From: Halobacteroides halobius DSM 5150 | GTDB lineage: Bacteria; Bacillota; Halanaerobiia; Halobacteroidales; Halobacteroidaceae | NCBI RefSeq assembly: GCF_000328625.1 | Contig: NC_019978.1 | Coordinates: 2,232,001-2,296,000 of the forward strand | DNA: 64,000 nucleotides | Direction of reading: 5' to 3' | Shown: piece by piece, positions 1-64,000 of the stretch | Layout of the letters: the number at the start of each line of letters is the position of its first letter | Position numbering within the stretch: the first letter of the stretch is position 1 | Notes under the pieces: generated by a model | The model's database searches: none | The model's input: only the letters and a program-made list of their open reading frames with translations | What the model was told of the DNA's origin: nothing | Program-made: the position numbers and the translations under genes

Positions 1-119
1 TTTAATTCTTGCTTTAAACTAGTGGCAATTCTTTCAGCAAATAAATTAGGTAATACTAATTGCAAACCAACCGTTACTATCAAGACTATCACTATTAACC
101 ATAACTTAATCGATTTCAT
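1..119 (-). CDS. Partial N-terminus of a secreted/membrane-anchored protein, DUF2993-like
   Basis: Only the first 39 codons are inside the window; the gene runs off the left edge. The ATG at 119 is preceded by a good ribosome binding site (AGGTGG at 131-136). The visible peptide is a short basic start (MKSIK), one hydrophobic segment (about residues 5-28), then LFAERIATSLKQEL. A membrane anchor followed directly by an AERI-A-LK helix resembles the start of DUF2993 (LmeA-like) lipid-binding proteins, but this rests on pattern memory from a short stretch. The ZIP transporter upstream ends 15 bases away, so the two are probably co-transcribed. Confidence 0.5.
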   Translation of the reverse strand, partial: MKSIKLWLIVIVLIVTVGLQLVLPNLFAERIATSLKQEL

Positions 120-134
120 TATTTTTTCACCACC

Positions 135-857
135 TTAAAATAAAACGGCCAATAATATCCCAGCTACTGAACCAACTAACACCCCTACTGTAGCATATAA
201 ACCATACTTTGAGCCATAAGCTTGGGGCACTAATTCATAGATAATAATATATAACATACCTCCACCAGCAAATCCTAAATTAAGGGTTAAAAAAACAGGA
301 GATGCAAAACCTAACAAGGCACCAACGAAAGCCCCTAATCCCATTGGGATTCCTGGTAACATAGAAGCAACCACAACCTTAACAGGACTCCAACCACCTA
401 TATTCATCGGAGTTGCTAGGGCCAATCCCTCTGGTAGATTATGCAAAGCAATCACTACAGCCAAACTAATACCAAGTTTAGCCTGGGCTACACAACCGGC
501 CCCAATAGCTAACCCTTCAGGAAAATTGTGTAAAGCAATCCCTAAACCCAATAAGATTCCTGTTTCAATATAGTCACCCTCAGCTTCCTCTGTTTTAATA
601 TAACCAGCTAACAGCCTTAATACTAATAAACCTAATATTGCTCCAATAATGGTATAAAGCTCATTACTATGTTCAATAGCCTCGGGAAATAAATCAAATA
701 ATACTACAGATAACATAACCCCACTAGCTAAACCTAACATTAAACTAATTGAATTATTCTTAGGTTTACGCCACAATAAAGTAATTGCACCACCTAATCC
801 CGTGCCCACTATCCCAGCTAATAATCCAATTAAGGTAATTACAAGAATTAAGCTCAT
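135..857 (-). CDS. ZIP family divalent metal transporter
   Basis: Integral membrane protein of 240 residues, near the usual ZIP size, with about eight hydrophobic segments. The two family signatures sit in consecutive membrane helices: HNFPEG (110-115) and HNLPEG (139-144), whose His and Glu residues form the binuclear metal site of ZupT/GufA-type transporters. It should move Zn2+ or related ions into the cytoplasm. A charged loop (KTEEAEGD, about 88-95) separates helices 3 and 4. The ATG at 857 follows GAGGTGAGG. The family is clear; the ion is not readable from the sequence. Confidence 0.9.
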   Translation of the reverse strand: MSLILVITLIGLLAGIVGTGLGGAITLLWRKPKNNSISLMLGLASGVMLSVVLFDLFPEAIEHSNELYTIIGAILGLLVLRLLAGYIKTEEAEGDYIETGILLGLGIALHNFPEGLAIGAGCVAQAKLGISLAVVIALHNLPEGLALATPMNIGGWSPVKVVVASMLPGIPMGLGAFVGALLGFASPVFLTLNLGFAGGGMLYIIIYELVPQAYGSKYGLYATVGVLVGSVAGILLAVLF

Positions 858-881
858 TACCCCTCACCTCACACATAAGTA

Positions 882-911
882 AAAGTTCCTCGCCTATAAT
901 AGACGAGGATT
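882..911 (-). terminator. Probable Rho-independent terminator after prfB
   Basis: On the minus strand CCTCGTCTAT pairs with ATAGGCGAGG, followed by a weak T-rich stretch (AACTTTTACTT). It lies between the prfB stop and the ZIP gene start, where release-factor transcription should end. Confidence 0.55.
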
Positions 912-946
912 TTCATCTATCCTAACTTATGTTCAGAGTAAACAAG

Positions 947-2036
947 TTATTCCTGCTTAAGATAAGCTTCAATTAATTGGTCTAGATCACCATCCATCAC
1001 TTGCTCAGTCTTACCAGTCTCAAAATCAGTTCTATGATCTTTAATCATTTGGTAAGGATGAAAAACATAAGAGCGAATTTGATTACCCCAGGCTATTTCT
1101 TTGTGTTCACCACGAATCTCATCTAATTTTTCAGCTTGTTTCTCCTGTAGATACTCAAATAATTTAGCTTGTAATACCTTCATCGCTCCTTGGCGATTCT
1201 TATGCTGGGAGCGCTCATTTTGACACTGAGCTACTATCCCAGTTGGTAGATGAGTAATTCTTACTGCTGAATCAGTAGTATTAACATGCTGACCACCAGC
1301 ACCACTGGCCCGATAAGTCTCAATCTTTAAATCACTCTTATCAATATCAACTTCAATATCTTCATCAAGCTCAGGCATGACATCAACAGACGCAAAAGAA
1401 GTATGACGACGACTAGAAGAATCAAATGGAGAGATTCTAACTAATCTGTGCACCCCTTTTTCTGATTTTAGATAACCATAAGCATAATCACCACTAACCT
1501 GAATAGTTACACTCTTGACTCCTGCTTCTTCTCCTGGTATAAACTCTAGAGTTTCTAAATCATAGTTATGCTGCTCAGCCCACCGGGTATACATTCTTAA
1601 AAGCATCTCAGCCCAATCTTGAGATTCAGTTCCCCCAGCTCCAGGATTAATAGCTAACAAGGCATTATTACTATCATATTCTCCAGATAATAAGACCTTA
1701 AGTTCCAGCTCTTCTCTAGCTTTAACTAATTTTTGACTTCGCTCTTTAACCTCTGCTATTACTGCTTGATCATCCTCTGCTATAGCTAACTCCAATAAGA
1801 CTTCTAACTCTTCTCTTTCTTCAACTAAACTATCAAATCCTGTTATTTTATCCTGTAGAGCACTAGCTTGTTTACTAATCTGTTGTGCTTTAGAGCTATC
1901 ATCCCAAAAGTCTGGCTGGGACATCTTCTCCTTTAACTTTTCGTGCTTAGCTACTAACTTATCATAGTCAAAGAGACCTCCTTAATTCTTTTAGTTGTTC
2001 TCCAATCTTAGCTAACTTAGCTGTTAAATCTTTCAT
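947..2036 (-). CDS. prfB: Peptide chain release factor 2, with programmed +1 frameshift
   Basis: RF2 releases completed peptides at UGA and UAA. The body (from about 1969 down) has the tripeptide anticodon SPF (about residue 202) and the catalytic GGQ in GAGGQHVN (about 247). The gene starts further upstream at the ATG at 2036 (RBS AGGTGG). It reads 22 codons ending RRSL, then meets CTT TGA C at 1973-1967 with AGGAGG three bases before the CTT. That is the classic RF2 autoregulatory site: a +1 slip on CTT-T skips the TGA and continues as DYDKLVAKHEKLK. The joined product is 362 residues, normal for RF2. Low RF2 favours the slip, so the protein controls its own level. Confidence 0.97.
1967..1982 (-). 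promoter_or_regulatory. RF2 programmed +1 frameshift signal
   Basis: AGGAGG, three bases, CTTTGAC. The internal Shine-Dalgarno pairs with the ribosome while it pauses at the in-frame TGA (1970-1968), promoting the slip of peptidyl-tRNA from CTT to TTT. Spacing and context match the E. coli prfB site. Confidence 0.95.
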
Positions 2037-2378
2037 CTAACCACCTCACGTATATAATTTACAATTTACAATTTACAATTTACAATTAAAAACAAAGAAT
2101 AAGTAACAAAGAACTATTGACCTACCCCGATGCAAGCATACGGGGATTCCTTATTCATAGAGAATTGCCTACTTAAAGCATACCAAATGGTAGAATAACA
2201 TCTGAAAACTAAAAAGCTAAATCCCAACCCAAAACAAATCTTCTTAAACTTGAACAAGTCAGAGATTGAGCCCAAGTTTAAACCTAAATCAATATTTCAC
2301 TAAAACTTAAACTCAGACTCAAATTTATTCTCTATTCTTTAATCTTTATTTTTGAATTTCTAATTGATAATTGTTAAC
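2037..2378. other. prfB-secA intergenic region with heptamer microsatellite and small hairpin
   Basis: No gene is convincing in these 342 bases. 2057-2090 is a perfect heptamer tandem (AATTTAC repeated about four times). 2128-2149 can fold as a short stem (CCCCG with CGGGG, ATG with CAT) but has no T-tract. 2220-2340 holds degenerate repeats of an AAACTTAAACTC type. The region has the low-complexity character seen in other gaps of this window. Confidence 0.6.
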
Positions 2379-4991
2379 TTATCTATTATACCCACCATAT
2401 TTACCTGTATTAATACAGCACTTCTTATACTTTTTACCACTACCACACGGACAGGGATCATTACGACCTGGTTCTTTTTGTTTAGTAATTGGTTGAGCTT
2501 TTACTTCTTCCTTAGTCTCTGCTCCGGCTTGACGGGCACTTTGTTGCTCAGCTTGTGTTTGCCTTTGGGCTTGGGCCAAGTCATAAGCATTTATCTCATC
2601 ACCATGAGTATAATCTAGGCCTTGTCTATCACTAATCACTTCTTCACCTGCAACTACCTCAATAGCAAATAAATACTTAATAATATCTCTTCTAATCCAG
2701 AGATTCATCTGCTTAAACATCTGGAAACCTTCCTTTTTATACTCTACTAAAGGATCTCGTTGACCATAAGCTCTAAGGCCAATCCCCTGTCTTAGATTAT
2801 CCATAGCTTGTAAATGATCCATCCATTTATCATCAATTACCTTTAACATAACTATCTTCTCTAAATCCTCTAATCCCTCAGCACCTAACTCTTCTTGCTT
2901 GCTTTGGTAAGCTTTCTGAAATAAGTCCATTAACTTATCTCTAAGTTCATCTCGTCTTAATCCTTCTAAATCATCAACAGTCAGCTCAATCTCTCTTAAC
3001 ATCTGCTCTAGATAATCTACTAGTCCTGCTAAATCCCAATCTCTAGGATGGTCTTTTTCATTAGCATATTCAGCTAAAATTTCTTCTAACCATTTAGTAG
3101 CCATCTCAGTTATAATTTCCGTTAAATCTTGGCCTAATAAAATCTTTTTGCGTCGAGCATAAATAGCTTCCCGTTGTTGATGGAGTACTTCATCATACTC
3201 TAAGATATTCTTTCGGATATCAAAGTTACGACTTTCTACCTTCTTTTGGGCATTAGATAAAGACTTACTAATTAACTTGTGTTCAATTGGTTGGTCTTCA
3301 TCTACACCTAATGTCTCCATAATCCCTGAAATCTTATCTGATCCAAATAAACGCATTAAATCATCTTCTAGTGAAACATAGAAGCGAGAAGAACCTGGAT
3401 CTCCCTGTCGTCCTGAACGACCACGTAATTGGTTATCAATTCTACGACTTTCATGACGCTCAGTCCCAATTACATGTAAACCACCTAAATCTACTACTCC
3501 AGCACCTAAAACAATATCAGTTCCTCGTCCAGCCATATTAGTAGCAATTGTAACTGCTCCTCGTTGACCGGCTCGTTTAATAATCTCTGCTTCTCGTTCA
3601 TGATTTTTAGCATTTAGTACTTCATGAGGAATATGCTCTTTATTTAACATCCGACTTATTTGCTCTGAATTATCAATTGATACAGTACCAACTAGTACTG
3701 GTTGCTCTTTCTTATAACATTCTTTAATATCTTTAACTACTGCCCTAAATTTAGCAGCTTCTGTTTTATAAATTACATCAGGGTGATCCTCTCTAATTAC
3801 TGGTTCATTAGTTGGAATTACAACTACATCTAAATCATAAATTTCTTCAAATTCTTCAGCTTCAGTAGCAGCAGTACCAGTCATCCCTGATAGTTTCTCA
3901 TACATCCTAAAGAAGTTCTGGAAGGTAATACTAGCTAAAGTCTGATTTTCCCGCTTAATCTTAACCCCTTCCTTAGCCTCAATAGCCTGGTGTAACCCTT
4001 CACTAAATCTACGACCAGACATTAAACGCCCGGTAAATTCATCAACAATATGGACTTCTCCACCTTTAACAATATAATCTTCATCCCGCTGCATCAATTC
4101 TTTAGCTTTTAGTGCTTGATTAATATGATGTAACTCATCCATATGCTGATTATCATATAAGTTATCAACCTTTAAAGCAGCTTCTACTTCATCAATACCT
4201 GCTTCTGTTAAAATAACTGATTGAGCTTTTTCATCAACTTCATAATCACGATCTTTAATTAATTTATTAGCTATCTCAGCAAATTTATAATAAACCTTAG
4301 GTGATTCTTGAGCTGGACCAGAAATAATTAGTGGAGTCCTAGCTTCATCAATCAAGATACTATCTACCTCATCTAAGATGGCAAAATCAAGCTCTCCTTG
4401 GACTAACTCTTGGTTATCAGTTGCCATATTATCTCTTAGATAATCAAAACCAAATTGATTATTGGTTCCATAAAGAATATCAGCTTCATAAGCTTCTTTA
4501 CGAGCTTGAAGCTCCATATCTTCTAGAATAACTCCTACCTCAAGACCTAAAAATTCATAAATTTGGCCCATCCACTCACTATCTCGCTCAGCTAAATAAT
4601 CATTAACTGTTATAATATGCACATTTCCAGCTAAGGCATTTAGATAGGCTGGCAAAGTAGCAGCTAAAGTCTTACCTTCTCCTGTCTTCATTTCTGCAAT
4701 TCGTCCTTGGTGTAGAGCAATACCTCCTAGGACTTGTACATCATAATGGCGCATCCCAGTAGTTCGTTTAGCAGCCTCTCTAACTACCGCAAAACTCTCC
4801 GCTAATAAATCTTCTACCGTTTCTCCGTTGGCTAATCGCTCCTTAAACTCATCGGTCTTGGCCCTTAACTGTTCATCAGTTAAATTACTAATTTCTGCTT
4901 CAAAACTATTAACTTGATCTACCAGTGGTCTCATCTGCTTTAATCTCTTCTCATTAGGGTCAGGAAATAATTTTTTTAGTAATCCTAACAT
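2379..4991 (-). CDS. secA: Preprotein translocase ATPase SecA
   Basis: SecA drives secretory proteins through SecYEG by ATP hydrolysis. The 870-residue protein has all landmarks: Walker A MKTGEGKT (101-108), DEVD (206-209) followed by [11 protein letters not shown], the second nucleotide-binding domain with [13 protein letters not shown] and [13 protein letters not shown], and the C-terminal zinc motif [13 protein letters not shown] that binds SecB or ribosomes. A Gln-rich linker (about 815-840) precedes the zinc tail. The ATG at 4991 follows AGGAGG. It is transcribed as its own unit from the promoter at 5044-5072. secA beside prfB is the common Firmicute order. Confidence 0.98.
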
Positions 4992-5043
4992 TGATTGCCT
5001 CCTTCATATATAATGAAATCAGTTTATAGTCACAATTATTTTA

Positions 5044-5072
5044 ATTATATCATGTTACTAGCTTAATTACAA
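5044..5072 (-). promoter_or_regulatory. Sigma-A-type promoter for secA
   Basis: On the minus strand: TTGTAA, a 17-base spacer, TATAAT. The -10 box is about 52 bases upstream of the secA start. Confidence 0.65.
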
Positions 5073-5082
5073 AATCTAGTAA

Positions 5083-5113
5083 ATAACAAAAAGAGCTAGC
5101 CTCTCGGCTAACC
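5083..5113 (-). terminator. Rho-independent terminator after hpf
   Basis: On the minus strand GGTTAGCC, loop GAGA, GGCTAGCTC, then TTTTTG. It lies 26 bases beyond the hpf stop and just upstream of the secA promoter. Confidence 0.85.
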
Positions 5114-5138
5114 CTTTGACCATTAATTTATATCGAAT

Positions 5139-5684
5139 TTAGAGACTAGGTTCAATCAAACCATAATCTCCATTCTTTCTTTTATAGACTACATTTACCT
5201 CTTTAGTCTCTGCATTAGAGAAGACAAAGAAGTCATGATCTAATAAATCCATTTGCATCACTGCTTCTTTAACATCCATAGGCTTTACTGCAAACCGCTT
5301 AGTTCTAACTATATTAGGGTCATCATCGTCATTATCTTCTTCTCGGGATTCAATTACATTTTTTCTAAAGTTTTCTTGTTCTTTCTTAATTTTTCGTTGA
5401 ACTCTAGTTTTATATTTGCGAATTTGACGCTCTAACTTTTCAATTACGCCATCAATAGAAGCATACATATCACCTGTTTTCTTTTCTGCCCTTAAAATCA
5501 AGCCATCCACAAAAACAGTAACTTCTACAATATGGCCTTCTTTTTCTACATCAAGTGAAATCTGAGCTTCAATTTCAGTTTCTTCATCATCAAAGTAATT
5601 TTCTACTTTTCCTACTTTTTCTTCTACATAATTTCTTAAAGCATCAGTAATTTCAATATTTTTACCCCGAAGCATAAATTTCAT
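5139..5684 (-). CDS. hpf: Ribosome hibernation promoting factor, long form
   Basis: Long-form HPF dimerises 70S ribosomes into inactive 100S particles in stationary phase. The 181-residue length is typical. The N-terminal RaiA/S30AE fold (1-100) starts MKFMLRGKNIEITDALRNYV and continues into a Lys/Arg-rich helix (RKYKTRVQRKIKK). An acidic linker (EEDNDDDD, about 117-124) leads to the C-terminal dimerisation domain (about 128-181, FAVKPMDVKEAVMQMDLLDHDFFVF). Transcribed alone, with a terminator directly downstream. Adjacent to secA, as in many Firmicutes. Confidence 0.95.
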   Translation of the reverse strand: MKFMLRGKNIEITDALRNYVEEKVGKVENYFDDEETEIEAQISLDVEKEGHIVEVTVFVDGLILRAEKKTGDMYASIDGVIEKLERQIRKYKTRVQRKIKKEQENFRKNVIESREEDNDDDDPNIVRTKRFAVKPMDVKEAVMQMDLLDHDFFVFSNAETKEVNVVYKRKNGDYGLIEPSL

Positions 5685-5804
5685 ACATGACCAACCCCTT
5701 CCGCAAGAATAAATTTGGCTATAAAATATTCTTATGTACTATACTAATTCTTTATTAATAATAAAAGTCCTGCCTAAATATCATTTATTTTAAAAAAATT
5801 ACTC

Positions 5805-5842
5805 CAAAAAAAACAAAAGTCCCGAGCTAATACTCGGGACTA
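5805..5842 (-). terminator. Strong Rho-independent terminator after the cold-shock gene
   Basis: Minus strand: AGTCCCGAG, loop TATTAG, CTCGGGACT, then TTTTGTTTTTTTT. A perfect 9-bp stem 22 bases past the csp stop. Confidence 0.92.
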
Positions 5843-5862
5843 ACCGTCGTAATCTATATCAA

Positions 5863-6066
5863 CTATAGCTTAACGACATCTTCAGCTTGAGGTCCTCGCT
5901 CGCCGTCAACAACCTCAAATTCTACTGCTTGACCGTCTTCTAAAGTCTTGAAACCATCTTCTTCAATTGCAGAGAAGTGAACGAATACGTCGTCTCCTTC
6001 TTCACGCTCGATAAATCCATAACCTTTTTTCTCGTCAAACCACTTAACATTACCTTGTTCTTTCAT
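5863..6066 (-). CDS. Cold shock protein (CspA/CspB family)
   Basis: Single cold-shock domain of 67 residues that binds single-stranded RNA/DNA and acts as an RNA chaperone. RNP1 (KGYGFIER) and RNP2 (VFVHFSAI) are both intact, with the conserved start [14 protein letters not shown]. An upstream in-frame ATG at 6075 exists, but AGGAGG lies only one base from it and ten bases from the ATG at 6066, so the latter is the better start. Single-gene unit between a good promoter and a strong terminator. Confidence 0.96.
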
Positions 6067-6134
6067 TATACACATTCCTCCTAATAATTAAGTAAATCTT
6101 TTTGACAATTTCTTGCCAACACAATCTGTAAATA

Positions 6135-6163
6135 AGTCTAACACATTCCCCTATTATTGTCAA
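6135..6163 (-). promoter_or_regulatory. Sigma-A-type promoter for csp
   Basis: Minus strand TTGACA, 17-base spacer, TAGACT. It leaves a leader of about 60 bases before the csp start; many csp genes are controlled through their leader RNA. Confidence 0.75.
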
Positions 6164-6197
6164 GGGGATTTGGAAATAATTCCTGTACTAATAGCAT

Positions 6198-6926
6198 TTA
6201 CAATACCTTTGCTAAAAATTCACGTGTTCTCTTTTGATCTGGATTAGAGAATAACTTTTCTGGCTTAGCCTCTTCAACAACTACTCCTTCGTCCATAAAC
6301 AAAACCCGATCTCCTACTTCACGAGCAAAACCCATCTCATGGGTAACAACTACCATTGTCATACCTTCATTCGCTAAATCACGCATAACCTCTAGTACCT
6401 CTCCTACCATTTCAGGATCTAAAGCAGAAGTAGGTTCATCAAATAACATAACTTTAGGTTGCATAGCTAAAGCTCTAGCAATAGCAATTCTTTGTTTTTG
6501 ACCACCTGATAGTTGGCTAGGATAAGTTTCTGCCTTGTTTTTTAAGCCTACTTGCTCTAGAAGATCATAAGCTATTTTAGTAGCCTCTTCTTTAGACATT
6601 CCCTTAACCTTCATCGGTGATAAAATTATATTACCTAAAGAATTTTTGTGAGGAAAAAGGTTAAAATGCTGAAAAACCATCCCTGTCTCCTGCCGAATTT
6701 TATTAATATCAGCCTCAGGAGAATTAATTACTTCTTCATCAATCTTAATCTGGCCTTCCGTAGGCTCTTCTAGCCGGTTTAAACAACGTAAGAAAGTACT
6801 TTTTCCTGAACCACTTGGGCCAATGACTACTACCACTTCACCTTGTTTAATCTCCTCATCTATCCCTTTTAAAACTTCTAAATCACCAAAGTGTTTGTGT
6901 AAATTTTTAACCTTGATCACTGGCAT
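6198..6926 (-). CDS. glnQ: Polar amino-acid ABC transporter, ATP-binding protein (GlnQ-type)
   Basis: Cytoplasmic ATPase of an amino-acid importer, 242 residues. Walker [10 protein letters not shown] (about 36-44), Q-loop FQHFNLFPH, signature [15 protein letters not shown], Walker [15 protein letters not shown] and the H-loop VVTHEMGFA are all present, and the spacing is that of the PAAT family. The start overlaps the end of the permease gene by 20 bases, so translation is probably coupled. Substrate (Gln, Glu, Arg, cystine or other) cannot be told from the ATPase. Confidence 0.93.
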
Positions 6927-7581
6927 TTAACCTCCCCTCAATTAAATTAACTAATCGTGTCATTAAAAAGGTCATAATAAAATATAAAACAGCTACCATA
7001 GCATAAATTAAGAATGATTCATAAGTTCGACTAATAATTAATCTACCTTGTCTGGTTAAATCCTTAACTGCAATTACCGATACTAAAGAAGAATCCTTTA
7101 GTAAAGCAATAAATTCATTACCTAAAGGTGGAATTACTCGCTTAAAAGCCTGGGGTAAGATAACATATCTCATAGCTTCAAAGTAAGACATTCCTAAAGA
7201 ACGGGCTGCTTCCATTTGGCCCTCATTAATAGCATTAATTCCTGACCGGACAATCTCTCCTACATAAGCACCACTATTTAAGCCTAAGCCTAAAGTAGCT
7301 GCTAAATAAGGGGACATCTCAACCCCTACACTTGGTAAACCATAATATAATAAGAATAATTGCACTAATAAAGGTGTACCCCGAAAGAATTCAATATAGC
7401 CCTTGGCTATCTTACGAGATAAATTACTCCTCCATACTCTAGCTAAACCTAAGATTGTTCCTAAAACAACTCCAATTAAGACCCCAAAAGTCGTCAACTT
7501 AATTGTCATCCAGGCACCTTGTAATAATAAAGGCAGTGCCTGCTGCATCACTGCTAGTTTATCTGCTAACACAAATTTCAC
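6907..7581 (-). CDS. Polar amino-acid ABC transporter permease (HisM/GlnP family)
   Basis: Inner-membrane permease of 224 residues with about five hydrophobic helices. The EAA coupling loop that contacts the ATPase is [24 protein letters not shown] (about 134-157), followed by [16 protein letters not shown], both diagnostic of His/Glu/Gln/Arg/opine permeases. A single permease gene is present, so it likely works as a homodimer. It overlaps the ATPase gene and is separated from the binding-protein gene by a terminator. Confidence 0.93.
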
Positions 7582-7652
7582 TCCTCTACATTCAATTTAC
7601 AATTAAAATCTACCGGAAATAATTATACATTAATTTGATTAGTTATGCAAAC

Positions 7653-7684
7653 AAAAAAGAAGAGCAGTTGCCCACTCTTCTTCG
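7653..7684 (-). terminator. Terminator/attenuator between binding protein and permease
   Basis: Minus strand GAAGAGTGGGC, loop, CTGCTCTTC, then TTTTTTGTTT. It sits 13 bases past the binding-protein stop, inside the transporter operon. Partial read-through would make more binding protein than permease. Confidence 0.88.
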
Positions 7685-7697
7685 CTAATAATTCAGA

Positions 7698-8456
7698 TTA
7701 TTTAAACCACTTATTATAAATTTTATCGTAAGTGCCATTTTCTTTAATCTTCTTAATAGCAGCGTTAACCTTCTTCGTTAGCTTATCATCTGCTTCTCTA
7801 ATTGCAATTCCATATTGTTCACTAGTAAATGGTTCTCCTACTATTTTAACGTTTGGTTTTTTCATAATATATGCTGCTGTTACAGGAAGATCATTAACTA
7901 CTGCATCTAAACGACCATTTTGTAACTCAATAAAAGCTTGTGGTATCTTACCGTATCGTTTGATCTTTTTAATACCTTCCATCTTACTAACCTTTAAATC
8001 ACCTGTAGTCCCTAACTGAACTCCTACTACTTTTCCTGTTAGATCATCTACACTTTTAATTGTGTTATTACTATCTAAAACAGCAACCACCTGTCCAGCA
8101 TTAAAGTAAGGATTAGAAAAATCAACAGCCTTCTCTCGTTGTTCAGTAATTGTCATTGCAGAAGCAATTACATCATACTTTTTAGCCTTCAACCCAGGGA
8201 TAATTCCATCCCAAGCCGTATCTTTAATGACCAATTTAACTCCTAGCTGATCTGCAACAGCTTGTAACATATCCACATCAAAACCTACAATCTTATCATT
8301 CTGATTGTGATATTCAAATGGTCTATAAGCTGCATCCATTCCTACTACTAGCTTACCCTTGTTTTGGATTTTAGACCAAGTTGTCGCTTCTTGTTGTCCA
8401 CATCCTGTCACTACCAATAATCCTATTAATAAAGAAAATAATAATATTTTTTTCAC
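7698..8456 (-). CDS. Amino-acid ABC transporter substrate-binding lipoprotein (family 3)
   Basis: Binds the amino acid outside the inner membrane and delivers it to the permease. A signal peptide runs to the lipobox VVTGC, so the mature protein is lipid-anchored at Cys. The SBP_bac_3 fold follows: KLVVGMDAAYRPFEY, VGFDVDMLQAVADQLG, TITEQREKAVDFSNPYF. The GTG at 8456 is chosen because GGGGGA lies six bases upstream; an earlier in-frame ATG at 8474 would have the RBS inside its coding region. Length 252 residues, normal for the family. First gene of the transporter operon, with its own promoter. Confidence 0.93.
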   Translation of the reverse strand: MKKILLFSLLIGLLVVTGCGQQEATTWSKIQNKGKLVVGMDAAYRPFEYHNQNDKIVGFDVDMLQAVADQLGVKLVIKDTAWDGIIPGLKAKKYDVIASAMTITEQREKAVDFSNPYFNAGQVVAVLDSNNTIKSVDDLTGKVVGVQLGTTGDLKVSKMEGIKKIKRYGKIPQAFIELQNGRLDAVVNDLPVTAAYIMKKPNVKIVGEPFTSEQYGIAIREADDKLTKKVNAAIKKIKENGTYDKIYNKWFK

Positions 8457-8491
8457 TATAAGTCCCCCTGACATTTGTTATCTTACAAATA

Positions 8492-8520
8492 ATTATACAT
8501 GATATATTATAATTATGCAA
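8492..8520 (-). promoter_or_regulatory. Sigma-A-type promoter for the amino-acid transporter
   Basis: Minus strand TTGCAT, 17-base spacer, TATAAT, with the -10 box about 35 bases upstream of the GTG start at 8456. Confidence 0.7.
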
Positions 8521-8541
8521 GGGAAATCTGAAAATCTCTAC

Positions 8542-8838
8542 TTAACCCTCTAACTCTCGATTCTTCTTCTCTAAGCTATATAGTTTTTGTAGAGTAGGTT
8601 TAAACTGATTAATCTTATCTAAATCACTGTTATTGACTATATTTAATTTATCTACCTGCTTAATATCAAACTTAAGATCTAAGTTAGCAATTTGATCTCT
8701 TAACTCACGCTTTTGCTCATCAATTTCAGTCGTGTCTTCCCCTTCCTTAAGCAACTGATGCTTCTCTTTAGTTAAGGTCAAGATTTCTTGATATAATTTA
8801 ACTTCTTCTTCTAAAGCTGATACCATATCTTCTGCCAT
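8542..8838 (-). CDS. Small coiled-coil protein, possibly FlgN/FliT-like
   Basis: 98 residues, almost entirely helical and charged (ALEEEVKLYQEILTLTKEKHQLLKEGED at the start; KLYSLEKKNRELEG at the end). The layout L-x-E-x-LYxx-LxLxxEKxxL followed by a second antiparallel helix is that of FlgN/FliT-type export chaperones, and the next gene upstream is flaG, supporting a flagellar role. No sequence-specific motif settles this. The start ATG at 8838 has a purine-rich RBS (AGGAGAGAT). Confidence 0.55.
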   Translation of the reverse strand: MAEDMVSALEEEVKLYQEILTLTKEKHQLLKEGEDTTEIDEQKRELRDQIANLDLKFDIKQVDKLNIVNNSDLDKINQFKPTLQKLYSLEKKNRELEG

Positions 8839-8904
8839 AATTATCTCTCCTTTCTTTGGTAAACAAAAAAGTCGAACTATAATAGCCCGACAAAATTAAT
8901 CATA

Positions 8905-9258
8905 CTATATTTTCTCATCTAAAAATAAACCAACCATTTCTTTAATCTTTCCTAACATATCTAATACTTCTTTAGGTGGTATCTCTTTTATTACTTCATT
9001 GCTTTCAGTATTTACTACTTTAGTCATCAGTCTTCCGCTTTCTTTGTGAAGTTCAAACTGTAATTCTTCATGAAATGCTTGCACAGCTTCATTTAACTTA
9101 TTTACGCCTTCTTGTAACTTTTCTTTGGTAAATCCTTTCTCTTGCTCAGAGGCTGATTGATTATTCTTATTATTTACCTCTTGCACCTGTTGAGTCTGCT
9201 CTATCTTTGAGTTTACATTTTCAGTTGCCAACTTATTATTGGCCTTAGATACTTTCAT
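8905..9258 (-). CDS. flaG: FlaG family flagellar protein
   Basis: 117 residues. The C-terminal domain carries the FlaG hallmark: ...ESGRLMTKVVNTESNEVIKEIPPKEVLDMLGKI, ending in a short helix (MVGLFLDEKI). The N-terminal half is Asn/Gln/Glu-rich and low in complexity, as is common in this family. FlaG affects filament length and usually lies near flagellin, fliD and fliS; here it lies about 26 kb from them, separated by the sugar locus. The ATG at 9258 has GGGGGAGGATGAT just upstream. Confidence 0.85.
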   Translation of the reverse strand: MKVSKANNKLATENVNSKIEQTQQVQEVNNKNNQSASEQEKGFTKEKLQEGVNKLNEAVQAFHEELQFELHKESGRLMTKVVNTESNEVIKEIPPKEVLDMLGKIKEMVGLFLDEKI

Positions 9259-9410
9259 ATCATCCTCCCCCTTTTATTTTATATTTATGTTTTAATTCTA
9301 GAAAATAATTAAAATTCCTTTAGGTTTTAAGAAATAAAGTATCCTTTAATATCATATATTAGTCTGAATCACTTGATTATTTTCTAGTAATTTGAAGAAA
9401 ACATAACTTA

Positions 9411-10217
9411 TTAATCTTTAAAAGCTTTTACTAATTGAGGAGCTTCAGGATTGAATTTTCCATCTAGATAATAATCTACAATATTATTATCAAAAGTATT
9501 ATAAATTAATCTTAAATGCTCTAGTTTCCAATCCCTTGCTAAAAATAATTTTCCAGTTGATTTTTGTGATTCTTTAGGTAATTTTTCTCCTTTCTTTAGC
9601 AAACCTAAAATTTTTACTAAATCATCTGCTACCTGAACTACTGCTCTAGCTCCTACATCATGAATTCCATCTCCATATTTTAATTCTGGTCTAGAATGAT
9701 GGACTATTTCTCCCCCATCAAGTTCAGAACTTAAATAATGAATTGTCATACCAGCCCAATTAGGTTGCAAAAAATAAAAAGGCCAAAATAATGTAATACA
9801 TCCTCGATACCAGGGAGATAAACCTCCATGAACATTCCAAGAATAATCAGGAAATTCAGCTAACAAATCATCATTGATAATATGTACACCATAAGTTAAC
9901 ACTATATCTGGATTTTGTTTCTTAATCCATTTTTTAACCTTATCACTATTAAGCTTTTGTTGATTTATTTTTATTTTAGAAATCCCATGGAATTCTGAAT
10001 CATCTATTCTCCCAAAAATACTTCTTTCTGCTTCAGCTCGACCTTCAAAGTGACGAATAAAATTATTATGATCAATTTCATCCAATCCTTTAGGAGGTTG
10101 TGGTATAAATTCTTCTCGTTTTTCAATTAATAATCCAGTAAGAAAATTAGATTCTAGTAACTTCTTAGCTAAATATAAATGTCGACAGTGAGAACCAGTT
10201 AATAATAATACTTTCAT
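9411..10217 (-). CDS. Sugar N-formyltransferase (methionyl-tRNA formyltransferase-like fold)
   Basis: 268 residues. A formyl-transferase fold with the catalytic triad visible: Asn and His in WNVHGGLSPWYRG (about 138-150) and Asp in SSELDGGEIV (about 174-183). The YRG loop matches enzymes that transfer formyl from N10-formyl-THF to amino sugars. Placed at the end of the nonulosonate/rhamnose locus, it most likely formylates a 4-amino group of a nucleotide-linked sugar. Two candidate substrates are made nearby: the PseC product and the product of the VioA-like aminotransferase. It is too divergent and short to be the housekeeping fmt. Confidence 0.8.
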   Translation of the reverse strand: MKVLLLTGSHCRHLYLAKKLLESNFLTGLLIEKREEFIPQPPKGLDEIDHNNFIRHFEGRAEAERSIFGRIDDSEFHGISKIKINQQKLNSDKVKKWIKKQNPDIVLTYGVHIINDDLLAEFPDYSWNVHGGLSPWYRGCITLFWPFYFLQPNWAGMTIHYLSSELDGGEIVHHSRPELKYGDGIHDVGARAVVQVADDLVKILGLLKKGEKLPKESQKSTGKLFLARDWKLEHLRLIYNTFDNNIVDYYLDGKFNPEAPQLVKAFKD

Positions 10218-10221
10218 AACT

Positions 10222-11538
10222 TTAAACCTCCTCTTTAAAATATGGTCCTTTTAATAATCCTCTGCTCTTTAATATTTCAATTACATGACTTAATTCTAAA
10301 ATATTATAATTATAATCTTCAACTATCTGATATAAAGAATGCAAACCATCTGAATAATTAAGTATAGTTAAAACTTGATCTAGTTGATTTCTATTTTTTA
10401 TCACCTTATCTTTAAAATGTTCTTCATATCGTTTGGAATTTATATCAGGATATAAATCATATTGATCTAACTTAACTTCTCCATATGGATACTGATTAAT
10501 ATAATAACCATTCAACTCAAGTGCTTTAATAATCTGTTCTAATTCATTAACACTATGATGTAACGCTTCAATAGTCATTAACTCTTTGTTATCTAAAGAA
10601 GTATGGTATTCAGAATAACCATATACTAATCGTGCCATTTGTCCTATTGGAAGATTAAAACCAGGTGAACAATATTGTCGCTCATCAGAACCATAAATAG
10701 GAGTAAATGATCTAATCTTTCCTTCTGGAGTATTATCATCAACATTAAACAAATGTTTTACTATATTATCTATTGGACTATTCTCCTGCCTAGATAGTTT
10801 ATAACTAAGGTCTGATCTACCACCTATACAATTTAATATTAATCCTGAGTATAAATTTTCTTGTAGTTCTTTACCGAATCTATCTAAATAAGAAATGGCC
10901 CCTATAGTTTCTGGAGCAAAAACAAAGCGATATGTAAATCTTCGTTTAGACCAATTAGAAAGACGATTATATAAAAAAGCAGCTACAATTGGCCCACTTA
11001 ATTCATTATTAGCCATAGAAGGGTGACAAATATAGGAACTGATCAATATCTCTTTATTGCTTTCTCCTGGTAAAATAGCATGACCATAATTCAATTCTCC
11101 TTCAACTAACTCACTATCAATATAAGCATGATACTTACCAGGTTTAAGATGTTCATATGTACTGTGACGCAAACAAAATCCCCATCTTCTCTTATAATAA
11201 GATGTAACATAAGGAATAGCATCTGGTTGGTTAGGAATAGTATGAAGATGATCTTTAAGCTCTTCTAAAGGTAATTTTTTATTAATTGGAGTACTATAAT
11301 TTAACAAGTGAAGATTATGATTATTAAAATCTACAATCTTCTTTCCGTCAGGCCCTTTTAACCAAGCTTCCCTAACTCTCCATTCTTTAGGAATAGTCCA
11401 ATTAAGTACTTGAGTTCCAGTTTTAACATTAAACTTTTTTAATGGAATATATTCACTTAAAATTTCTAAGGTCTTTCGCAAGCCTGAACCAGTTATACTT
11501 CTACAGATAGGAAATAATTTATCAAATAGTTTATTCAT
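10222..11538 (-). CDS. DUF4910 (M28-like aminopeptidase fold) protein of a surface-sugar locus
   Basis: 438 residues. Starts LFPICRSITGSGLRKTL, the typical opening of DUF4910/DUF2172 proteins, then an M28 metallopeptidase-like core. Potential zinc ligands are visible: His in ICHPSMANNELSGP, Glu in FAPETIGAISY, Asp in YGSDERQYCSPGF, His in YSEYHTSLD. A C-terminal winged-helix-like tail (about 350-435) follows. Members recur in polysaccharide and sialic-acid-like loci, but I know no proven substrate; deacylation of an amino sugar is possible. Its gene ends four bases from the formyltransferase start, so the two probably act together. Confidence 0.75.
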   Translation of the reverse strand: MNKLFDKLFPICRSITGSGLRKTLEILSEYIPLKKFNVKTGTQVLNWTIPKEWRVREAWLKGPDGKKIVDFNNHNLHLLNYSTPINKKLPLEELKDHLHTIPNQPDAIPYVTSYYKRRWGFCLRHSTYEHLKPGKYHAYIDSELVEGELNYGHAILPGESNKEILISSYICHPSMANNELSGPIVAAFLYNRLSNWSKRRFTYRFVFAPETIGAISYLDRFGKELQENLYSGLILNCIGGRSDLSYKLSRQENSPIDNIVKHLFNVDDNTPEGKIRSFTPIYGSDERQYCSPGFNLPIGQMARLVYGYSEYHTSLDNKELMTIEALHHSVNELEQIIKALELNGYYINQYPYGEVKLDQYDLYPDINSKRYEEHFKDKVIKNRNQLDQVLTILNYSDGLHSLYQIVEDYNYNILELSHVIEILKSRGLLKGPYFKEEV

Positions 11539-11587
11539 TGCTTTAATCTCTTCTTACTGATGCATTAATTTCCCCTTTCTGGTTTAG

Positions 11588-11672
11588 TGTTAGGAACTAG
11601 TGTCTGTATCAGTTTAAGAAATTGACTAATATTAAGTTCTTTTTACTGGCACCCATTACTGACACTATCACT
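11588..11672. repeat. GT/AC-rich fold-back array at the 3' end of pseG
   Basis: On the coding (minus) strand a GT-rich arm (AGTGATAGTGTCAGTAATGG) covers the last codons of pseG; after about 35 bases comes an AC-rich arm (ACTGATACAGACACTAG, then CCTAACACTAAACC). The arms are imperfectly complementary. Confidence 0.6.
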
Positions 11673-12698
11673 AAGTATTCGTTCTACACATCTCTTAATC
11701 CCTTGTCCATCAACAAGGCTTTGAGCTTTTCTACTCATTTGATATCTTAATTTTGGCTTTTTCATTAAATCTATTAAAGTAGCTACTAATTTCTCTTCTT
11801 TAGTTTTATCCCAAAATCCTAAATTAATAATTATACCCTTTTCTTCCATAGTTTGAGCAGCTAAGATCTGGTTGTCTGCTTGTAATAATACAATTGCAGG
11901 TGTTCCCGTTGCAGCTAATTCATATAAAGTGCTCCCCCCTGCTGAGATTGCTAAATCACTCTTTAGCATTAGTTGGCTTATCTGAGTAATATTAAAATGA
12001 AGGGCAACTTCAAACTTACTCTCCTGCACCTCTTCAATAATTTTTTCTAGATTACTAAATCCAGGGCCAACAACAATATCAAGATGTAATTTATCTTGAT
12101 CAATTAAATTACTATCTATTTGATTTAAGGTTGCTAATACCCTATCAGTTAATTCTAAAGGATCACTACCTCCAAAGGTAATTAATATATTCTCTACCTG
12201 ATCTTTAATTACCTGCCTAGATAAATTAGTAAATTCTTCACGGAGTAAAGTATAATCTGTTCCTAATAGAAAATCTGTATTCCCATTCAAAGAATGGTAA
12301 TCTAAGCTAGGAGCATAAATATTGCCATTAATCATGATATCTGAAGGGAAAACAAAAGGAGCAAAGTCATGAATAGAAATTAATTTAGTTACTGTCTTTT
12401 TGAGTTCAAGTAAATAATTTTGATCTATTTGATAAGAGTCTGTAATTAAGGTATCTAACTTATACTTTATGACTATCTCTTTTAATTTTTCTATCTCCTC
12501 TTTATAATCCAGATTAGAAGAAATAGTAATCAGGTTAATATTATATTCTTGTAATAACTTCTCTACACTCTTCTCTTCCTTAGTTATAAAGAATATATCT
12601 ACCTCATCAGGAAAAGCTGTAGCTAAAGCTAGACAACGCATTAGATGGCCCATCCCGATTGTTGGCCCACCATCAACTCGAAAAGCTATATTCTTCAT
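11643..12698 (-). CDS. pseG: UDP-2,4-diacetamido-trideoxy-altropyranose hydrolase (PseG/SpsG)
   Basis: Cleaves UDP from the nucleotide sugar before the nonulosonate condensation step. GT-B-like fold, 351 residues, with the PseG opening FRVDGGPTIGMGHLMRCLALA (the G-x-GH-MRC loop holds the catalytic His) and a C-terminal donor-site motif SAGGSTLYELAATGTPAIVL. The ATG at 12698 is preferred over an upstream GTG at 12707 because AGGTG is correctly spaced from it. The last residues (SDSVSNGCQ) are encoded by a GT-rich array and are probably not part of the ancestral protein. Works with the pseI and cytidylyltransferase genes just upstream. Confidence 0.88.
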   Translation of the reverse strand: MKNIAFRVDGGPTIGMGHLMRCLALATAFPDEVDIFFITKEEKSVEKLLQEYNINLITISSNLDYKEEIEKLKEIVIKYKLDTLITDSYQIDQNYLLELKKTVTKLISIHDFAPFVFPSDIMINGNIYAPSLDYHSLNGNTDFLLGTDYTLLREEFTNLSRQVIKDQVENILITFGGSDPLELTDRVLATLNQIDSNLIDQDKLHLDIVVGPGFSNLEKIIEEVQESKFEVALHFNITQISQLMLKSDLAISAGGSTLYELAATGTPAIVLLQADNQILAAQTMEEKGIIINLGFWDKTKEEKLVATLIDLMKKPKLRYQMSRKAQSLVDGQGIKRCVERILSDSVSNGCQ

Positions 12699-12808
12699 AT
12701 ATATCACCTGCTTAATTTGGAATTCAATCCAAATAATATATCATCCTTAAATACTAATCTTTTCTACTTAGCCAATTCAACGGAGCATGATTGATAGCTA
12801 TTATCTGA

Positions 12809-13579
12809 TTATACCTTCTTCTGCTGCACCTTTCTATTAATTTGAGCTAATTCAGAATTATCATCCAATAATCTAATTACATCTTGAATATTAATTATTT
12901 CTCCTATTTGATATAGTCTTTGATAAAGCTCTTTTATCAATTTAAAATCATCTATTTCATCAACACATAATCTATAATTTCGTTTAAGATCTTCTTTAGG
13001 GTTATGACTTGTTATTTTAAATTTATCAGGATGGCGATTAATATAAAAGGTCACATGTTCCCGATAAGGATTATCTTTATTTTCTTCCTCTTTCAACACA
13101 AACTCTTCTACTTTTAATAAAGTATCAGAAGAAAAAATTTCTGTATCCAAACCCCGTGGGTATCCATTATCACCAACATTTAACCTGAAATAATCATAAT
13201 CAGAATTCAAAAACTTAGTAACTGCTTTATCAATAGTCATAGGGTCAATTAAAGGACAATCACCTGTAATCCGGACTATTACATCAGCTTTAAATTTCTG
13301 AGCAGCCTCTATATAACGAGATAAAACATCATCTTCTGATCCACGATAAAAATCAACCTTTGAGTTTTTGGCAATTTCTACTACTCTATCATCTATCTCT
13401 TTATCACTGGTAGCGATTACAATCTGATCTAATCTATCAAAATACTTTAATCTTTCAATCAAATGAGCCAACATTGGCCGACCTACTATTTCTTTAGCAA
13501 CTTTACCTGGCAATCTTGATGATCCCATCCGTGCTTGCACAATTGCAACTACTTTTTTGTTACGATTCATTCTTTTCAA
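12809..13579 (-). CDS. SpsF-type cytidylyltransferase (CMP-nonulosonate synthase candidate)
   Basis: 256 residues. Nucleotidyltransferase fold with QARMGSSRLPGKV near the start, a loop distinctive of SpsF/PseF-like enzymes as opposed to NeuA, which has PARGGSK. RITGDCPLIDP (about 104-114) carries metal-binding Asp residues. By position between pseI and pseG it should activate the nine-carbon sugar with CTP. The B. subtilis homologue SpsF is also paired with SpsE and SpsG. Two in-frame starts (M1, M4) lie close together; both leave the motif intact. Confidence 0.82.
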   Translation of the reverse strand: MKRMNRNKKVVAIVQARMGSSRLPGKVAKEIVGRPMLAHLIERLKYFDRLDQIVIATSDKEIDDRVVEIAKNSKVDFYRGSEDDVLSRYIEAAQKFKADVIVRITGDCPLIDPMTIDKAVTKFLNSDYDYFRLNVGDNGYPRGLDTEIFSSDTLLKVEEFVLKEEENKDNPYREHVTFYINRHPDKFKITSHNPKEDLKRNYRLCVDEIDDFKLIKELYQRLYQIGEIINIQDVIRLLDDNSELAQINRKVQQKKV

Positions 13580-13642
13580 CTCCTAGCTTACAAAAAATAC
13601 TTTATCTAATTTCCACAGATTACCCAACACAGTTTACAGACA

Positions 13643-14692
13643 CTATATTTTTTCCCACGTTATCGGTTCATTAGCCTCAATATCTTGCTGAGCTTCCCGA
13701 CCAATTACCAGGTCATAGTACTTAGGCTTTAATCCAATACCAGGCCTTAATATTTTAACCATATCCTCAGTTATCTTAGTCCCCTCTTTAATATCCTTAA
13801 TTGCAAATATACTCCGCCGTCCTCTCTGATAGTGAACTTCTTCAGACTCTACATGCTTCTTTATTGGACTACCTATAGCTGATTCGATTTCTCGAATTCC
13901 TGTTACCATCTCTTTTAATTCATCAGGCTCTAGAGCAAACTTATGGTCTGGGCCTGCTAAATCTCGATCAAGAGTATAATGCTTCTCAATAACCTTAGCT
14001 CCTCTTGCTACAGCTGCTATTGGTACATTAATTCCTAAAGTATGATCCGAATATCCTACAGAAACTTGAAAAGCTTGTTTGATAGTATCCATAGCTGCCA
14101 AGTTTACATCCTCCATAGGCATAGGATAATTAATCCCACAGTGGAGTACAACCACTTGTTCATTTCCTGTTTGATAAATAGCTTCTAAAGCTTCTTCTAT
14201 CTCTCCTAGATTAGCCATTCCAGTAGATAAGATAATTGGCTTATCTTTTTTCGCTATATATTTCAAGAAAGGGAGATCAATACATTCAAAAGATGCTATC
14301 TTAAAAGCTGGCATACCTAATTCATCCAGTTGATCAACAGCTTCATAATCAAAGGGAGTTGAAAGAAATATTAATCCTTTTTCCCTAGCATAACCTCTTA
14401 ATTCTGTCTGCCATTCCCGTGGTAGTTCTAAATCTTGATAAAGTTCATAAAGATGATCAGCAGTATCATATTCATCTCCTAATTTCATAACTTCATCTTC
14501 TGTCTTAGCAGCTATCTTATCTGCAGTAAAAGTCTGGAATTTTACCGCATCTACTCCTGCTTCTGCAGCTACATCAATTAATTCTTTAGCTCGATCTAAA
14601 TCTTGATTATGATTACTCCCTGCTTCAGCAATTATAAAACATGGTTGATCTTCTGCTATAGCTTTAGTCCCAACTTTAATTTTTTTACTCAT
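13643..14692 (-). CDS. pseI: Pseudaminic acid synthase-type NeuB family enzyme
   Basis: Condenses phosphoenolpyruvate with a six-carbon 2,4-diamino sugar to give a nonulosonic acid. 349 residues, standard length. The TIM-barrel has FIIAEAGSNHNQDLDRA (about 19-35), VKFQTF, KIASFECIDLP, ILSTGMANL and GYSDHTLG. The C-terminal antifreeze-like SAF domain (about 290-349) begins GRRSIFAIKDI. Family PseI/SpsE/LegI cannot be split by eye; the pseB/pseC pair in the locus favours pseudaminic acid. Overlaps the upstream HAD gene by four bases. Confidence 0.9.
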   Translation of the reverse strand: MSKKIKVGTKAIAEDQPCFIIAEAGSNHNQDLDRAKELIDVAAEAGVDAVKFQTFTADKIAAKTEDEVMKLGDEYDTADHLYELYQDLELPREWQTELRGYAREKGLIFLSTPFDYEAVDQLDELGMPAFKIASFECIDLPFLKYIAKKDKPIILSTGMANLGEIEEALEAIYQTGNEQVVVLHCGINYPMPMEDVNLAAMDTIKQAFQVSVGYSDHTLGINVPIAAVARGAKVIEKHYTLDRDLAGPDHKFALEPDELKEMVTGIREIESAIGSPIKKHVESEEVHYQRGRRSIFAIKDIKEGTKITEDMVKILRPGIGLKPKYYDLVIGREAQQDIEANEPITWEKI

Positions 14693-15357
14693 ATAATCTC
14701 CTCCAACTCATCCAAAGATTCAATCTCATAATCAGCCTCATACTTTTCAGATAGTTTCTTATTAATATGCATTCCTTGTTGTCTAATAATACGTACTGTC
14801 TTTAACCCTAATTTTTTAGCAGTTACAAAGTCTTTATCAGGATTATCCCCAATATATACCGCCTCCTGTGGACTAACCTCAAATTCTTCAATCATCTTCT
14901 GATATAAGAAAGGAGCAGGTTTGCGATTCTCTCTTCCATGGTCATCACTAACAAGAATATAATCAAATCTATCTTTAATCCCAAGAGCCTCTATCTTATT
15001 CCACTGAACTTTAGAAATACCATCTGTAATTAATCCTAGCTTATAATCCCCTGACAATCTATTGAAGGCTCGTTCAGCGTCAGGATATAACCTAAAACTC
15101 TCTGGTTGATGAATACGATATAGATTCACCATCTCTGGGACTTCTTTTAAAGATAATCCAAATTCTTCTAAGGCTAAATCAAAGGTCTGCCCTCTTCCTT
15201 CTTTTTTTAAAATAGATAATAATACTTTATAAAACCCTTCACTAGAAATAGGATATTTATCAGCAATATAATTACTAACTGCCCTAAATCCACTTTTAAC
15301 ATATTCTAATTCATGATATAAGGTATCATCTAAATCAAATATTATTGCTTTAATCAT
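14689..15357 (-). CDS. HAD-superfamily hydrolase
   Basis: 222 residues. Motif I IFDLDDTLYHE (7-17), motif II LITDGISKVQ, motif III/IV KPAPFLYQK and YIGDNPDKDF, all in the order of a C1-capped HAD phosphatase. It ends inside the start of pseI (ATGA overlap), and its stop-start coupling suggests a role in the nonulosonate pathway, for example as the 9-phosphate phosphatase or together with the ATP-grasp gene just upstream. The same ATP-grasp plus HAD pairing occurs as a fusion at 28949-30232. Confidence 0.85.
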   Translation of the reverse strand: MIKAIIFDLDDTLYHELEYVKSGFRAVSNYIADKYPISSEGFYKVLLSILKKEGRGQTFDLALEEFGLSLKEVPEMVNLYRIHQPESFRLYPDAERAFNRLSGDYKLGLITDGISKVQWNKIEALGIKDRFDYILVSDDHGRENRKPAPFLYQKMIEEFEVSPQEAVYIGDNPDKDFVTAKKLGLKTVRIIRQQGMHINKKLSEKYEADYEIESLDELEEII

Positions 15358-15478
15358 TTAAATCACCTCTTTTGAGCAATCGTTAGCTAATTAACAGCCA
15401 TCAAACTGATAAAATAAAAATCTTGTCCTCTTTTAAAACTTAAAATTAAAGGTTTTGCACTAGCTTCTAGCTCACAGC

Positions 15479-16447
15479 TCAAGACTCATGACCCACAGCT
15501 TTAAACAATGGCGTATCATATCTTAACATAGCTAACCCCTCTTTAAAGTCTCCAATAAATGGTTCTATATCTTTACCGTTAATCATTTCAGTAATCAACT
15601 TAGGATAATTAACTCCTGCTTGATAAGAAAGAGGAACTCCACCACCAAAGCGAGGATTAACCTCAATAAACTTAATCTCATCTTCTAGAGTAATAATTGC
15701 TTGTAAATTCGCCGGGCCAACTATACCTAAGCCTTCGATTATCTCCTTGGCCCACTTAATTAACCTCTCCTCTTTTACTGTAACGGCTTTACTTACTTCA
15801 CCAGCTCGGACTTCAATTCTTTTACGAGGGACAGCTGATAAAAGGTTTCCTGCTAGATCAGATAAAGTATCTATAGTATACTCTGTACCTTGGATATATT
15901 CCTGAATTACTATCTCCTCCATATGATCAATAAAGTAATCTAAACCTCTACGGTCTTTAGCTATAAATGTATCTTGACTACCTTGTCCAGAACGAGGTTT
16001 TATAAAGAGAGGAAAGGATACATTTTTTTCTTGTAACTGCTCTACTAAAAATGTCTCAGGAGTTGCGATTTCATGCTCCCTAAAATAATTATAAAGATTA
16101 TATTTATCTTTACAGAGATTAAATACTTTACTAGAAGATAATAGAAGTTCAACTCCTACTTGCTTGAAGGTATCCCGAGCTTGGCCCAATATACTAAATC
16201 CCTGTTCTAACAACGGGATTATCACCTTAATATCTTCCTTCTGACAAATATCTAAAATCCGGTCTATATAATTAGGAGCATCTATTCTAGGAGTTAAATA
16301 ATAGTCATCAGCCTGATATAAAGCTGGAGCTAAAGAACTATTATCTGTTACAATAACCTTACCACCTATTTTATGTAATTCTTCTTTAAATATTTTGGTT
16401 AAGGTTCCTCTACGGCCAATTGTTGTTATTAAAATATTAGTACCCAT
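15479..16447 (-). CDS. ATP-grasp ligase of a sugar locus (carbamoyl-phosphate-synthase-like)
   Basis: 322 residues. Starts with a Rossmann-like preATP-grasp domain (NILITTIGRRGTLTKIF), then the ATP-grasp core: FIKPRSGQGSQDT (ATP loop), EYTIDTLSD, and the metal-binding FIEVNPRFGGGVP. Such proteins join a carboxylate to an amine or other nucleophile; substrate unknown. The ATG at 16447 has AAGGTGA at the right distance; an upstream GTG at 16456 does not. The last residues (AVGHES) and stop are written in the low-complexity repeat GTGGGTCATGAGTCTTGAGC. Confidence 0.85.
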   Translation of the reverse strand: MGTNILITTIGRRGTLTKIFKEELHKIGGKVIVTDNSSLAPALYQADDYYLTPRIDAPNYIDRILDICQKEDIKVIIPLLEQGFSILGQARDTFKQVGVELLLSSSKVFNLCKDKYNLYNYFREHEIATPETFLVEQLQEKNVSFPLFIKPRSGQGSQDTFIAKDRRGLDYFIDHMEEIVIQEYIQGTEYTIDTLSDLAGNLLSAVPRKRIEVRAGEVSKAVTVKEERLIKWAKEIIEGLGIVGPANLQAIITLEDEIKFIEVNPRFGGGVPLSYQAGVNYPKLITEMINGKDIEPFIGDFKEGLAMLRYDTPLFKAVGHES

Positions 16448-16466
16448 TACTATCACCTTACTTAAG

Positions 16467-17297
16467 TTAATTTAAATAATCCTTTAAAGCCTCTTCCCAA
16501 TTTCTCATTTTATAGTCTAAACCTTGTTCTAAAGAATAATTCTGCATAACAGAGTACTTTGGTCTAGTAGCAAGTCTAGTAAATTCTTGAGAAGTTACTG
16601 GATTTACTTCTATTTCAGTCTCAGTATACTCAAATATTTTTCTAGCAAATTGATACCAAGAAGACTCTCCACTATTCGAAACATGATAAATTCCATATAA
16701 ATCAGTAGTAATTAACTCTTGAATTGCTTGAGACAGATCTCTGGTATAAGTTGGGGAACCAACTTGGTCATTTACAACATCTAATGATTCCTTTTTTTTA
16801 GCTAATTCTAACATTGTTTTAATAAAATTATTACCATCTTCTCCATATAACCAAGCAGTTCTAACGATATAATATCTATTTAATAAGTTCTTAACAAACT
16901 CTTCTCCCGCTAGTTTAGACTCTCCATAAATATTCAATGGGTTAGCTTGATCAAACTCTATATATGGCTTGTCCTTAGTACCATCAAATACAAAATCTGT
17001 ACTTATATAAACAAGTCTAGCATTACATTCTTGGCATGCTACTGCTACATTTCTAGTTCCATAGGCATTTACTTGGTAAGCTAAATTCATATTTTCTTCA
17101 CAACCATCCACATCTGTGTAAGCTGCGGCATGGATTATTATCTCTGGATTTAAACCTGCTATCTTATTTATTACTTCTTCTCCTTGAGTTATATCTAGTT
17201 CATCTATATCCCAAGCATAAACTTCATGCTCTTTATCTAATAATTTTTTTAAATCTAACCCTAACTGTCCTTTACCTCCTGTGATTAATATCTTCAT
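16467..17297 (-). CDS. rfbD: dTDP-4-dehydrorhamnose reductase
   Basis: Last step of dTDP-L-rhamnose synthesis: NAD(P)H reduction of the 4-keto group. 276 residues, extended SDR fold. Cofactor motif GGKGQLG (7-13), D-x-D-I-LDIT for nucleotide binding, catalytic YGESKLAGE (Tyr-x3-Lys) and STDFVFDGTKDKPY. Part of the rfbA-rfbC-rfbB-rfbD series, transcribed in that order on the minus strand. Confidence 0.95.
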   Translation of the reverse strand: MKILITGGKGQLGLDLKKLLDKEHEVYAWDIDELDITQGEEVINKIAGLNPEIIIHAAAYTDVDGCEENMNLAYQVNAYGTRNVAVACQECNARLVYISTDFVFDGTKDKPYIEFDQANPLNIYGESKLAGEEFVKNLLNRYYIVRTAWLYGEDGNNFIKTMLELAKKKESLDVVNDQVGSPTYTRDLSQAIQELITTDLYGIYHVSNSGESSWYQFARKIFEYTETEIEVNPVTSQEFTRLATRPKYSVMQNYSLEQGLDYKMRNWEEALKDYLN

Positions 17298-17363
17298 TTC
17301 AACACCTCTTTTTTACTACAAGTAACTAACCTTCAATAACTAGTTAAAATTTTTTAATCATTA

Positions 17364-18371
17364 CTAATCACTCATTACTGTCTCCCACCATTTGATATTA
17401 TCTAAGTACCATTGAATTGTATCTTTAATCCCTTCTTCAAAAGTATACTCAGGCTCCCAATCCAATTCATCTTGAATCTTACTTGAGTCAATAGCATATC
17501 TACGATCATGCCCTAATCTATCCTTAACAAAATTAATTAATGATTCTGGCTTATTAACTATTTTTAAAATAGCTTTAGTAATTTCAATATTTGTCTTTTC
17601 ATTATTACCACCTACATTATATACTTCACCATTTTTTCCTTGATGAAGTACTACATCTATTGCCCGACAATGATCTTTAACATAAAGCCAATCACGTACA
17701 TTTTTTCCGTCTCCATAAAGAGGTAATTCTTTATCAGCTAAAGCATTAGTCAAGAAAAATGGAATTAATTTTTCTGGAAATTGATATGGCCCATAATTAT
17801 TAGAACAACGAGTAATATTCACTACTAATCCAAAAGTTTCATGATAAGCCCGCACTATCATATCTGCACTAGCTTTACTGGCAGAATAAGGACTATTAGG
17901 TGCCAAAGGGGTGTCTTCTGTAAAATATCCTTCTTCTCCAAGGGAACCATAAACTTCATCAGTCGACACTTGTAAGAATTTAGTTGTTAATGACTCTACT
18001 TCGGCTTCTTTAGGACAATCTAACCAGTATTGCTTAGCAATATCTAGCAAGACTTGTGTTCCTCTAATATTGGTCTTCACAAAAATATCTGGGTCTTCTA
18101 TGCTTCTATCAACATGTGATTCTGCAGCAAAGTTAACCACATAATTAATATTATACTCAATAAAGATCTTTTCTACTAACTCTCTATTCGTAATATCTCC
18201 TTTAATAAACTTATAATTAGGGTTATTTTCTACCTCTTTTAAATTTTCTAGATTCCCAGCATAAGTTAGCTTATCTAAATTAATAATATGATAATTATCA
18301 TATTTACTTAACATATAATGGATAAAGTTACTACCTATAAATCCTGCTCCCCCAGTTACTAATATATTCAT
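17364..18371 (-). CDS. rfbB: dTDP-glucose 4,6-dehydratase
   Basis: Converts dTDP-glucose to dTDP-4-keto-6-deoxyglucose, the branch point for rhamnose and for 4-amino sugars. 335 residues with GGAGFIGSNFI (7-17), FAAESHVDRSI, STDEVYGSLGE and the catalytic YSASKASAD. The product can feed both RfbC/RfbD and the VioA-like aminotransferase at 27254-28390. The last codons (TVMSD then TAG) fall in a short GT-rich repeat (AGTAATGAGTGATTAG). Confidence 0.96.
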   Translation of the reverse strand: MNILVTGGAGFIGSNFIHYMLSKYDNYHIINLDKLTYAGNLENLKEVENNPNYKFIKGDITNRELVEKIFIEYNINYVVNFAAESHVDRSIEDPDIFVKTNIRGTQVLLDIAKQYWLDCPKEAEVESLTTKFLQVSTDEVYGSLGEEGYFTEDTPLAPNSPYSASKASADMIVRAYHETFGLVVNITRCSNNYGPYQFPEKLIPFFLTNALADKELPLYGDGKNVRDWLYVKDHCRAIDVVLHQGKNGEVYNVGGNNEKTNIEITKAILKIVNKPESLINFVKDRLGHDRRYAIDSSKIQDELDWEPEYTFEEGIKDTIQWYLDNIKWWETVMSD

Positions 18372-18390
18372 TATTATAACACCTGCCTAT

Positions 18391-18960
18391 TCAGTTATCA
18401 CGATTGAATTCCTTTAACGTTGGTAATTTCCTATCCTTATCTGAAAGCAATAACTGCTCTTTTGTAAGTTCATACTCCTCTAAAGGCCAATCTATATTTA
18501 TATCATTGTCATTCCAAATAATACCACCTTCACACTCAGGACAATAATAATCTGTTGTCTTATAAATAAATTCCATTTCTTCGCTTAAGGCCAAAAAACC
18601 ATGAGCAAACCCTTCTGGAATATAAAACATTTTTTTATTTTCAGCAGATAAGAGAACTCCAAAATACTCTCCATAAGTATTAGAATTTTCTCTTAAATCA
18701 ACAGCTACATCATAAGCCTGTCCCTTAATAACTCTAACTAGCTTTCCTTGAGAATGTTTAACCTGAAAGTGAAGGCCTCGCAAAGTTCCTTTTGTTGATT
18801 TAGAGTGATTATCTTGAACAAAATTCATATCCATGCCAATTTGAGCAAACTCTCTTTGATTATGGCTTTCCATAAAAAAGCCTCTATCATCTTCAAAAAC
18901 AGTTGGTTCTATTATGTAGAGATCATTTATGGAAGTTTTAATTTTCTTAAATTTAGACAT
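18391..18960 (-). CDS. rfbC: dTDP-4-dehydrorhamnose 3,5-epimerase
   Basis: Cupin-fold epimerase of 189 residues, the usual length. The catalytic His lies in GTLRGLHFQ (about 58-66), the family signature, with NFVQDNHSKS before it and YIPEGFAHGFLAL after it. Third enzyme of dTDP-rhamnose synthesis. Twenty bases separate it from rfbB and 21 from rfbA. Confidence 0.96.
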   Translation of the reverse strand: MSKFKKIKTSINDLYIIEPTVFEDDRGFFMESHNQREFAQIGMDMNFVQDNHSKSTKGTLRGLHFQVKHSQGKLVRVIKGQAYDVAVDLRENSNTYGEYFGVLLSAENKKMFYIPEGFAHGFLALSEEMEFIYKTTDYYCPECEGGIIWNDNDINIDWPLEEYELTKEQLLLSDKDRKLPTLKEFNRDN

Positions 18961-18981
18961 TATAAAATCTCTCCTTAACTC

Positions 18982-19848
18982 TTACTCCTCACAGATTGAT
19001 ACCAAATACTTACCATAATTGGTCTTTAATAATGGCTGAGCTAATTCTTTTAACTGATTAGAATCAATATAACCTAGTCTGTAAGCTATTTCTTCTATAC
19101 AAGCTATATAAAGGCCTTGTCTTTTTTGAATGGCTTCTATAAATGTAGCAGCCTCTAGTAAACCATCATGGGTCCCTGCATCAAACCAAGCCATTCCTCG
19201 TCCAAAATGTTCTACCATTAACCGTTCTTCTTCTAGATAAAGCTTATTTATATCAGTTATCTCAAGTTCTCCTCTAGTTGATGGTTCAATTTCTTTAGCC
19301 TTATCTACTACTGTATTATCATAAAAGTATAATCCTGGCACTGCATAACTTGATTTTGGATTATCTGGTTTCTCTTCGAGTGATAACACCCTTCCTCTAT
19401 CATCAAATTCTACTACTCCAAAACTACTTGGATCCTTTACATAATAACCAAAGATAGTAGCTCCTTCTTCTAAAGAAGCTGCTCTTTTTAATATCTGACT
19501 GAAGCTTTGTCCATAAAATATGTTATCTCCTAAAATCAAGGCCACATTGTCATCTGCTATGAACTCTTCTCCAATTATAAAGGCCTGGGCCAATCCCTTG
19601 GGCTCTTCTTGTACCTCATATGATATATCTAATCCAATATAACTTCCATCACCTAACATTTCTTCATAGACTGGTAGATGTTCTGGAGTAGAAATAATCA
19701 ATATTTCTCTAATTCCTGCTAACATTAATGTTGATAATGGATAGTAAATCATTGGCTTGTCATAGACTGGCAGACTCTGCTTTGATAATGCTTTTGTTAC
19801 AGGGTAAAGTCTGGTTCCTAAACCACCTGCTAAGATTATTCCTTTCAT
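18982..19848 (-). CDS. rfbA: Glucose-1-phosphate thymidylyltransferase
   Basis: Makes dTDP-glucose from dTTP and glucose-1-phosphate. 288 residues. The signature [20 protein letters not shown] (8-27) starts the nucleotide site; LGDNIFYG carries the metal-binding Asp and EEKPDNPKS the sugar-phosphate Lys. [14 protein letters not shown] is the conserved late motif of RmlA. First gene of the rhamnose set in transcription order. Confidence 0.96.
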
Positions 19849-19895
19849 AGTTGGCCCTCCTTTTAATATTACCTACTTCCTTTACATCTTAATTA

Positions 19896-20972
19896 TCAGT
19901 TGGAGATTATTAAATCCCTAAAACAACAATAATTTTCAAATTCTATGAATCCGTAATCATTTAATTCTTCACTTATTTCGTTATAATGACTTCGACTAAA
20001 TACAACTACAAATACTTCTTCCCTCTTTTCTTCCCTAAGCTTCTGAGGTGAATATATCTTCTTACCATCAACTAAAGTATTATATTTATTTTTATCTGAA
20101 TCCACAAAATATCTAATATTAGTCTCAAACTGTTCCCTATTATTTTGGTATCCTTCACAAGCTCCCCAAGCAATTAAATCTCTATCCTTAATACTATTAA
20201 TCTTTCGTTTGAAAAATTGACCTACAAAATCTCCTATTTCTTTTTCACTAGCCTTAGATATATCTCTCTTTAATACTTTATTATCCTCATTATTATTTGT
20301 AATCCCACCAAGTCTATATTTAATTAACTTTCTTTCAATAAAATTTATTTTACAATCTCTTCTAGTTAGATTAAGATACCTAGGATAATCTTCTAGTAAA
20401 GTATAATCTTCATCAAGATAACCATATTTCTCTATTAACTCTTTAGAAAATGGAGTACATGAACCAGCAATGAAATTTCCTCTACTTAATTTTATATGTA
20501 AATATTTAGGATCTCCTTTCTTTATAAATTTTGTTTCATTTTCTCTAGGTAATACTTTATGACAATTCTTCATATCTTCATCATAAATGGCTCTATAACC
20601 TGTAATAATAAGGTTACCTGTCTTTTCAAAAAAATCTACTACATCAGAAATTACATCTTTATCATGTAACATGTCATCTAACCCGATATAGAAAATATAA
20701 TCTCCCTTACTTAACCTAAGAGCTTTATTATAATTTTTGACTACCCCTAAATTATTCTCATTATGATTAATTACTGTTCTCTTAATATTATTATTTTTAT
20801 TCTCCTTAATAAAACTTATAATCTCATCTTGTTTAAAATTACTACTACCATCATCATTAAAAATAATCTCTATATTAGAATAATTTTGTTTTAAAACAGA
20901 TTCTAGACATTCTTTATAATATTGCAAATTATTATATGATAGAATAATTATACTAACTAGTGGAGAGCTCAT
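19896..20972 (-). CDS. Family-2 glycosyltransferase with C-terminal Rossmann-like domain (copy A)
   Basis: 358 residues. GT-A domain (1-250): VSIIILSYNNLQYYKECLES, then YIFYIGLDDMLHD, where LDD takes the place of the usual DxD, then LEDYPRYL. The C-terminal about 95 residues (LIAWGACEGYQNN through FVDSDKNKYNTLVDGKKIYSP to FENYCCF) look like a nucleotide-binding Rossmann-type module, G-x-G-x-x region followed by DSDKNK. Closely related to the gene at 22246-23316, indicating local duplication with a third glycosyltransferase between. Probably adds a sugar to the surface or flagellar glycan; donor unknown. Confidence 0.82.
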   Translation of the reverse strand: MSSPLVSIIILSYNNLQYYKECLESVLKQNYSNIEIIFNDDGSSNFKQDEIISFIKENKNNNIKRTVINHNENNLGVVKNYNKALRLSKGDYIFYIGLDDMLHDKDVISDVVDFFEKTGNLIITGYRAIYDEDMKNCHKVLPRENETKFIKKGDPKYLHIKLSRGNFIAGSCTPFSKELIEKYGYLDEDYTLLEDYPRYLNLTRRDCKINFIERKLIKYRLGGITNNNEDNKVLKRDISKASEKEIGDFVGQFFKRKINSIKDRDLIAWGACEGYQNNREQFETNIRYFVDSDKNKYNTLVDGKKIYSPQKLREEKREEVFVVVFSRSHYNEISEELNDYGFIEFENYCCFRDLIISN

Positions 20973-21015
20973 CTTTAACTTTCCTCCTAATAATTATGAT
21001 TTAAAATAGAACATC

Positions 21016-22203
21016 TTATTTTGAATAATTTAATAAAGTAGACCTTAATTCCCTCCAAGTGAATTTCAGCTCTTCTCTATTAATCTTCTTATTTTCTATT
21101 GATATTTCTAAATTATGATTAGCATCTATATAATTAGGTAAAATATTAATAGATTTTTCAAATAATATTTTTGCTTTTTTATTTTCATTTTGAAGTAACA
21201 TAATACAACCTAAATTATTTATAGCTGCAGCATTTTCAGAGGCTAATTTAATAGCTTTTTCAAAAGCTTGTCTAGCTTGATTCAAATTACTTCTTTTTAA
21301 AAAATAAAGTCCTAAAAAGAAATATCCACTTGTTAAATTGGGAGCCATATTAATAACTTCCTGTATTACTTGATAAGCTCTTTCCAACTGATTAAGCCTA
21401 AAAAGTACTGATACAAAATCTATTTTGTTAATTTCATCTGATAAATTTCTCTTATTAATTGCTTCTTCAATAAAATTAATACTATATTTATTTAATATTA
21501 CCTGTTCATCATTTAAAAAATCTTCAACCTTTCTTGAAGTATTCTGACTATGTCTCCTCAACTTGACAAGAGGCTCATCTACATAGCCAAACCCACCTAA
21601 TTGGCACAGTCTAAGCCATAAATCCCAATCTTGAGAATAATGAAGATCAAGATCATATCCTCCGATCTCTAAAGCAAGCTTTTTATTCAAAAGTACTCCA
21701 GAATTAGATATAATTCTATTACGTACAAACTGATACCCTAAAATTTCCTTCGGTTCTGCTTGTTTCCAACTATGAATATTAGCGAATAAATCTCCCTTTT
21801 CATCTATTTGCTGATAAGCACTATGAACTAACACAAATTCTTCTTCATTCTGATTATTCAATTCTATTAATCTTTGACACTCTTTTTCTAAAAGTTCAGG
21901 CTCTGCTATATCATCATGATCCATGAACAATACCCAATCATTGTTAGCAATTTTCATACCTATGTTTCTCACTTGAGAAGAACCCTGATTACACTTAAGT
22001 TTATGTAATTTTATTTGACTGTAATTCCTAATAAATTTTTTAATAATATTTATAGTATTATCTTTACTATTATCATCTACTACTATTATTTCATTTAATG
22101 GCTTTGTTTGATTTAAAATACTATATATAGTTTCTTCTATAAATTTTTCAGAATTATATGTGGGTATAATTGCTGTTATCTTTCTTTCTTTTGAATAATA
22201 CAT
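21016..22203 (-). CDS. Family-2 glycosyltransferase with TPR tail
   Basis: 395 residues. GT-A domain (about 8-235) with TAIIPTYNSEKFIEETIYSIL, EIIVVDDNSKDNT, and the metal-binding MDHDDIAEPELL; SQDWDLWLRL is the acceptor-side motif. Residues about 265-375 form tetratricopeptide-like repeats (AYQVIQEVINMAPNLTSGYFFLG, ARQAFEKAIKLASENAAAINN, AKILFEKSINILPNYIDANHN). TPR-linked glycosyltransferases often act on protein substrates, which would suit a flagellin-modifying locus; that is inference. Confidence 0.85.
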   Translation of the reverse strand: MYYSKERKITAIIPTYNSEKFIEETIYSILNQTKPLNEIIVVDDNSKDNTINIIKKFIRNYSQIKLHKLKCNQGSSQVRNIGMKIANNDWVLFMDHDDIAEPELLEKECQRLIELNNQNEEEFVLVHSAYQQIDEKGDLFANIHSWKQAEPKEILGYQFVRNRIISNSGVLLNKKLALEIGGYDLDLHYSQDWDLWLRLCQLGGFGYVDEPLVKLRRHSQNTSRKVEDFLNDEQVILNKYSINFIEEAINKRNLSDEINKIDFVSVLFRLNQLERAYQVIQEVINMAPNLTSGYFFLGLYFLKRSNLNQARQAFEKAIKLASENAAAINNLGCIMLLQNENKKAKILFEKSINILPNYIDANHNLEISIENKKINREELKFTWRELRSTLLNYSK

Positions 22204-22245
22204 TACTCTTCTCCTTATAAACTTAAAATTTTAAGACAATATATA

Positions 22246-23316
22246 TTAATTATCATACAGTAAATCTACAAAACAACAATAATTTTCTAATTCTTTCATA
22301 CCGATCTTTTCTAAATAACTTTTAATGTCATAGTAATAAGTTTCACTAAAAACTATTACAAATATTTCCTCTGGATCTTCATCCAACAGTTTTTCAGGAG
22401 AACATATCTTTTTTCCATCTAAAAATTTATTATGTTTATTTTTATCCGAATCTAAAAGATAACTAATATCATAATCAAACATATCTTTATTATCCTTATA
22501 TCCTCTAGATGTTCCCCAACCAACTATTCTTTTCCCTTTAATATTAATTGATTCTGCTATACCTTTTACAAAATGTGCTACTTCCTTCTTTCTTGTTTTT
22601 GTAAAATCCTCCTCTAAAACTTCATTTTTTTCTTTATTAGTTGTGATTCCACCAGCTCTATATTTAATTAACTTTCTGTCTATAAAATCTATATTACATC
22701 CTTGCTTAGTCAAACTTAAATATCTAGGATAATCTTCCAATAGAATATACTCTTCATCTAAATATCCATATTTTTCTATTATTTTTTTTGAAAAAGGTGT
22801 TGCTGAACCAGCAATAAAGTTACCCCTACTTAATTTCAGATGCAATTCTCTAGGAGTATCATTTTTAATGAACTCCTTCTTTCTTTTATTAGGAAGAATT
22901 TCTAAACACTCTTGCATGTTTTTATCATAAACACATCTATATCCTGTAAATATGAGACTATTTGATTTTTTAAAAAAATTCACAATATCTAAAACCACAT
23001 TTTCATCATATAACATGTCATCTAATCCAACATAAAAAATATATTCTCCTTCACTTAGTTCAATTGCTTTATTATAATTTTTAACAACACCTAAGTTTCT
23101 ACTATTATGATTAATTACACATCTTTTAATATTTCCTTTTTTATTTTTATTAATAAAATCTAAAATTACATTTTTATCAAAGTTCGAACTACCATCATCA
23201 CTAAAGATTATTTCTATATTAGTATAAGTTTGCATTAATATCGAACTCAGACATTCCTCTAAATATTGTAAGTTATTATAAGAAAGAATAATTATACTGA
23301 ATAACGGTTTTGTCAT
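22246..23316 (-). CDS. Family-2 glycosyltransferase with C-terminal Rossmann-like domain (copy B)
   Basis: 356 residues, clearly paralogous to 19896-20972 along its full length (shared FSIIILSYNNLQY, YIFYVGLDDMLYD, RGNFIAGSATPFSKK, LLEDYPRYL, SDKNKHNKFLDGKKICSP, ELENYCCF). The C-terminal module begins RIVGWGTSRGYKDN. The dead transposon at 23347-25879 begins 31 bases upstream of its start, so its original promoter or operon link may have been cut. Confidence 0.82.
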   Translation of the reverse strand: MTKPLFSIIILSYNNLQYLEECLSSILMQTYTNIEIIFSDDGSSNFDKNVILDFINKNKKGNIKRCVINHNSRNLGVVKNYNKAIELSEGEYIFYVGLDDMLYDENVVLDIVNFFKKSNSLIFTGYRCVYDKNMQECLEILPNKRKKEFIKNDTPRELHLKLSRGNFIAGSATPFSKKIIEKYGYLDEEYILLEDYPRYLSLTKQGCNIDFIDRKLIKYRAGGITTNKEKNEVLEEDFTKTRKKEVAHFVKGIAESINIKGKRIVGWGTSRGYKDNKDMFDYDISYLLDSDKNKHNKFLDGKKICSPEKLLDEDPEEIFVIVFSETYYYDIKSYLEKIGMKELENYCCFVDLLYDN

Positions 23317-24029
23317 TTTAATTGCCCCCCTTTTTTTTAATTATAGGTTGTTGAATAAAAGATTTTTCCAATTCAAAAAAGGAAAAGTTGCTCCTTTTCT
23401 AGTAGTGCATAGGTGACCAAACCTCAAAACTAGAAAGGAGCAACTAACAATGATTATATCACCTGAAGCTCTACAAGAAAACACCTTTTATCAAATTTGT
23501 TCTAAATTAAATGATATTTACTATGAAAAATTTGGATCTCAAAACAATGAGGGTCGTAGTCGACCTAAAAAATATTCTGGTCTACAAATAATTAAGTGCT
23601 TATTATATAAAGTTAAGAATAAAATTTATTGTCTTAGAGAACTAAAATCTGAACTTAAAGATGACCTATTAACCCTTGGAATCATTGGGTTTAATGAAGT
23701 TCCTGATCATTCTACTTTTGCTCTGAGATTTAAGCAACTTGAAAAAGAAAAATTTGATATACTTTTTCAATCAGTTGTTAAAAAGTTAAATCCTGATACT
23801 AGGATTACATCTATTGATGCGACAGCTTTAAGGAGCTCTAAAAACGATTCAGAAGCTAAATTTGGTCTATCAACATATTTAGGTAAATATAAAGGATATA
23901 AATTGCACTTAGCAACTTCAAATGATTATATTCCACTATCCTTTAAATTTACCACAGGTAATGTTTCGGTTTGACCCCCTAATATTGGAGAAAATCTTTG
24001 TTATACTTAATCATTCATAGTTTCTCTTT

Positions 24030-24967
24030 TTATGCAATAAAAACTTTAGGTTCAATCTCTTTATCTTTAATGGCTTGATAATATTGAGTTGGAGCTTGGT
24101 TATTTAAACTACCGTGTCTACGTCTTTGATTATAATATCTCATATATTCACTAACAACTTCATAGACCTCTATATAGCTTTTAAATTCATTACGACTATA
24201 ACATTCGTCTTCTAATATAGAGTAAAATGATTCAATATGAGCATTCATATTTGGCGTTTTCACTGGTATCCTTTGGTGTTTCATACCTAAAGATTGACAG
24301 GTGTCATCTAATAGTTTGGAAACAAACTATGAACCATTATCTGTTCTTATAATAGGCAATGCCATACCTTTAAATTCTCTTTTAGCAAGAGCGTTTTTTA
24401 ATATTCTACAAGCATCTTCAGATTTACAACTTAAACCTAGGTGATAGTCAATTATTGACCTATCAAAGACATCTATTATTGATAACTGAAAGAAAAATTG
24501 ATCTGTTCCAGTGATATAACCATATTTAAGATCCATCTCCCAAAGTTGATTAGAATTACTAATCTCGTCTCTCTTAGCTAACTTTCTGGGATGATGCTTT
24601 TTCATCTTTCTTTGAGGTCTTAATATATCAAATTCTTTGCACAATCTATATACCTTTTTATGATTGATTTTAAGCATATAATCATCTTTTAAACAAGTAG
24701 TTAGCTTCTTATAACCATAAGGAAAACCATCACCTGCAACTAGTTTTAATAACCATTCTTTTATTTGTTCATCTGAAACTCTTTTACCACTATAGCTATA
24801 AGAATAGCCAGGGATGGGTCTACCATTAGGATTAATTGAGCTTTTATCATTTTCACTATTATGACTAATATTGTAATAATAAATGGATTCTTATAAACCG
24901 ACAAAGTTTAAAGCTGTAACTATTTTATAACCTTTATTTATCCACTTTACTGCAATTTTTACTTTGT
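24030..24967 (-). pseudogene. IS3-family orfB (DDE integrase) with two nonsense codons
   Basis: Translating the minus strand from about 24967 gives VKIAVKWINKGY...VGL, TAA stop (24891-24893), ESIYYYNISHNSEND...GYKKLTTCLKDDY, then LWEMDLKYGYI (first Asp), PIIRTDNGS (second Asp), TAG stop (24327-24329) where QFVS-type sequence is expected, then NAHIESFYSILEDECY (catalytic Glu) to 24030. All three catalytic residues survive, so the stops are recent point changes. Ends RRRHGSLNNQAPTQYY, typical IS3. Confidence 0.85.
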
Positions 24968-24970
24968 CAG

Positions 24971-25282
24971 TTACTGCGGGTTTGATTGGTCTCTTAGGTC
25001 TCTTAAAATAACTAATTCTAGTTCCTTTTCAGCAAGTAATTTTTTTAGTTGATCATTTTCAGAACTTACTTTCTCTAATCTTTTAGAAGTCTCTTTGAGC
25101 TTTTTCTTTTGATCTTTTGGTAATGAGTTAACAGAACCAGTCTTACGAGCTTTTTTAACCCAAGAATAAACGGTGCTTTTAGAAATTTCATGACGTCGAG
25201 CTACTAAAGAAATATTATCTACTTGTCTACATTCTTCCACAACTTGCTTTTTAAGTTCATTAGAATACTTTGTTTTAGGCAT
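24971..25282 (-). CDS. IS3-family orfA (HTH DNA-binding protein)
   Basis: 103 residues: helix-turn-helix (KTKYSNELKKQVVEECRQVDNISLVARRHEISKSTVYSWVKKA is the DNA-binding part, 2-45) followed by a leucine-zipper-like coiled coil (about 65-95, LEKVSSENDQLKKLLAEKEL). Intact on its own, but its partner orfB is broken, so the element cannot move by itself. In IS3 elements a -1 frameshift near the end of orfA makes the OrfAB transposase. Confidence 0.85.
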   Translation of the reverse strand: MPKTKYSNELKKQVVEECRQVDNISLVARRHEISKSTVYSWVKKARKTGSVNSLPKDQKKKLKETSKRLEKVSSENDQLKKLLAEKELELVILRDLRDQSNPQ

Positions 25283-25901
25283 TTTTATTTAGTTCCCCTA
25301 ATTTTAAATTATTCTAATTATACTACTAATGCACGATTTCTACAAGTCAGTTAGGGGGCTATATAGGCTTATGATAATACTTTTGATTGTTGTAAAGAAG
25401 TTATGGAACCATTAAAAGATTATGATGTCTTTATTCTTTTAGGTGATGCAGCTTATGATAGCACAAAATTGTTTAAGTTAGCAAATAATTTAGGTTTTAA
25501 TATGCTAACTGATATAAATTATAGAAATGCTGGTTCTATATATGATTTTAATGACCAATGCGGAATAGAAAATGGTATTTATTTCAATTCTCCTATGGGA
25601 GAACAAATGTATAAAAATAAGATTAACTATTGAAAGATTATTTTCAATTTTAAAGAAGCGATATAATTTAGAATCTCCTAGATTATATGGTTTTAAAAGA
25701 TATAAATCTCATGTTATATGGACTATCTTACTTTATTTAATAGAAAAATTGCTTGATGAATAAAATGGAATAACAGATAATAAATTTCCATGGAATAGAT
25801 AAATTATGATTATTAAATAACAGTTAAAAACCCAACTTGTGATTTCTAGGAAATTTATTAGGTTAATTATTCAACAAGGTAAATTAAATAAAATCGGTTA
25901 T

Positions 25902-27239
25902 TCAAAACTTTATTATAGGAGTAATATAATCATCAATCCACCTATACCCTAAGCATCTTAAATTAGATTCTATTTCCTGAACATAACTAGACCCTATTAT
26001 CACATAAGAATCTCTTTTAAATTTATCTTCTTCTAATATTGATGGTTCATATATATAAATATCATTAATCTTTTTCCCTTGTTTATTCGGACTAATGTCT
26101 ATAAGGCCATTAATATCTATACCTAATCCTTGTAAATAATTTAATGTCTTAATACCTCCATCACCAGAACCCCAAATAAAGATTTTTTTATCTTTTATAA
26201 CATCTTTAAGAAGTTCTTTTTTAATATTTAAATCTAACTCTGATAAGTTATGAGTAATACTAAACAAATCATATTTAACAGTTAATTTTAAGAAATCAGC
26301 ATAAGTAAATTCATACTTTTCATTAAGCTTATTATATATTACTTTATTTCCAAGCATTTTATATAAAGTATTCAACCCAAAACTTTTATAAGATGGATCC
26401 TTTTTCTCTAAAGCTAATTTAGCAATTAAAAAGGGAGTTATATCATCATCTATATAATCTATATCTTCTCTTAAACCGGGAAAAATTTTTAAAATATCAT
26501 CTGAATTAATATCTAAAAAATTTTTAAGGATTTTAGGCAATTCCCAAGATGACCTAATTTTATTTTGAGGTGTATTTGCACTAATATTCTTTTCATCATC
26601 TCTAATACGGAACTTAATTAACTGCTCAGGCATTATATAAATATTATATTTCATACATAATCTGACCCAAAAATCAAAATCAGGCAATTGAGCTAATCTC
26701 TCATCATAATAACCAATGGTATTATAACATTCTTTACGTATTAGAACACTTGGATGACATAGACAGTTACCATGATTAAAAAAATAGTTTAGCCATTCAA
26801 ACCTTGTTCTATTCTTCTGGTTAAAAGTTTTATAATAATCATGACTTTCATCTTTAAATTGCTTTCCAGTCTCATCTATTAACTCAACATAGCTGAAGAC
26901 TGCTCCAATTTCACTATACTTATCTAAAAATTGAACTTGCTTTTCAAGTTTATCTAATACAAATATATCATCAGAATTTAAAATAGCAATATATTTTCCT
27001 CTAGCTCTATCTATACATTTATTAACAACTACACTTGCACCTTGATTTTCTTTAAAGCAGAATAAATCTATTCTAGAATCTGTAAACGATTTAATTACTT
27101 CTACAGAATTATCATTAGAACCATCATCAACAATAATTAATTCAAAATCTTGAAAAGTTTGATTTAACACACTATTAATAGCCTCTGCTATGTACTTTTC
27201 ATGATTATATGATGGAATAATAACACTAACTTTAGGCAT
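25902..27239 (-). CDS. Family-2 glycosyltransferase with C-terminal nucleotide-binding-like domain
   Basis: 445 residues. GT-A domain (1-235): KVSVIIPSYNHEKYIAEAIN, LIIVDDGSNDNS, LNSDDIFVLDKL as the metal site, PDFDFWVRL. A middle helical part (240-340) follows. The C-terminal about 100 residues (KIFIWGSGDGGIKTLNYL, IDISPNKQGKKINDIYIYEP, YVIIGSSYVQEI) have the G-x-G-x-G and D-x-x-P-x-K-x-G pattern of the Rossmann-like module found at the end of C-methyltransferases and PglD-like proteins. It shares this architecture with the copies at 19896 and 22246. Its 3' end lies 23 bases from the outer IS. Confidence 0.83.
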   Translation of the reverse strand: MPKVSVIIPSYNHEKYIAEAINSVLNQTFQDFELIIVDDGSNDNSVEVIKSFTDSRIDLFCFKENQGASVVVNKCIDRARGKYIAILNSDDIFVLDKLEKQVQFLDKYSEIGAVFSYVELIDETGKQFKDESHDYYKTFNQKNRTRFEWLNYFFNHGNCLCHPSVLIRKECYNTIGYYDERLAQLPDFDFWVRLCMKYNIYIMPEQLIKFRIRDDEKNISANTPQNKIRSSWELPKILKNFLDINSDDILKIFPGLREDIDYIDDDITPFLIAKLALEKKDPSYKSFGLNTLYKMLGNKVIYNKLNEKYEFTYADFLKLTVKYDLFSITHNLSELDLNIKKELLKDVIKDKKIFIWGSGDGGIKTLNYLQGLGIDINGLIDISPNKQGKKINDIYIYEPSILEEDKFKRDSYVIIGSSYVQEIESNLRCLGYRWIDDYITPIIKF

Positions 27240-27253
27240 AACAAATTGCTCCT

Positions 27254-28390
27254 TTATCTTTTAAATGATTTTAAGATATCACAAATTTTATTAATATCAT
27301 CAACATTTAACTCACCATATAAAGGCATTGACAAAACTTTTTTTACAATATTATTAGCAACTGGTAATTTAGATTTTTTAGCTGAAGATAATTGAGAATA
27401 AAAAGAATAGTTGCTTATTAACGGGTGAAAATACTTTCTAGTAAAAACATTAAATTCTTTAAATTTTTCATATACATAATCTCTAGATCTACCAAATTCT
27501 TTTTCATCAATTCTAATAACAAAATATTGATAATTACTTTTAACTCCTTTGATTTCTTCCGTAAAATAAACTCCCTTTACCCCTCTTAGACATTTTTTAT
27601 AAGTATTAATAAGTAGTTTTCTCTTATTTCTTTCATCTTCTAAGTGTTCTAATACAATTAACCCTATAGCAGCTTGAATTTCATTCATTTTTCCATTTAT
27701 CCCTGGCATGACTATTTGTTCTTCATTCTTTATCCCAAAATTTTTCATTAAATCAAACTTTTCTTTTAGTTCAGGGTCACTACAACTTAATGATCCACCC
27801 TCAAGTGTATGATACATTTTAGTAGCATGAAAACTCATCATTGATGCATCACCAAATTCACCTATTCCTTGATTATTAATTTCAACCCCAAAGGCATGGG
27901 CAGCATCATAGATTACTTTTAAATTATAATCATCTGCAATTTTTTGAATTCTCTCTACATCACAAGGAACCCCAAAGACATGAACTGGAAGTATGGCAGT
28001 TGTTTTTTCAGTAATTAAATCTTCAATCTTATCAACATTAATATTCATAGTTTGTTCATCAACATCACAAAAAACAGGAGTTATATTATTCCACTCTAAC
28101 ACATGGGTTGTAGCAGGAAAACTAAAGGGAGTTGTTATTACTTCTCCAGAAAGTTCAAGTGCTCTACACGCTATCAAAAGAGCAATTGTTCCATTATTAA
28201 ATAATGATAGATTAGTTACTTTTAAAAAGTCTTGTAATCTATTTTCTAAACATTGATGCTGTTTTCCGTTATTTGTAAGCCATTTAGAAGTCCATATCTT
28301 TTTAATTTTTTTATTAACTTGATCTAAATTAGGTAAAAGAGGTCGAGTAATATATACAGGTTCTTCAAATCCTTTAATATTATGTTTCAT
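27254..28390 (-). CDS. DegT/DnrJ/EryC1-type sugar aminotransferase, VioA-like
   Basis: PLP enzyme of 378 residues. TSKWLTNNGKQHQCLE and LFNNGTIALLIACRAL, TTPFSFPATTHVLEW and AAHAFGVE are the typical segments; the PLP lysine lies in SFHATKMYHTLEGG. The SKWLTNNG opening resembles VioA/FdtB enzymes that make dTDP-4-amino-4,6-dideoxyhexoses from the RfbB product. This gives a likely amino-sugar substrate for the formyltransferase at 9411-10217. Assigning the exact sugar would need the crystal-family residues or an assay. Confidence 0.83.
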   Translation of the reverse strand: MKHNIKGFEEPVYITRPLLPNLDQVNKKIKKIWTSKWLTNNGKQHQCLENRLQDFLKVTNLSLFNNGTIALLIACRALELSGEVITTPFSFPATTHVLEWNNITPVFCDVDEQTMNINVDKIEDLITEKTTAILPVHVFGVPCDVERIQKIADDYNLKVIYDAAHAFGVEINNQGIGEFGDASMMSFHATKMYHTLEGGSLSCSDPELKEKFDLMKNFGIKNEEQIVMPGINGKMNEIQAAIGLIVLEHLEDERNKRKLLINTYKKCLRGVKGVYFTEEIKGVKSNYQYFVIRIDEKEFGRSRDYVYEKFKEFNVFTRKYFHPLISNYSFYSQLSSAKKSKLPVANNIVKKVLSMPLYGELNVDDINKICDILKSFKR

Positions 28391-28394
28391 ATTA

Positions 28395-28961
28395 TTAGCA
28401 CTCTTCCTTTTTAGCTATAACTCTATAATGAATCGGCATAAGATCACGATCTGCTGTTTCTATCTTCTCTAAGCTTTTAATAGTAAATTTTTTTAATAAT
28501 TCTTTTAATCCATATTCAGTAAATCTCCAACAATCTGGTAATGGTCCATGGATCCGAAAATTAAATGGAACTGTTATAAATACCAATCCTCCCGGTTTTA
28601 AAATGCGATTTATTTCTTTTATAGCAGAAAAAGGATTTAAAGTATGTTCTAATACTTCAGTACATAAAATATAATCAAAATAATTGTCATCTATTAATTC
28701 TTCACTATTTTGACATATATCTACTGTATAATCAGCTTCTGCTTCAGGATTAATATCTAATGTATAAACATTAGTTTCCTTAAAAAAAGCAATTGCACCT
28801 TCGTAATCTTGAGGAGCAATATCTAATAAATATGTTCCTTGTTTATCATATTTCAGGGCACACTTTTCTATAAAATCAGAAACATTTTTTCTAATTAATC
28901 TTAAATGTTCTTTATCCATTTGAGACACTTTAACATCTTCTTTCATTTTTATACTCTCCAA
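28395..28961 (-). CDS. SAM-dependent methyltransferase (type 11)
   Basis: 188 residues. SAM-binding TYLLDIAPQDYEGA and YTLDINPEAEADYTVDI, then FDYILCTEVLEHTLNPFSAIKEINRILKPGG, the standard class-I methyltransferase motifs. Overlaps the ATP-grasp/HAD fusion gene by 13 bases, so translation is probably coupled. Substrate unknown; by location a sugar or lipid-linked glycan. Confidence 0.83.
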   Translation of the reverse strand: MESIKMKEDVKVSQMDKEHLRLIRKNVSDFIEKCALKYDKQGTYLLDIAPQDYEGAIAFFKETNVYTLDINPEAEADYTVDICQNSEELIDDNYFDYILCTEVLEHTLNPFSAIKEINRILKPGGLVFITVPFNFRIHGPLPDCWRFTEYGLKELLKKFTIKSLEKIETADRDLMPIHYRVIAKKEEC

Positions 28962-30232
28962 TCTATTAAACTTTCAATAGCAGTTATGTCAAAAGTAGGT
29001 AGACTTAACTTATTAAAAACTTCAAGCCTCTCACTAAAGGAATCATCTATAAATATTGAATTATTTTGTTTTATATAATCACTTTTATTTTCAGACTTAT
29101 TTAATATACTAATTGTTTCAAATAAATTTTCTATATTATATTCTTTTAAATAATCTAATACATTATCCTCTGAATGACGTGTGATTAAATGAACTTTAAT
29201 TCCTTTATTTAAACACTGATAAATAAAACCAATAATTAAAGGATTCACCTTATCATCAATGATAATAGTATCATCTAGGTCAATATATACATTATCAAAT
29301 TCTAAATCACTTTTAAATCTATTAACTAAAGCTCTATCCATTTCCATTCCAAATTTATTATAAACTATTTCCAAGTCAAAATTTAGACGGTCAAAAATAC
29401 TTAACAACGGAAAATTGACTCCTAAATTCCTGTAAAGTCCCATTGAACCCGCAATTCTAGGCGCTATCTCCATTAATACTAATTCCCCATTTTTTCTTTT
29501 TTTAACTTGAAAAAACCATGCTCCTCTAAATTCTAAAGTATTATTTATCACCCTAGCCATTCTTTTAAAATTTTCATCATTAACAGGAAATGTATGTGCA
29601 CTAATTCCATTATATATTCTTTCTCTTTCGCGTCCTTTACAAAATATTAGTTCTCCATATTTATTGGTAAAACAATCAATAGTATACTCTTTTCCTGGCA
29701 AATATTCCATCATAATTAATGAAGAATTTTTTTCTAAATAAAATCTTACATTTTTCTTTGAAAAAGCTTTATGAACACCTTTAGAGCCCTGTCCAATATC
29801 TGGCTTTAAAAACACCGGGAATTGAAAATCACTATCTAAATTTTTATAAATATAAGGAGTATTTATTTTAGATTTAAACACATCATATGTTTTATTTTTA
29901 GATCTACAAATACGACAAGTTTGAACTGGAGAACCAATTACTTCACATTTTAATTTATTTTTAAATTCTGCAAGTTTTAAAACAACACTATCATGAGCCG
30001 GAAAAATAAAATCAATATCATAACTTTTAATTATCAAATTAAGTTCATCTATAAATGTTGGTTCATTAACAAATGGTAACCCTTCAATATAATTCTTATA
30101 AACATATTTCCCGTGATTAGATTTTACACTTGAAGCTCCTAATAATTCTACATGAATTGATTTTGCAAGTGCTCTGTTAATTTCTAGTCCAATTTCAGAT
30201 CCACATGGAAAAACTAATACTTTCTTTTTCAT
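28949..30232 (-). CDS. ATP-grasp ligase fused to a HAD domain
   Basis: 427 residues. N-terminal preATP-grasp (KVLVFPCGSEIGLEINRAL), ATP-grasp core with FLKPDIGQGSKGVHK (about 143-157), KEYTIDCFTN and LMEIAPRIAGSMG, then from about 310 a HAD-like domain: VYIDLDDTIIIDDK (motif I), HLITRHSED (motif II), SIFIDDSFSERL (motif IV). The same two activities occur as neighbouring separate genes at 14689-16447, so the fusion supports a physical or pathway link. Product unknown. Confidence 0.85.
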   Translation of the reverse strand: MKKKVLVFPCGSEIGLEINRALAKSIHVELLGASSVKSNHGKYVYKNYIEGLPFVNEPTFIDELNLIIKSYDIDFIFPAHDSVVLKLAEFKNKLKCEVIGSPVQTCRICRSKNKTYDVFKSKINTPYIYKNLDSDFQFPVFLKPDIGQGSKGVHKAFSKKNVRFYLEKNSSLIMMEYLPGKEYTIDCFTNKYGELIFCKGRERERIYNGISAHTFPVNDENFKRMARVINNTLEFRGAWFFQVKKRKNGELVLMEIAPRIAGSMGLYRNLGVNFPLLSIFDRLNFDLEIVYNKFGMEMDRALVNRFKSDLEFDNVYIDLDDTIIIDDKVNPLIIGFIYQCLNKGIKVHLITRHSEDNVLDYLKEYNIENLFETISILNKSENKSDYIKQNNSIFIDDSFSERLEVFNKLSLPTFDITAIESLIDWRV

Positions 30233-30252
30233 TAAAATACTCCTTTTGAAAT

Positions 30253-30801
30253 TTACTTTGTAACTTCTATTATTAAATCAGATTCTTGTCTAGTTTCCTT
30301 ATCACAAAAATCTTTAAATTCACTATCATTTAATTCCTTTTGAAATATGTTATTACAATTAAACCCTGCTTCTATTAACCTTCTTTTTAGTTCCTCTTCA
30401 TCATATAAATATTTATGTCCCCAAGCTCTAAAACTAAGATTAATCATTTCAGCTCTTGTTTGTAAATATTCATATCCGTGTTTCTTTATCCATTCTTGAT
30501 CTTTCCAGTCATCAGATAAATATTGCATAACCACAGATTTTAAACTTGGAGTAGCCACTCGCATAACTCCACCTTTTTTTAGTACCCTGAATACTTCCTC
30601 AAAAAAATAAATTCCCTCATTAACAGTCAAATGTTCAATAAAATGTTCACTATATATATAATCAATACTATTATCTTCATAAGGTAAGCCATCCCTAACA
30701 TCTATATTCAAGTCAGCTGCTTTAGAATCTAAGTCAATGTTAACCCATCCATCAAAACAAACATCTCCACAGCCTATATTTAGCATTAACATATTATTCA
30801 C
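30253..30801 (-). CDS. SAM-dependent methyltransferase
   Basis: 182 residues. MLNIGCGDVCFDGWVNIDLD is the SAM motif I of the short methyltransferases common in polysaccharide loci; SIDYIYSEHFIEHLTVNEG and VLKKGGVMRVATPSL complete the fold. It ends in a tail without clear function (ESDLIIEVTK). The next gene starts 20 bases downstream. Substrate unknown. Confidence 0.8.
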   Translation of the reverse strand: MNNMLMLNIGCGDVCFDGWVNIDLDSKAADLNIDVRDGLPYEDNSIDYIYSEHFIEHLTVNEGIYFFEEVFRVLKKGGVMRVATPSLKSVVMQYLSDDWKDQEWIKKHGYEYLQTRAEMINLSFRAWGHKYLYDEEELKRRLIEAGFNCNNIFQKELNDSEFKDFCDKETRQESDLIIEVTK

Positions 30802-30814
30802 CTACTTTAAATTT

Positions 30815-31714
30815 TTATATTTCATATCCTAGTTTAACTAAAGATTCTTTAACTTTCACAGGAATATTATTGAAATTTACACCAAGATTGCTTTTCCATG
30901 AATATACGCTTTCTTTAAAGAATACGTTATCTTTCTTTTTATCCCATTTTTTATACTCTTTTGAAGTATGATTTTTTATATTATTTTTAAATAATTTCGA
31001 ATAATCTATTAGCTCTTTAGGATTCATTATATTTCTTTCAAAAGAAACCTCCAAAAAATTAGTTATTTTTTCTAATTCTATCTCAGGATTTAAAATTAAG
31101 TCTTCATATCTTATTTCTAAGAATATCTCATCATTATTTAGTCCAAAACCATGAATTTTATTTACTTCTTTCTCCCACTGTAATAAGTTTTCATTTATAT
31201 CATTAGACCACCATGGCGTTTTAACAAAAGATAATGCCACATCTCTTCCATCTCGAACCATGTGTATAACCTTCATTTTAGGAAACAATTCTTTTAAAAC
31301 ATCTAAACATTGACCATACCATGGAGTCTGTTCTATAAATATCTCTTTATCATAACTATAGCAAATATGATCAAATAAATCTTTTAATAATTTTCTTAAA
31401 TCAGTTTGAGGATAATGAAGTTCTTTAAAATGATGATAGTAATCAAAAAAATCTTCAAAATAATAAGGACATGACTTATTTATGAGCCTTATAAAATCAT
31501 CAGCAGTATAATTCATAAACTCATTCTTTATATACTTTTCATATAGTCTATCACCATTACCAATTCCACAGATAATTTGTAATTCATGAGGAATACAAAT
31601 CTTAGAATGAGCATTTAATACTTTAGATAATATAGTAGTTCCACATCGTCCAGTACCAACAATGAAAGCTATTTGTCTTGCACTACCTCTATAATCATAT
31701 TTTCCAACTGACAA
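30815..31714 (-). CDS. PAPS-dependent sulfotransferase
   Basis: 299 residues. FIVGTGRCGTTILSKVLNAH (about 14-33) is the 5'-phosphosulfate loop of Sulfotransfer_3-type enzymes, and VIHMVRDGRDVALSFVKTPW holds the 3'-phosphate site (Arg and Ser). The cysteine-containing GTGRCGTT loop is the family's usual form. It would add sulfate to a sugar hydroxyl of the surface or flagellar glycan, though other acceptors are possible. Sulfated surface sugar would fit a salt-loving organism, as speculation. Confidence 0.8.
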   Translation of the reverse strand: MSVGKYDYRGSARQIAFIVGTGRCGTTILSKVLNAHSKICIPHELQIICGIGNGDRLYEKYIKNEFMNYTADDFIRLINKSCPYYFEDFFDYYHHFKELHYPQTDLRKLLKDLFDHICYSYDKEIFIEQTPWYGQCLDVLKELFPKMKVIHMVRDGRDVALSFVKTPWWSNDINENLLQWEKEVNKIHGFGLNNDEIFLEIRYEDLILNPEIELEKITNFLEVSFERNIMNPKELIDYSKLFKNNIKNHTSKEYKKWDKKKDNVFFKESVYSWKSNLGVNFNNIPVKVKESLVKLGYEI

Positions 31715-31738
31715 AATCTCACCTTCTTTAAAATAATT

Positions 31739-31924
31739 TTAATAAAAATACACATTATTCTTTTTAGCTAAATATAACACTCTATCTAAATCTTTTTCTT
31801 TTACTTTAAGGTACAATCCATCCCCTTTAGATTCCACAGTATTATTAATACCATTTTGAAAGAGTAATTTTTGAAATTTATTTATTCTATCAAAACTACT
31901 TTCTCTAACTTTTAAAATTTTCAT
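31739..31924 (-). CDS. Small unknown protein (61 aa)
   Basis: I do not recognise it. The ATG at 31924 has AGGAGA seven bases upstream and gives 61 residues; a longer in-frame start at 31957 has no such site. The peptide has an alternating strand-helix-strand look (KILKVRESSF, helix FDRINKFQKLLFQNG, strand LYLKVKEKDLDRVLYLA) that could be a small ferredoxin-like fold such as DUF2007-type. It sits between the sulfotransferase and pseC, tightly spaced, so a helper role is possible. Confidence 0.6.
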   Translation of the reverse strand: MKILKVRESSFDRINKFQKLLFQNGINNTVESKGDGLYLKVKEKDLDRVLYLAKKNNVYFY

Positions 31925-31975
31925 TTTCTCATCTCCTAATTCTAATAATGAATACATTAGTATATAGTAATAAAA

Positions 31976-33118
31976 CTACAATATTTTTATAGTTTCTATA
32001 ACATACCTAACTTCATCATCCGACATCTTCGGATAAATAGGTATAGAAATTATTTTCTCATATAACTCTTCAGCTTCTAGACAAATCCCTTTTTGATATT
32101 CTAGTTCTTTATAGTAAGGATGATAATAGACAGGCATATAATGCACTTGTACTCCTAATTTATTATCTTTAAAATAATTAAAGACTTCTTTTCGGCTTTT
32201 ATCCAGTTTATCTTCATCTATCTGTATAATATAAAGATGCCATGAACTATTTATATCTTCCTTTTGATAGGGTAACTTAAGCCATTTAATATCTTTTAAT
32301 TCTTGTTTATAAATATCTGCTATCTCTTGTCTTCGTTTTAAAAACTGGTCACTTTTTCTTAACTGACTAATCCCTAAAGCTGCTTGAATATCAGTCATCC
32401 GATAATTATATCCCAAAAATTGTTGTTCATGATACCACTTTCCATGACTTTCATTTATATAATTATCTTCACTCTTTGTTATCCCGTGAGTTCTAAATTG
32501 GATTAACTTATTATATAACTCCTTAGAGTTGGTAGTTATCATTCCACCTTCTCCAGTAGTAATATGTTTAACCGGATGAAAACTAAAAATAGACATATCA
32601 CTTAAACCACCCATTTTTCTACCTTTATATGTAGCTCCTAAAGAATGAGCTGAATCTTCAATTACAATTAAATCATATTCTTCTGCTATCTGATGAATCT
32701 CATCTAAGTCACAAGGTTGGCCAGTAAAATGAACTGGAATAATAGCTTTAGTTTTATCTGTAACCTTCTTTCTTATTTCTTTAGGATCAATATTATATGT
32801 ATCTGCTTTAATATCAGCAAAAACAGGAGTTCCTCCCTGATATAAGATACAGTTAGCTGATGCAGCAAAGGTTAATGGAGTAGTAATTACTTGGTCTCCT
32901 TCACCTATCCCAGCAGCAAAACAAGCAGCATGAAGTGCTGCAGTTCCATTAGAGACTGCTACCGCATACTCAGCATCAACATAATCCGCAAACTTCTCTT
33001 CAAATTCTTTTATCTTTGGGCCAGTGGTCAAATAATCACTCTTTAGAACTTCAACTACTGCATTTATATCGTCATCATCAATCCACTGTTTACCATAAGG
33101 GATAAATTTACTCGTCAT
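31976..33118 (-). CDS. pseC: UDP-4-amino-4,6-dideoxy-N-acetylaltrosamine transaminase (PseC/SpsC)
   Basis: Second enzyme of the pseudaminic acid pathway, PLP-dependent. PYGKQWIDDDDINAVVEVL near the start, AVSNGTAALHAACFAAGIG, ITTPLTFAASANCILYQGG, EDSAHSLGAT and the PLP lysine in FSFHPVKHITTGEGG all fit PseC. The ATG at 33118 with GGAGGTGA five bases upstream is the start (380 residues); in-frame codons further upstream run through the intergenic repeat and encode junk. pseB lies upstream, separated by a four-helix-bundle gene with repeat arrays on both sides. Confidence 0.92.
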   Translation of the reverse strand: MTSKFIPYGKQWIDDDDINAVVEVLKSDYLTTGPKIKEFEEKFADYVDAEYAVAVSNGTAALHAACFAAGIGEGDQVITTPLTFAASANCILYQGGTPVFADIKADTYNIDPKEIRKKVTDKTKAIIPVHFTGQPCDLDEIHQIAEEYDLIVIEDSAHSLGATYKGRKMGGLSDMSIFSFHPVKHITTGEGGMITTNSKELYNKLIQFRTHGITKSEDNYINESHGKWYHEQQFLGYNYRMTDIQAALGISQLRKSDQFLKRRQEIADIYKQELKDIKWLKLPYQKEDINSSWHLYIIQIDEDKLDKSRKEVFNYFKDNKLGVQVHYMPVYYHPYYKELEYQKGICLEAEELYEKIISIPIYPKMSDDEVRYVIETIKIL

Positions 33119-33133
33119 TAATATCACCTCCAT

Positions 33134-33322
33134 CCTATTCTGTGTCTGTATTCTGTGTCTGTATTCTGTGTCTGTGGCAGTAATTTGTAGTCTGTAGTTT
33201 GTAAAAATCAAAACCTCTAACTGCAAAGAAACTCTATACTTTTTACTAATAAAATTTTAATTTTATGATTTTTACAGACCACTAACACAAACACAGACCA
33301 CTAACACACATAACTGACACTA
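33134..33322. repeat. GT/AC-rich fold-back array between IVP copy 1 and pseC
   Basis: Coding strand: GT-rich arm (TTAGTGTCAGTTATGTGTG, GTTAGTGGTCTGTG twice), a 60-base AT-rich spacer, then an AC-rich arm ending in three tandem copies of ACAGACACAGAAT (33136-33176 on the plus strand as ATTCTGTGTCTGT). The arms are partly complementary. Confidence 0.75.
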
Positions 33323-33324
33323 AT

Positions 33325-33675
33325 TTATAACGCTTTGATAAGTCCAGTTAACATTTTACTTATATTGTCTAATCTTTTTCTTAGTTCTAAATACTCTTCT
33401 TTACTTATATAACCTAGATCCCTTGCTAATAACAAATGATACTTTAACTCACCTATCGAACCTCTAGCAATTACACTGAATTGTCTATATTCTTGATTAC
33501 TCTTTCTATAATTACCCTCCATCAAATTAGCATTAACCGATGAACTAGCTCTTCTTATCTGTGATACAAGTTCAAACTTCTCCTCTTGAGGAAAAGACTT
33601 CGTAATTTGATATAAATCTATTGTTAATTTATGAGCTTTTTGAAAAACATCTAAATCCTCAACAGATTTTATCAT
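33325..33675 (-). CDS. Four-helix-bundle protein of the 23S rRNA intervening-sequence type (copy 1)
   Basis: 116 residues, matching the family length. VEDLDVFQKAHKLTIDLYQITKSFP, EEKFELVSQIRRASSSVNANLMEG, SVIARGSIGELKYHLLLARDLGYIS and RLDNISKMLTGLIKAL are the four helices. Homologues lie inside 23S rRNA intervening sequences (e.g. Leptospira) or stand alone; the function is unknown. It separates pseB from pseC, and both flanks hold low-complexity arrays. Very similar to the copy at 41833-42183. Confidence 0.9.
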   Translation of the reverse strand: MIKSVEDLDVFQKAHKLTIDLYQITKSFPQEEKFELVSQIRRASSSVNANLMEGNYRKSNQEYRQFSVIARGSIGELKYHLLLARDLGYISKEEYLELRKRLDNISKMLTGLIKAL

Positions 33676-33754
33676 ATATATCCCTCCTGATTATATAAAT
33701 GATTTTTAATCATAGTATAACCAGAAAAGTAAATTTAATCCTCAATTGTCTCTT

Positions 33755-33838
33755 TACTAACACCAGTCACTGACACTGACTACTAACCACCGGCACTGAC
33801 TACTGACACGGACTACTGATAGCTCACGACTCACAGCT
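33755..33838. repeat. GT-rich array at the 3' end of pseB
   Basis: Coding strand: the last pseB codon and stop (GAG CTG TGA) run straight into GTCGTGAGCTATCAGTAG, then several AGTAGTCAGTG-type units up to 33755. Only the GT-rich arm is present here, with no clear AC-rich partner. Confidence 0.65.
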
Positions 33839-34799
33839 CTCTTATAATTCCCCTCATCTCTTCAATACTAATCCACTCATCATTCTTATCACTTCTATAC
33901 TCAAATCCTTCTTCCAAAGCTTGGCCATCATCATGATTATTTTTACCCCACCAATTAAATTCCGGTTGAATAATATAATGATCATCAAATTCTAAAGTAT
34001 GTCTAGCATCTGCTCGACTAATCAAAGATTCATGTAGCTTCTCTCCTGGTCTAATACCTACAACTTCTTGTTCACAATCTGGGGCTATTGCTCTAGCCAA
34101 ATCAGTAATCTTCATACTAGGAATCTTAGGCACAAAAATCTCTCCACCCAATATCTTCTCTAGAGCCAAGATTACCATCTCTACTGCTTCTTCTAAAGTA
34201 ATCCAAAACCTAGTCATTCTTTCATCAGTAATAGGTATAATTCCTTCTCCTCTCTTCTCCTGGAAAAATGGAATCACACTTCCTCTACTTCCCAATACAT
34301 TACCATAGCGTACTACAGAGAACTTAGTCTTCTTCTTACCTGCATAGGAATTTCCTGTAATAAATAACTTATCTGAACATAATTTAGTTGCACCATAAAG
34401 ATTTATTGGGTTAGCTGCCTTATCAGTACTTAAAGCTACCACCTTCTCTACTCCTCTATCAATAGCAGCATTAATAATATTTTCAGCTCCTAATACATTA
34501 GTCTTAATTGCTTCAAAAGGATTATACTCACACTCTGGTACTCGCTTTAAAGCAGCTGCATGAACTACAATATCAACATCATCAAAAGCCCGATAAAGTC
34601 TATCTTTATCTCGTACATCACCAATAAAAAATCTTAATCTATCATCAGCATATTTTGAACGCATCTCTGCTTGCTTTAATTCACCACGACTTAAAATAAT
34701 TAATTTTTCTACATTATATTTATCTAATATTAATTCAGTAAATTTCTTCCCAAAGGACCCCGTACCACCAGTTAATAGTATAGTTTTATTATCTAGCAT
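33831..34799 (-). CDS. pseB: UDP-N-acetylglucosamine 4,6-dehydratase, inverting (PseB)
   Basis: First step of pseudaminic acid synthesis: dehydration and C5 inversion of UDP-GlcNAc. 322 residues, extended SDR. GGTGSFGKKF (11-20), HAAALKRVPECEYNPFEA, and NLYGATKLCSDKLF with the catalytic Tyr-Lys are diagnostic of FlaA1/PseB. Starts at 34799 (RBS AAGGTGATG). It lies immediately downstream of the flagellar gene fliT/fliS block, a link seen in many flagellin-glycosylating bacteria. Confidence 0.93.
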   Translation of the reverse strand: MLDNKTILLTGGTGSFGKKFTELILDKYNVEKLIILSRGELKQAEMRSKYADDRLRFFIGDVRDKDRLYRAFDDVDIVVHAAALKRVPECEYNPFEAIKTNVLGAENIINAAIDRGVEKVVALSTDKAANPINLYGATKLCSDKLFITGNSYAGKKKTKFSVVRYGNVLGSRGSVIPFFQEKRGEGIIPITDERMTRFWITLEEAVEMVILALEKILGGEIFVPKIPSMKITDLARAIAPDCEQEVVGIRPGEKLHESLISRADARHTLEFDDHYIIQPEFNWWGKNNHDDGQALEEGFEYRSDKNDEWISIEEMRGIIREL

Positions 34800-34827
34800 A
34801 ACTGCATCACCTTACTATCTATATTAT

Positions 34828-35331
34828 CTAACTCTTATTATCTATAAATTTTCCTTCATTTAAAAGTGATTGCTTGGTATTACTATATGAATTAAGAATT
34901 TTCTCTCCTTTATTCAACTTATTCTTTTCTTTAGATAAATTTTCTTTCTTTCTCTGAATCATCCCTTTATTTTCCTGCTCTAAAGACTGAAGTTTCAAAA
35001 TAATCTTTTTTAATACCTTCCTAATCATTTTTAATTCTTCTTTTTTAGGAATATCTTCTTCTAACAACTTATTAATAAATTTCTCATTATTAATAATATT
35101 GAATTCTTCTTTTAACTTATTTCGACAAGTTATTATTTTTTCCTGCAATGTTTTTATTCTTTCAACTACTTCTTTTTTTCTACCTAATAATTTATTTGAT
35201 TCTAAAAAATTATCTTTTTTAATAAGATTGTTTTGTTCTTGAGTAAAATTTAATAATTTACGATAATTATCATACTGTTTTTGATAATTATCTATTAAAT
35301 CTGAAATTGACCTTTTTAATTTATCCTTCAA
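34828..35331 (-). CDS. Coiled-coil flagellar chaperone, FliT/FlgN-like
   Basis: 167 residues, almost all helical and Lys/Glu-rich (ISDLIDNYQKQYDNYRKLLNFTQEQNNLI, KEVVERIKTLQEKI, MIRKVLKKIILKLQSLEQE). Overlaps the end of fliS by 11 bases. In Firmicutes the gene after fliS is fliT, the FliD chaperone, so position and shape suggest that role, although the sequence itself is not diagnostic and the protein is longer than usual. Confidence 0.65.
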   Translation of the reverse strand: MKDKLKRSISDLIDNYQKQYDNYRKLLNFTQEQNNLIKKDNFLESNKLLGRKKEVVERIKTLQEKIITCRNKLKEEFNIINNEKFINKLLEEDIPKKEELKMIRKVLKKIILKLQSLEQENKGMIQRKKENLSKEKNKLNKGEKILNSYSNTKQSLLNEGKFIDNKS

Positions 35332-35740
35332 TATTAATTCCTCCAGCTTGTTGGCCTTGCTGCTTATTCTTTAAATTATGAGCTGCTTCTACCCAAGTCT
35401 CTTTTAACTCACCTAACATCTCTAGAACCTCTTCTAATGGCTCAACCTCCTTCTTAATATTGGCCTGGACTAACTGATAATTCATATATTCATATAAAGC
35501 ATCAAGACTTTCAGCAATCTCTCCCCCTTTATCACTATCTAAAGTAGCCCTCAATTCAGAAATAATAGATTGAGCTCTATTCAAAGCGTTATTAGCTAAA
35601 TCTTTGTCTTCTTTTTCAACTCCTTTCTTACCACTTCTTGTGAACTTAATTGCTCCATCATATAACATAAGCAATAACTTCTCTTGATTAGCCGTCTGCA
35701 CCTGAGTATTTTTATACTGTTGATAAGGATTATTTGCCAT
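35321..35740 (-). CDS. fliS: Flagellin export chaperone FliS
   Basis: Binds the C-terminus of flagellin in the cytoplasm to prevent early polymerisation. 139 residues. The signature start NPYQQYKNTQVQTANQEKLLLMLYDGAIKF is present, followed by NALNRAQSIISELRATLD and LYEYMNYQLVQAN. The last about 15 residues (KNKQQGQQAGGIN) are a Gln/Gly-rich tail. Operon with maf and fliD upstream. Confidence 0.95.
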   Translation of the reverse strand: MANNPYQQYKNTQVQTANQEKLLLMLYDGAIKFTRSGKKGVEKEDKDLANNALNRAQSIISELRATLDSDKGGEIAESLDALYEYMNYQLVQANIKKEVEPLEEVLEMLGELKETWVEAAHNLKNKQQGQQAGGINIEG

Positions 35741-35757
35741 TAATATCCTCCCTCTAA

Positions 35758-36192
35758 TTATACAAACTCTATTTCACTTATATATTCTAATAAACATATA
35801 AATATTTTTCGATACTCTTTTAAATGGACCTCCAATTCGTAATGAATCAAATCAGATAATAAAAAGTAATCTTCGTTTTTCATAGCTATTATAAGCTCAC
35901 CAGCTAAAAAATCATTAAATTGCTTAATATAATCATTTATAACTCTTCCCTCGTACTGTAACTCATTATAATCTACTGGTAACAAAGAATCAACATTATA
36001 TAAAAGTTGATTTAATGACTCTATCCCTGAAATCAAATTATTAAATTTTTCAAAAGCCACTCCATAATTTTCCTCTTCTAAAGCCTGAGAGATTAAATCC
36101 TTTCTTAATAAAACCTTATCTATATAATCTATTGCTCCTTGTAATGGTTCTATAATCTCTTCTTTTTCTATATCTACATCTATCTTCTTCAA
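35758..36192 (-). CDS. Unknown all-helical protein between maf and fliS
   Basis: I do not recognise the family. 144 residues, acidic, predicted helical throughout (EPLQGAIDYIDKVLLRKDLISQALE, GVAFEKFNNLISGIESLNQLL, YIKQFNDFLAGELIIAMKNEDYFLLSDLIHYELEV). Spacing of 5 bases to the glycosyltransferase gene and 17 to fliS makes it part of the flagellin-modification unit. It may be a small partner of the Maf enzyme or a chaperone. Confidence 0.6.
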   Translation of the reverse strand: MKKIDVDIEKEEIIEPLQGAIDYIDKVLLRKDLISQALEEENYGVAFEKFNNLISGIESLNQLLYNVDSLLPVDYNELQYEGRVINDYIKQFNDFLAGELIIAMKNEDYFLLSDLIHYELEVHLKEYRKIFICLLEYISEIEFV

Positions 36193-36197
36193 TCAAC

Positions 36198-38099
36198 TCA
36201 CTCCTCACCAATATACCCCTCTATATTCTCGACTCCTACTCTAAAAAGTTTCAAAGTTAGGTTACAAATTCGTTTAATATCCCTTAATTTATCCAGTTCA
36301 TAACTAGACCATTTATCAAACTTCTCCTCTGTATCAATAGATAAATCCCCTAATGCTACTTTATACCTTTCAAGCTGTACAAAAATAGCCTGACAAGTAA
36401 ACAAAAAGAACATATCCATCTGTGATATCATAGCCACTTCAGTATTGATCTCACCATATTTTTTTTGAGCATATGTTATAGCATCATCACTCTCTTCAAA
36501 TTCCTGCTTAGTCTTCTCTAGTAAATCAATTACTTCTATAATTCTTTCTCTAATCTCTTCTAACTTAGATAGCTTCTCCAAAACCTTTTCTTTAAACTCA
36601 TCAGCCTTGCTGTCTACTTCTTTCATTTGAAATGAGTTAACCAGTTGATGAAAAGGAGTAACCTTTTGCGTAAAATACTGTTCGGCTGTTTCTTGTAGAG
36701 TTTTTACTTCTGTTCCTTCAATATATGCTCCACCTTCTGTAGCATCAATACAATCTATTCCTGTCTCAGCAATCTTATACTCAAACCAGTCTTTAAATAT
36801 CTTCCACCATTTTCTTGCTACTAATCTTTCTCCATTATATCCTTTTACTTCTACTAAATCATCTCTAGCGGACACATCATCTACTGTAAGCTTTCCTTCA
36901 AATTCATCATACCTTGTATCTCCAGTATGAGCTAAACCATCAGAAGAAAAGGCTAAATCTTGACCAATTAAAATAATAGGCTCACAACCTAAAACTTGAG
37001 CTATACTAAAATTCAAATTAGCCACAGAATTTCCAATATCAAATCCCGTAACTCCCTCAATGTTATCTGCAAACCATTCTTCAGTATAAATATTATTTCT
37101 AAAGACAGTTATTTTTCTGCCAGGAAAATTATTATATAATTCAGGATAAGCAACTCCCCCAGTAACTAAAGTAACTTCCTGGGGAATCCTATCTTCTGCT
37201 ATTAAATCTCTAAAGAAATAATTATAAACTTCCTTTGTACGCTCCACTACCCCTACAATATCAGGAATGATCCCTTTATTAAGTAGTTTACCTAATACAG
37301 TATCAGCTGTAATAATTAGAACCTCATCTTGATACTCCTTTAATACGTCTATATTCTTATCCAATGATGGCCCAGCTGCAACACAGACTGCAGGTTTATT
37401 CTGATAAGCATCTATCTTACCTAGATTAATACTATTTAAAATATGTTTCATATTAGTAAATATCTGATCTACTCCAATCAATGTATCCCCAGGATCATTC
37501 CCTAAAGTTTTAGCCAAAAAATGTATCGTCTTAAAGAATTCCTTCTGAATTTTATTATATTTATCTCTTTCTATTTCCTTTAAAATAGGAGTTTTAAAGA
37601 AGTCAACATTTCCTGCCACTAAAGCATTATAATCTATTCGTCGCATAACCTGTTGCATCCTATGAGTATATTCCTGACTAGTACCATCAAAAATCATTAC
37701 ATTTCTAGGAATCAAAATATCTGTTAAGTCTTGCTGCTTCATTACTTCTTTTAACATGTCAAGTCTATTCTCAATAATTATTAACTGTGATTCGTGATTA
37801 AAACATCTCAATATCTCTCGTATATAATGGCCACAACCTATACCAGCTACCCCAATCAGATTATAATAACCTAAATCCAATTTTTCAATCTGCCTCTTAG
37901 CTTGACTTCGAGGCCGATATAAACTATGCACCAACTGTTCCTTATCTTGAACAGAAACTTTTAAGGTATAATCACTATTATTTTTAGTGGACAAAACTGT
38001 AAAATCATCTGCTCCATCATTCAATTGATCAATCTTATTAGCTAAATAAGGATTTATTTCTGCTAATGCTTTAAGATTCTGGCTATAAATTTCACTCAT
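36198..38099 (-). CDS. maf: Maf-type motility-associated glycosyltransferase (DUF115)
   Basis: 633 residues. Central DUF115/MptE-like domain: NKPAVCVAAGPSLDKNID (about 235-252, GPSL motif), IITADTVLGKLLNKGIIPDIVGVVE, IILIGQDLAFSSDGLAHTGD, GGAYIEGTEVKTLQE. These are the hallmarks of Maf proteins, which put pseudaminic or legionaminic acid on Ser/Thr of flagellin. N-terminal GVAGIGCGHYIREIL belongs to the accessory domain. Directly followed by fliS and preceded by fliD. With the pse genes next door this is the likely transferase for flagellin. Confidence 0.92.
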   Translation of the reverse strand: MSEIYSQNLKALAEINPYLANKIDQLNDGADDFTVLSTKNNSDYTLKVSVQDKEQLVHSLYRPRSQAKRQIEKLDLGYYNLIGVAGIGCGHYIREILRCFNHESQLIIIENRLDMLKEVMKQQDLTDILIPRNVMIFDGTSQEYTHRMQQVMRRIDYNALVAGNVDFFKTPILKEIERDKYNKIQKEFFKTIHFLAKTLGNDPGDTLIGVDQIFTNMKHILNSINLGKIDAYQNKPAVCVAAGPSLDKNIDVLKEYQDEVLIITADTVLGKLLNKGIIPDIVGVVERTKEVYNYFFRDLIAEDRIPQEVTLVTGGVAYPELYNNFPGRKITVFRNNIYTEEWFADNIEGVTGFDIGNSVANLNFSIAQVLGCEPIILIGQDLAFSSDGLAHTGDTRYDEFEGKLTVDDVSARDDLVEVKGYNGERLVARKWWKIFKDWFEYKIAETGIDCIDATEGGAYIEGTEVKTLQETAEQYFTQKVTPFHQLVNSFQMKEVDSKADEFKEKVLEKLSKLEEIRERIIEVIDLLEKTKQEFEESDDAITYAQKKYGEINTEVAMISQMDMFFLFTCQAIFVQLERYKVALGDLSIDTEEKFDKWSSYELDKLRDIKRICNLTLKLFRVGVENIEGYIGEE

Positions 38100-38159
38100 C
38101 TAAGTCACCATCCCTAACAACTTATTAAACATTACTAAATAAACTCCTACTAGAAATTA

Positions 38160-39911
38160 TTACATTAAACCTAAACTACTAATTTGACCTGATAGCCAAG
38201 ACTGTTGACTATTCATGTTAGCTATTGCTTTTTCCATTGCTAAAAATTGCTGTTCAAGATTTTGTTTTCTAAGGGCTAAATTACGTTCTTGATCTTTAAT
38301 TGATTCTTTCATTCTCTCAATTTGATCCCCTAACATTTCTGTCTTGTTAGGAATGATTCCTTCGCTTTTTACCATCATATTAGTATACTCTTTTAACTTA
38401 GTAGCAATTCCATCATAATTGTAATTTGCATCTTCACTATCAGCAGTAAATAAATCAACCACCTGTTGAGGATTATTCTGAATTGCTTTTTTAAATTCGC
38501 TTTTATTAATTGATATCTTACCATATCTATCTACCTCTATTCCTACTTCAAAAGCAGTAGTAATATCATTTCCAGTAGCTACTTCTTCAGTTAACTTGGT
38601 TCGCAAACTACTTTGTAATCGCATTAGAGTACCATCACCTTGCAAAGTTGCCTTTTTAGCACTCTTAGTATCAGTAAAATCTACTACACTATTGTATTGA
38701 TTAACCATATCCTTAAGTGCATTATATGCTTTATCAGTATCAGCACTAACATCAATAGTAGCAGTATCGCCTACTTGGGCACTATTTTCAATATTAAAGG
38801 TTACTGCATCAACTGCATTTTCAAAGCTATTATCTGAACTCGTAATTCCACTTATCCCATTAATAGTAATTTTTGCATCCTGAGCTGGCTGGTATCCATC
38901 TTCTGCATCATTACTAGGAGTATCCTCTATACCATCGGTTCCACCTTCATTTACATAGCCATTATCACTATTAGTAGAATCATAAACTCCTAAGTCAGTT
39001 AATAAATTACCTCCATTTTCATTCAAAGTCATTGAACTATCTGCTCCAGTCTTATTACTTTCTAATACAAGTCTATTATCTACTATAGAAGCAGTTACGC
39101 CTGCCTGACTATCATTGATTTTGGTTACAAAATCAGATAAAGTATCACTACTAGTCATATCAATTATTGTCTTATTAATTTGAGGGTCACTACCTACAGT
39201 ATCATATAAACTATTCTGAGTAAGGGTATTCTGTTCTCCTCCTTCAGTACCATGCATTTTTAGAGTAGTACCAGTACTAACTTGATAGCCAAAATTATAA
39301 TTTCCACCAGTGTCAGTATCAAGATTTAAATTACCTAAATTACCTTCAGCAGTAGCTAATTTAAGTGCAGTATAATTCTCTCCATTTTTACTAATAGCCA
39401 CAACATCTCCGTTACTATTGGTTAGCCCATATTTATAAGTTGAACCATCAATTGTAGTATCAGTTATATCAGTTACATCGTAAGTCTTTCCATCTTCCAT
39501 AGCAATATCACTAGCATCACCATCAGCAGTAGTAGCATCTTGAGTGCCACTAGAAGTTGCTTCTGCTATCTTAGTACTTCCTACCACTCTTTGGGCCTGA
39601 GCTTTCTGGTCAATAGTAATATCGTAACTTCCTTTGATCGCTTCTGTAGTAGCACTTGCAGTTAATACATCTTTATCACTAGTTGTTGTTTTTTTACTAG
39701 TAAAAGTCTCTTGTTTTTGCAAGTCTTCAAATAGTTTATCTAACTTAGAAAGTCGTGAATTAACATCGCGCCAAGCATTCTTTTCTTGCCTTATCTGAGA
39801 AATATCATCTTGAATTGGAGCAATAGTCTGCTGCCTACTTATATACATCATCTTTTTAATGAATTGATCAGTAGGGAATCCACTAGCTAAACCACTTAAT
39901 GAAACATCCAT
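38160..39911 (-). CDS. fliD: Flagellar filament cap protein FliD
   Basis: 583 residues. N-terminal export/coil region SLSGLASGFPTDQFIKKMM (residues 4-22), FliD_N domain to about 100, a long Ser/Thr/Asp-rich variable middle (about 110-370) and the C-terminal FliD_C domain (NALKDMVNQYNSVVDFTDTKS to MNSQQSWLSGQISSLGLM). It caps the growing filament outside the cell. The ATG at 39911 is chosen since AGGAGG is six to seven bases upstream; a GTG at 39920 would overlap that site. The Asp-rich middle may reflect adaptation to salt. Confidence 0.94.
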   Translation of the reverse strand: MDVSLSGLASGFPTDQFIKKMMYISRQQTIAPIQDDISQIRQEKNAWRDVNSRLSKLDKLFEDLQKQETFTSKKTTTSDKDVLTASATTEAIKGSYDITIDQKAQAQRVVGSTKIAEATSSGTQDATTADGDASDIAMEDGKTYDVTDITDTTIDGSTYKYGLTNSNGDVVAISKNGENYTALKLATAEGNLGNLNLDTDTGGNYNFGYQVSTGTTLKMHGTEGGEQNTLTQNSLYDTVGSDPQINKTIIDMTSSDTLSDFVTKINDSQAGVTASIVDNRLVLESNKTGADSSMTLNENGGNLLTDLGVYDSTNSDNGYVNEGGTDGIEDTPSNDAEDGYQPAQDAKITINGISGITSSDNSFENAVDAVTFNIENSAQVGDTATIDVSADTDKAYNALKDMVNQYNSVVDFTDTKSAKKATLQGDGTLMRLQSSLRTKLTEEVATGNDITTAFEVGIEVDRYGKISINKSEFKKAIQNNPQQVVDLFTADSEDANYNYDGIATKLKEYTNMMVKSEGIIPNKTEMLGDQIERMKESIKDQERNLALRKQNLEQQFLAMEKAIANMNSQQSWLSGQISSLGLM

Positions 39912-39938
39912 ACTAAACACCTCCTATAGTTATGAAAG

Positions 39939-39965
39939 AAAAAAGCCGGTCAATATGACCGACCT
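39939..39965 (-). terminator. Terminator after flagellin
   Basis: Minus strand GGTCGGTCA, loop, TGACCGGC, then TTTTTTC. It separates the highly expressed flagellin from fliD, whose start is only about 28 bases on, so fliD must rely on read-through or a promoter inside this stretch. Confidence 0.88.
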
Positions 39966-39989
39966 CTTCACTAAATAAAATATATTAAA

Positions 39990-41084
39990 TTATCCTAATA
40001 GCTGCATTACAGCCTGTGGCTTTTGATTTGCCTGAGCTAACATAGCAGTACCTGCTTGACGCATAATTCTTTGCTTACTTAACTCCATCATCTGCTTAGC
40101 CATATCTGTATCTCTAATTCTAGATCGGGCAGCTGTTAAGTTCTCTTCAGATGCAGATAAGTTATTAATTGTGTGTTCAAAACGATTCTGCTGAGCACCT
40201 AACTTAGCTCTCTCATTAGATACTTTGTTGATTGCTTGGTCAAGAACACTGATAGCCTGTTCAGCATTTTTTTGAGTAGTAACACTAATAGTACCTGTTC
40301 CTACATTTAAGTCTTCTGCTTTCATAGATCTAATACTAATTTCAGTATCCTGACCTTGATTGGCTCCAATCTGGAAAGTCACAGAATTATCAGTACCGGC
40401 TGTTTTCTGTCCAGCAGTAACTGTAACTGTACTAGCAGTATTAGCATTAACAGAACTTGCATCAAATTTCACCCCATCAAAGCTAATAGATGTAGCACCT
40501 GTATCTTTAGCTACTACTTCACCAAATGAATTCTCAACTACTATTCCACTAGTCGTTGTACCTACATGGCTAACCTCATATTCCCCATTAAACTCAACTT
40601 CACTATTTATTGTAACAGTAGTATTACCACTAACAGTTGCTTTAGCAACTTGACTCTTATCTTCTTGACTTCCATCAAGTAATTTCTTAGTATTAAACTC
40701 AGTCGTTTCAGCAATTCTGTCAAGTTCATGAGACAGCTGTGTCATTTCCTTTTGAATCTCTTTTCTATCAGACTTAGTATTACTATCATTAGCTGCTTGA
40801 ACAGATAATTCTCTCATTCTCTGTAAGATAGAGTGAGTCTCTTTTAGTGCCCCTTCAGCTGTCTGAATCATAGATATTCCATCCTGTGCATTCTGCTGAG
40901 CCTGAGAAAGACCTTTAATCTGGCTCTCCATCTTCTCACTAATAGCTAATCCAGCCGCATCATCAGCAGCTTTATTAATTCTTAAACCAGAAGATAACTT
41001 CTCTAATGAATCACTCATTGCTGAATTGGTATTTTGTAATTGATTATACGCATTTAAAGCTGAAATATTAGTATTAATTCTCAT
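39990..41084 (-). CDS. hag: Flagellin
   Basis: 364 residues. Conserved N-terminal D0/D1 region MRINTNISALNAYNQL to GLAISEKMESQI and C-terminal region ISVLDQAINKVSNERAKLG to MLAQANQKPQAVMQLL flank a Thr/Val/Asn-rich central domain (about 145-265), which is where Ser/Thr glycosylation would occur. The ATG at 41084 has AAGGAGG spaced by 8. Transcribed from a sigma-28-type promoter 226 bases upstream, with a CsrA-type site in the leader. Confidence 0.97.
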   Translation of the reverse strand: MRINTNISALNAYNQLQNTNSAMSDSLEKLSSGLRINKAADDAAGLAISEKMESQIKGLSQAQQNAQDGISMIQTAEGALKETHSILQRMRELSVQAANDSNTKSDRKEIQKEMTQLSHELDRIAETTEFNTKKLLDGSQEDKSQVAKATVSGNTTVTINSEVEFNGEYEVSHVGTTTSGIVVENSFGEVVAKDTGATSISFDGVKFDASSVNANTASTVTVTAGQKTAGTDNSVTFQIGANQGQDTEISIRSMKAEDLNVGTGTISVTTQKNAEQAISVLDQAINKVSNERAKLGAQQNRFEHTINNLSASEENLTAARSRIRDTDMAKQMMELSKQRIMRQAGTAMLAQANQKPQAVMQLLG

Positions 41085-41090
41085 TTCTTA

Positions 41091-41134
41091 TTCCTCCTTG
41101 AGTTTGTTTTAATTTTCAACATCCTTGTTGAAAA
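41091..41134 (-). promoter_or_regulatory. CsrA binding sites in the flagellin leader
   Basis: A perfect 8-bp stem (TTTTCAAC/GTTGAAAA, 41113-41134) has the loop AAGGAT, so the RNA reads CAACAAGGATGTTG. This contains ACAAGGATGT, identical to the core of the CsrA SELEX consensus (RUACARGGAUGU). About 13 bases downstream the Shine-Dalgarno CAAGGAGGA (41092-41100) is a second GGA site. Two sites, one over the RBS, is the arrangement known for hag of B. subtilis. CsrA should repress and FliW relieve. Confidence 0.8.
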
Positions 41135-41309
41135 TTAGGTAAGTTGATATTTTACTACTAACTATCTATAGCTTAGATAAGTTAGTAGCCATTGCTACCC
41201 TAAGTTTTGGGTAGTGGGTACTAGATAATCAATATTAGAGACTACCTACTACTCACTACTCAACTTTTTAGTATTGGGTAATTGGTACTCTCGACTCCTC
41301 TCAATACTG

Positions 41310-41335
41310 TTATCGATAAGACATTAATTTTTTTA
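41310..41335 (-). promoter_or_regulatory. Sigma-28 (sigma-D)-type promoter for flagellin
   Basis: Minus strand TAAA (41335-41332), 14-base spacer, ATCGATAA (41317-41310). Close to the consensus TAAA-N15-GCCGATAA. Implies a leader of about 215 bases. Confidence 0.65.
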
Positions 41336-41477
41336 ACCAGATTCAACCTTACTCATTTACTATTTAAGTCTATTAAATAAGTATACCTTCATATTACTGG
41401 CCAAAATCATCTAATTACTCTTCATTTCATTATTATTCGATATTAGATGTTGAGTTTTACCCATTATAAATCACACA

Positions 41478-41708
41478 CTACTCATTACTTATTTTTTTAA
41501 TTAATTCACTCAAACTCCCAACCTTCTGACTTGCTGCCTCTTTATTAGTTGCTTCTATTTCTTGATAGATTTCTTTACGATGAATCTCAATATCTTGAGG
41601 AGCATCAATACCTAACCTAACTTGTCCTCCTCCAGCCTCTACTACTGTAATTTCTATATTATCTCCTACCATGATACTTTCATTTTCTTTACGAGTTAGG
41701 ACTAACAT
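41478..41708 (-). CDS. csrA: Carbon storage regulator CsrA
   Basis: RNA-binding translational regulator, 76 residues. Starts [22 protein letters not shown] with [22 protein letters not shown], the conserved beta-core including the RNA-contacting Arg. The C-terminal extension ([18 protein letters not shown]) is longer than in E. coli CsrA, as is usual in Firmicutes; its last codons AGT AAT GAG TAG coincide with the GT-rich repeat. It pairs functionally with FliW to control flagellin translation, but here a foreign gene separates them. Confidence 0.96.
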
Positions 41709-41721
41709 TTTTTCACCTCAT

Positions 41722-41835
41722 TTAGTATTGGGTAATGGGTAATGGGTATTGGGTAATGGGTGTTGGGCAATGGGTATTGGGTTATCGGCTTTACTCACTA
41801 CACACTACTCACTACACACTACTCACTACACATTA
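41722..41835. repeat. GT/AC fold-back array between IVP copy 2 and csrA
   Basis: Coding strand: GT-rich arm (AGTAATGTGTAGTGAGTAGTG and repeats, 41793-41835), the joint AAAGCCGATAACCC (41779-41792), then an AC-rich arm (CAATACCCATTACCC-type, 41722-41780). Plus-strand joint GGGTTATCGG is shared with the array at 42200-42445. The units are about 6-7 bp, imperfect, in many frames with stops. Confidence 0.8.
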
Positions 41836-42183
41836 CTTGATAGATCTCATCAACCCTGCTAACATCTTACTTATTTGGTTTATCCTTTCTTTAAACTCTA
41901 AATATTTTTCTTCACTTATGTAATCTAAATCTTTGGCTAATAAAATATGATATTTGAGTTCACCTACTGAACCTCTAGCAATACCAACAAATTGTTTATA
42001 CTCTCCTTGAGTCTTTCTATGACTTCCTTCCATCAAATTAGAATTAATAGAAGAACTAGCTCTTCTTATCTGAGACACCAGACCATACTTTTCTTCTTTA
42101 GGAAAAGAATCAGTTGTTTTATACAAATCTATTGTTAATTTATGAGCCTTCTGAAAGACATCTAAATCTTCAATATACTTCAT
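41833..42183 (-). CDS. Four-helix-bundle protein of the 23S rRNA intervening-sequence type (copy 2)
   Basis: 116 residues from the ATG at 42183 (AGGGGTG nine bases upstream); in-frame codons upstream of it are repeat sequence (THNSIPNTHNPIP). Helices YIEDLDVFQKAHKLTIDLYK, SQIRRASSSINSNLMEGSH, GIARGSVGELKYHILLAKDL, RINQISKMLAGLMRS parallel copy 1 closely. It lies between fliW and csrA, which are normally neighbours, with a fold-back array on each side and its stop codon in one of them. Looks like a mobile or duplicating cassette; no transposase is present. Confidence 0.9.
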   Translation of the reverse strand: MKYIEDLDVFQKAHKLTIDLYKTTDSFPKEEKYGLVSQIRRASSSINSNLMEGSHRKTQGEYKQFVGIARGSVGELKYHILLAKDLDYISEEKYLEFKERINQISKMLAGLMRSIK

Positions 42184-42199
42184 ATAACTATACACCCCT

Positions 42200-42445
42200 T
42201 TGATTAATGTTGGGTTATGGGTAATCGGTATTGGGTTATGAGTGTTGGGTATTGAGTTATGGGTTATCGGTTTCACACACTACACATCACACACTACCTA
42301 CTACTCATCACTCATTACTCATCACTCATCACTCATTACTCATTACTCATTACTCGCTACACACCACACACTACTCATTACTCGCTACACATTACACACT
42401 ACACACTACTCACTACCCATTACCCGCTACTTTCTTATTACCCGC
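42200..42445. repeat. Long GT/AC fold-back array between fliW and IVP copy 2
   Basis: Coding strand: about 160 bases of GT-rich units (GTAGCGGGTAAT, AGTAATGAGTGATGAGTAG, GTGTAGTGTGTAATG), joint GAAACCGATAACCC (42261-42274), then about 60 bases of AC-rich units (ATAACTCAATACCCAACACTC). Arms can pair as an imperfect long hairpin. All six frames of it give low-complexity peptides, so plus-strand ORFs here are artefacts. The fliW stop is inside the array. Confidence 0.85.
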
Positions 42446-42883
42446 TACTTTCCTATTATCTCTATCACTAAATAATTTGAATTTGACTGGATAACTTGTA
42501 TCCTCTAAAATAATCTGTCTACCAATCCTCTCTCTCTTATTAATCACTAGTGGTGCTTTTAGATTCATTGTCATCTCTTTTGGATTATCTGGTACTACCA
42601 CAATATTAATCACCAATACATCCTCTTGACCATTAATTTTTAGCTCTCGCTTTACACTCTCTTTTAAATCAAATTCATAAGTTTGACAAAAAGCCCACGG
42701 TTCAGTAACTACAAAAGCTAAATCTGGATTATGTACCGCTTGTAACCAAAAGAAATCAGTCTCTTGATCTTCTATTAGCATAAACTGTTTCTCATCTTTA
42801 AATCCATATAACCCTTGGTGAAAAATAATTATTTCTTCTTCTGAAACTTCTATCTCACCAAATCTAGTTGTTTCTATCCTCAT
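42413..42883 (-). CDS. fliW: Flagellar assembly factor FliW
   Basis: Binds flagellin and CsrA; free FliW sequesters CsrA so flagellin is made when export is active. 156 residues. ETTRFGEIEVSEEEIIIFHQGLYGFKDEKQFMLI, FFWLQAVHNPDLAFVVTEPW and VLVINIVVVPDNP are family motifs. ATG at 42883 with GGAGG eight bases upstream; an earlier in-frame start at 42898 lies before that site. The C-terminus ends RKVAGNKKVAGNG, written by tandem GTAGCGGGTAAT units, so the native tail has been replaced or extended by the array. Confidence 0.93.
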   Translation of the reverse strand: MRIETTRFGEIEVSEEEIIIFHQGLYGFKDEKQFMLIEDQETDFFWLQAVHNPDLAFVVTEPWAFCQTYEFDLKESVKRELKINGQEDVLVINIVVVPDNPKEMTMNLKAPLVINKRERIGRQIILEDTSYPVKFKLFSDRDNRKVAGNKKVAGNG

Positions 42884-42948
42884 GCTATTAACCTCCATGC
42901 TAGGTATTGAGTAGTCAGTGTCTACACATTACATATTTAAATTATCAA

Positions 42949-43503
42949 TTATTTCCTCACATCTACTGCCCTAATCTCTAACTTAGGCTTCTGCTGTTGA
43001 TAAACCTTTACTTTTCCCCAGTCTAAATCTACCTTAGGCCAACTTGGCTGTGAGTTTAACTGCACTCCATCAAAATCTTGTTTCTTAAATTCAATCTCTT
43101 GTTTTCCAACTTTGACCTTAACGTCAGCTCCTCGCTTCCATCTTAAACCTACCTTTCTCTTTTTGTTTTGAGAATTTTTCTTAGCTTGCTGGATTAGGGG
43201 TTTACCTCCTTTTTCAATAGCTGCTAGTTTATCTCCTTCTTTTGCATATTCGGCAATCGATTTTAAAGCAGCTTGTTGACCCTGTTTAGCTAACTGACGA
43301 CTATAAGCTGATTGAGTTTTATAATTTAGATCAGCTCGTGCTTGAGTCATATCAACCTTTACTTTAGTAGGTTTAGAATTTATTTTTAGTTTACCCGGAA
43401 TCTGCTGTAATTTAAACTTGCCTGGTGTTTGCCTTACTTTTATTTGAGGAGGTTTTATCTGTAAACCAATTTTAGCAAACTGTTGATTGATTTTTAAGCG
43501 CAA
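42949..43503 (-). CDS. DUF6470 (YviE-like) flagellar-operon protein
   Basis: 184 residues, basic. Starts RLKINQQFAKIGLQIKPPQIKVRQTPGKFKLQQ, Gln/Pro/Lys-rich, with QARADLNYKTQSAYSRQLAKQGQQAALKSIAEYAKEGDKL in the middle; this matches DUF6470, which sits between flgL and fliW in Firmicutes such as B. subtilis (yviE). Function unknown. The likely start is TTG at 43503, placed eight bases after AGGGGAG; a TTG at 43512 is too close to that site. Confidence 0.85.
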   Translation of the reverse strand: MRLKINQQFAKIGLQIKPPQIKVRQTPGKFKLQQIPGKLKINSKPTKVKVDMTQARADLNYKTQSAYSRQLAKQGQQAALKSIAEYAKEGDKLAAIEKGGKPLIQQAKKNSQNKKRKVGLRWKRGADVKVKVGKQEIEFKKQDFDGVQLNSQPSWPKVDLDWGKVKVYQQQKPKLEIRAVDVRK

Positions 43504-43518
43504 AAGTATCAACTCCCC

Positions 43519-44703
43519 TTACCTCAGAAACTTCACCAAACTTGGTTGAATAATCCTAGCCCCTGATGACAAAGCAGCTCGATAAACATTCTCACTCATC
43601 TTTAAATTCATAATTGTCTTGGCCATATTAACATCTTCATTCTCAGATTTTAATTGTTTTAAATTAATTCGATTTTCTTCTAAACGACTTTTATTCATCT
43701 CCAAACGCTTTTGTTTAGCACCCACTTCAGCTCTTCTTCTTAATAAAAGATCTAATTTTTGATCTATTCCGCCAATTCTTTCTTCAGTAATTGCTTCACC
43801 ATTTCCTTTTCTCAAATTTTCCTCTAGCTTTTTCAATTCTTCTAATGTATCTTCAAAATAATCACCTGATTGATTAATAGAGATAGTTACTCCCTGAGAT
43901 ATTTTCCGCTTAAGACTTCCCTGCCCGCCTTCGTAAACATATTTTTTGTTCTCAATTCCTAATTTATTGACAATATTATCTCCACTTATATTAGCTACTT
44001 CTAAAGTAGTACTTTTATCATTAGCTTCTATCACTAAAGAGTTATCATCATCTATTTTAGCCATTACAGTCGTCCCACCTAAACTACTGCCATCAATCTG
44101 ATTAGCAATCTCATTTAGAGTAGTCGGATTGCCTCCACCAGTAGTGGAATCAACTGTTATAGTTTGTGTATTACCACCAATTTTTATTTCAAAACTACCA
44201 TCATAACCTAAGTTAACATTAGGATCTGCTACAGAACTAGAATTCAATACATTAGATGGAGCATCTGTATAAGGTTTGCTCTTTGTCTTCTGGCCTGCAA
44301 AGATATAACGACCATTATGAGTTGAATTAGCGATTCCGACTAAACTTTCTCTTAATTGTTCAACCTCTTCAGCAATTGCTTCTCGATCTGTATCACTTAA
44401 AGAATCATTGGCCCCTCGGACTGCTAACTCTCTAGTTCTTTGTAGTACTTTAGTAGCTTGACTATAAGCATCATCAGTCGTTTGTAACCATGTAATTCCA
44501 TTATCTATATTCTCAATATACTGCTGATTATCTTCTAGAGAAGTTTCTAAACGCATACTGCGGACTGTTCCTGTTGGATTTTGGGAAGGTAGACTAAACT
44601 TTTTCCCTGTAGCTAACTGCCGATTATATTTAGACAGCTTTTCTCTACTTTGATTTAGATTGGATAATAAGTTATTTACCATCATCCCATTATTAACTCT
44701 CAT
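43519..44703 (-). CDS. flgL: Flagellar hook-associated protein 3 (FlgL)
   Basis: Hook-filament junction protein, exported. 394 residues. N-terminal RVNNGMMVNNLLSNLNQSREKLSKYNRQLATGKK and C-terminal NEDVNMAKTIMNLKMSENVYRAALSSGARII carry the D0 coiled coils. WLQTTDDAYSQATKVLQRTRELAVRGAND is the second conserved patch. Follows flgK by 16 bases. Confidence 0.94.
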   Translation of the reverse strand: MRVNNGMMVNNLLSNLNQSREKLSKYNRQLATGKKFSLPSQNPTGTVRSMRLETSLEDNQQYIENIDNGITWLQTTDDAYSQATKVLQRTRELAVRGANDSLSDTDREAIAEEVEQLRESLVGIANSTHNGRYIFAGQKTKSKPYTDAPSNVLNSSSVADPNVNLGYDGSFEIKIGGNTQTITVDSTTGGGNPTTLNEIANQIDGSSLGGTTVMAKIDDDNSLVIEANDKSTTLEVANISGDNIVNKLGIENKKYVYEGGQGSLKRKISQGVTISINQSGDYFEDTLEELKKLEENLRKGNGEAITEERIGGIDQKLDLLLRRRAEVGAKQKRLEMNKSRLEENRINLKQLKSENEDVNMAKTIMNLKMSENVYRAALSSGARIIQPSLVKFLR

Positions 44704-44719
44704 TCTACTTCACCTCTAC

Positions 44720-46096
44720 TTAGCCTAATTTTCTAATTAATGTGCCTAACATCTGGTCTAAAGTTGATGTTACATTAGCTGCTGCTGTATAAGCATGTTG
44801 GAACTTAATCATCTTACCCATTTCTTCATCAAGGGATACACCAGCTATGGCTTCTTGTTGTTGCTGTAAATTTTTTAGTAAAGTTTCTTGATTATCTACC
44901 ATGCGCTTGGCCCGTTGGCTATCGACACCTAACCGTGCTATATTGGAGCTATAGTATTCAGTAATACTAGCAGTACCTGAATTAAATATTTGTTTGCTCT
45001 CTAAATTAGCTAACTGTAAAGCATTAGTCCCGTCACCTGGACTATTTGGACTAGAAGCAGCTGCTATTTTCTTTAAGCCCGAATCTCCTTTAACAGCATT
45101 GGCTAAAGCTATATTTTCTGCTGTAGTACCAGTCAAGAAATTATTACCTGTACTATTATCCAATCCATAACCACTTTGGTGTATTGTATTAAAATCAGCA
45201 ACTAGTGTCTGAGCCATATTATCTAATTGGTTTCTGTACTTAGGTATTTCTACATCTCTAGCAGCCAAGAGACCTTTAAGCTCTCCTGATTTAAATTGTA
45301 CTTTATTACCACTTTTCCACTGAACGTCATAGAGATTAGTAGCAAGGTTATTTTGCACTTCTAATTTATTAACTTCATCTCCTATTACTAATTTAGTCCC
45401 ATTAATCCCTATTCTTAGAGCACCTTGTTTACTTTCCTGAACCTGGGTATTAGTCAACTTAGATAATTTTTTGACTAATAGATTGCGTTTATCCCGTAAG
45501 TCATTAGCATTTTGATTATTGCTTTCTACTGCTACTATCTGCTTATTTAAATCGGCAATTCGTTGCCCATAGGAATTAATCTCTTCTACCTTAGTTTTAA
45601 TCCGACGATTAAGTGAGCCTTGGTAATCCTCAAGTTGAGTATCTAAGTGGTTGAACATATTGGTTAGTGCTTTAGCTTTCTGTCTTACTGTAGCTCGGAC
45701 TGCTTTACTCTCTGGTCGATTATTTAATTCTTCTAAGGAATTAAAAAACTCACCCATTGAGTTACGTAATCCTTTATCTGATGGCTCATTAAAGATCAAT
45801 TCAATCTTTTTAAGAGCTCCTCTTTTCATCTCCCACATACCCTTGGTACTAGATTCTTGTCTAATCTGTTGATCAACAAATTCACTTCTAATCCGTTTGA
45901 TTTGACTTATCTTTACTCCAGTTCCTACCTGACCTGCTCCTGAAACACTAAGAGGATCAGTAGCAGTTCGGATTGCTCGCTGGCGACTATATCCTTCTGT
46001 ATTGGCATTAGCTATATTATGACCTGTTACCTCTAAAGACTTCTTTTGGACTTGTAAAGCCCGCTTGGCTATTTCTAATCCACCGAAAGTCGACAT
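44720..46096 (-). CDS. flgK: Flagellar hook-associated protein 1 (FlgK)
   Basis: 458 residues. STFGGLEIAKRALQVQKKSLEVTGHNIANANTEGYSRQRA is the canonical start of FlgK; the C-terminus VSLDEEMGKMIKFQHAYTAAANVTSTLDQMLGTL is the rod/hook-type motif. ATG at 46096 has GGGGTGA correctly placed; an upstream GTG at 46105 overlaps it. First filament-junction protein, made with flgL. Confidence 0.95.
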   Translation of the reverse strand: MSTFGGLEIAKRALQVQKKSLEVTGHNIANANTEGYSRQRAIRTATDPLSVSGAGQVGTGVKISQIKRIRSEFVDQQIRQESSTKGMWEMKRGALKKIELIFNEPSDKGLRNSMGEFFNSLEELNNRPESKAVRATVRQKAKALTNMFNHLDTQLEDYQGSLNRRIKTKVEEINSYGQRIADLNKQIVAVESNNQNANDLRDKRNLLVKKLSKLTNTQVQESKQGALRIGINGTKLVIGDEVNKLEVQNNLATNLYDVQWKSGNKVQFKSGELKGLLAARDVEIPKYRNQLDNMAQTLVADFNTIHQSGYGLDNSTGNNFLTGTTAENIALANAVKGDSGLKKIAAASSPNSPGDGTNALQLANLESKQIFNSGTASITEYYSSNIARLGVDSQRAKRMVDNQETLLKNLQQQQEAIAGVSLDEEMGKMIKFQHAYTAAANVTSTLDQMLGTLIRKLG

Positions 46097-46131
46097 TTTA
46101 TTCACCCCAGACTTTTATTAATTGATCGTTG

Positions 46132-46596
46132 TTACGCCTTATGATTCAACATTGAACCACCATTCTGATTTTGATTAACACTACCTTGCCTACTATAAGT
46201 ATTATTTTGTTGATTAACTCCTAAAATACTAAGATTAATATTGGCTAATTGCAGGGCATCTTCTAGTAACTTCCCATTTAATTGATTTAGATCCTGTAAC
46301 TTCATTGTCATCTTTAGTAATTTATCTTGTAAATTATCTAACCTACTTCTCATCGGCTCTTTAGCATTTGCCATCACTTGAGAAATGTTTTTTTCTCCTA
46401 CTAGTTGTTCTCGAGTATTCTCTAACTTTTGTACCGTTTGTAGATATTCTTCTTCCTGTTTGATTATCTCTTCTAGTTTATCTAGCTTATCATTCATAAT
46501 TACTTCTTGTTTTTCTTTAGCCAACTGATAAACTTCTTGGTATAATTTATACTCTGCTGCCAATAGATCAGCCAACTTCTTTAAGTTAGCTTCCAT
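46132..46596 (-). CDS. flgN: FlgN-type export chaperone
   Basis: 154 residues, helical. LKKLADLLAAEYKLYQEVYQLAKEKQEVIMNDKLDKLEEIIKQEEEYL is the FlgN pattern (chaperone for FlgK and FlgL); the C-terminal third is Asn/Gln-rich (NQQNNTYSRQGSVNQNQNGGS). Between flgM and flgK, its usual position. Confidence 0.88.
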   Translation of the reverse strand: MEANLKKLADLLAAEYKLYQEVYQLAKEKQEVIMNDKLDKLEEIIKQEEEYLQTVQKLENTREQLVGEKNISQVMANAKEPMRSRLDNLQDKLLKMTMKLQDLNQLNGKLLEDALQLANINLSILGVNQQNNTYSRQGSVNQNQNGGSMLNHKA

Positions 46597-46611
46597 ATAA
46601 TCATCCTTCCT

Positions 46612-46896
46612 TTACACCCGTTTGTCTACTATTTTATCTAGTATATCTGTAGCTATTTCTTCTCCATTGACATTATAATTTCCTTGTTTAATTTCTCTTT
46701 TTAACTTAGTAACTTTTTCCTGTCTAATTTGTGGACTATAGTCTATCTTTTCTTTAACGTTTTGTAAGTGTTGCATCTCATCAGATAAAGATAATTGGTC
46801 TTTCTTTTTTACTGGTTCAACTTTATTAGTTTTATTTTTCTGATCTTTATTATAATTATTGATCAACTTTGCCATTCTACTACCATTAACTTTCAT
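46612..46896 (-). CDS. flgM: Anti-sigma-28 factor FlgM
   Basis: 94 residues. N-terminal unfolded export part (KVNGSRMAKLINNYNKDQKN) and C-terminal helices that bind sigma-28 (QEKVTKLKREIKQGNYNVNGEEIATDILDKIV). Holds late flagellar genes off until hook completion. Has its own sigma-28-type promoter, giving feedback control. Confidence 0.9.
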   Translation of the reverse strand: MKVNGSRMAKLINNYNKDQKNKTNKVEPVKKKDQLSLSDEMQHLQNVKEKIDYSPQIRQEKVTKLKREIKQGNYNVNGEEIATDILDKIVDKRV

Positions 46897-46932
46897 GCTA
46901 CCACCTACTTTCTTTTGGTCTTTACACTCTAT

Positions 46933-46959
46933 TTATCGAAAAGTTTAACCAAAAGTTAA
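46933..46959 (-). promoter_or_regulatory. Sigma-28-type promoter for the flgM-flgN-flgK-flgL operon
   Basis: Minus strand TTAA (46959-46956), 15-base spacer, TTCGATAA (46940-46933). The -10 half CGATAA matches the sigma-28 consensus well, the -35 half less so. Confidence 0.5.
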
Positions 46960-46981
46960 ATCTTGAGCTAAATGGTAAAGA

Positions 46982-47032
46982 GGGTTTAAAGTAGATTAGC
47001 TAACCTAAGATAAGCTATTCTACCTTAAACCC
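46982..47032 (-). terminator. Long stem-loop ending the comFA-comFC-yvyF unit
   Basis: Nearly perfect stem of about 21 pairs: GGGTTTAAGGTAGAATAGCTTA pairs with TAGCTAATCTACTTTAAACCC around a short loop. The following T-tract is poor (CTCTTTACC). It lies 21 bases past the yvyF stop and before the flgM promoter. Confidence 0.7.
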
Positions 47033-47052
47033 TTAAATTCAAATCAATTTGA

Positions 47053-47457
47053 TTAATCTCTAGTAAACATCCGGTCTTGTTTCCCTTTGTTATTTTCTTT
47101 CTTTTTCTTCTTTGGCTTCTGATTCCCTTTAAATCCTTGCTGTAATTTTTGGCTACAGTCTTCACAAAACCGACCGTTTTTAATTGGGGCACCACATCGT
47201 TCACACTCTACACTTAAGTCAACTCCATCTAACTGAGCAAATCGTCCCTCTTTAATAAATTTAGTAATCAAATCTTCTGCTACCTCAGTCTCTTCACTAA
47301 TCTCCTCAACATTTGCTCCTGGATGATCCCATAAGTAATTTTTAACTTTTTCAAAGTCTCTTTCTTCATCTTGTTTACACCTAGGACAGATCTTCTCCCT
47401 TCCTACTGGTGAGAAGACACGTTTACATCTTTTACATTTCTTAATTCCCATTGCCAT
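47053..47457 (-). CDS. yvyF: Flagellar operon protein YvyF (TIGR03826)
   Basis: 134 residues. Two zinc-knuckle pairs (CKRCKR...CPRC near 9-27; CERCGAPIKNGRFCEDC near 91-107) around a MerR-like helix-turn-helix (GANVEEISEETEVAEDLITKFIKEG). This is YvyF/FlhDC-like regulator-type protein, in the flgM region of Bacillus. Ends in a Lys-rich tail. Confidence 0.88.
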   Translation of the reverse strand: MAMGIKKCKRCKRVFSPVGREKICPRCKQDEERDFEKVKNYLWDHPGANVEEISEETEVAEDLITKFIKEGRFAQLDGVDLSVECERCGAPIKNGRFCEDCSQKLQQGFKGNQKPKKKKKENNKGKQDRMFTRD

Positions 47458-47512
47458 CCCTCCTAATCTTTACTCATTTATTTTTATTTCTCGATTGTTG
47501 CTAAAATTCCTT

Positions 47513-48253
47513 TTAACTATTAATTCCTCTTCCTGTAGCTAAGGTTATTACCTTAATGGAGTGGGCACTATGATTTAATAAAATCCTGCTAGCCTCATTG
47601 ACTGTTGCCCCTGTAGTATAAATATCATCTACTAACAATATCTTTTGCTCTTTAACTAAATGACCTTGTTCAACCTTAAATTTATTTTGTACATTTTCTA
47701 ACCGCTCCTGACGTGATAATTTACTTTGTTTTATTGTGTTTTTTTGCCGGGCCAATAACGATTTAACAGGTAAATTAGTATTTTCTCCTAATTCTCGGGC
47801 CAACAAATAAGCCTGATTAAACCCCCGTTCTTCCATTCTTTCTTGATGAACAGGAATATAGGTGATCAAATCGATTTCCTTAAGATCATAAAATTGCTGA
47901 GTATAGATACTAAGTAACTCTCCTAACGGTCGGGCCAAGCTCTGGTAGCCATCATACTTTAGCTGTTTAATATACTGCTTTAAGCCCTGCTCATAAATTC
48001 CGACTGCTCTAGCTTCTGCAAAGAAAAATCTTCGCTGCCTACATTCCTGACAAAACCTCTCCTTAGCACCAATTGACTTACCACACTGCTGGCAAAAGTC
48101 ATCTGTAATAAACTCTATTTTAGTAATACACTTATTACATAAGCTAATCTCTTGGGGCTTAAATTCACTCCCACAACTAGGACACTGAGGAAAGGAAGGA
48201 TAAAATAATTCTAGTAAAGCTGTTGCTAGTTTAGATAAAATAAGTTTCACCAC
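47513..48253 (-). CDS. comFC: ComF family phosphoribosyltransferase-like protein (ComFC)
   Basis: 246 residues. N-terminal zinc clusters (CPSCGSEFKPQEISLCNKC, CQQCGKSIGAKERFCQEC) precede a PRTase fold with the binding loop ILLVDDIYTTGATVNEAS. Required for DNA uptake in competent Gram-positives and found with comFA. Overlaps comFA by 23 bases. Confidence 0.9.
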   Translation of the reverse strand: MVKLILSKLATALLELFYPSFPQCPSCGSEFKPQEISLCNKCITKIEFITDDFCQQCGKSIGAKERFCQECRQRRFFFAEARAVGIYEQGLKQYIKQLKYDGYQSLARPLGELLSIYTQQFYDLKEIDLITYIPVHQERMEERGFNQAYLLARELGENTNLPVKSLLARQKNTIKQSKLSRQERLENVQNKFKVEQGHLVKEQKILLVDDIYTTGATVNEASRILLNHSAHSIKVITLATGRGINS

Positions 48254-50078
48254 ACTTTAAATGCCCTTTTCTAGCTGCTTCCTGATTTAGATCTTGAATC
48301 ATATCTCTTGCTAACTTCATTTCTTTAGTAATCTCATTTCCTACCAACCAGACCCTCCCTTGAGGATACTTGATTGATCTTCCAGAACGTCCTGCCATCT
48401 GAATTAAGGACTGTTCATCAAAAACATAATCCCAATCAGCAAATAAAACTAGTACATTAGCCTTCTCTATTGTTATACCCCGCTCCATAATTGTTGTTGA
48501 GACTAAAATAGGATACTCACCTGCTATAAAAGACTCTCTTTTTTCGTCACGTAAATCATCCTGAGCATGACTACCTTGGACCCAACTTTGCCCATTAACT
48601 TTAGGGAAATAATCCTGTAAACTTTCTACTACTAATTCAACTAACTTGCGGCTAGGTAAAAAGATAAATACCTGGGCCAACTCCCCTACAACCCACTTCT
48701 TTAGTTCTTCAACCACTCTTGGGGGTAGCTCTACCTGCTCTATTTCTTTATCATAAACTAAATCTAATGCCATCAACTCCGGTTCAGGTAGAGGATGACC
48801 ATGATACCTAGCCGATAACTTAATTAACTTACTATTCTGATCAGCTTTAATTTCTGTTATTTGTGCTTGACTAGGTGTAGCAGTCATATAGACTAGTTTA
48901 CCTTGTGCTTTACGAGCTTGTCTAACAGCCCGTTGTAACATCTCACTACCTTGATAAGGAAAGGCATCCATTTCATCTAAAATTACTAAATCAAAGGCTT
49001 GATAATATCTCAATAATTGATGTGTCGTAGCAATAACTAACTCAGCCTTTTTATACTTATTATTACTGCCTCCATACAAAGCTTTAATCTCTATCATTGG
49101 AAAAGCTTCCTGCAGTCTCTCTGCTAACTCAACTACTACATCCTTGCGCGGAATAGCAAATAAAACCTTCCCCCCTTGACTTAATACATCAGCAATTAAT
49201 TTAAAAGTTACTTCTGTCTTTCCTGCCCCACAGACAGCCCAAACAAAAGCCTGATTATAATCTTGATACCATAAGTCTAACAAAGAATTGGCTACTTCAG
49301 TCTGTAAAGCAGTCAACTTAAAACCAAGCTGCGGTTGAATATAATTTAACTTTAAATCTTTTAGAGGAGCAGAGATTAAATATAAGGGGCGACATAATCT
49401 AGCTTGGCCCATTAACAAGCACTTCTTACAATAGTAATCTTGACTATAACAATAATTACAATCTAGTGCTATTATCTCTTGACTACCACACCTTTGGCAA
49501 ACAAGCTGCTCTTCTTTATATCTAATACTGGGTCTAACCTCTAACTTATGCTCTAATTTTAGATAAACTAATAGCTTCTCTAAAGACCTAACCGCTACTT
49601 GATTTTGTCTTAGTAACTTCTTTATCTCACTTTGGTATAGCCTTCGTCCTTGAACTAGTTGATAAACTTCTTTAACTTTTTCAGTAGCTGGTAGCCTAAC
49701 TCGATTTATTTCCTCTTGGTCAACTTGCCTACTTCTTACTTCTAGCTGTAATTCTAAATTAGCTATTAAGTCTTTAATTAATTTTAGCTTTTCTTGGATT
49801 ATCTGTTCTAAAGAATCAACCCTCCACAAGAGATTAAGCAACTTACCTCCTATATCTTGGTATTCTTTTTCCCTCCTCTCATCTAAAGTAGTAACTGTTC
49901 GATAAATATAATCAGCTACTCCCCAACTTAACCTATCTGTTAATATGTATAACTCTCCTGTTTTCTGATCTATCTTTCCTTTTTTAAAATAAAACTTTGC
50001 CTCCACAGTAGGCCTGGTTGATAGTCCTACTAAATATTTATTCTTATCAGCTAAACAATAAAGTACAGGCTGTTGCAC
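48231..50078 (-). CDS. comFA: Competence helicase-like protein ComFA
   Basis: DEAD-type ATPase of 615 residues that helps pull single-stranded DNA into the cell. A zinc domain (CQRCGSQEIIALDCNYC, YYCKKC, about 196-222) lies before the helicase core; Walker A is AVCGAGKTEV, Walker B LVILDEMDAFPY, motif III MTATPS, motif VI QMAGRSGRS. The N-terminal 190 residues are helical and family-variable. Start at 50078 (RBS TGAGGTGGGAG) with an overlap to comFC downstream. Confidence 0.9.
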   Translation of the reverse strand: MQQPVLYCLADKNKYLVGLSTRPTVEAKFYFKKGKIDQKTGELYILTDRLSWGVADYIYRTVTTLDERREKEYQDIGGKLLNLLWRVDSLEQIIQEKLKLIKDLIANLELQLEVRSRQVDQEEINRVRLPATEKVKEVYQLVQGRRLYQSEIKKLLRQNQVAVRSLEKLLVYLKLEHKLEVRPSIRYKEEQLVCQRCGSQEIIALDCNYCYSQDYYCKKCLLMGQARLCRPLYLISAPLKDLKLNYIQPQLGFKLTALQTEVANSLLDLWYQDYNQAFVWAVCGAGKTEVTFKLIADVLSQGGKVLFAIPRKDVVVELAERLQEAFPMIEIKALYGGSNNKYKKAELVIATTHQLLRYYQAFDLVILDEMDAFPYQGSEMLQRAVRQARKAQGKLVYMTATPSQAQITEIKADQNSKLIKLSARYHGHPLPEPELMALDLVYDKEIEQVELPPRVVEELKKWVVGELAQVFIFLPSRKLVELVVESLQDYFPKVNGQSWVQGSHAQDDLRDEKRESFIAGEYPILVSTTIMERGITIEKANVLVLFADWDYVFDEQSLIQMAGRSGRSIKYPQGRVWLVGNEITKEMKLARDMIQDLNQEAARKGHLKCGETYFI

Positions 50079-50163
50079 TTACTCCCACCTCATCATTAGT
50101 ATTATATCCTTAATTATACCATTTATTTAATTATTTTACAAAAAATAACATAGATATGCAAAC

Positions 50164-50188
50164 AAAAAAGTCGTCCCAAGGACGACTA
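50164..50188 (-). terminator. Terminator after sigH
   Basis: Minus strand AGTCGTCC, loop TTG, GGACGACT, then TTTTTTG. It separates sigH from the comFA operon. Confidence 0.92.
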
Positions 50189-50201
50189 CTCGTTTACGTA
50201 G

Positions 50202-50888
50202 CTATTTAATTGATAAATCTCCAACTTCCGATTTTAACTTCTCTCTTAATTCATCTATTTTACGCCTAGCTCGCTGTAAAGCATTATCTACCGTCTTTAC
50301 ACTTCCTTCAATCTCGGCAGCAATCTCCCTATAGGATTTCCCTTGAATATAACGATCAAATACATCCCACTCTAACTTAGTTAAATTATCTCTTAGTTGA
50401 TTGGTTACTTCACCAACTAACTCTCGATTAACATAATCTTTTTCAGGATCATTTTGTTGATCAGGTAAGATATCCAACAAAGTTCGCCCTCTGCCACCAT
50501 CATCTTTAGAGTAATTTAATTTCTTATTAATAGAAGTTGAATTATTAAGTGGCATATGCTTTTGCCGATTAGCAGTTTTGATAGCTGATATAAGTTGTCT
50601 GCTAACACACAAATGTGCAAAACCTCTAAATGAAGCTTCTCGTTTAATTTTATAGTCTCTAATTGCTTTGTAAAGTCCTACTAGCCCCTCTTGAATTACA
50701 TCATCATTATCTAATCCCTTAATATAAAATAATTTAGACTTAGAATAGACAATATCAATATTACTGTCTATTAGATACTCCTCAGCCTGCTTGTCCCCTT
50801 GTTGGGCCAACCATACTACATCATTTTCCGGTATTTCCTCATATCTAGAAGTGTCTTGTTTAGGGGTTTGTTGATAGTTGCCAGCCAT
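50202..50888 (-). CDS. sigH: RNA polymerase sigma factor SigH (Spo0H)
   Basis: Stationary-phase/early-sporulation sigma factor of 228 residues. Region 2: AEEYLIDSNIDIVYSKSKLFYIKGLDNDDVIQEGLVGLYKAI, region 2.4 RREASFRGFAHLCVSRQLISAIKTANRQKHMPLN, region 4 LTKLEWDVFDRYIQGKSYREIAAEIEGSVKTVDNALQRAR (helix-turn-helix binding the -35). In Gram-positives it also drives competence genes, fitting its place beside comFA. Transcribed alone. Confidence 0.93.
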   Translation of the reverse strand: MAGNYQQTPKQDTSRYEEIPENDVVWLAQQGDKQAEEYLIDSNIDIVYSKSKLFYIKGLDNDDVIQEGLVGLYKAIRDYKIKREASFRGFAHLCVSRQLISAIKTANRQKHMPLNNSTSINKKLNYSKDDGGRGRTLLDILPDQQNDPEKDYVNRELVGEVTNQLRDNLTKLEWDVFDRYIQGKSYREIAAEIEGSVKTVDNALQRARRKIDELREKLKSEVGDLSIK

Positions 50889-51087
50889 TATAATATCCCC
50901 ACCTTATATATTTTTTGGATATTTAGTTGCTTATATAATCTAAATTGTAAACCTAAAAACTATTATATTACTGCTAACTTAATTAATTTATGTAATACTA
51001 GGCGTTAAACCTATGGCTAATTATGGAAACATTATTATTATAACAACTACGCCCGATTATATCATACACCATCTAAATTATCAAAAT

Positions 51088-52233
51088 TTAACTCCAGAAT
51101 TTTTTCACCTGTTTTATTAACTGAACTAATTTATGTTCAGTTACCACAATTGCTTCTTTAGGACATAATTCTTGGCAACATAAACACTTAATACAATCAT
51201 CTAACTCAATTTTTAATTTATCATTTTTTTCAACAATTACTTTTTGAGGACAACTATGCAAACAACGTTTGCACTGTACACATTCCTCTTGCATAATTTT
51301 AGGACTAGATAAGAAAGAATTAAATACAGAACCTAATAACCAATTAGGTAATAAATTCAATAAAGCATTTGATGGTAATTTATACTCCCTTTCTGGCCTC
51401 TTAAAATCACCTAGTATCTCTATATTATCTAGATCATTAGTCCCTAGATCTTGTTGATTAGCAATACTAGTAATAGGTACTTCATCAGCACCATAACCAA
51501 GGTAAGAAGCAGCTACTGTATCAACAGCTACTAGATCAGAACCAGCTAGAATAGTGCCTACTTCACATCTATCACCAGTCGTACCTGGCCCATTGCCCTC
51601 TAAACCGACTATCCCATCCATAATAGTCAATTGGGGCTTAATCAAACTAAATAAATCAACAACCAAACCAGCAAAATCTCTAGGATTTGGGTATAACTTA
51701 TGGTACTCAGCCTTCTTGGCCCCAGGAATACAACCATATAAGTTCTTAATTGCACCAGTAAACAAAGTTAAGCTGTGGGTCTTTATCTTAGGTAAAGAAA
51801 TAACTACATCAGCCTCTAATAACACTTTAGGTAACGGAATTTCCTCTCCTTGACCTGAAGTCATAATTTTTGTTTCTACCCGATCAAAGTTAATTAACTC
51901 TACTCCTAAATCTTGACACACCTCCTTAATACCAGTCTCCTTAAATGCTTGTTGAGTTAAGGAGTGGTTAATCATCATCCCCCCAGAGCTTTCTCCTACC
52001 TTAACCTCTCCCCCAGCATCTTTAACTAATTCAATTACTGCTTTAACAACAGCTGGATGAGTAGTAATCCCTAACTTAGGTTGATGTGGACTTAATAAAT
52101 TAGGTTTAAGTAGCACTGTATCCCCGCTAGAGACAAACTCCTCTATCCCCCCTAATAAAGATATAGTCTGCACTACCTTCTCTTTTACCTGCCCATAATT
52201 ATAATCTGTACACCCTATAGAAGCTACTTTCAA
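51088..52233 (-). CDS. DUF362 protein with C-terminal 2[4Fe-4S] ferredoxin domain
   Basis: 381 residues. DUF362 region (KVASIGCTDYNYGQVKEKVVQ, DTVLLKPNLLSPHQPK, VVISLPKIKTHSLTLFTGAIKNLYG, ITIMDGIVGLEGNGPG) followed by two clusters, CVQCKRCLHSCPQKVI and CIKCLCCQELCPKEAI (about 322-362). Function unknown; likely an iron-sulfur electron-transfer or sensor protein. Starts with TTG at 52233, preceded by AGGGGG. The 41-residue membrane protein lies 14 bases upstream. Confidence 0.88.
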   Translation of the reverse strand: MKVASIGCTDYNYGQVKEKVVQTISLLGGIEEFVSSGDTVLLKPNLLSPHQPKLGITTHPAVVKAVIELVKDAGGEVKVGESSGGMMINHSLTQQAFKETGIKEVCQDLGVELINFDRVETKIMTSGQGEEIPLPKVLLEADVVISLPKIKTHSLTLFTGAIKNLYGCIPGAKKAEYHKLYPNPRDFAGLVVDLFSLIKPQLTIMDGIVGLEGNGPGTTGDRCEVGTILAGSDLVAVDTVAASYLGYGADEVPITSIANQQDLGTNDLDNIEILGDFKRPEREYKLPSNALLNLLPNWLLGSVFNSFLSSPKIMQEECVQCKRCLHSCPQKVIVEKNDKLKIELDDCIKCLCCQELCPKEAIVVTEHKLVQLIKQVKKFWS

Positions 52234-52247
52234 TTTCTGCCCCCTCT

Positions 52248-52373
52248 CTAAATTAACTTGGCCAATAAACTATCTAATTTGCCACCTATGACAGTATAAA
52301 TAACTACTACTAAAATAACCACTAATCCTGCCAATAAATTAGATTCAATTAATTTCAGTTTATTATCATCCAT
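52248..52373 (-). CDS. Small single-span membrane protein (41 aa), unrecognised
   Basis: A short gene: ATG at 52373 with GGAGG seven bases upstream, stop at 52248-52250. Residues 14-31 (LLAGLVVILVVVIYTVIG) are one transmembrane segment, flanked by MDDNKLKLIESN and a KLDSLLAKLI tail. It ends 14 bases before the DUF362 gene, whose RBS lies in that gap, so the two form one unit. No family recognised; it may anchor or regulate the DUF362 protein. Confidence 0.75.
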   Translation of the reverse strand: MDDNKLKLIESNLLAGLVVILVVVIYTVIGGKLDSLLAKLI

Positions 52374-52435
52374 GTAATTGCCTCCAATCATAAATTATTA
52401 TACCAATTTTTATTTAAAGTTTAAATAGTAATAAA

Positions 52436-52473
52436 CAAAAAGACAGGTAGGATATCCTACCTGTCTTTTTTTA
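52436..52473. terminator. Bidirectional terminator after hydA
   Basis: GACAGGTAGGATATCCTACCTGTC is a perfect palindromic stem (52442-52465) with an A-tract on the left and T7 on the right, so it can end transcription from either strand. It lies seven bases beyond the hydA stop. Confidence 0.93.
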
Positions 52474-52479
52474 ATCTTA

Positions 52480-54207
52480 TTAATTTTTATCTCGCTTCTG
52501 GTAATTAGTATGCAGTAAGTGATGAGCTTTTTCACTTAATGGTGCTCCTAAGAAATCTTCATATAATTTCTTAATCTCTGGGTTTTCATGAGATTTACGA
52601 ATCTTATCAGATTGATCAATATTATATAACCCTTGGCCACGCTTAGCTTTGATCTCTTTAGAAGCTGGATATGGCTGACCGCCACCTCCAACACAACCAG
52701 CTGGACAAGCCATCACTTCAATAAAGTCATAATTAGCTTCACCAGCTTTAACTTGGTCTAATAAATCCGCTGCATTGCCTAAACCATGAGCCACAGCAAC
52801 CTTAACAGTATCATTTCCAATTTCTACTGCTGTTTCTTTAACACCTTTTAATCCACGAACTTCATCTAAGTCAAGCCGTGGTAATTCTTCATCAGTTAAT
52901 TTTTCATAGACTGTTCTTAAAGCAGCCTCCATTACTCCACCAGTCGTTCCAAAAATGGTTCCTGCTCCTGTAGCTTCACCCATCATTCTATCATACTCTG
53001 TATCTTCAAGTTCTGCAAACTTAATTCCAGCTTCTTTAATCATTCTAGCTAACTCTCGAGTAGTCAATACTGCATCTGTATCCTGAGTACCACTATCTTG
53101 TAACTCTCCTCTTTCTTTTTCAAACTTCTTAGCTGTACAAGGCATAATAGAAACAGTATAAATATCTTCGGCTTCTAAATCCTTTGTCTCAGCATAATAA
53201 GTTTTAGCTAAAGGAGAAAACATTGACATTGGCGATTTAGCTGTTGATAAATTATCTAATAACTCTGGGTAATTATGCTCACAAAACTTAACCCAACCTG
53301 GACAACAAGAAGTTATCTGTGGTGTATTAGATTCTTTATCTTCTAACCTTGCTAATAACTCACTTCCTTCTTCCATAATAGTTAAATCAGCAGCAAAGTC
53401 AGTAGAGAATACTCGATCAAAACCTAGTTGGTTTAAAGCAGTAGCTAATTTTCCAGTTACTACTGTACCAGGCTCCATACCAAATGGCTCTCCCATTGTA
53501 GCTTGAATAGATGGAGCAGTCTGGACTACAACATGCTGATTTTCATCTTCTAAAGCCTGCCAAACTTTATCTACTTCACTAACTTCAGTTAAAGCTCCTA
53601 CAGGACAAACTGTTACACACTGACCACAATTAGCACAATTAATTTCTGCTTGTGGTAAATCAAAAGCTGTAGTTACTACAGAATCGAAGCCACGCTGAGT
53701 AAAATCTAAAGCAGATACACCTTGAATTTCTTCACAAGTTCTTACACAACGTCCACATAGAATACATTTGTTTGGATCACGTTTAATTGACGGGCCAAAC
53801 TCATCAATCGGATGTTTTGTCTGCTCCCCTTCAAATCTAATTTCATTAATTCCTAACTTTTCAGTCAGACCTTGTAATTCACAAGTTCCACTTCGTTCAC
53901 AAGTTAAACATTCGTTAGGATGATTAGCTAATAATAATTCTACATTTGTTCTTCTTGCTCTTCTAACTTTAGTACTATGGCTTTTAATCTCCATCCCATC
54001 TGCTACTGGAGCTACACAAGAAGCTAATAAATCACCTGTTTTTGCATTTTCTACTACACAAACTCGACATGAGCCAAATAAGCTTAAATCTGGATGATAA
54101 CAAAGTGTTGGTATATCAATCTCTAATTTTTTCGCTGCATCCAAAATAGTAGAACCCTGTTCTACTTCAACCTGCTGGCCATCTATAGTTAACGTGATGG
54201 TAGACAT
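52480..54207 (-). CDS. hydA: NADH-linked [FeFe] hydrogenase catalytic subunit HydA
   Basis: 575 residues. N-terminal [2Fe-2S] domain (CYHPDLSLFGSCRVC), His-ligated cluster (HPNECLTCERSGTCELQ), two [4Fe-4S] (CILCGRCVRTC and CANCGQCVTVCPVGA), then the H-cluster domain: TSCCPGWVKFCEHNYPELL (L1), VSIMPCTAKKFEKER (L2), VMACPAGCVGGGGQPY (L3). It reduces protons or oxidises H2. Shorter than the Thermotoga HydA, whose extra C-terminal [2Fe-2S] extension is absent. ATG at 54207 follows AGGAGTGG. Last gene of the hyd operon. Confidence 0.94.
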   Translation of the reverse strand: MSTITLTIDGQQVEVEQGSTILDAAKKLEIDIPTLCYHPDLSLFGSCRVCVVENAKTGDLLASCVAPVADGMEIKSHSTKVRRARRTNVELLLANHPNECLTCERSGTCELQGLTEKLGINEIRFEGEQTKHPIDEFGPSIKRDPNKCILCGRCVRTCEEIQGVSALDFTQRGFDSVVTTAFDLPQAEINCANCGQCVTVCPVGALTEVSEVDKVWQALEDENQHVVVQTAPSIQATMGEPFGMEPGTVVTGKLATALNQLGFDRVFSTDFAADLTIMEEGSELLARLEDKESNTPQITSCCPGWVKFCEHNYPELLDNLSTAKSPMSMFSPLAKTYYAETKDLEAEDIYTVSIMPCTAKKFEKERGELQDSGTQDTDAVLTTRELARMIKEAGIKFAELEDTEYDRMMGEATGAGTIFGTTGGVMEAALRTVYEKLTDEELPRLDLDEVRGLKGVKETAVEIGNDTVKVAVAHGLGNAADLLDQVKAGEANYDFIEVMACPAGCVGGGGQPYPASKEIKAKRGQGLYNIDQSDKIRKSHENPEIKKLYEDFLGAPLSEKAHHLLHTNYQKRDKN

Positions 54208-54282
54208 TTTCTTACCACTCCTTTTAATCACTAGTAAATTTATTTAATCAATTTTAACTTATAACTTTTAGCTGCTCAATTA

Positions 54283-56085
54283 TTATCCGCGCGAAATTGC
54301 ATCTGTTGGACATTTATCAGCACAAGCACCACAAGAGATACATACTTCAGCATCAATTACATGATCTTCTTTAGGCTCTCCCTCAATAGCATCTACTGGA
54401 CAAACTTTAGCACAAGCTGTACAACCAATACAAGCATCTGCATCTATAACATAGCCTGATGATAATTCTGAACATGCTCCCGCTGGACAAGTTTCATCAT
54501 AAATATGAGCTTCATATTCATTACGGAAATATTTTAAAGTACTTAAGACTGGATTAGGAGCTGTTTGACCTAAGCCACAAAGAGAAGTACTCTTAATATT
54601 TTCTCCTAAATCCTCTAATAACTTAATATCTCCCTCTTGCCCTTCACCAGCAGTAATTCTTTCTAGAATCTCTAACATACGTTTTGTACCTTCACGACAT
54701 GGTGTACACTTACCACAAGATTCACTTTGCGTAAAGTCTAAGAAGAAACGAGCTACATCAACCATACAAGTATCTTCATCCATTACTACTAATCCACCAG
54801 AGCCCATCATAGCTCCTGCATCGATTAAAGAATCATAATCAACTGGTAAATCTAAATGTTCCTTTGTTAAACAACCTCCAGAAGGTCCACCAATTTGAAC
54901 TGCTTTAAAGTCCTTATCACCAAGGATTCCACCACCAATATCAAATACAATCTCTTCAATTGTAATCCCCATTGGGACTTCAGCCAATCCAGTATTATTA
55001 ATTTTACCAGTTAAAGCAAATACCTTAGTACCTTTACTTCCTTCAGTACCAACTTTACTGTATTCCTCAGCAGTTTCTTTAATAATCACTGGTACATTAG
55101 CAAAAGTCTCTACATTATTAATATTAGATGGTTTACCCCACAAACCTTTTTGAGCTGGGAATGGTGGTCTAGGACGTGGCATTCCTCTTTTACCTTCAAT
55201 AGAATTCATTAAAGCTGTTTCTTCACCACAAACAAAAGCTCCCGCTCCTTCTTTAATGTGTAATTCAAAACTAAAATCAGACCCAAATAAGTTATCACCT
55301 AATAAGCCGTATTCTTCTGCCTGATCAATAGCCTTTTGTAATCTCTGGATTGCTAGTGGATATTCAGCTCGGACATAAACATATCCTTCGTCTGCTCCCA
55401 TAGCATATCCACCAATAATCATTCCTTCAATTAGTCGGTGTGGATCTCCTTCTAGGATACTCCGATCCATAAATGCTCCAGGATCTCCTTCATCTGCATT
55501 ACAGATAATATACTTTTTATCACTTTCAGCATCATGAGCAAATTGCCATTTTAGTCCAGTTGGGAAACCTCCCCCACCACGACCACGCAGTCCTGCATCC
55601 TTAACTTGATCAATTACTTCTTGAGCAGACATTTCTGTTAAAGCTTTACCTACTGCTTCATAACCTCCAACAGCAATATATTCTTCAATATTCTCTGGAT
55701 CAATCCGTCCACAATTAGCTAAAGCCACTCGTTGTTGTTTTTCATAAAATTCAATGTCATGATATGATGGGATATTCTCTTCAGTAATTGGCTCTTCATA
55801 TAATAATCTTTCTACTGTTCTACCTTTTAATAAATGCTCTTCTACTACTTCTTCCATATCTTCTGGTGTTACTTCACAGTAAAATACACCTTCTGGATAA
55901 ATAATTATAATTGGCCCTTTTTCACAAAAACCATGGCATCCTGTTTCAACTACCTTGACTTCATTCTTTAAGTCTTTAGCATCTAATTCATCTCTTAAAG
56001 CATCTTGTACCTCTTTACAACCTGAAGAAACACATCCGGTTCCTCCACAAACTAAAATATGAGATCTATAAATAGATTCTTCCAT
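54283..56085 (-). CDS. hydB: NADH-linked [FeFe] hydrogenase NADH/FMN subunit HydB (NuoF-like)
   Basis: 600 residues. N-terminal thioredoxin-like [2Fe-2S] domain (VCGGTGCVSSGCKEV, VVETGCHGFCEKGP), NuoF core with GLRGRGGGGFPTGLKW (FMN/NADH) and ESCGKCTPCREGTKRM, and a C-terminal 2[4Fe-4S] domain (CIGCTACAKVCP, CISCGACADKCP). In electron-bifurcating HydABC it takes electrons from NADH and passes ferredoxin's too. ATG at 56085 preferred (GGGAGG eight bases before); an in-frame start at 56103 would include the RBS. Confidence 0.94.
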   Translation of the reverse strand: MEESIYRSHILVCGGTGCVSSGCKEVQDALRDELDAKDLKNEVKVVETGCHGFCEKGPIIIIYPEGVFYCEVTPEDMEEVVEEHLLKGRTVERLLYEEPITEENIPSYHDIEFYEKQQRVALANCGRIDPENIEEYIAVGGYEAVGKALTEMSAQEVIDQVKDAGLRGRGGGGFPTGLKWQFAHDAESDKKYIICNADEGDPGAFMDRSILEGDPHRLIEGMIIGGYAMGADEGYVYVRAEYPLAIQRLQKAIDQAEEYGLLGDNLFGSDFSFELHIKEGAGAFVCGEETALMNSIEGKRGMPRPRPPFPAQKGLWGKPSNINNVETFANVPVIIKETAEEYSKVGTEGSKGTKVFALTGKINNTGLAEVPMGITIEEIVFDIGGGILGDKDFKAVQIGGPSGGCLTKEHLDLPVDYDSLIDAGAMMGSGGLVVMDEDTCMVDVARFFLDFTQSESCGKCTPCREGTKRMLEILERITAGEGQEGDIKLLEDLGENIKSTSLCGLGQTAPNPVLSTLKYFRNEYEAHIYDETCPAGACSELSSGYVIDADACIGCTACAKVCPVDAIEGEPKEDHVIDAEVCISCGACADKCPTDAISRG

Positions 56086-56115
56086 TTGCTTTACCTCCCT
56101 CAAAACTTAAATTTA

Positions 56116-56490
56116 TTACTCCTCTAATCTAGCAACAACTAAATCTTCTACAATATGACCATTTACTATATGACCAGCTATAATTTTCTTTACATCATCA
56201 ACTGTAACTGGACCATACGTAATTCTGTCTTTCCCTGGTAGTTGGACATCAACTAGTGGTTCTTTTTCACACATACCAATACAACCAGTTTGAGTAATAA
56301 TTACATCTAAATCTCTTTTGTTTACCTCTTTAACAAGAGCCTTCATTACTTCTCTTGCTCCAGCTGCAATCCCACAAGTTCCCATTCCTACAATTACTTT
56401 AGGTTTATTGATAGTATCTCTAGTTTGTAAATCCTTTTGAGCCTTCTTTCTTAATTCCTTTAATTCATCTAATGATTTCACACTAATCAC
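56116..56490 (-). CDS. Thioredoxin-like [2Fe-2S] ferredoxin
   Basis: 124 residues. Four conserved cysteines in GMGTCGIAAGAREVMKAL and TQTGCIGMCEKEPLVDV fit the thioredoxin-like ferredoxin fold of NuoE/HydC-type proteins (only three Cys fall in the visible motifs). Found in many Clostridia hyd operons between the ATPase gene and hydB. It overlaps the upstream gene by four bases. Confidence 0.83.
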   Translation of the reverse strand: MISVKSLDELKELRKKAQKDLQTRDTINKPKVIVGMGTCGIAAGAREVMKALVKEVNKRDLDVIITQTGCIGMCEKEPLVDVQLPGKDRITYGPVTVDDVKKIIAGHIVNGHIVEDLVVARLEE

Positions 56491-57032
56491 CTCCGCAATT
56501 GTTCTAAATTATCAGTTAAGTAACCTTCTATCCAATCTAATACTTGAGGATCATTAATTTCTAATTTTGGCCCTAAATTATTCTTTACCTCTCTAGTATC
56601 AAATTCAAACTTTTGCTCATTAAACTTATGTTGATATACTAAATCAAGCTTCGGATTAGAAACTAAAAAAGTAATTATAGTTCCTACTATATCACCTAAT
56701 GGTGCTCTATCTATATGACTATGTCTAAAAGAGGCCACTACCTTAGTTCCTAGATCTAGATTAGATTCTAACTTAAAATCCCCTTCACACCTCTTAGCTG
56801 CTGCTTTAAATAATGGTAATCCTAATCCTACATCTCTAGTGGTTCGTGATGTAATAAATGGATCCAAAACGTCTTTTTCTTGTCCTTTGTTCATTCCAGA
56901 ACCATTATCAATTACTTTAATAAGTAACTGATCATCCTTAATATTCTCTTCGATAATCACCTGTATTAAAGTAGCCTCAGCAGTTATTGAATTCTGGATT
57001 ATATCTAAGATATGAAGTGATAATTCTCGCAT
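56487..57032 (-). CDS. Histidine-kinase-like ATPase of a hydrogenase operon
   Basis: 181 residues, HATPase_c fold without a kinase dimerisation domain. N-box HILDIIQNSITAEATLIQVII, G1 IDNGSGMNKGQ, G2 DVGLGLPLFKAAAKR. No phospho-acceptor His domain, so not a classic sensor kinase. These genes recur between hydC and hydB in HydABC operons; the role is unknown. Overlaps hydC by one base. Confidence 0.8.
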   Translation of the reverse strand: MRELSLHILDIIQNSITAEATLIQVIIEENIKDDQLLIKVIDNGSGMNKGQEKDVLDPFITSRTTRDVGLGLPLFKAAAKRCEGDFKLESNLDLGTKVVASFRHSHIDRAPLGDIVGTIITFLVSNPKLDLVYQHKFNEQKFEFDTREVKNNLGPKLEINDPQVLDWIEGYLTDNLEQLRR

Positions 57033-57523
57033 TATTTATACTGTTCTAAAACTTCTGATACTTTATCTGGAGTCATTCGACCATGAGTATCATCATTTAC
57101 CATAATTACTGGGGCCAAGCCACAAGCACCAATACAAGCTACTGACTCTAAAGTAAATTGTAGGTTATCAGTAGTTTCGCCATCATCTACTCCTAACTGA
57201 TCTCTAATTTCATCTAAAACTGCTCCTCCACCACGCACATGACAAGCAGTTCCCATACAAACTCTAATAATATTTTCACCTCGTGGCTCTAAATGAAACT
57301 GAGAATAAAAAGTTGTCACTCCATACACTTGACTAAAAGATAAATCTAATTGATTAGCTATTTCTTTTAGTACTTCTTCTGGTAAATAACCATACTCGTT
57401 TTGAGCATCTTGTAAAACTGGGATTAAATTTTTCTCTTTTTTCTCATATCCCTCTAATACCTTCTTTAAAGGTTTTAGATATTGTTCTTGATTGTCTGCT
57501 TCATTTCCACATTGACAAGCCAT
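57032..57523 (-). CDS. hydC: NADH-linked [FeFe] hydrogenase subunit HydC (NuoE-like)
   Basis: 163 residues, thioredoxin-like [2Fe-2S] protein. LIPVLQDAQNEYGYLPEEVLKEIA, VYGVTTFYSQFHLEPRG and the four cysteines in CMGTACHVRGG and CIGACGLAP are typical of NuoE/HydC. ATG at 57523 with GGGGGTA upstream is preferred; the longer in-frame reading starts in a hydrophobic leader without an RBS. First gene of the operon. Confidence 0.93.
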   Translation of the reverse strand: MACQCGNEADNQEQYLKPLKKVLEGYEKKEKNLIPVLQDAQNEYGYLPEEVLKEIANQLDLSFSQVYGVTTFYSQFHLEPRGENIIRVCMGTACHVRGGGAVLDEIRDQLGVDDGETTDNLQFTLESVACIGACGLAPVIMVNDDTHGRMTPDKVSEVLEQYK

Positions 57524-57623
57524 AATCACTATACCCCCTTTAAATTTTACAATAATCTTAATCTGATATATTATATTTACTAATCTAAATATAACACACC
57601 ATGAAATAAATTCCAAGGTTAAA

Positions 57624-57650
57624 ATAATATGTGAATAACTTCACTTGGAT
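57624..57650 (-). promoter_or_regulatory. Candidate Rex operator in the hyd operon leader
   Basis: The palindrome GTGAA-N4-TTCAC (57631-57644) reads TGTGAATAACTTCAC on the plus strand, close to the Rex consensus TTGTGAA-N4-TTCACAA. It lies about 30 bases downstream of the -10 box, where a bound repressor would block transcription. Rex is the redox (NADH/NAD+) repressor that controls hydrogenase and fermentation genes in Firmicutes. Confidence 0.6.
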
Positions 57651-57680
57651 GATAAATAAAAAAATTCTTACCTCTATTAG

Positions 57681-57709
57681 ATTATATGTAAAAACCAATA
57701 GCATGTCAA
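57681..57709 (-). promoter_or_regulatory. Strong sigma-A-type promoter for the hyd operon
   Basis: Minus strand TTGACA, 17-base spacer, TATAAT: consensus in both boxes. About 150 bases upstream of the hydC start. Confidence 0.9.
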
Positions 57710-57739
57710 AATTGATAATTTAATAACAATCATATCAAA

Positions 57740-57772
57740 TAATAAAGATCCAATCAAAAGATTGGACCTTTT
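57740..57772 (-). terminator. Terminator after rfaE2
   Basis: Minus strand GGTCCAATC, loop TTTT, GATTGGATC, then TTTATTATTTG. Directly beyond the rfaE2 stop and upstream of the hyd promoter. Confidence 0.8.
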
Positions 57773-57773
57773 A

Positions 57774-58253
57774 TTAACCATATGTTTTTAGTATCTTATT
57801 TACAATTTTAGTAGTCGAAGCACCTTTTATTTCTGAAACTAATTTAATCTGTCCTCCATACTCATTTACTACTCTTGCTTCTGGTAATTCCTCTATTTTA
57901 TAGTCGCCTCCCTTAACATAAACATTAGGTTGTAACTTAGCAATTACTTTACTAGCAGTTTTCTCAGCAAAAATAGTAATATAATCTACCACCTCTAGAT
58001 TGGCCAATAATTCAGCCCGTTCCTGTTCAGAAATCAAAGGTCTTTTTTCACCTTTTAAAGCTTGCACAGAAGTATCACTATTTAAACCAACAACCAATAA
58101 ATCACCATTGGTTTTAGCCTCCGCTAAATATCTAGTATGACCAACATGTAATAGATCAAAACAACCATTAGTAAAAACAACTTTAGCACCAGCTTCTTTT
58201 TCAGTAGCTAAAATTTCTTTTAATTCTGCTAAAGAATAAATTTTACTCATCAT
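57774..58253 (-). CDS. rfaE2: Heptose-1-phosphate adenylyltransferase (RfaE domain II)
   Basis: 159 residues. Cytidylyltransferase-like fold with VFTNGCFDLLHVGHTRYLAEAK (HxGH motif) and VKGGDYKIEELPE. It makes ADP-D-glycero-D-manno-heptose precursor in LPS inner-core synthesis. A separate gene, not fused to the kinase. Overlaps rfaE1 by 11 bases. Confidence 0.93.
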   Translation of the reverse strand: MMSKIYSLAELKEILATEKEAGAKVVFTNGCFDLLHVGHTRYLAEAKTNGDLLVVGLNSDTSVQALKGEKRPLISEQERAELLANLEVVDYITIFAEKTASKVIAKLQPNVYVKGGDYKIEELPEARVVNEYGGQIKLVSEIKGASTTKIVNKILKTYG

Positions 58254-59241
58254 TATCTTCTCCTTGAATTACTGTAGATAATTCTTCTTTAGTAACTGTA
58301 GCAACCCCTAACTTTCTAACCACAATTCCAGCAGCATGATTAGCTAATTTCATTGCTTCTTCTAAAGAAGCACCACTTGCTAAAGATAAGACCAAAGTTG
58401 CAATTACAGTATCACCAGCACCTGTTACATCAAATACTTCTGTGTAATTAGAGGCCGAAATATGAATCATTTCTTCTTTAGTAAATAATTGCATTCCTTC
58501 ACCACCTAAGGTGATTAATATAGCATCTGCCTCTAATTTTTCTTTTAATTTCCAACCTGCTTTTTCTATTTTATCTGGAGTATCAAGTTGAAAACCTACA
58601 GCTTTTTCTGCTTCCTCTTTGTTTGGTGTAGCAATGGTAATCCCTTTAAAGGTAAGCAAATTATAACGAGAATCTACTGTAATAATTTTATTGTATTTAT
58701 TAGCTAAAGCAATCACTCGCTTCTTTAAATTAGTAGTAAAGACTCCATTACCATAATCAGATAGTAATATAGCATCAAGTTGGTCTATAATCTCTTCTAC
58801 ATAATCTATTAGTCTTTCCTCAATTTCTTTATCAATTGCATGTGTCTCTAATTTATCAACTCTAACTACTTGTTGTTTTACCATCTGATCTCCCCCAGCT
58901 AAAATTCTAGTCTTTACAGAAGTAGGGCGAGATTCATCAACTATTAAACCCTCAGTTTTTAATCCTAGGTTATTTAATTTAGTATTTAATTTCTGACCGA
59001 CCATGTCATCACCAATCACTCCAGCTAAATAAACATTTCCTGCTAAAGAAGCTACATTATTAGCAGCATTACAGCCTCCACCAGGTAGTATTTCTTCTTC
59101 ATCTTGCTCCAAAATTAAAACAGGAGCCTCTCTAGAAATACGCTCTGGTTGACCAGTGATAAATTCATCAGCAATCATATCACCTATAACTAAAATATTT
59201 TGATCATTAAAATTTGGTAAATGCTGCAATAAATCAACCAC
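58243..59241 (-). CDS. rfaE1: Heptose-7-phosphate kinase (RfaE domain I)
   Basis: 332 residues, PfkB/ribokinase fold. Early VIGDMIADEFITGQPERISREAPV and LPGGGCNAANNVASL; catalytic DVTGAGDTVIATLVLSLASGA with Asp base. Phosphorylates D-glycero-D-manno-heptose-7-phosphate at C1. Overlap with gmhB by one base shows a tight operon. Confidence 0.94.
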   Translation of the reverse strand: MVDLLQHLPNFNDQNILVIGDMIADEFITGQPERISREAPVLILEQDEEEILPGGGCNAANNVASLAGNVYLAGVIGDDMVGQKLNTKLNNLGLKTEGLIVDESRPTSVKTRILAGGDQMVKQQVVRVDKLETHAIDKEIEERLIDYVEEIIDQLDAILLSDYGNGVFTTNLKKRVIALANKYNKIITVDSRYNLLTFKGITIATPNKEEAEKAVGFQLDTPDKIEKAGWKLKEKLEADAILITLGGEGMQLFTKEEMIHISASNYTEVFDVTGAGDTVIATLVLSLASGASLEEAMKLANHAAGIVVRKLGVATVTKEELSTVIQGEDNDE

Positions 59242-59834
59242 TACTGATCCCTCTTTTCAAGATGTGATAAAATCCATTCCACTGCATCATGCAAGTCTTC
59301 TGCTACATAATCTGGCTTTACTTCCCAACTATCACGATCATTTTCATAATTACCTCTTCCATAACCTGTTAATACTAAAATTCCTTTGGCTCCTACTCTG
59401 CGAGCCGTCTCTACATCACTGATTTTATCCCCCACCATATAGGATTTATTTAGATCTAAATCAAATTCTTCTGCTCCTTGCAATAACATACCTGGCTTAG
59501 GCTTACGACAATTACAGTTTTTATTAAACTTCCCCTCTCCTACATCAGGATGATGATGACAATAATAAATTTCATCTAAATAAGCATCTTCTTGGGCAAG
59601 TAATCGCTCTAACTTAGCATGAACCTCTCCAATCATTTCTTCTTTAAAATAACCGCGAGCTACACCAGCTTGATTGGTTGCTAACAAAGCTTTAATTCCA
59701 GCTTGATTAAGTTTTTTTATAGCTAAACTAGTTCGTGGCAATAACTCATAACGACTAGCGTGGTTTACATAACCAATCTCTTTACTTACTGTTCCATCTC
59801 GATCCATAAATACTCCTACACAATTTAAATCCAT
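59241..59834 (-). CDS. gmhB: D-glycero-D-manno-heptose 1,7-bisphosphate 7-phosphatase
   Basis: 197 residues, histidinol-phosphatase-like HAD. GVFMDRDGTVSKEIGYVNH (motif I), LLATNQAGVARG (motif II), zinc loop YYCHHHPDVGEGKFNKNCNCRKPKPGM (shortened here as the Cys/His-rich part), MVGDKISDVETA. Removes the 7-phosphate. Isomerase gmhA is not in the window. Confidence 0.93.
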   Translation of the reverse strand: MDLNCVGVFMDRDGTVSKEIGYVNHASRYELLPRTSLAIKKLNQAGIKALLATNQAGVARGYFKEEMIGEVHAKLERLLAQEDAYLDEIYYCHHHPDVGEGKFNKNCNCRKPKPGMLLQGAEEFDLDLNKSYMVGDKISDVETARRVGAKGILVLTGYGRGNYENDRDSWEVKPDYVAEDLHDAVEWILSHLEKRDQ

Positions 59835-59849
59835 TAGTTCTCTCTCCTC

Positions 59850-60422
59850 TTAAAAATAATATCTCATACCAACATTTAATCCTTCTGTCCGTTTTTGCCC
59901 ACTAAACCTTCTGTGCTCTATCTCTAAATAAGTACGTCTAGTTAATTGATAATCAAATCCTAAATTATACCCTAAATAATTTTCATCAGGGCCCGTACCT
60001 AATAAGAAATCAAACCCTACATTTAAATCCAAACTATCTGTCTCTTTTTTAGAAATCAATAATCCAACTCTTGGGTCTCCTTCATTTAATTCCTGCAACT
60101 TAGTATGATAACCTACTATTGCAGATAAATTAAAGTCTGGCTTATTAATAATAGCTAATTTAGCATTTAAATCTAGCACATTTCTATTATTCTTATTTTT
60201 ATCTTTGTAGTGAGTAAATAATCCTTCAACTCCAAAATTAGATGACAGGCCTATATCGGTTTCCAAATTTAAAGCAATTAAATTCCCATTTAAGGTTTGA
60301 ACTCCATACGCAACCGAAGGATGATAAGGATCAAGTTCAGCCTTTTGTAAAGCTGAAGCAGAACCAATATTCATTAACATAACAACCATTATCAATATTA
60401 CTACTGTAACTTTATTCTTCAT
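59850..60422 (-). CDS. Outer-membrane beta-barrel protein
   Basis: 190 residues. Signal peptide to SASA (about residue 24), then alternating strands (NLIALNLETDIGLSSNFGVEGLF, FNLSAIVGYHTKL, SLDLNVGFDFLLGTG, YLGYNLGFDYQL, TYLEIEHRRFSG) ending LNVGMRYYF with a terminal Phe, the signature for BamA-assisted insertion. Supports an outer membrane. Family unclear; next to heptose genes, consistent with an envelope role. Confidence 0.82.
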   Translation of the reverse strand: MKNKVTVVILIMVVMLMNIGSASALQKAELDPYHPSVAYGVQTLNGNLIALNLETDIGLSSNFGVEGLFTHYKDKNKNNRNVLDLNAKLAIINKPDFNLSAIVGYHTKLQELNEGDPRVGLLISKKETDSLDLNVGFDFLLGTGPDENYLGYNLGFDYQLTRRTYLEIEHRRFSGQKRTEGLNVGMRYYF

Positions 60423-60494
60423 TTACAATCCCCCTTTATAACTTGTCCAACTATCAATATAACATATTTACTACAATAATTCATTGCTAATATT

Positions 60495-60758
60495 TTACTC
60501 GTTAAATTTCCCCTTAATAATTGTAGCAATTTCTGCTACTGCTTCTTCTTCATCTACCCCATCTCCTTGAATTATTACTGCATCATCACATCCAATTGCT
60601 AAAGATATTAAACTAATAATACTCTTTACATTGGCCTCTTTATTACCATGAATAATTTTTAACTCAGATTCAAATTTATTAGCCACATCAACCAATAAAG
60701 CAGCTGGTCTAGCATGTAATCCAGTTTGGTTTTTAATTTTAACTTCTTTAGTCACCAT
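60495..60758 (-). CDS. ptsH: Phosphocarrier protein HPr
   Basis: 87 residues. Catalytic His15 in QTGLHARPA, regulatory Ser46 in NVKSIISLISLAI, IQGDGVDEEEAVAEI near the end. Carries phosphate from Enzyme I to sugar PTS Enzymes II; phospho-Ser46 serves catabolite control in Firmicutes. No other PTS gene nearby. Confidence 0.95.
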   Translation of the reverse strand: MVTKEVKIKNQTGLHARPAALLVDVANKFESELKIIHGNKEANVKSIISLISLAIGCDDAVIIQGDGVDEEEAVAEIATIIKGKFNE

Positions 60759-60777
60759 TTATTATCACCTCGCAAGT

Positions 60778-60809
60778 AGTTGTATAATTACCTAATTATA
60801 TATACAACT
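60778..60809. repeat. Inverted repeat upstream of ptsH
   Basis: AGTTGTATA (60778-60786) and TATACAACT (60801-60809), separated by 14 bases. It lies 20 bases upstream of the HPr start and may be an operator or a weak stem, with no T-tract. Confidence 0.5.
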
Positions 60810-60850
60810 TTATAATTCCTGCTTAAATACCTTTTTAAATTGAAAATAAT

Positions 60851-61321
60851 CTACCATTGGCATTGCTCTATTAAAATATCTACTACCCCTTCTAAATATT
60901 TTTGATCAAGTTCATTAAAGCGTTCTTTAATCGGACTATCAATATCTAATACCCCTTTTATTTCTCCGGCGATAATTATGGGGACTACTATCTCTGATTT
61001 AGAAGCAGCATCACAAGTAATATGTCCTGGAAAATTATGTACATCAGAAACTACTAGAGTCTCTTTTTTAGCTATCGCCGTCCCACAAACACCAGCCCCT
61101 TTATCAATTCTAATGCAGGCTGCTAGTCCTTGAAACGGGCCAAGAACTAACTGTCCTTCTTGCCACAAATAAAATCCAGACCAATTGACCTGTTCTAAGT
61201 TATTATATAAAACTGCTGCTGTATTAGCCAAATTAGCAATTAAATTATCTTCATCAGCTGTTAATCCTTTAATTTGAGTAACAATTGTATTATATTTTTC
61301 TTCCTTAGTCATTTCTTTCAC
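60851..61321 (-). CDS. Free methionine-(R)-sulfoxide reductase (GAF domain)
   Basis: 156 residues. NWSGFYLWQEGQLVLGPFQGLAACIRI, KGAGVCGTAIAKKETLVV and HITCDAASKSEIVVPI hold the three Cys of fRMsr, with a DIDSPIKERF end. Reduces free Met-R-O in the cytosol, a repair/defence enzyme. Five bases downstream of rlmD, same operon. Confidence 0.93.
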   Translation of the reverse strand: MKEMTKEEKYNTIVTQIKGLTADEDNLIANLANTAAVLYNNLEQVNWSGFYLWQEGQLVLGPFQGLAACIRIDKGAGVCGTAIAKKETLVVSDVHNFPGHITCDAASKSEIVVPIIIAGEIKGVLDIDSPIKERFNELDQKYLEGVVDILIEQCQW

Positions 61322-61326
61322 TCCTT

Positions 61327-62688
61327 TTATTTTTTCTTAATCAATGCTACATTTTCAATATGATAAGTCTGAGGAAACATATCAACTGGCTGAATCTCTT
61401 CTGTATAATATCCTAAATCTTTTAGCCTCTTTAAATCCCTCGCCAAACTAGTTGGTTTACATGATACATACACAATTCGTTGAGGTTTAATTTTTGCAAA
61501 GGCCTCTAAAACTTCTTCATGACAGCCCTTACGAGGAGGATCAACAACAATTACCTCTGGTGAAAACTGATTCTTAAGTTGAGGTAGCACATCCTTAACC
61601 TTTCCTACAGCAAATTGACAGTTATTAATATCATTTAATTTAGCATTTTCTTTAGCTTGTTCAATTGCTTCTGGAACAACCTCAATACCATAAACCTCCT
61701 GGGCCTGATTGGCTAAATAGAGAGAGATAGATCCCAAACCACAATAAGCATCCAGTACCTTCTCCTCACCTGTCAACTTAGCATACTCTAACACCTGATC
61801 ATAAAGCACCTTAGTCTGTAACGAATTAACCTGAAAGAATGACAAAGGGGAGATTTGATACTTAATTGGGCCAATATAATCAAGTATATACTCTTGACCA
61901 GCTAATAATGCAGTCTTATCTCCTAGTACTACATTAGTTTGCTCTGGATTTACATTTTGATAAACACTAATTAACTCTGGTACTTCTTCTAGTAATTTAT
62001 GGGCGATTTCTTGGCCCTTAACAAATTTCTCATCTTTAGTAACTAAGACTAACATTGCTTGATTAGTACACACTCCCACCCTGACTACTAAATGGCGCAA
62101 TAGCCCTTGATGAATTTCTTCATTGTAAATAGATAAATTATAATCCTCTATTAATTTTACTGCTCTATCAACAATTCGATTAATAACTGGATGTTGGATT
62201 TGACAATCCTTAACTTTAATTAACTTATGACTTCCAGCTGCATAAAAACCCGTAATTACTTCTTCATCTTCAACCCCTAAAGGAAACTGAGCTTTATTAC
62301 GATATAGATAAGGATTTTCCATACCCTTAACTTGATTAATCTTAATATCATCTAGCTTGGCAATCCGCTCTATAGCATCTTCAACCATCTGTTGTTTATA
62401 ATTAAGTTGCGCCGTATAATCAATATGTTGCATCTGACATCCACCACATAAATCATACTTGGGACACTCCGAATCAATTCTTTCCTCTACTGGTGCAACT
62501 ACATCTACTACCTTCCCCCGACCATAATTTCTTTTTACTTCTGTAACCTTTATCTTTACTACTTCTCCTGGCACTCCACCAGTAACAAAAATAGCGAAAT
62601 CATCTTTTCTACCTACTACATCTCCACCATAAGCTATATTCTCTAATTTAATAGTTGTCATATCTCCTACTTTAACTGGTTTGACCAT
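61327..62688 (-). CDS. rlmD: 23S rRNA (uracil-5)-methyltransferase RlmD-type
   Basis: 453 residues. N-terminal TRAM domain (to about 65), then the [4Fe-4S] site CPKYDLCGGCQMQH, and the SAM domain with LDAYCGLGSISLYLA and the catalytic Cys in IVYVSCKPTSLARDL near 411-425. The C-terminus ends HIENVALIKK. Start at 62688; an alternative Met at residue 10 (MTTIKLENI) is possible. Confidence 0.94.
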   Translation of the reverse strand: MVKPVKVGDMTTIKLENIAYGGDVVGRKDDFAIFVTGGVPGEVVKIKVTEVKRNYGRGKVVDVVAPVEERIDSECPKYDLCGGCQMQHIDYTAQLNYKQQMVEDAIERIAKLDDIKINQVKGMENPYLYRNKAQFPLGVEDEEVITGFYAAGSHKLIKVKDCQIQHPVINRIVDRAVKLIEDYNLSIYNEEIHQGLLRHLVVRVGVCTNQAMLVLVTKDEKFVKGQEIAHKLLEEVPELISVYQNVNPEQTNVVLGDKTALLAGQEYILDYIGPIKYQISPLSFFQVNSLQTKVLYDQVLEYAKLTGEEKVLDAYCGLGSISLYLANQAQEVYGIEVVPEAIEQAKENAKLNDINNCQFAVGKVKDVLPQLKNQFSPEVIVVDPPRKGCHEEVLEAFAKIKPQRIVYVSCKPTSLARDLKRLKDLGYYTEEIQPVDMFPQTYHIENVALIKKK

Positions 62689-62719
62689 TCTACTCCTCCC
62701 TTATATCTAATTTAAGCCT

Positions 62720-63736
62720 TTATTGGCTTACTTCCTTATCTAAATTAAAAACTTTAAAGGAGATTATTCCTCCTACTATCAAGTAGCTATAATAAGTAAA
62801 AAAACGCCAACCCCCTACTACTATTCCTAGCACTGAGACTGGTAAACTCTGTTGTAACAAACTAGCTAAAATAACCTCCACTCCACTACCTCCAGGGATT
62901 GGAATAAAGATAGCAGCTGTATAAATCAATAACTGGATTAAGATAAGAGATCCTAAGTTCATTTGTAAATTAAGACTTCTGATTATAAAGTAAATAACTA
63001 TAAATTGAGCACTCCAGGATAACACTGTTAGAATAAAACTAAAGACTAGCTCCCACTTACTAACCTTTAAGTATCTCCAAAGAGCTTGATAAAAAATACG
63101 TATCTCCCTAGCTAATTCCCTTTTCCAAGCATATATCTTTTGCTCATCAACAATTTTTTTAATTAAGCTTCTATTTAATAACCAAAAGCAGATTAAAACT
63201 AAATTACGAGGGTGATACAATAATAAATAAATCACTACTAATAAACCTAGAATAAAAATCGTGACCCCCAAAATTAATAGTTTGCCATTAATATAAGAAA
63301 CAAATAAACTACGTAACTTAAAAAATACTAATGGTAAACTAAAGATAAAAAAGACTAATCTAAGAATTAACTCTACGATTACAATAGCACTAGCTCTACC
63401 CGAAGAAACATTTGATTTAGCTAATGCAACCACTTTAAAAGGTTGGCCCCCAACCCCTGAGGGAGTAATATTAGCAAAAAAGCTACCTACTAAACCTATC
63501 TCAATAGCAGCTAACAAAGGTAATTTAACATCTACCCCTTTAGCTAAAACCTTTAGTTTAAACCCATTAGCAAACCAAACAAACCCCATAATACCTGAAC
63601 TAATTACTATATATATCCAGTTTAAATTTTTTAACACCTGCCAAGTTTGTTGATTAACTGTAAACAAAATGAGTATTACAAGTATTATTAAACTGAAGCT
63701 TAATGTGAATAAAATTTTATTTTTTAACTTATTCAT
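62720..63736 (-). CDS. Lysylphosphatidylglycerol-synthase-TM/UPF0104 family membrane protein
   Basis: 338 residues, about nine hydrophobic segments, no soluble domain. NITPSGVGGQPFKVVAL and IPIPGGSGVEVILASLL are the two conserved Pro/Gly-rich motifs of the flippase-like family (AglD2/YbhN, LPG synthase membrane part). Role unknown, maybe in lipid or glycan export. Starts at 63736, facing the divergent gene at 63948. Confidence 0.85.
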   Translation of the reverse strand: MNKLKNKILFTLSFSLIILVILILFTVNQQTWQVLKNLNWIYIVISSGIMGFVWFANGFKLKVLAKGVDVKLPLLAAIEIGLVGSFFANITPSGVGGQPFKVVALAKSNVSSGRASAIVIVELILRLVFFIFSLPLVFFKLRSLFVSYINGKLLILGVTIFILGLLVVIYLLLYHPRNLVLICFWLLNRSLIKKIVDEQKIYAWKRELAREIRIFYQALWRYLKVSKWELVFSFILTVLSWSAQFIVIYFIIRSLNLQMNLGSLILIQLLIYTAAIFIPIPGGSGVEVILASLLQQSLPVSVLGIVVGGWRFFTYYSYLIVGGIISFKVFNLDKEVSQ

Positions 63737-63861
63737 TTAATCCCCCACTAAATTACTAGTTCAATATTAGTTTATTTCATTATCAAATATCAATTCATTC
63801 AACAAGTAATTATATCAAAAAATAACTTCTAAAAAAACCTTTTAGCAAAATTGATTAAAAA

Positions 63862-63892
63862 TAGAAGACGACCCACTAGGGTCGCCAAAATT
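63862..63892 (-). other. Stem-loop in a divergent gap, terminator-like but out of place
   Basis: Minus strand GGCGACCC, loop TAGT, GGGTCGTC, then TTCTATTTTT. It resembles the terminators elsewhere in the window, but no minus-strand gene ends here; the flanking genes diverge. A short transcript from the right or a 5' leader structure are options. Confidence 0.45.
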
Positions 63893-63947
63893 TAGAAAAG
63901 GATTTTATCATAAAATAACTAATCATATTATACAAGGAGGTATTAAT

Positions 63948-64000
63948 ATGAAAAAAGCTTTTATTCCAACTTTAAATTGGTTAATATTTAATACATTAGC
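63948..64000 (+). CDS. Start of a plus-strand gene, cut by the right edge
   Basis: ATG at 63948 with the perfect RBS AAGGAGGT seven bases before it. The 17 visible residues (MKKAFIPTLNWLIFNTL) are a basic start and a hydrophobic stretch, so probably membrane or secreted. Only strong evidence of a plus-strand gene in the window apart from the outer IS. Confidence 0.6.
   Translation, partial: MKKAFIPTLNWLIFNTL

Follow-up and report, generated by a model that had tools for sequence, protein, structure and literature searches.

An IVP gene framed by heptamer arrays between fliW and csrA

The window, by which we mean the whole 64,000-nucleotide stretch of the Halobacteroides halobius DSM 5150 genome analyzed here, carries an open reading frame of the 23S rRNA intervening-sequence protein (IVP) family in the spacer between fliW and csrA (Table 1), as identified from the list of open reading frames and by Pfam. 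The 116-residue product scores 136.6 bits against PF05635 (E=4.3e-40; cut-off 33.8; positions 1-105 of 106) and 122.5 against TIGR02436, the four helix bundle protein model (cut-off 24), and therefore belongs to both families, bearing out the preliminary description of a 23S-IVS-type gene that separates fliW from csrA. Exactly two PF05635 genes are present in this one-contig genome of 2,649,255 bp, both of them inside the window, and orthologues that are 73-75% identical to the IVP protein between fliW and csrA occupy other flagellar-region sites in other genomes of the family. Comparison of the gene with its paralogue and with orthologues from another genus gave omega values of 0.15-0.20, and values spanned 0.03-0.30 across the IVP pairs for which they could be computed, so that the protein has been maintained and, as judged from these sequence comparisons, is under purifying selection. 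The only profiles matching the gene are the IVP and bAvd models; a transposase is absent from it, and no nuclease or polymerase domain is recognizable in IVP. Elsewhere, IVP-like domains were seen within open frames of ~1,750 amino acids (G322:C1:175017-175259 and G120:C1:47499-47705; G and L numbers are our labels for genomes and loci).

Two arrays with periods of 7, 14 and 21 bp frame the gene, placed by Tandem Repeats Finder at 41725-41837 and 42210-42458, the start of the left array being corrected to ~41724. Both are palindromic, passing from G-strand units through the joint GGGTTATCGG to C-strand units. The joint occurs exactly twice in the window, at 41779 and 42261 and on the + strand in both cases (0 expected from 100 dinucleotide shuffles); its presence in both arrays and in one orientation had been noticed beforehand. 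The two arrays are direct copies of one another (81% identity over 116 nt at an offset of 482 bp), and their local alignment scores 67, cross-locus pairs reaching at most 42. When read as RNA of the - strand the left array is predicted to fold as a hairpin (-32 kcal/mol, z -4.3). The outer arms (41724-41782 and 42373-42431) are 71% complementary over 59 nt, with an own-arm score at this locus of 30 against a null 95% value of 15, and the predicted fold of the whole element reaches -174 kcal/mol (z -4.0), none of 20 shuffles being equally good. Stem-forming terminal inverted repeats around an open reading frame, which are one mark of an rRNA intervening sequence (IVS), are thereby predicted at this cassette too. 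Between 41000 and 43000 no Rfam family was found above threshold, weak matches to plant miRNAs being low-complexity noise. The second IVP gene is flanked like the first by period-7-type arrays, but these are built of different units. At window positions 42419-42458 the C-terminus of fliW is lengthened by two 18-bp units (ATTACCCGCTACTTTCTT) to give KVAGNKKVAGNG, the array being translated as a protein tail.

Table 1. Genes, arrays and putative cassette around the two IVP genes of the window.
Feature	Position	Strand	Details
Array 3' of second IVP gene	33136..33324	.	G-strand then C-strand units (TCTGTAG / ACAGACCACTAAC)
Second IVP gene of the genome	33325..33675	-	73% amino acid identity to the first
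Array 5' of second IVP gene	33755..33820	.	Units CTGACTA/CTGACAC
Solo gene-less hairpin between csrA and flagellin	41203..41263	.	Heptamer type as in the window arrays
csrA, neighbor downstream of IVP gene	41478..41708	-	Pfam
Putative whole cassette	41724..42458	-	Outer arms pair in predicted fold, enclosing the gene
Array 3' of IVP gene	41724..41837	.	+ strand: G-units (TATTGGG TAATGGG), joint GGGTTATCGG 41779-41788, C-units (TACTCAC TACACAC)
IVP gene, four-helix-bundle protein (PF05635 / TIGR02436)	41833..42183	-	Profile match, 116 amino acids
Array 5' of IVP gene	42204..42458	.	+ strand: G-units, joint 42261-42270, long run of C-units to 42423, two 18-bp units
fliW, neighbor upstream of IVP gene	42413..42898	-	Pfam; last codons and stop codon in array

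Heptamer arrays accompany IVP genes in many phyla

Period-7 arrays were found beside nearly all of the 22 IVP genes of the order, with a heptamer that differs at most loci (TACTCAC, ATCTCTT, GGAATTA, GTCACTT, GAGGATA, GGGATAA, GTGAATA, GTTGACA). We then drew on 80 named loci from many phyla, retrieved with a narrow IVP peptide pattern and hence a sample of one subfamily. A period-7 array of at least 3 copies lies within 600 bp at 50 of these, and array density is 0.93/kb near the gene versus 0.11/kb beyond 1.5 kb. Within 350 bp on any side such arrays accompany 44 of 72 IVP genes versus 49 of 332 control genes (p=5e-15), and they stand on both sides of 21 of the 72 versus 5 of the 332 (p=4e-13), the controls being the flanks of other predicted open reading frames within the same loci, as called heuristically. 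For periods 5, 6, 9 and 10 the 72 IVP and 332 control genes did not differ, and period 8 showed a weak effect (6/72 versus 7/332, p=0.016). An independent sample of 29 loci from the phylum, retrieved with the Pfam model as a check on single-subfamily bias, had period 7 at 19 loci and periods 5, 6, 8, 9 and 10 at 1, 0, 1, 0 and 0. The preliminary description had staked its reading on a statistical link between gene family and arrays, and both samples contain one. About one third of IVP loci have no array at the threshold used. The association extends to plasmids, four cyanobacterial plasmid copies of IVP having arrays (e.g. (GGGAGTA)n in Nostoc edaphicum), and among phages we found three matching records only, all annotated as Avd. 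We regard the anatomy of the cassette and the association of gene with arrays as practically certain.

The two arrays of a locus match each other in inverted form far more often than arrays of different loci do. When the 5' flank of a gene was compared with the reverse complement of its own 3' flank, 66 of 96 loci exceeded the cross-locus 95% quantile (~5 expected) and 34 exceeded the 99% quantile (~1 expected; p=2e-39). Base composition is polar as well, with 35% G and 6% C in 5' arrays and 10% G and 34% C in 3' arrays after removal of similar genes. What is constant is therefore the period of 7, the inversion and the polarity relative to the gene, and not the sequence of the unit. Most loci read G-strand array, gene, C-strand array, i.e. 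they have terminal inverted arrays. In a second form, found in the window and at L026, L032, L036 and L057, a whole hairpin stands on each side. The preliminary description had seen in the gene plus one array a unit that was inserted or duplicated in place; whole-hairpin direct copies at these five loci agree with duplication in place, though as a special form, the general unit being a gene between two inverted arrays.

IVP is co-oriented with both neighbors at 80 of 95 loci versus 214 of 413 control genes (simple ORF caller). The upstream gene ends at the edge of the array, its stop codon having a median position of -2 bp at 41 loci and lying in the array or no more than 10 bp before it in 25. 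Sense orientation is not absolute, since cyanobacterial plasmid copies in Nostoc edaphicum (nrdB-nrdA) and Calothrix are antisense to both neighbors. The idea that the 5' unit is selected to hold a stop codon was rejected: 49 of 54 5' arrays have one, yet 44.3 +/- 2.0 are obtained when the bases of each unit are permuted, so that composition explains most of them. A candidate reading in which the heptamer is seeded by the insertion target would fit the coincidence of array edges with upstream stop codons, but the same heptamer occurs in L042 and L043 despite different junctions.

Insertion and transfer of the cassette

In 11 of 12 relatives from the order, fliW and csrA are separated by -4 to 160 bp and there is no IVP gene between them; csrA was not located in the twelfth. 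None of these junctions has the gene there without arrays, and the part of the preliminary description that envisaged an insertion thus stands: the window cassette is an insertion into fliW-csrA. One of the 11 (G009) has at this junction a gene-less hairpin array with units of the GGAATCA type, and this hairpin is 82% identical over 107 nt to the one beside G009's own IVP gene, across fliW. The window's nearest relatives belong to other genera. Neither a target-site duplication nor a nucleotide-exact empty site was definable.

Presence and absence of the cassette can also be followed at two sites in Halomonas and its relatives, where we named the genes by eye from their sequence. In the Halomonas/Vreelandella spacer after an MBL-fold gene, IVP with arrays is found in L051 and L092 and a gene-less hairpin in L049. 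In the Halomonas rfbB-rfbD spacer, several species have an IVP gene flanked by arrays, L173 and L179 have C-arrays with no gene, and the junctions of L180, L192, L193 and L196 are short and clean. Filled and clean alleles differ beyond the cassette itself and show no evident target-site duplication, and other species carry other inserts in the rfbB-rfbD spacer, which makes it a hot spot where inter-strain recombination may also spread alleles. Some Bacteroidetes copies, on the other hand, look vertically inherited at a single site, IVP being apparently kept in place across related species (gmk-nadD in Flavobacterium, read by eye; Algoriphagus).

Two species of one genus (L042 and L043) share a cassette that sits at a different gene junction in each. 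Similarity starts and ends within the arrays, and because homology stops inside them on both sides, both arrays travel with the gene; in at least this pair of genomes, then, sequence comparison shows that what was transferred was the gene together with its arrays. The genes of L034 and L035 are 85% identical and their heptamers different, which implies that arrays turn over faster than genes. We are highly confident of the insertion and mobility of the cassette, and the mechanism by which it moves is what we infer below.

Two further features of the rfbB-rfbD spacer deserve mention. At L169 and L179 the C-strand array is apparently translated as an N-terminal extension of RfbD, the ATG of which overlaps the IVP stop codon (L169) or lies just before the array (L179). 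The same spacer in other Halomonas loci (L272:1260-1960, L268, L183, L176 and L174) contains a small PF13366 gene (PDDEXK_3, 'GxxExxY') between inverted arrays whose unit is 9-10 bp long (CCACGGA...CACGGA / TCCGTG), with a gene-less version in L187. PF13366 has 6 matches in 61 genomes of the genus, five of them in the rfbB-rfbD spacer and the sixth at a contig start and possibly there too, and the element may be a counterpart of the IVP cassette, framed by arrays of a different period.

The same anatomy inside 23S rRNA genes

Duplicate IVP matches in G213, G156 and G269 sit inside 23S rRNA genes, as recognized by motifs and, for L308, by an Rfam LSU match; an identical four-copy match in G435 is not in rRNA by motif. 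The arms of the three rRNA-borne elements are inverted and repeat with period 7 (shuffling test, p 0.0016 or less), and those of G213 and G156 are predicted to fold as a long stem around the gene. The IVP family thus has the same anatomy inside 23S rRNA genes, a resemblance to rRNA IVSs that is stronger than the preliminary description had claimed. In G269 the IVP reading frame within the 23S rRNA is broken by an 80-bp hairpin with a CAGATGA-type unit as in the IVS arms (L318:4850-5170; the insert is also in the second rRNA operon, L319), and this insert is a gene-less hairpin inserted into coding sequence.

The nearest precedent is the 23S IVS of Coxiella burnetii, in which two to three tandem heptamers (GACAGAT) stand just 5' of the ORF and vary among strains, a feature not generalized by the authors; the element has a 28-bp terminal stem, is excised by RNase III, and encodes a protein thought to be unexpressed (PMC4990558). 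The window cassette shares with rRNA IVSs the protein family and the terminal inverted repeats that would form a long stem. It differs in lying in the spacer of an mRNA operon, outside the 23S rRNA gene in which an IVS by definition resides, and in having whole hairpins on both sides, and its RNA processing is putative. By structure, the window cassette and the classical IVSs are one class.

Comparison with published repeats and mobile systems

Heptameric simple repeats have been described as TAACTGA in Beggiatoaceae (PMC4679880) and as GGGAATC in Xanthomonas and GGGGA(C/T)T in Nostoc (PMC4692102), and in the SPADE survey heptamers were the commonest intergenic tandem repeats of prokaryotes, with the explicit statement that a clear clue to their function is lacking (PMC6344855). 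Like our arrays, these are intergenic tandem 7-mers of lineage-specific sequence, some of them inverted, and the Xanthomonas species studied for GGGAATC encodes the IVP of structure 2GSC (XCC0516). A term search of PMC4679880 and PMC4692102 returned no mention of four-helix-bundle or intervening-sequence proteins, and among open-licence papers we found no report that links the IVP family to heptamer arrays, or that describes such arrays as general or as present in operons of protein-coding genes.

The RAYT protein is a Y1 transposase, and its REP tags are conserved. The REPIN/RAYT system resembles the IVP cassette in having a gene between inverted repeats and dispersed gene-less hairpins. IVP differs in having no Y1 HUH transposase domain, and its arms share period and polarity only, the heptamer differing per locus without a conserved REP tag.

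Avd, the accessory protein of diversity-generating retroelements (DGRs), is a homologous four-helix bundle (bAvd E=3.6e-9; DivGenRetAVD 46 bits), although IVP falls under both curated cut-offs (37.5 versus 40 for bAvd, 46.4 versus 80 for NF033474). Homology between the IVP family and Avd has been reported, and Avd is required for retrohoming (PMC10053308). The solved IVP relatives 2RLD and 2GSC have five chains each. By analogy, these structures and the homology to Avd make a nucleic-acid-handling role for IVP plausible.

A proposed mobile cassette and its alternatives

We propose, with a probability of about 0.62, that an IVS-type mobile cassette, consisting of a single IVP gene with inverted arrays of 7-bp units as its termini, has lodged in the spacer of the fliW-csrA operon. 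On transcription of the operon the two arms would pair and the cassette would fold out as a long stem, to be processed, probably by RNase III, as in rRNA IVSs. Folded out and processed in this way the insertion would be tolerated in the transcript, a component of the model to which we give even odds. IVP, whose solved relatives are pentamers and which is homologous to Avd, may recognize the arm hairpin as RNA or single-stranded DNA and cause both the cassette and gene-less hairpins to be copied by a recruited or host polymerase; direct action of IVP on the arrays is the more tentative component, with chances just short of even. Arrays would turn over by slippage and by template switching between arms, and we propose this as the reason why the heptamer changes from locus to locus and the two arms of each locus nevertheless remain a matching pair. 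Several observations count against the proposal: neither a target-site duplication nor an exact empty site was definable, IVP has no recognizable nuclease or polymerase domain, arrays are also found without IVP, about one third of IVP loci have no array at the threshold used, orientation is not always sense, some Bacteroidetes copies look vertically inherited, and the Coxiella protein is thought to be unexpressed.

One alternative, which we consider unlikely, is that the hairpins are moved by other machinery, as MITE-like repeats mobilized by an unrelated transposase or copied in replication, with IVP a passenger between two hairpins in an arrangement like REPIN-RAYT but with the enzyme elsewhere. 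Hairpins without a gene are indeed common, and some belong to dispersed families that lack IVP and whose loops are nearly identical. In addition, the window, L026 and L032 have the gene between two whole direct-copy hairpins, and the gene-less fliW-csrA hairpin of G009 is 82% identical to the one beside its IVP gene. The flanks at most loci, however, are single inverted arms rather than two whole hairpins, arm polarity relative to IVP is constant across phyla, the bond between gene and arrays also holds inside rRNA genes, and a passenger would not be expected at 44 of 72 loci.

Still less probable, in our view, is a host gene with regulatory arrays. Here a resident RNA-binding IVP would bind hairpins between operon genes and tune their expression (in this case that of fliW and csrA), the arrays would be its binding sites and the pair would be vertically inherited. 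Purifying selection on IVP would accord with such a role, as would the location of arrays at operon junctions and the apparently vertical persistence at a single site in Bacteroidetes, among them Flavobacterium and Algoriphagus. Against it, the operons that contain the gene are unrelated to each other, congeners differ in whether a given site contains it, several copies with broken relics exist and some copies are inside 23S rRNA, which together amount to the behavior of a selfish element. Finally, coincidence, by which slippage expands heptamer microsatellites wherever a spacer tolerates them and IVP genes happen to be in such spacers, is already disfavored and has very little chance of being right: among the intergenic tandem repeats of prokaryotes none are commoner than heptamers (PMC6344855) and background arrays exist in the genomes scanned, but the flanks of other genes are far poorer (both sides, 5/332 versus 21/72), periods 5, 6, 9 and 10 have no effect, and independent slippage would not give matched inverted heptamers with fixed polarity.

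Returning to the mobile cassette, a wider reading, on which we are evenly divided, is that IVP genes and inverted heptamer arrays constitute one mobile-element class found throughout bacteria, with termini set by repeat period and strand polarity and not by sequence, a class that would include the classical rRNA IVSs and gene-less hairpins and would be a source of many prokaryotic heptameric repeats. The function of IVP and the origin of rRNA IVSs have been unclear since 1990 (PMC4990558), and the most abundant intergenic tandem repeats of prokaryotes are without a known cause (PMC6344855); a link between them offers a single, testable answer to both problems. It would be unusual for a mobile element to have a terminus that is recognized by a 7-nt period and a strand bias and whose sequence changes from locus to locus. 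Many phyla, moreover, have IVS-like cassettes in operons of protein genes, the one described here separating two flagellar regulators.

Arrays and hairpins without an IVP gene

Two simpler expectations about the distribution of arrays did not hold up. Arrays are not almost confined to IVP genes in this genome: a TAC-type pattern places 18 of 21 matches there, and a sequence-blind scan finds 3.75 period-7 arrays per 100 kb elsewhere. Nor is it supported that arrays need a resident IVP gene, their density being 4.6 per 100 kb in an IVP-free congener of two IVP carriers, although 0.75 per 100 kb in a second genome free of IVP. As heptamer arrays are present without IVP, IVP cannot be claimed as the source of them all. 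Gene-less hairpins are oriented in sense in 4 cases and in antisense in 2, the rest being symmetric or divergent.

The Halobacteroides genome also contains a dispersed, MITE-like family of ~150-bp hairpins with AATTGAC heptamer arms, near-identical loops and no IVP gene (L197:7540-7720, L197:14540-14720 and L205:3210-3400). At two further places in this genome (403166 and 586881; L003:1495-1520 and L004:1500-1520), G-strand heptamer runs of ~3 units lie at the upstream stop codon in operon spacers, with neither a C-arm nor an IVP gene, and these short runs are possibly early or relic arrays.
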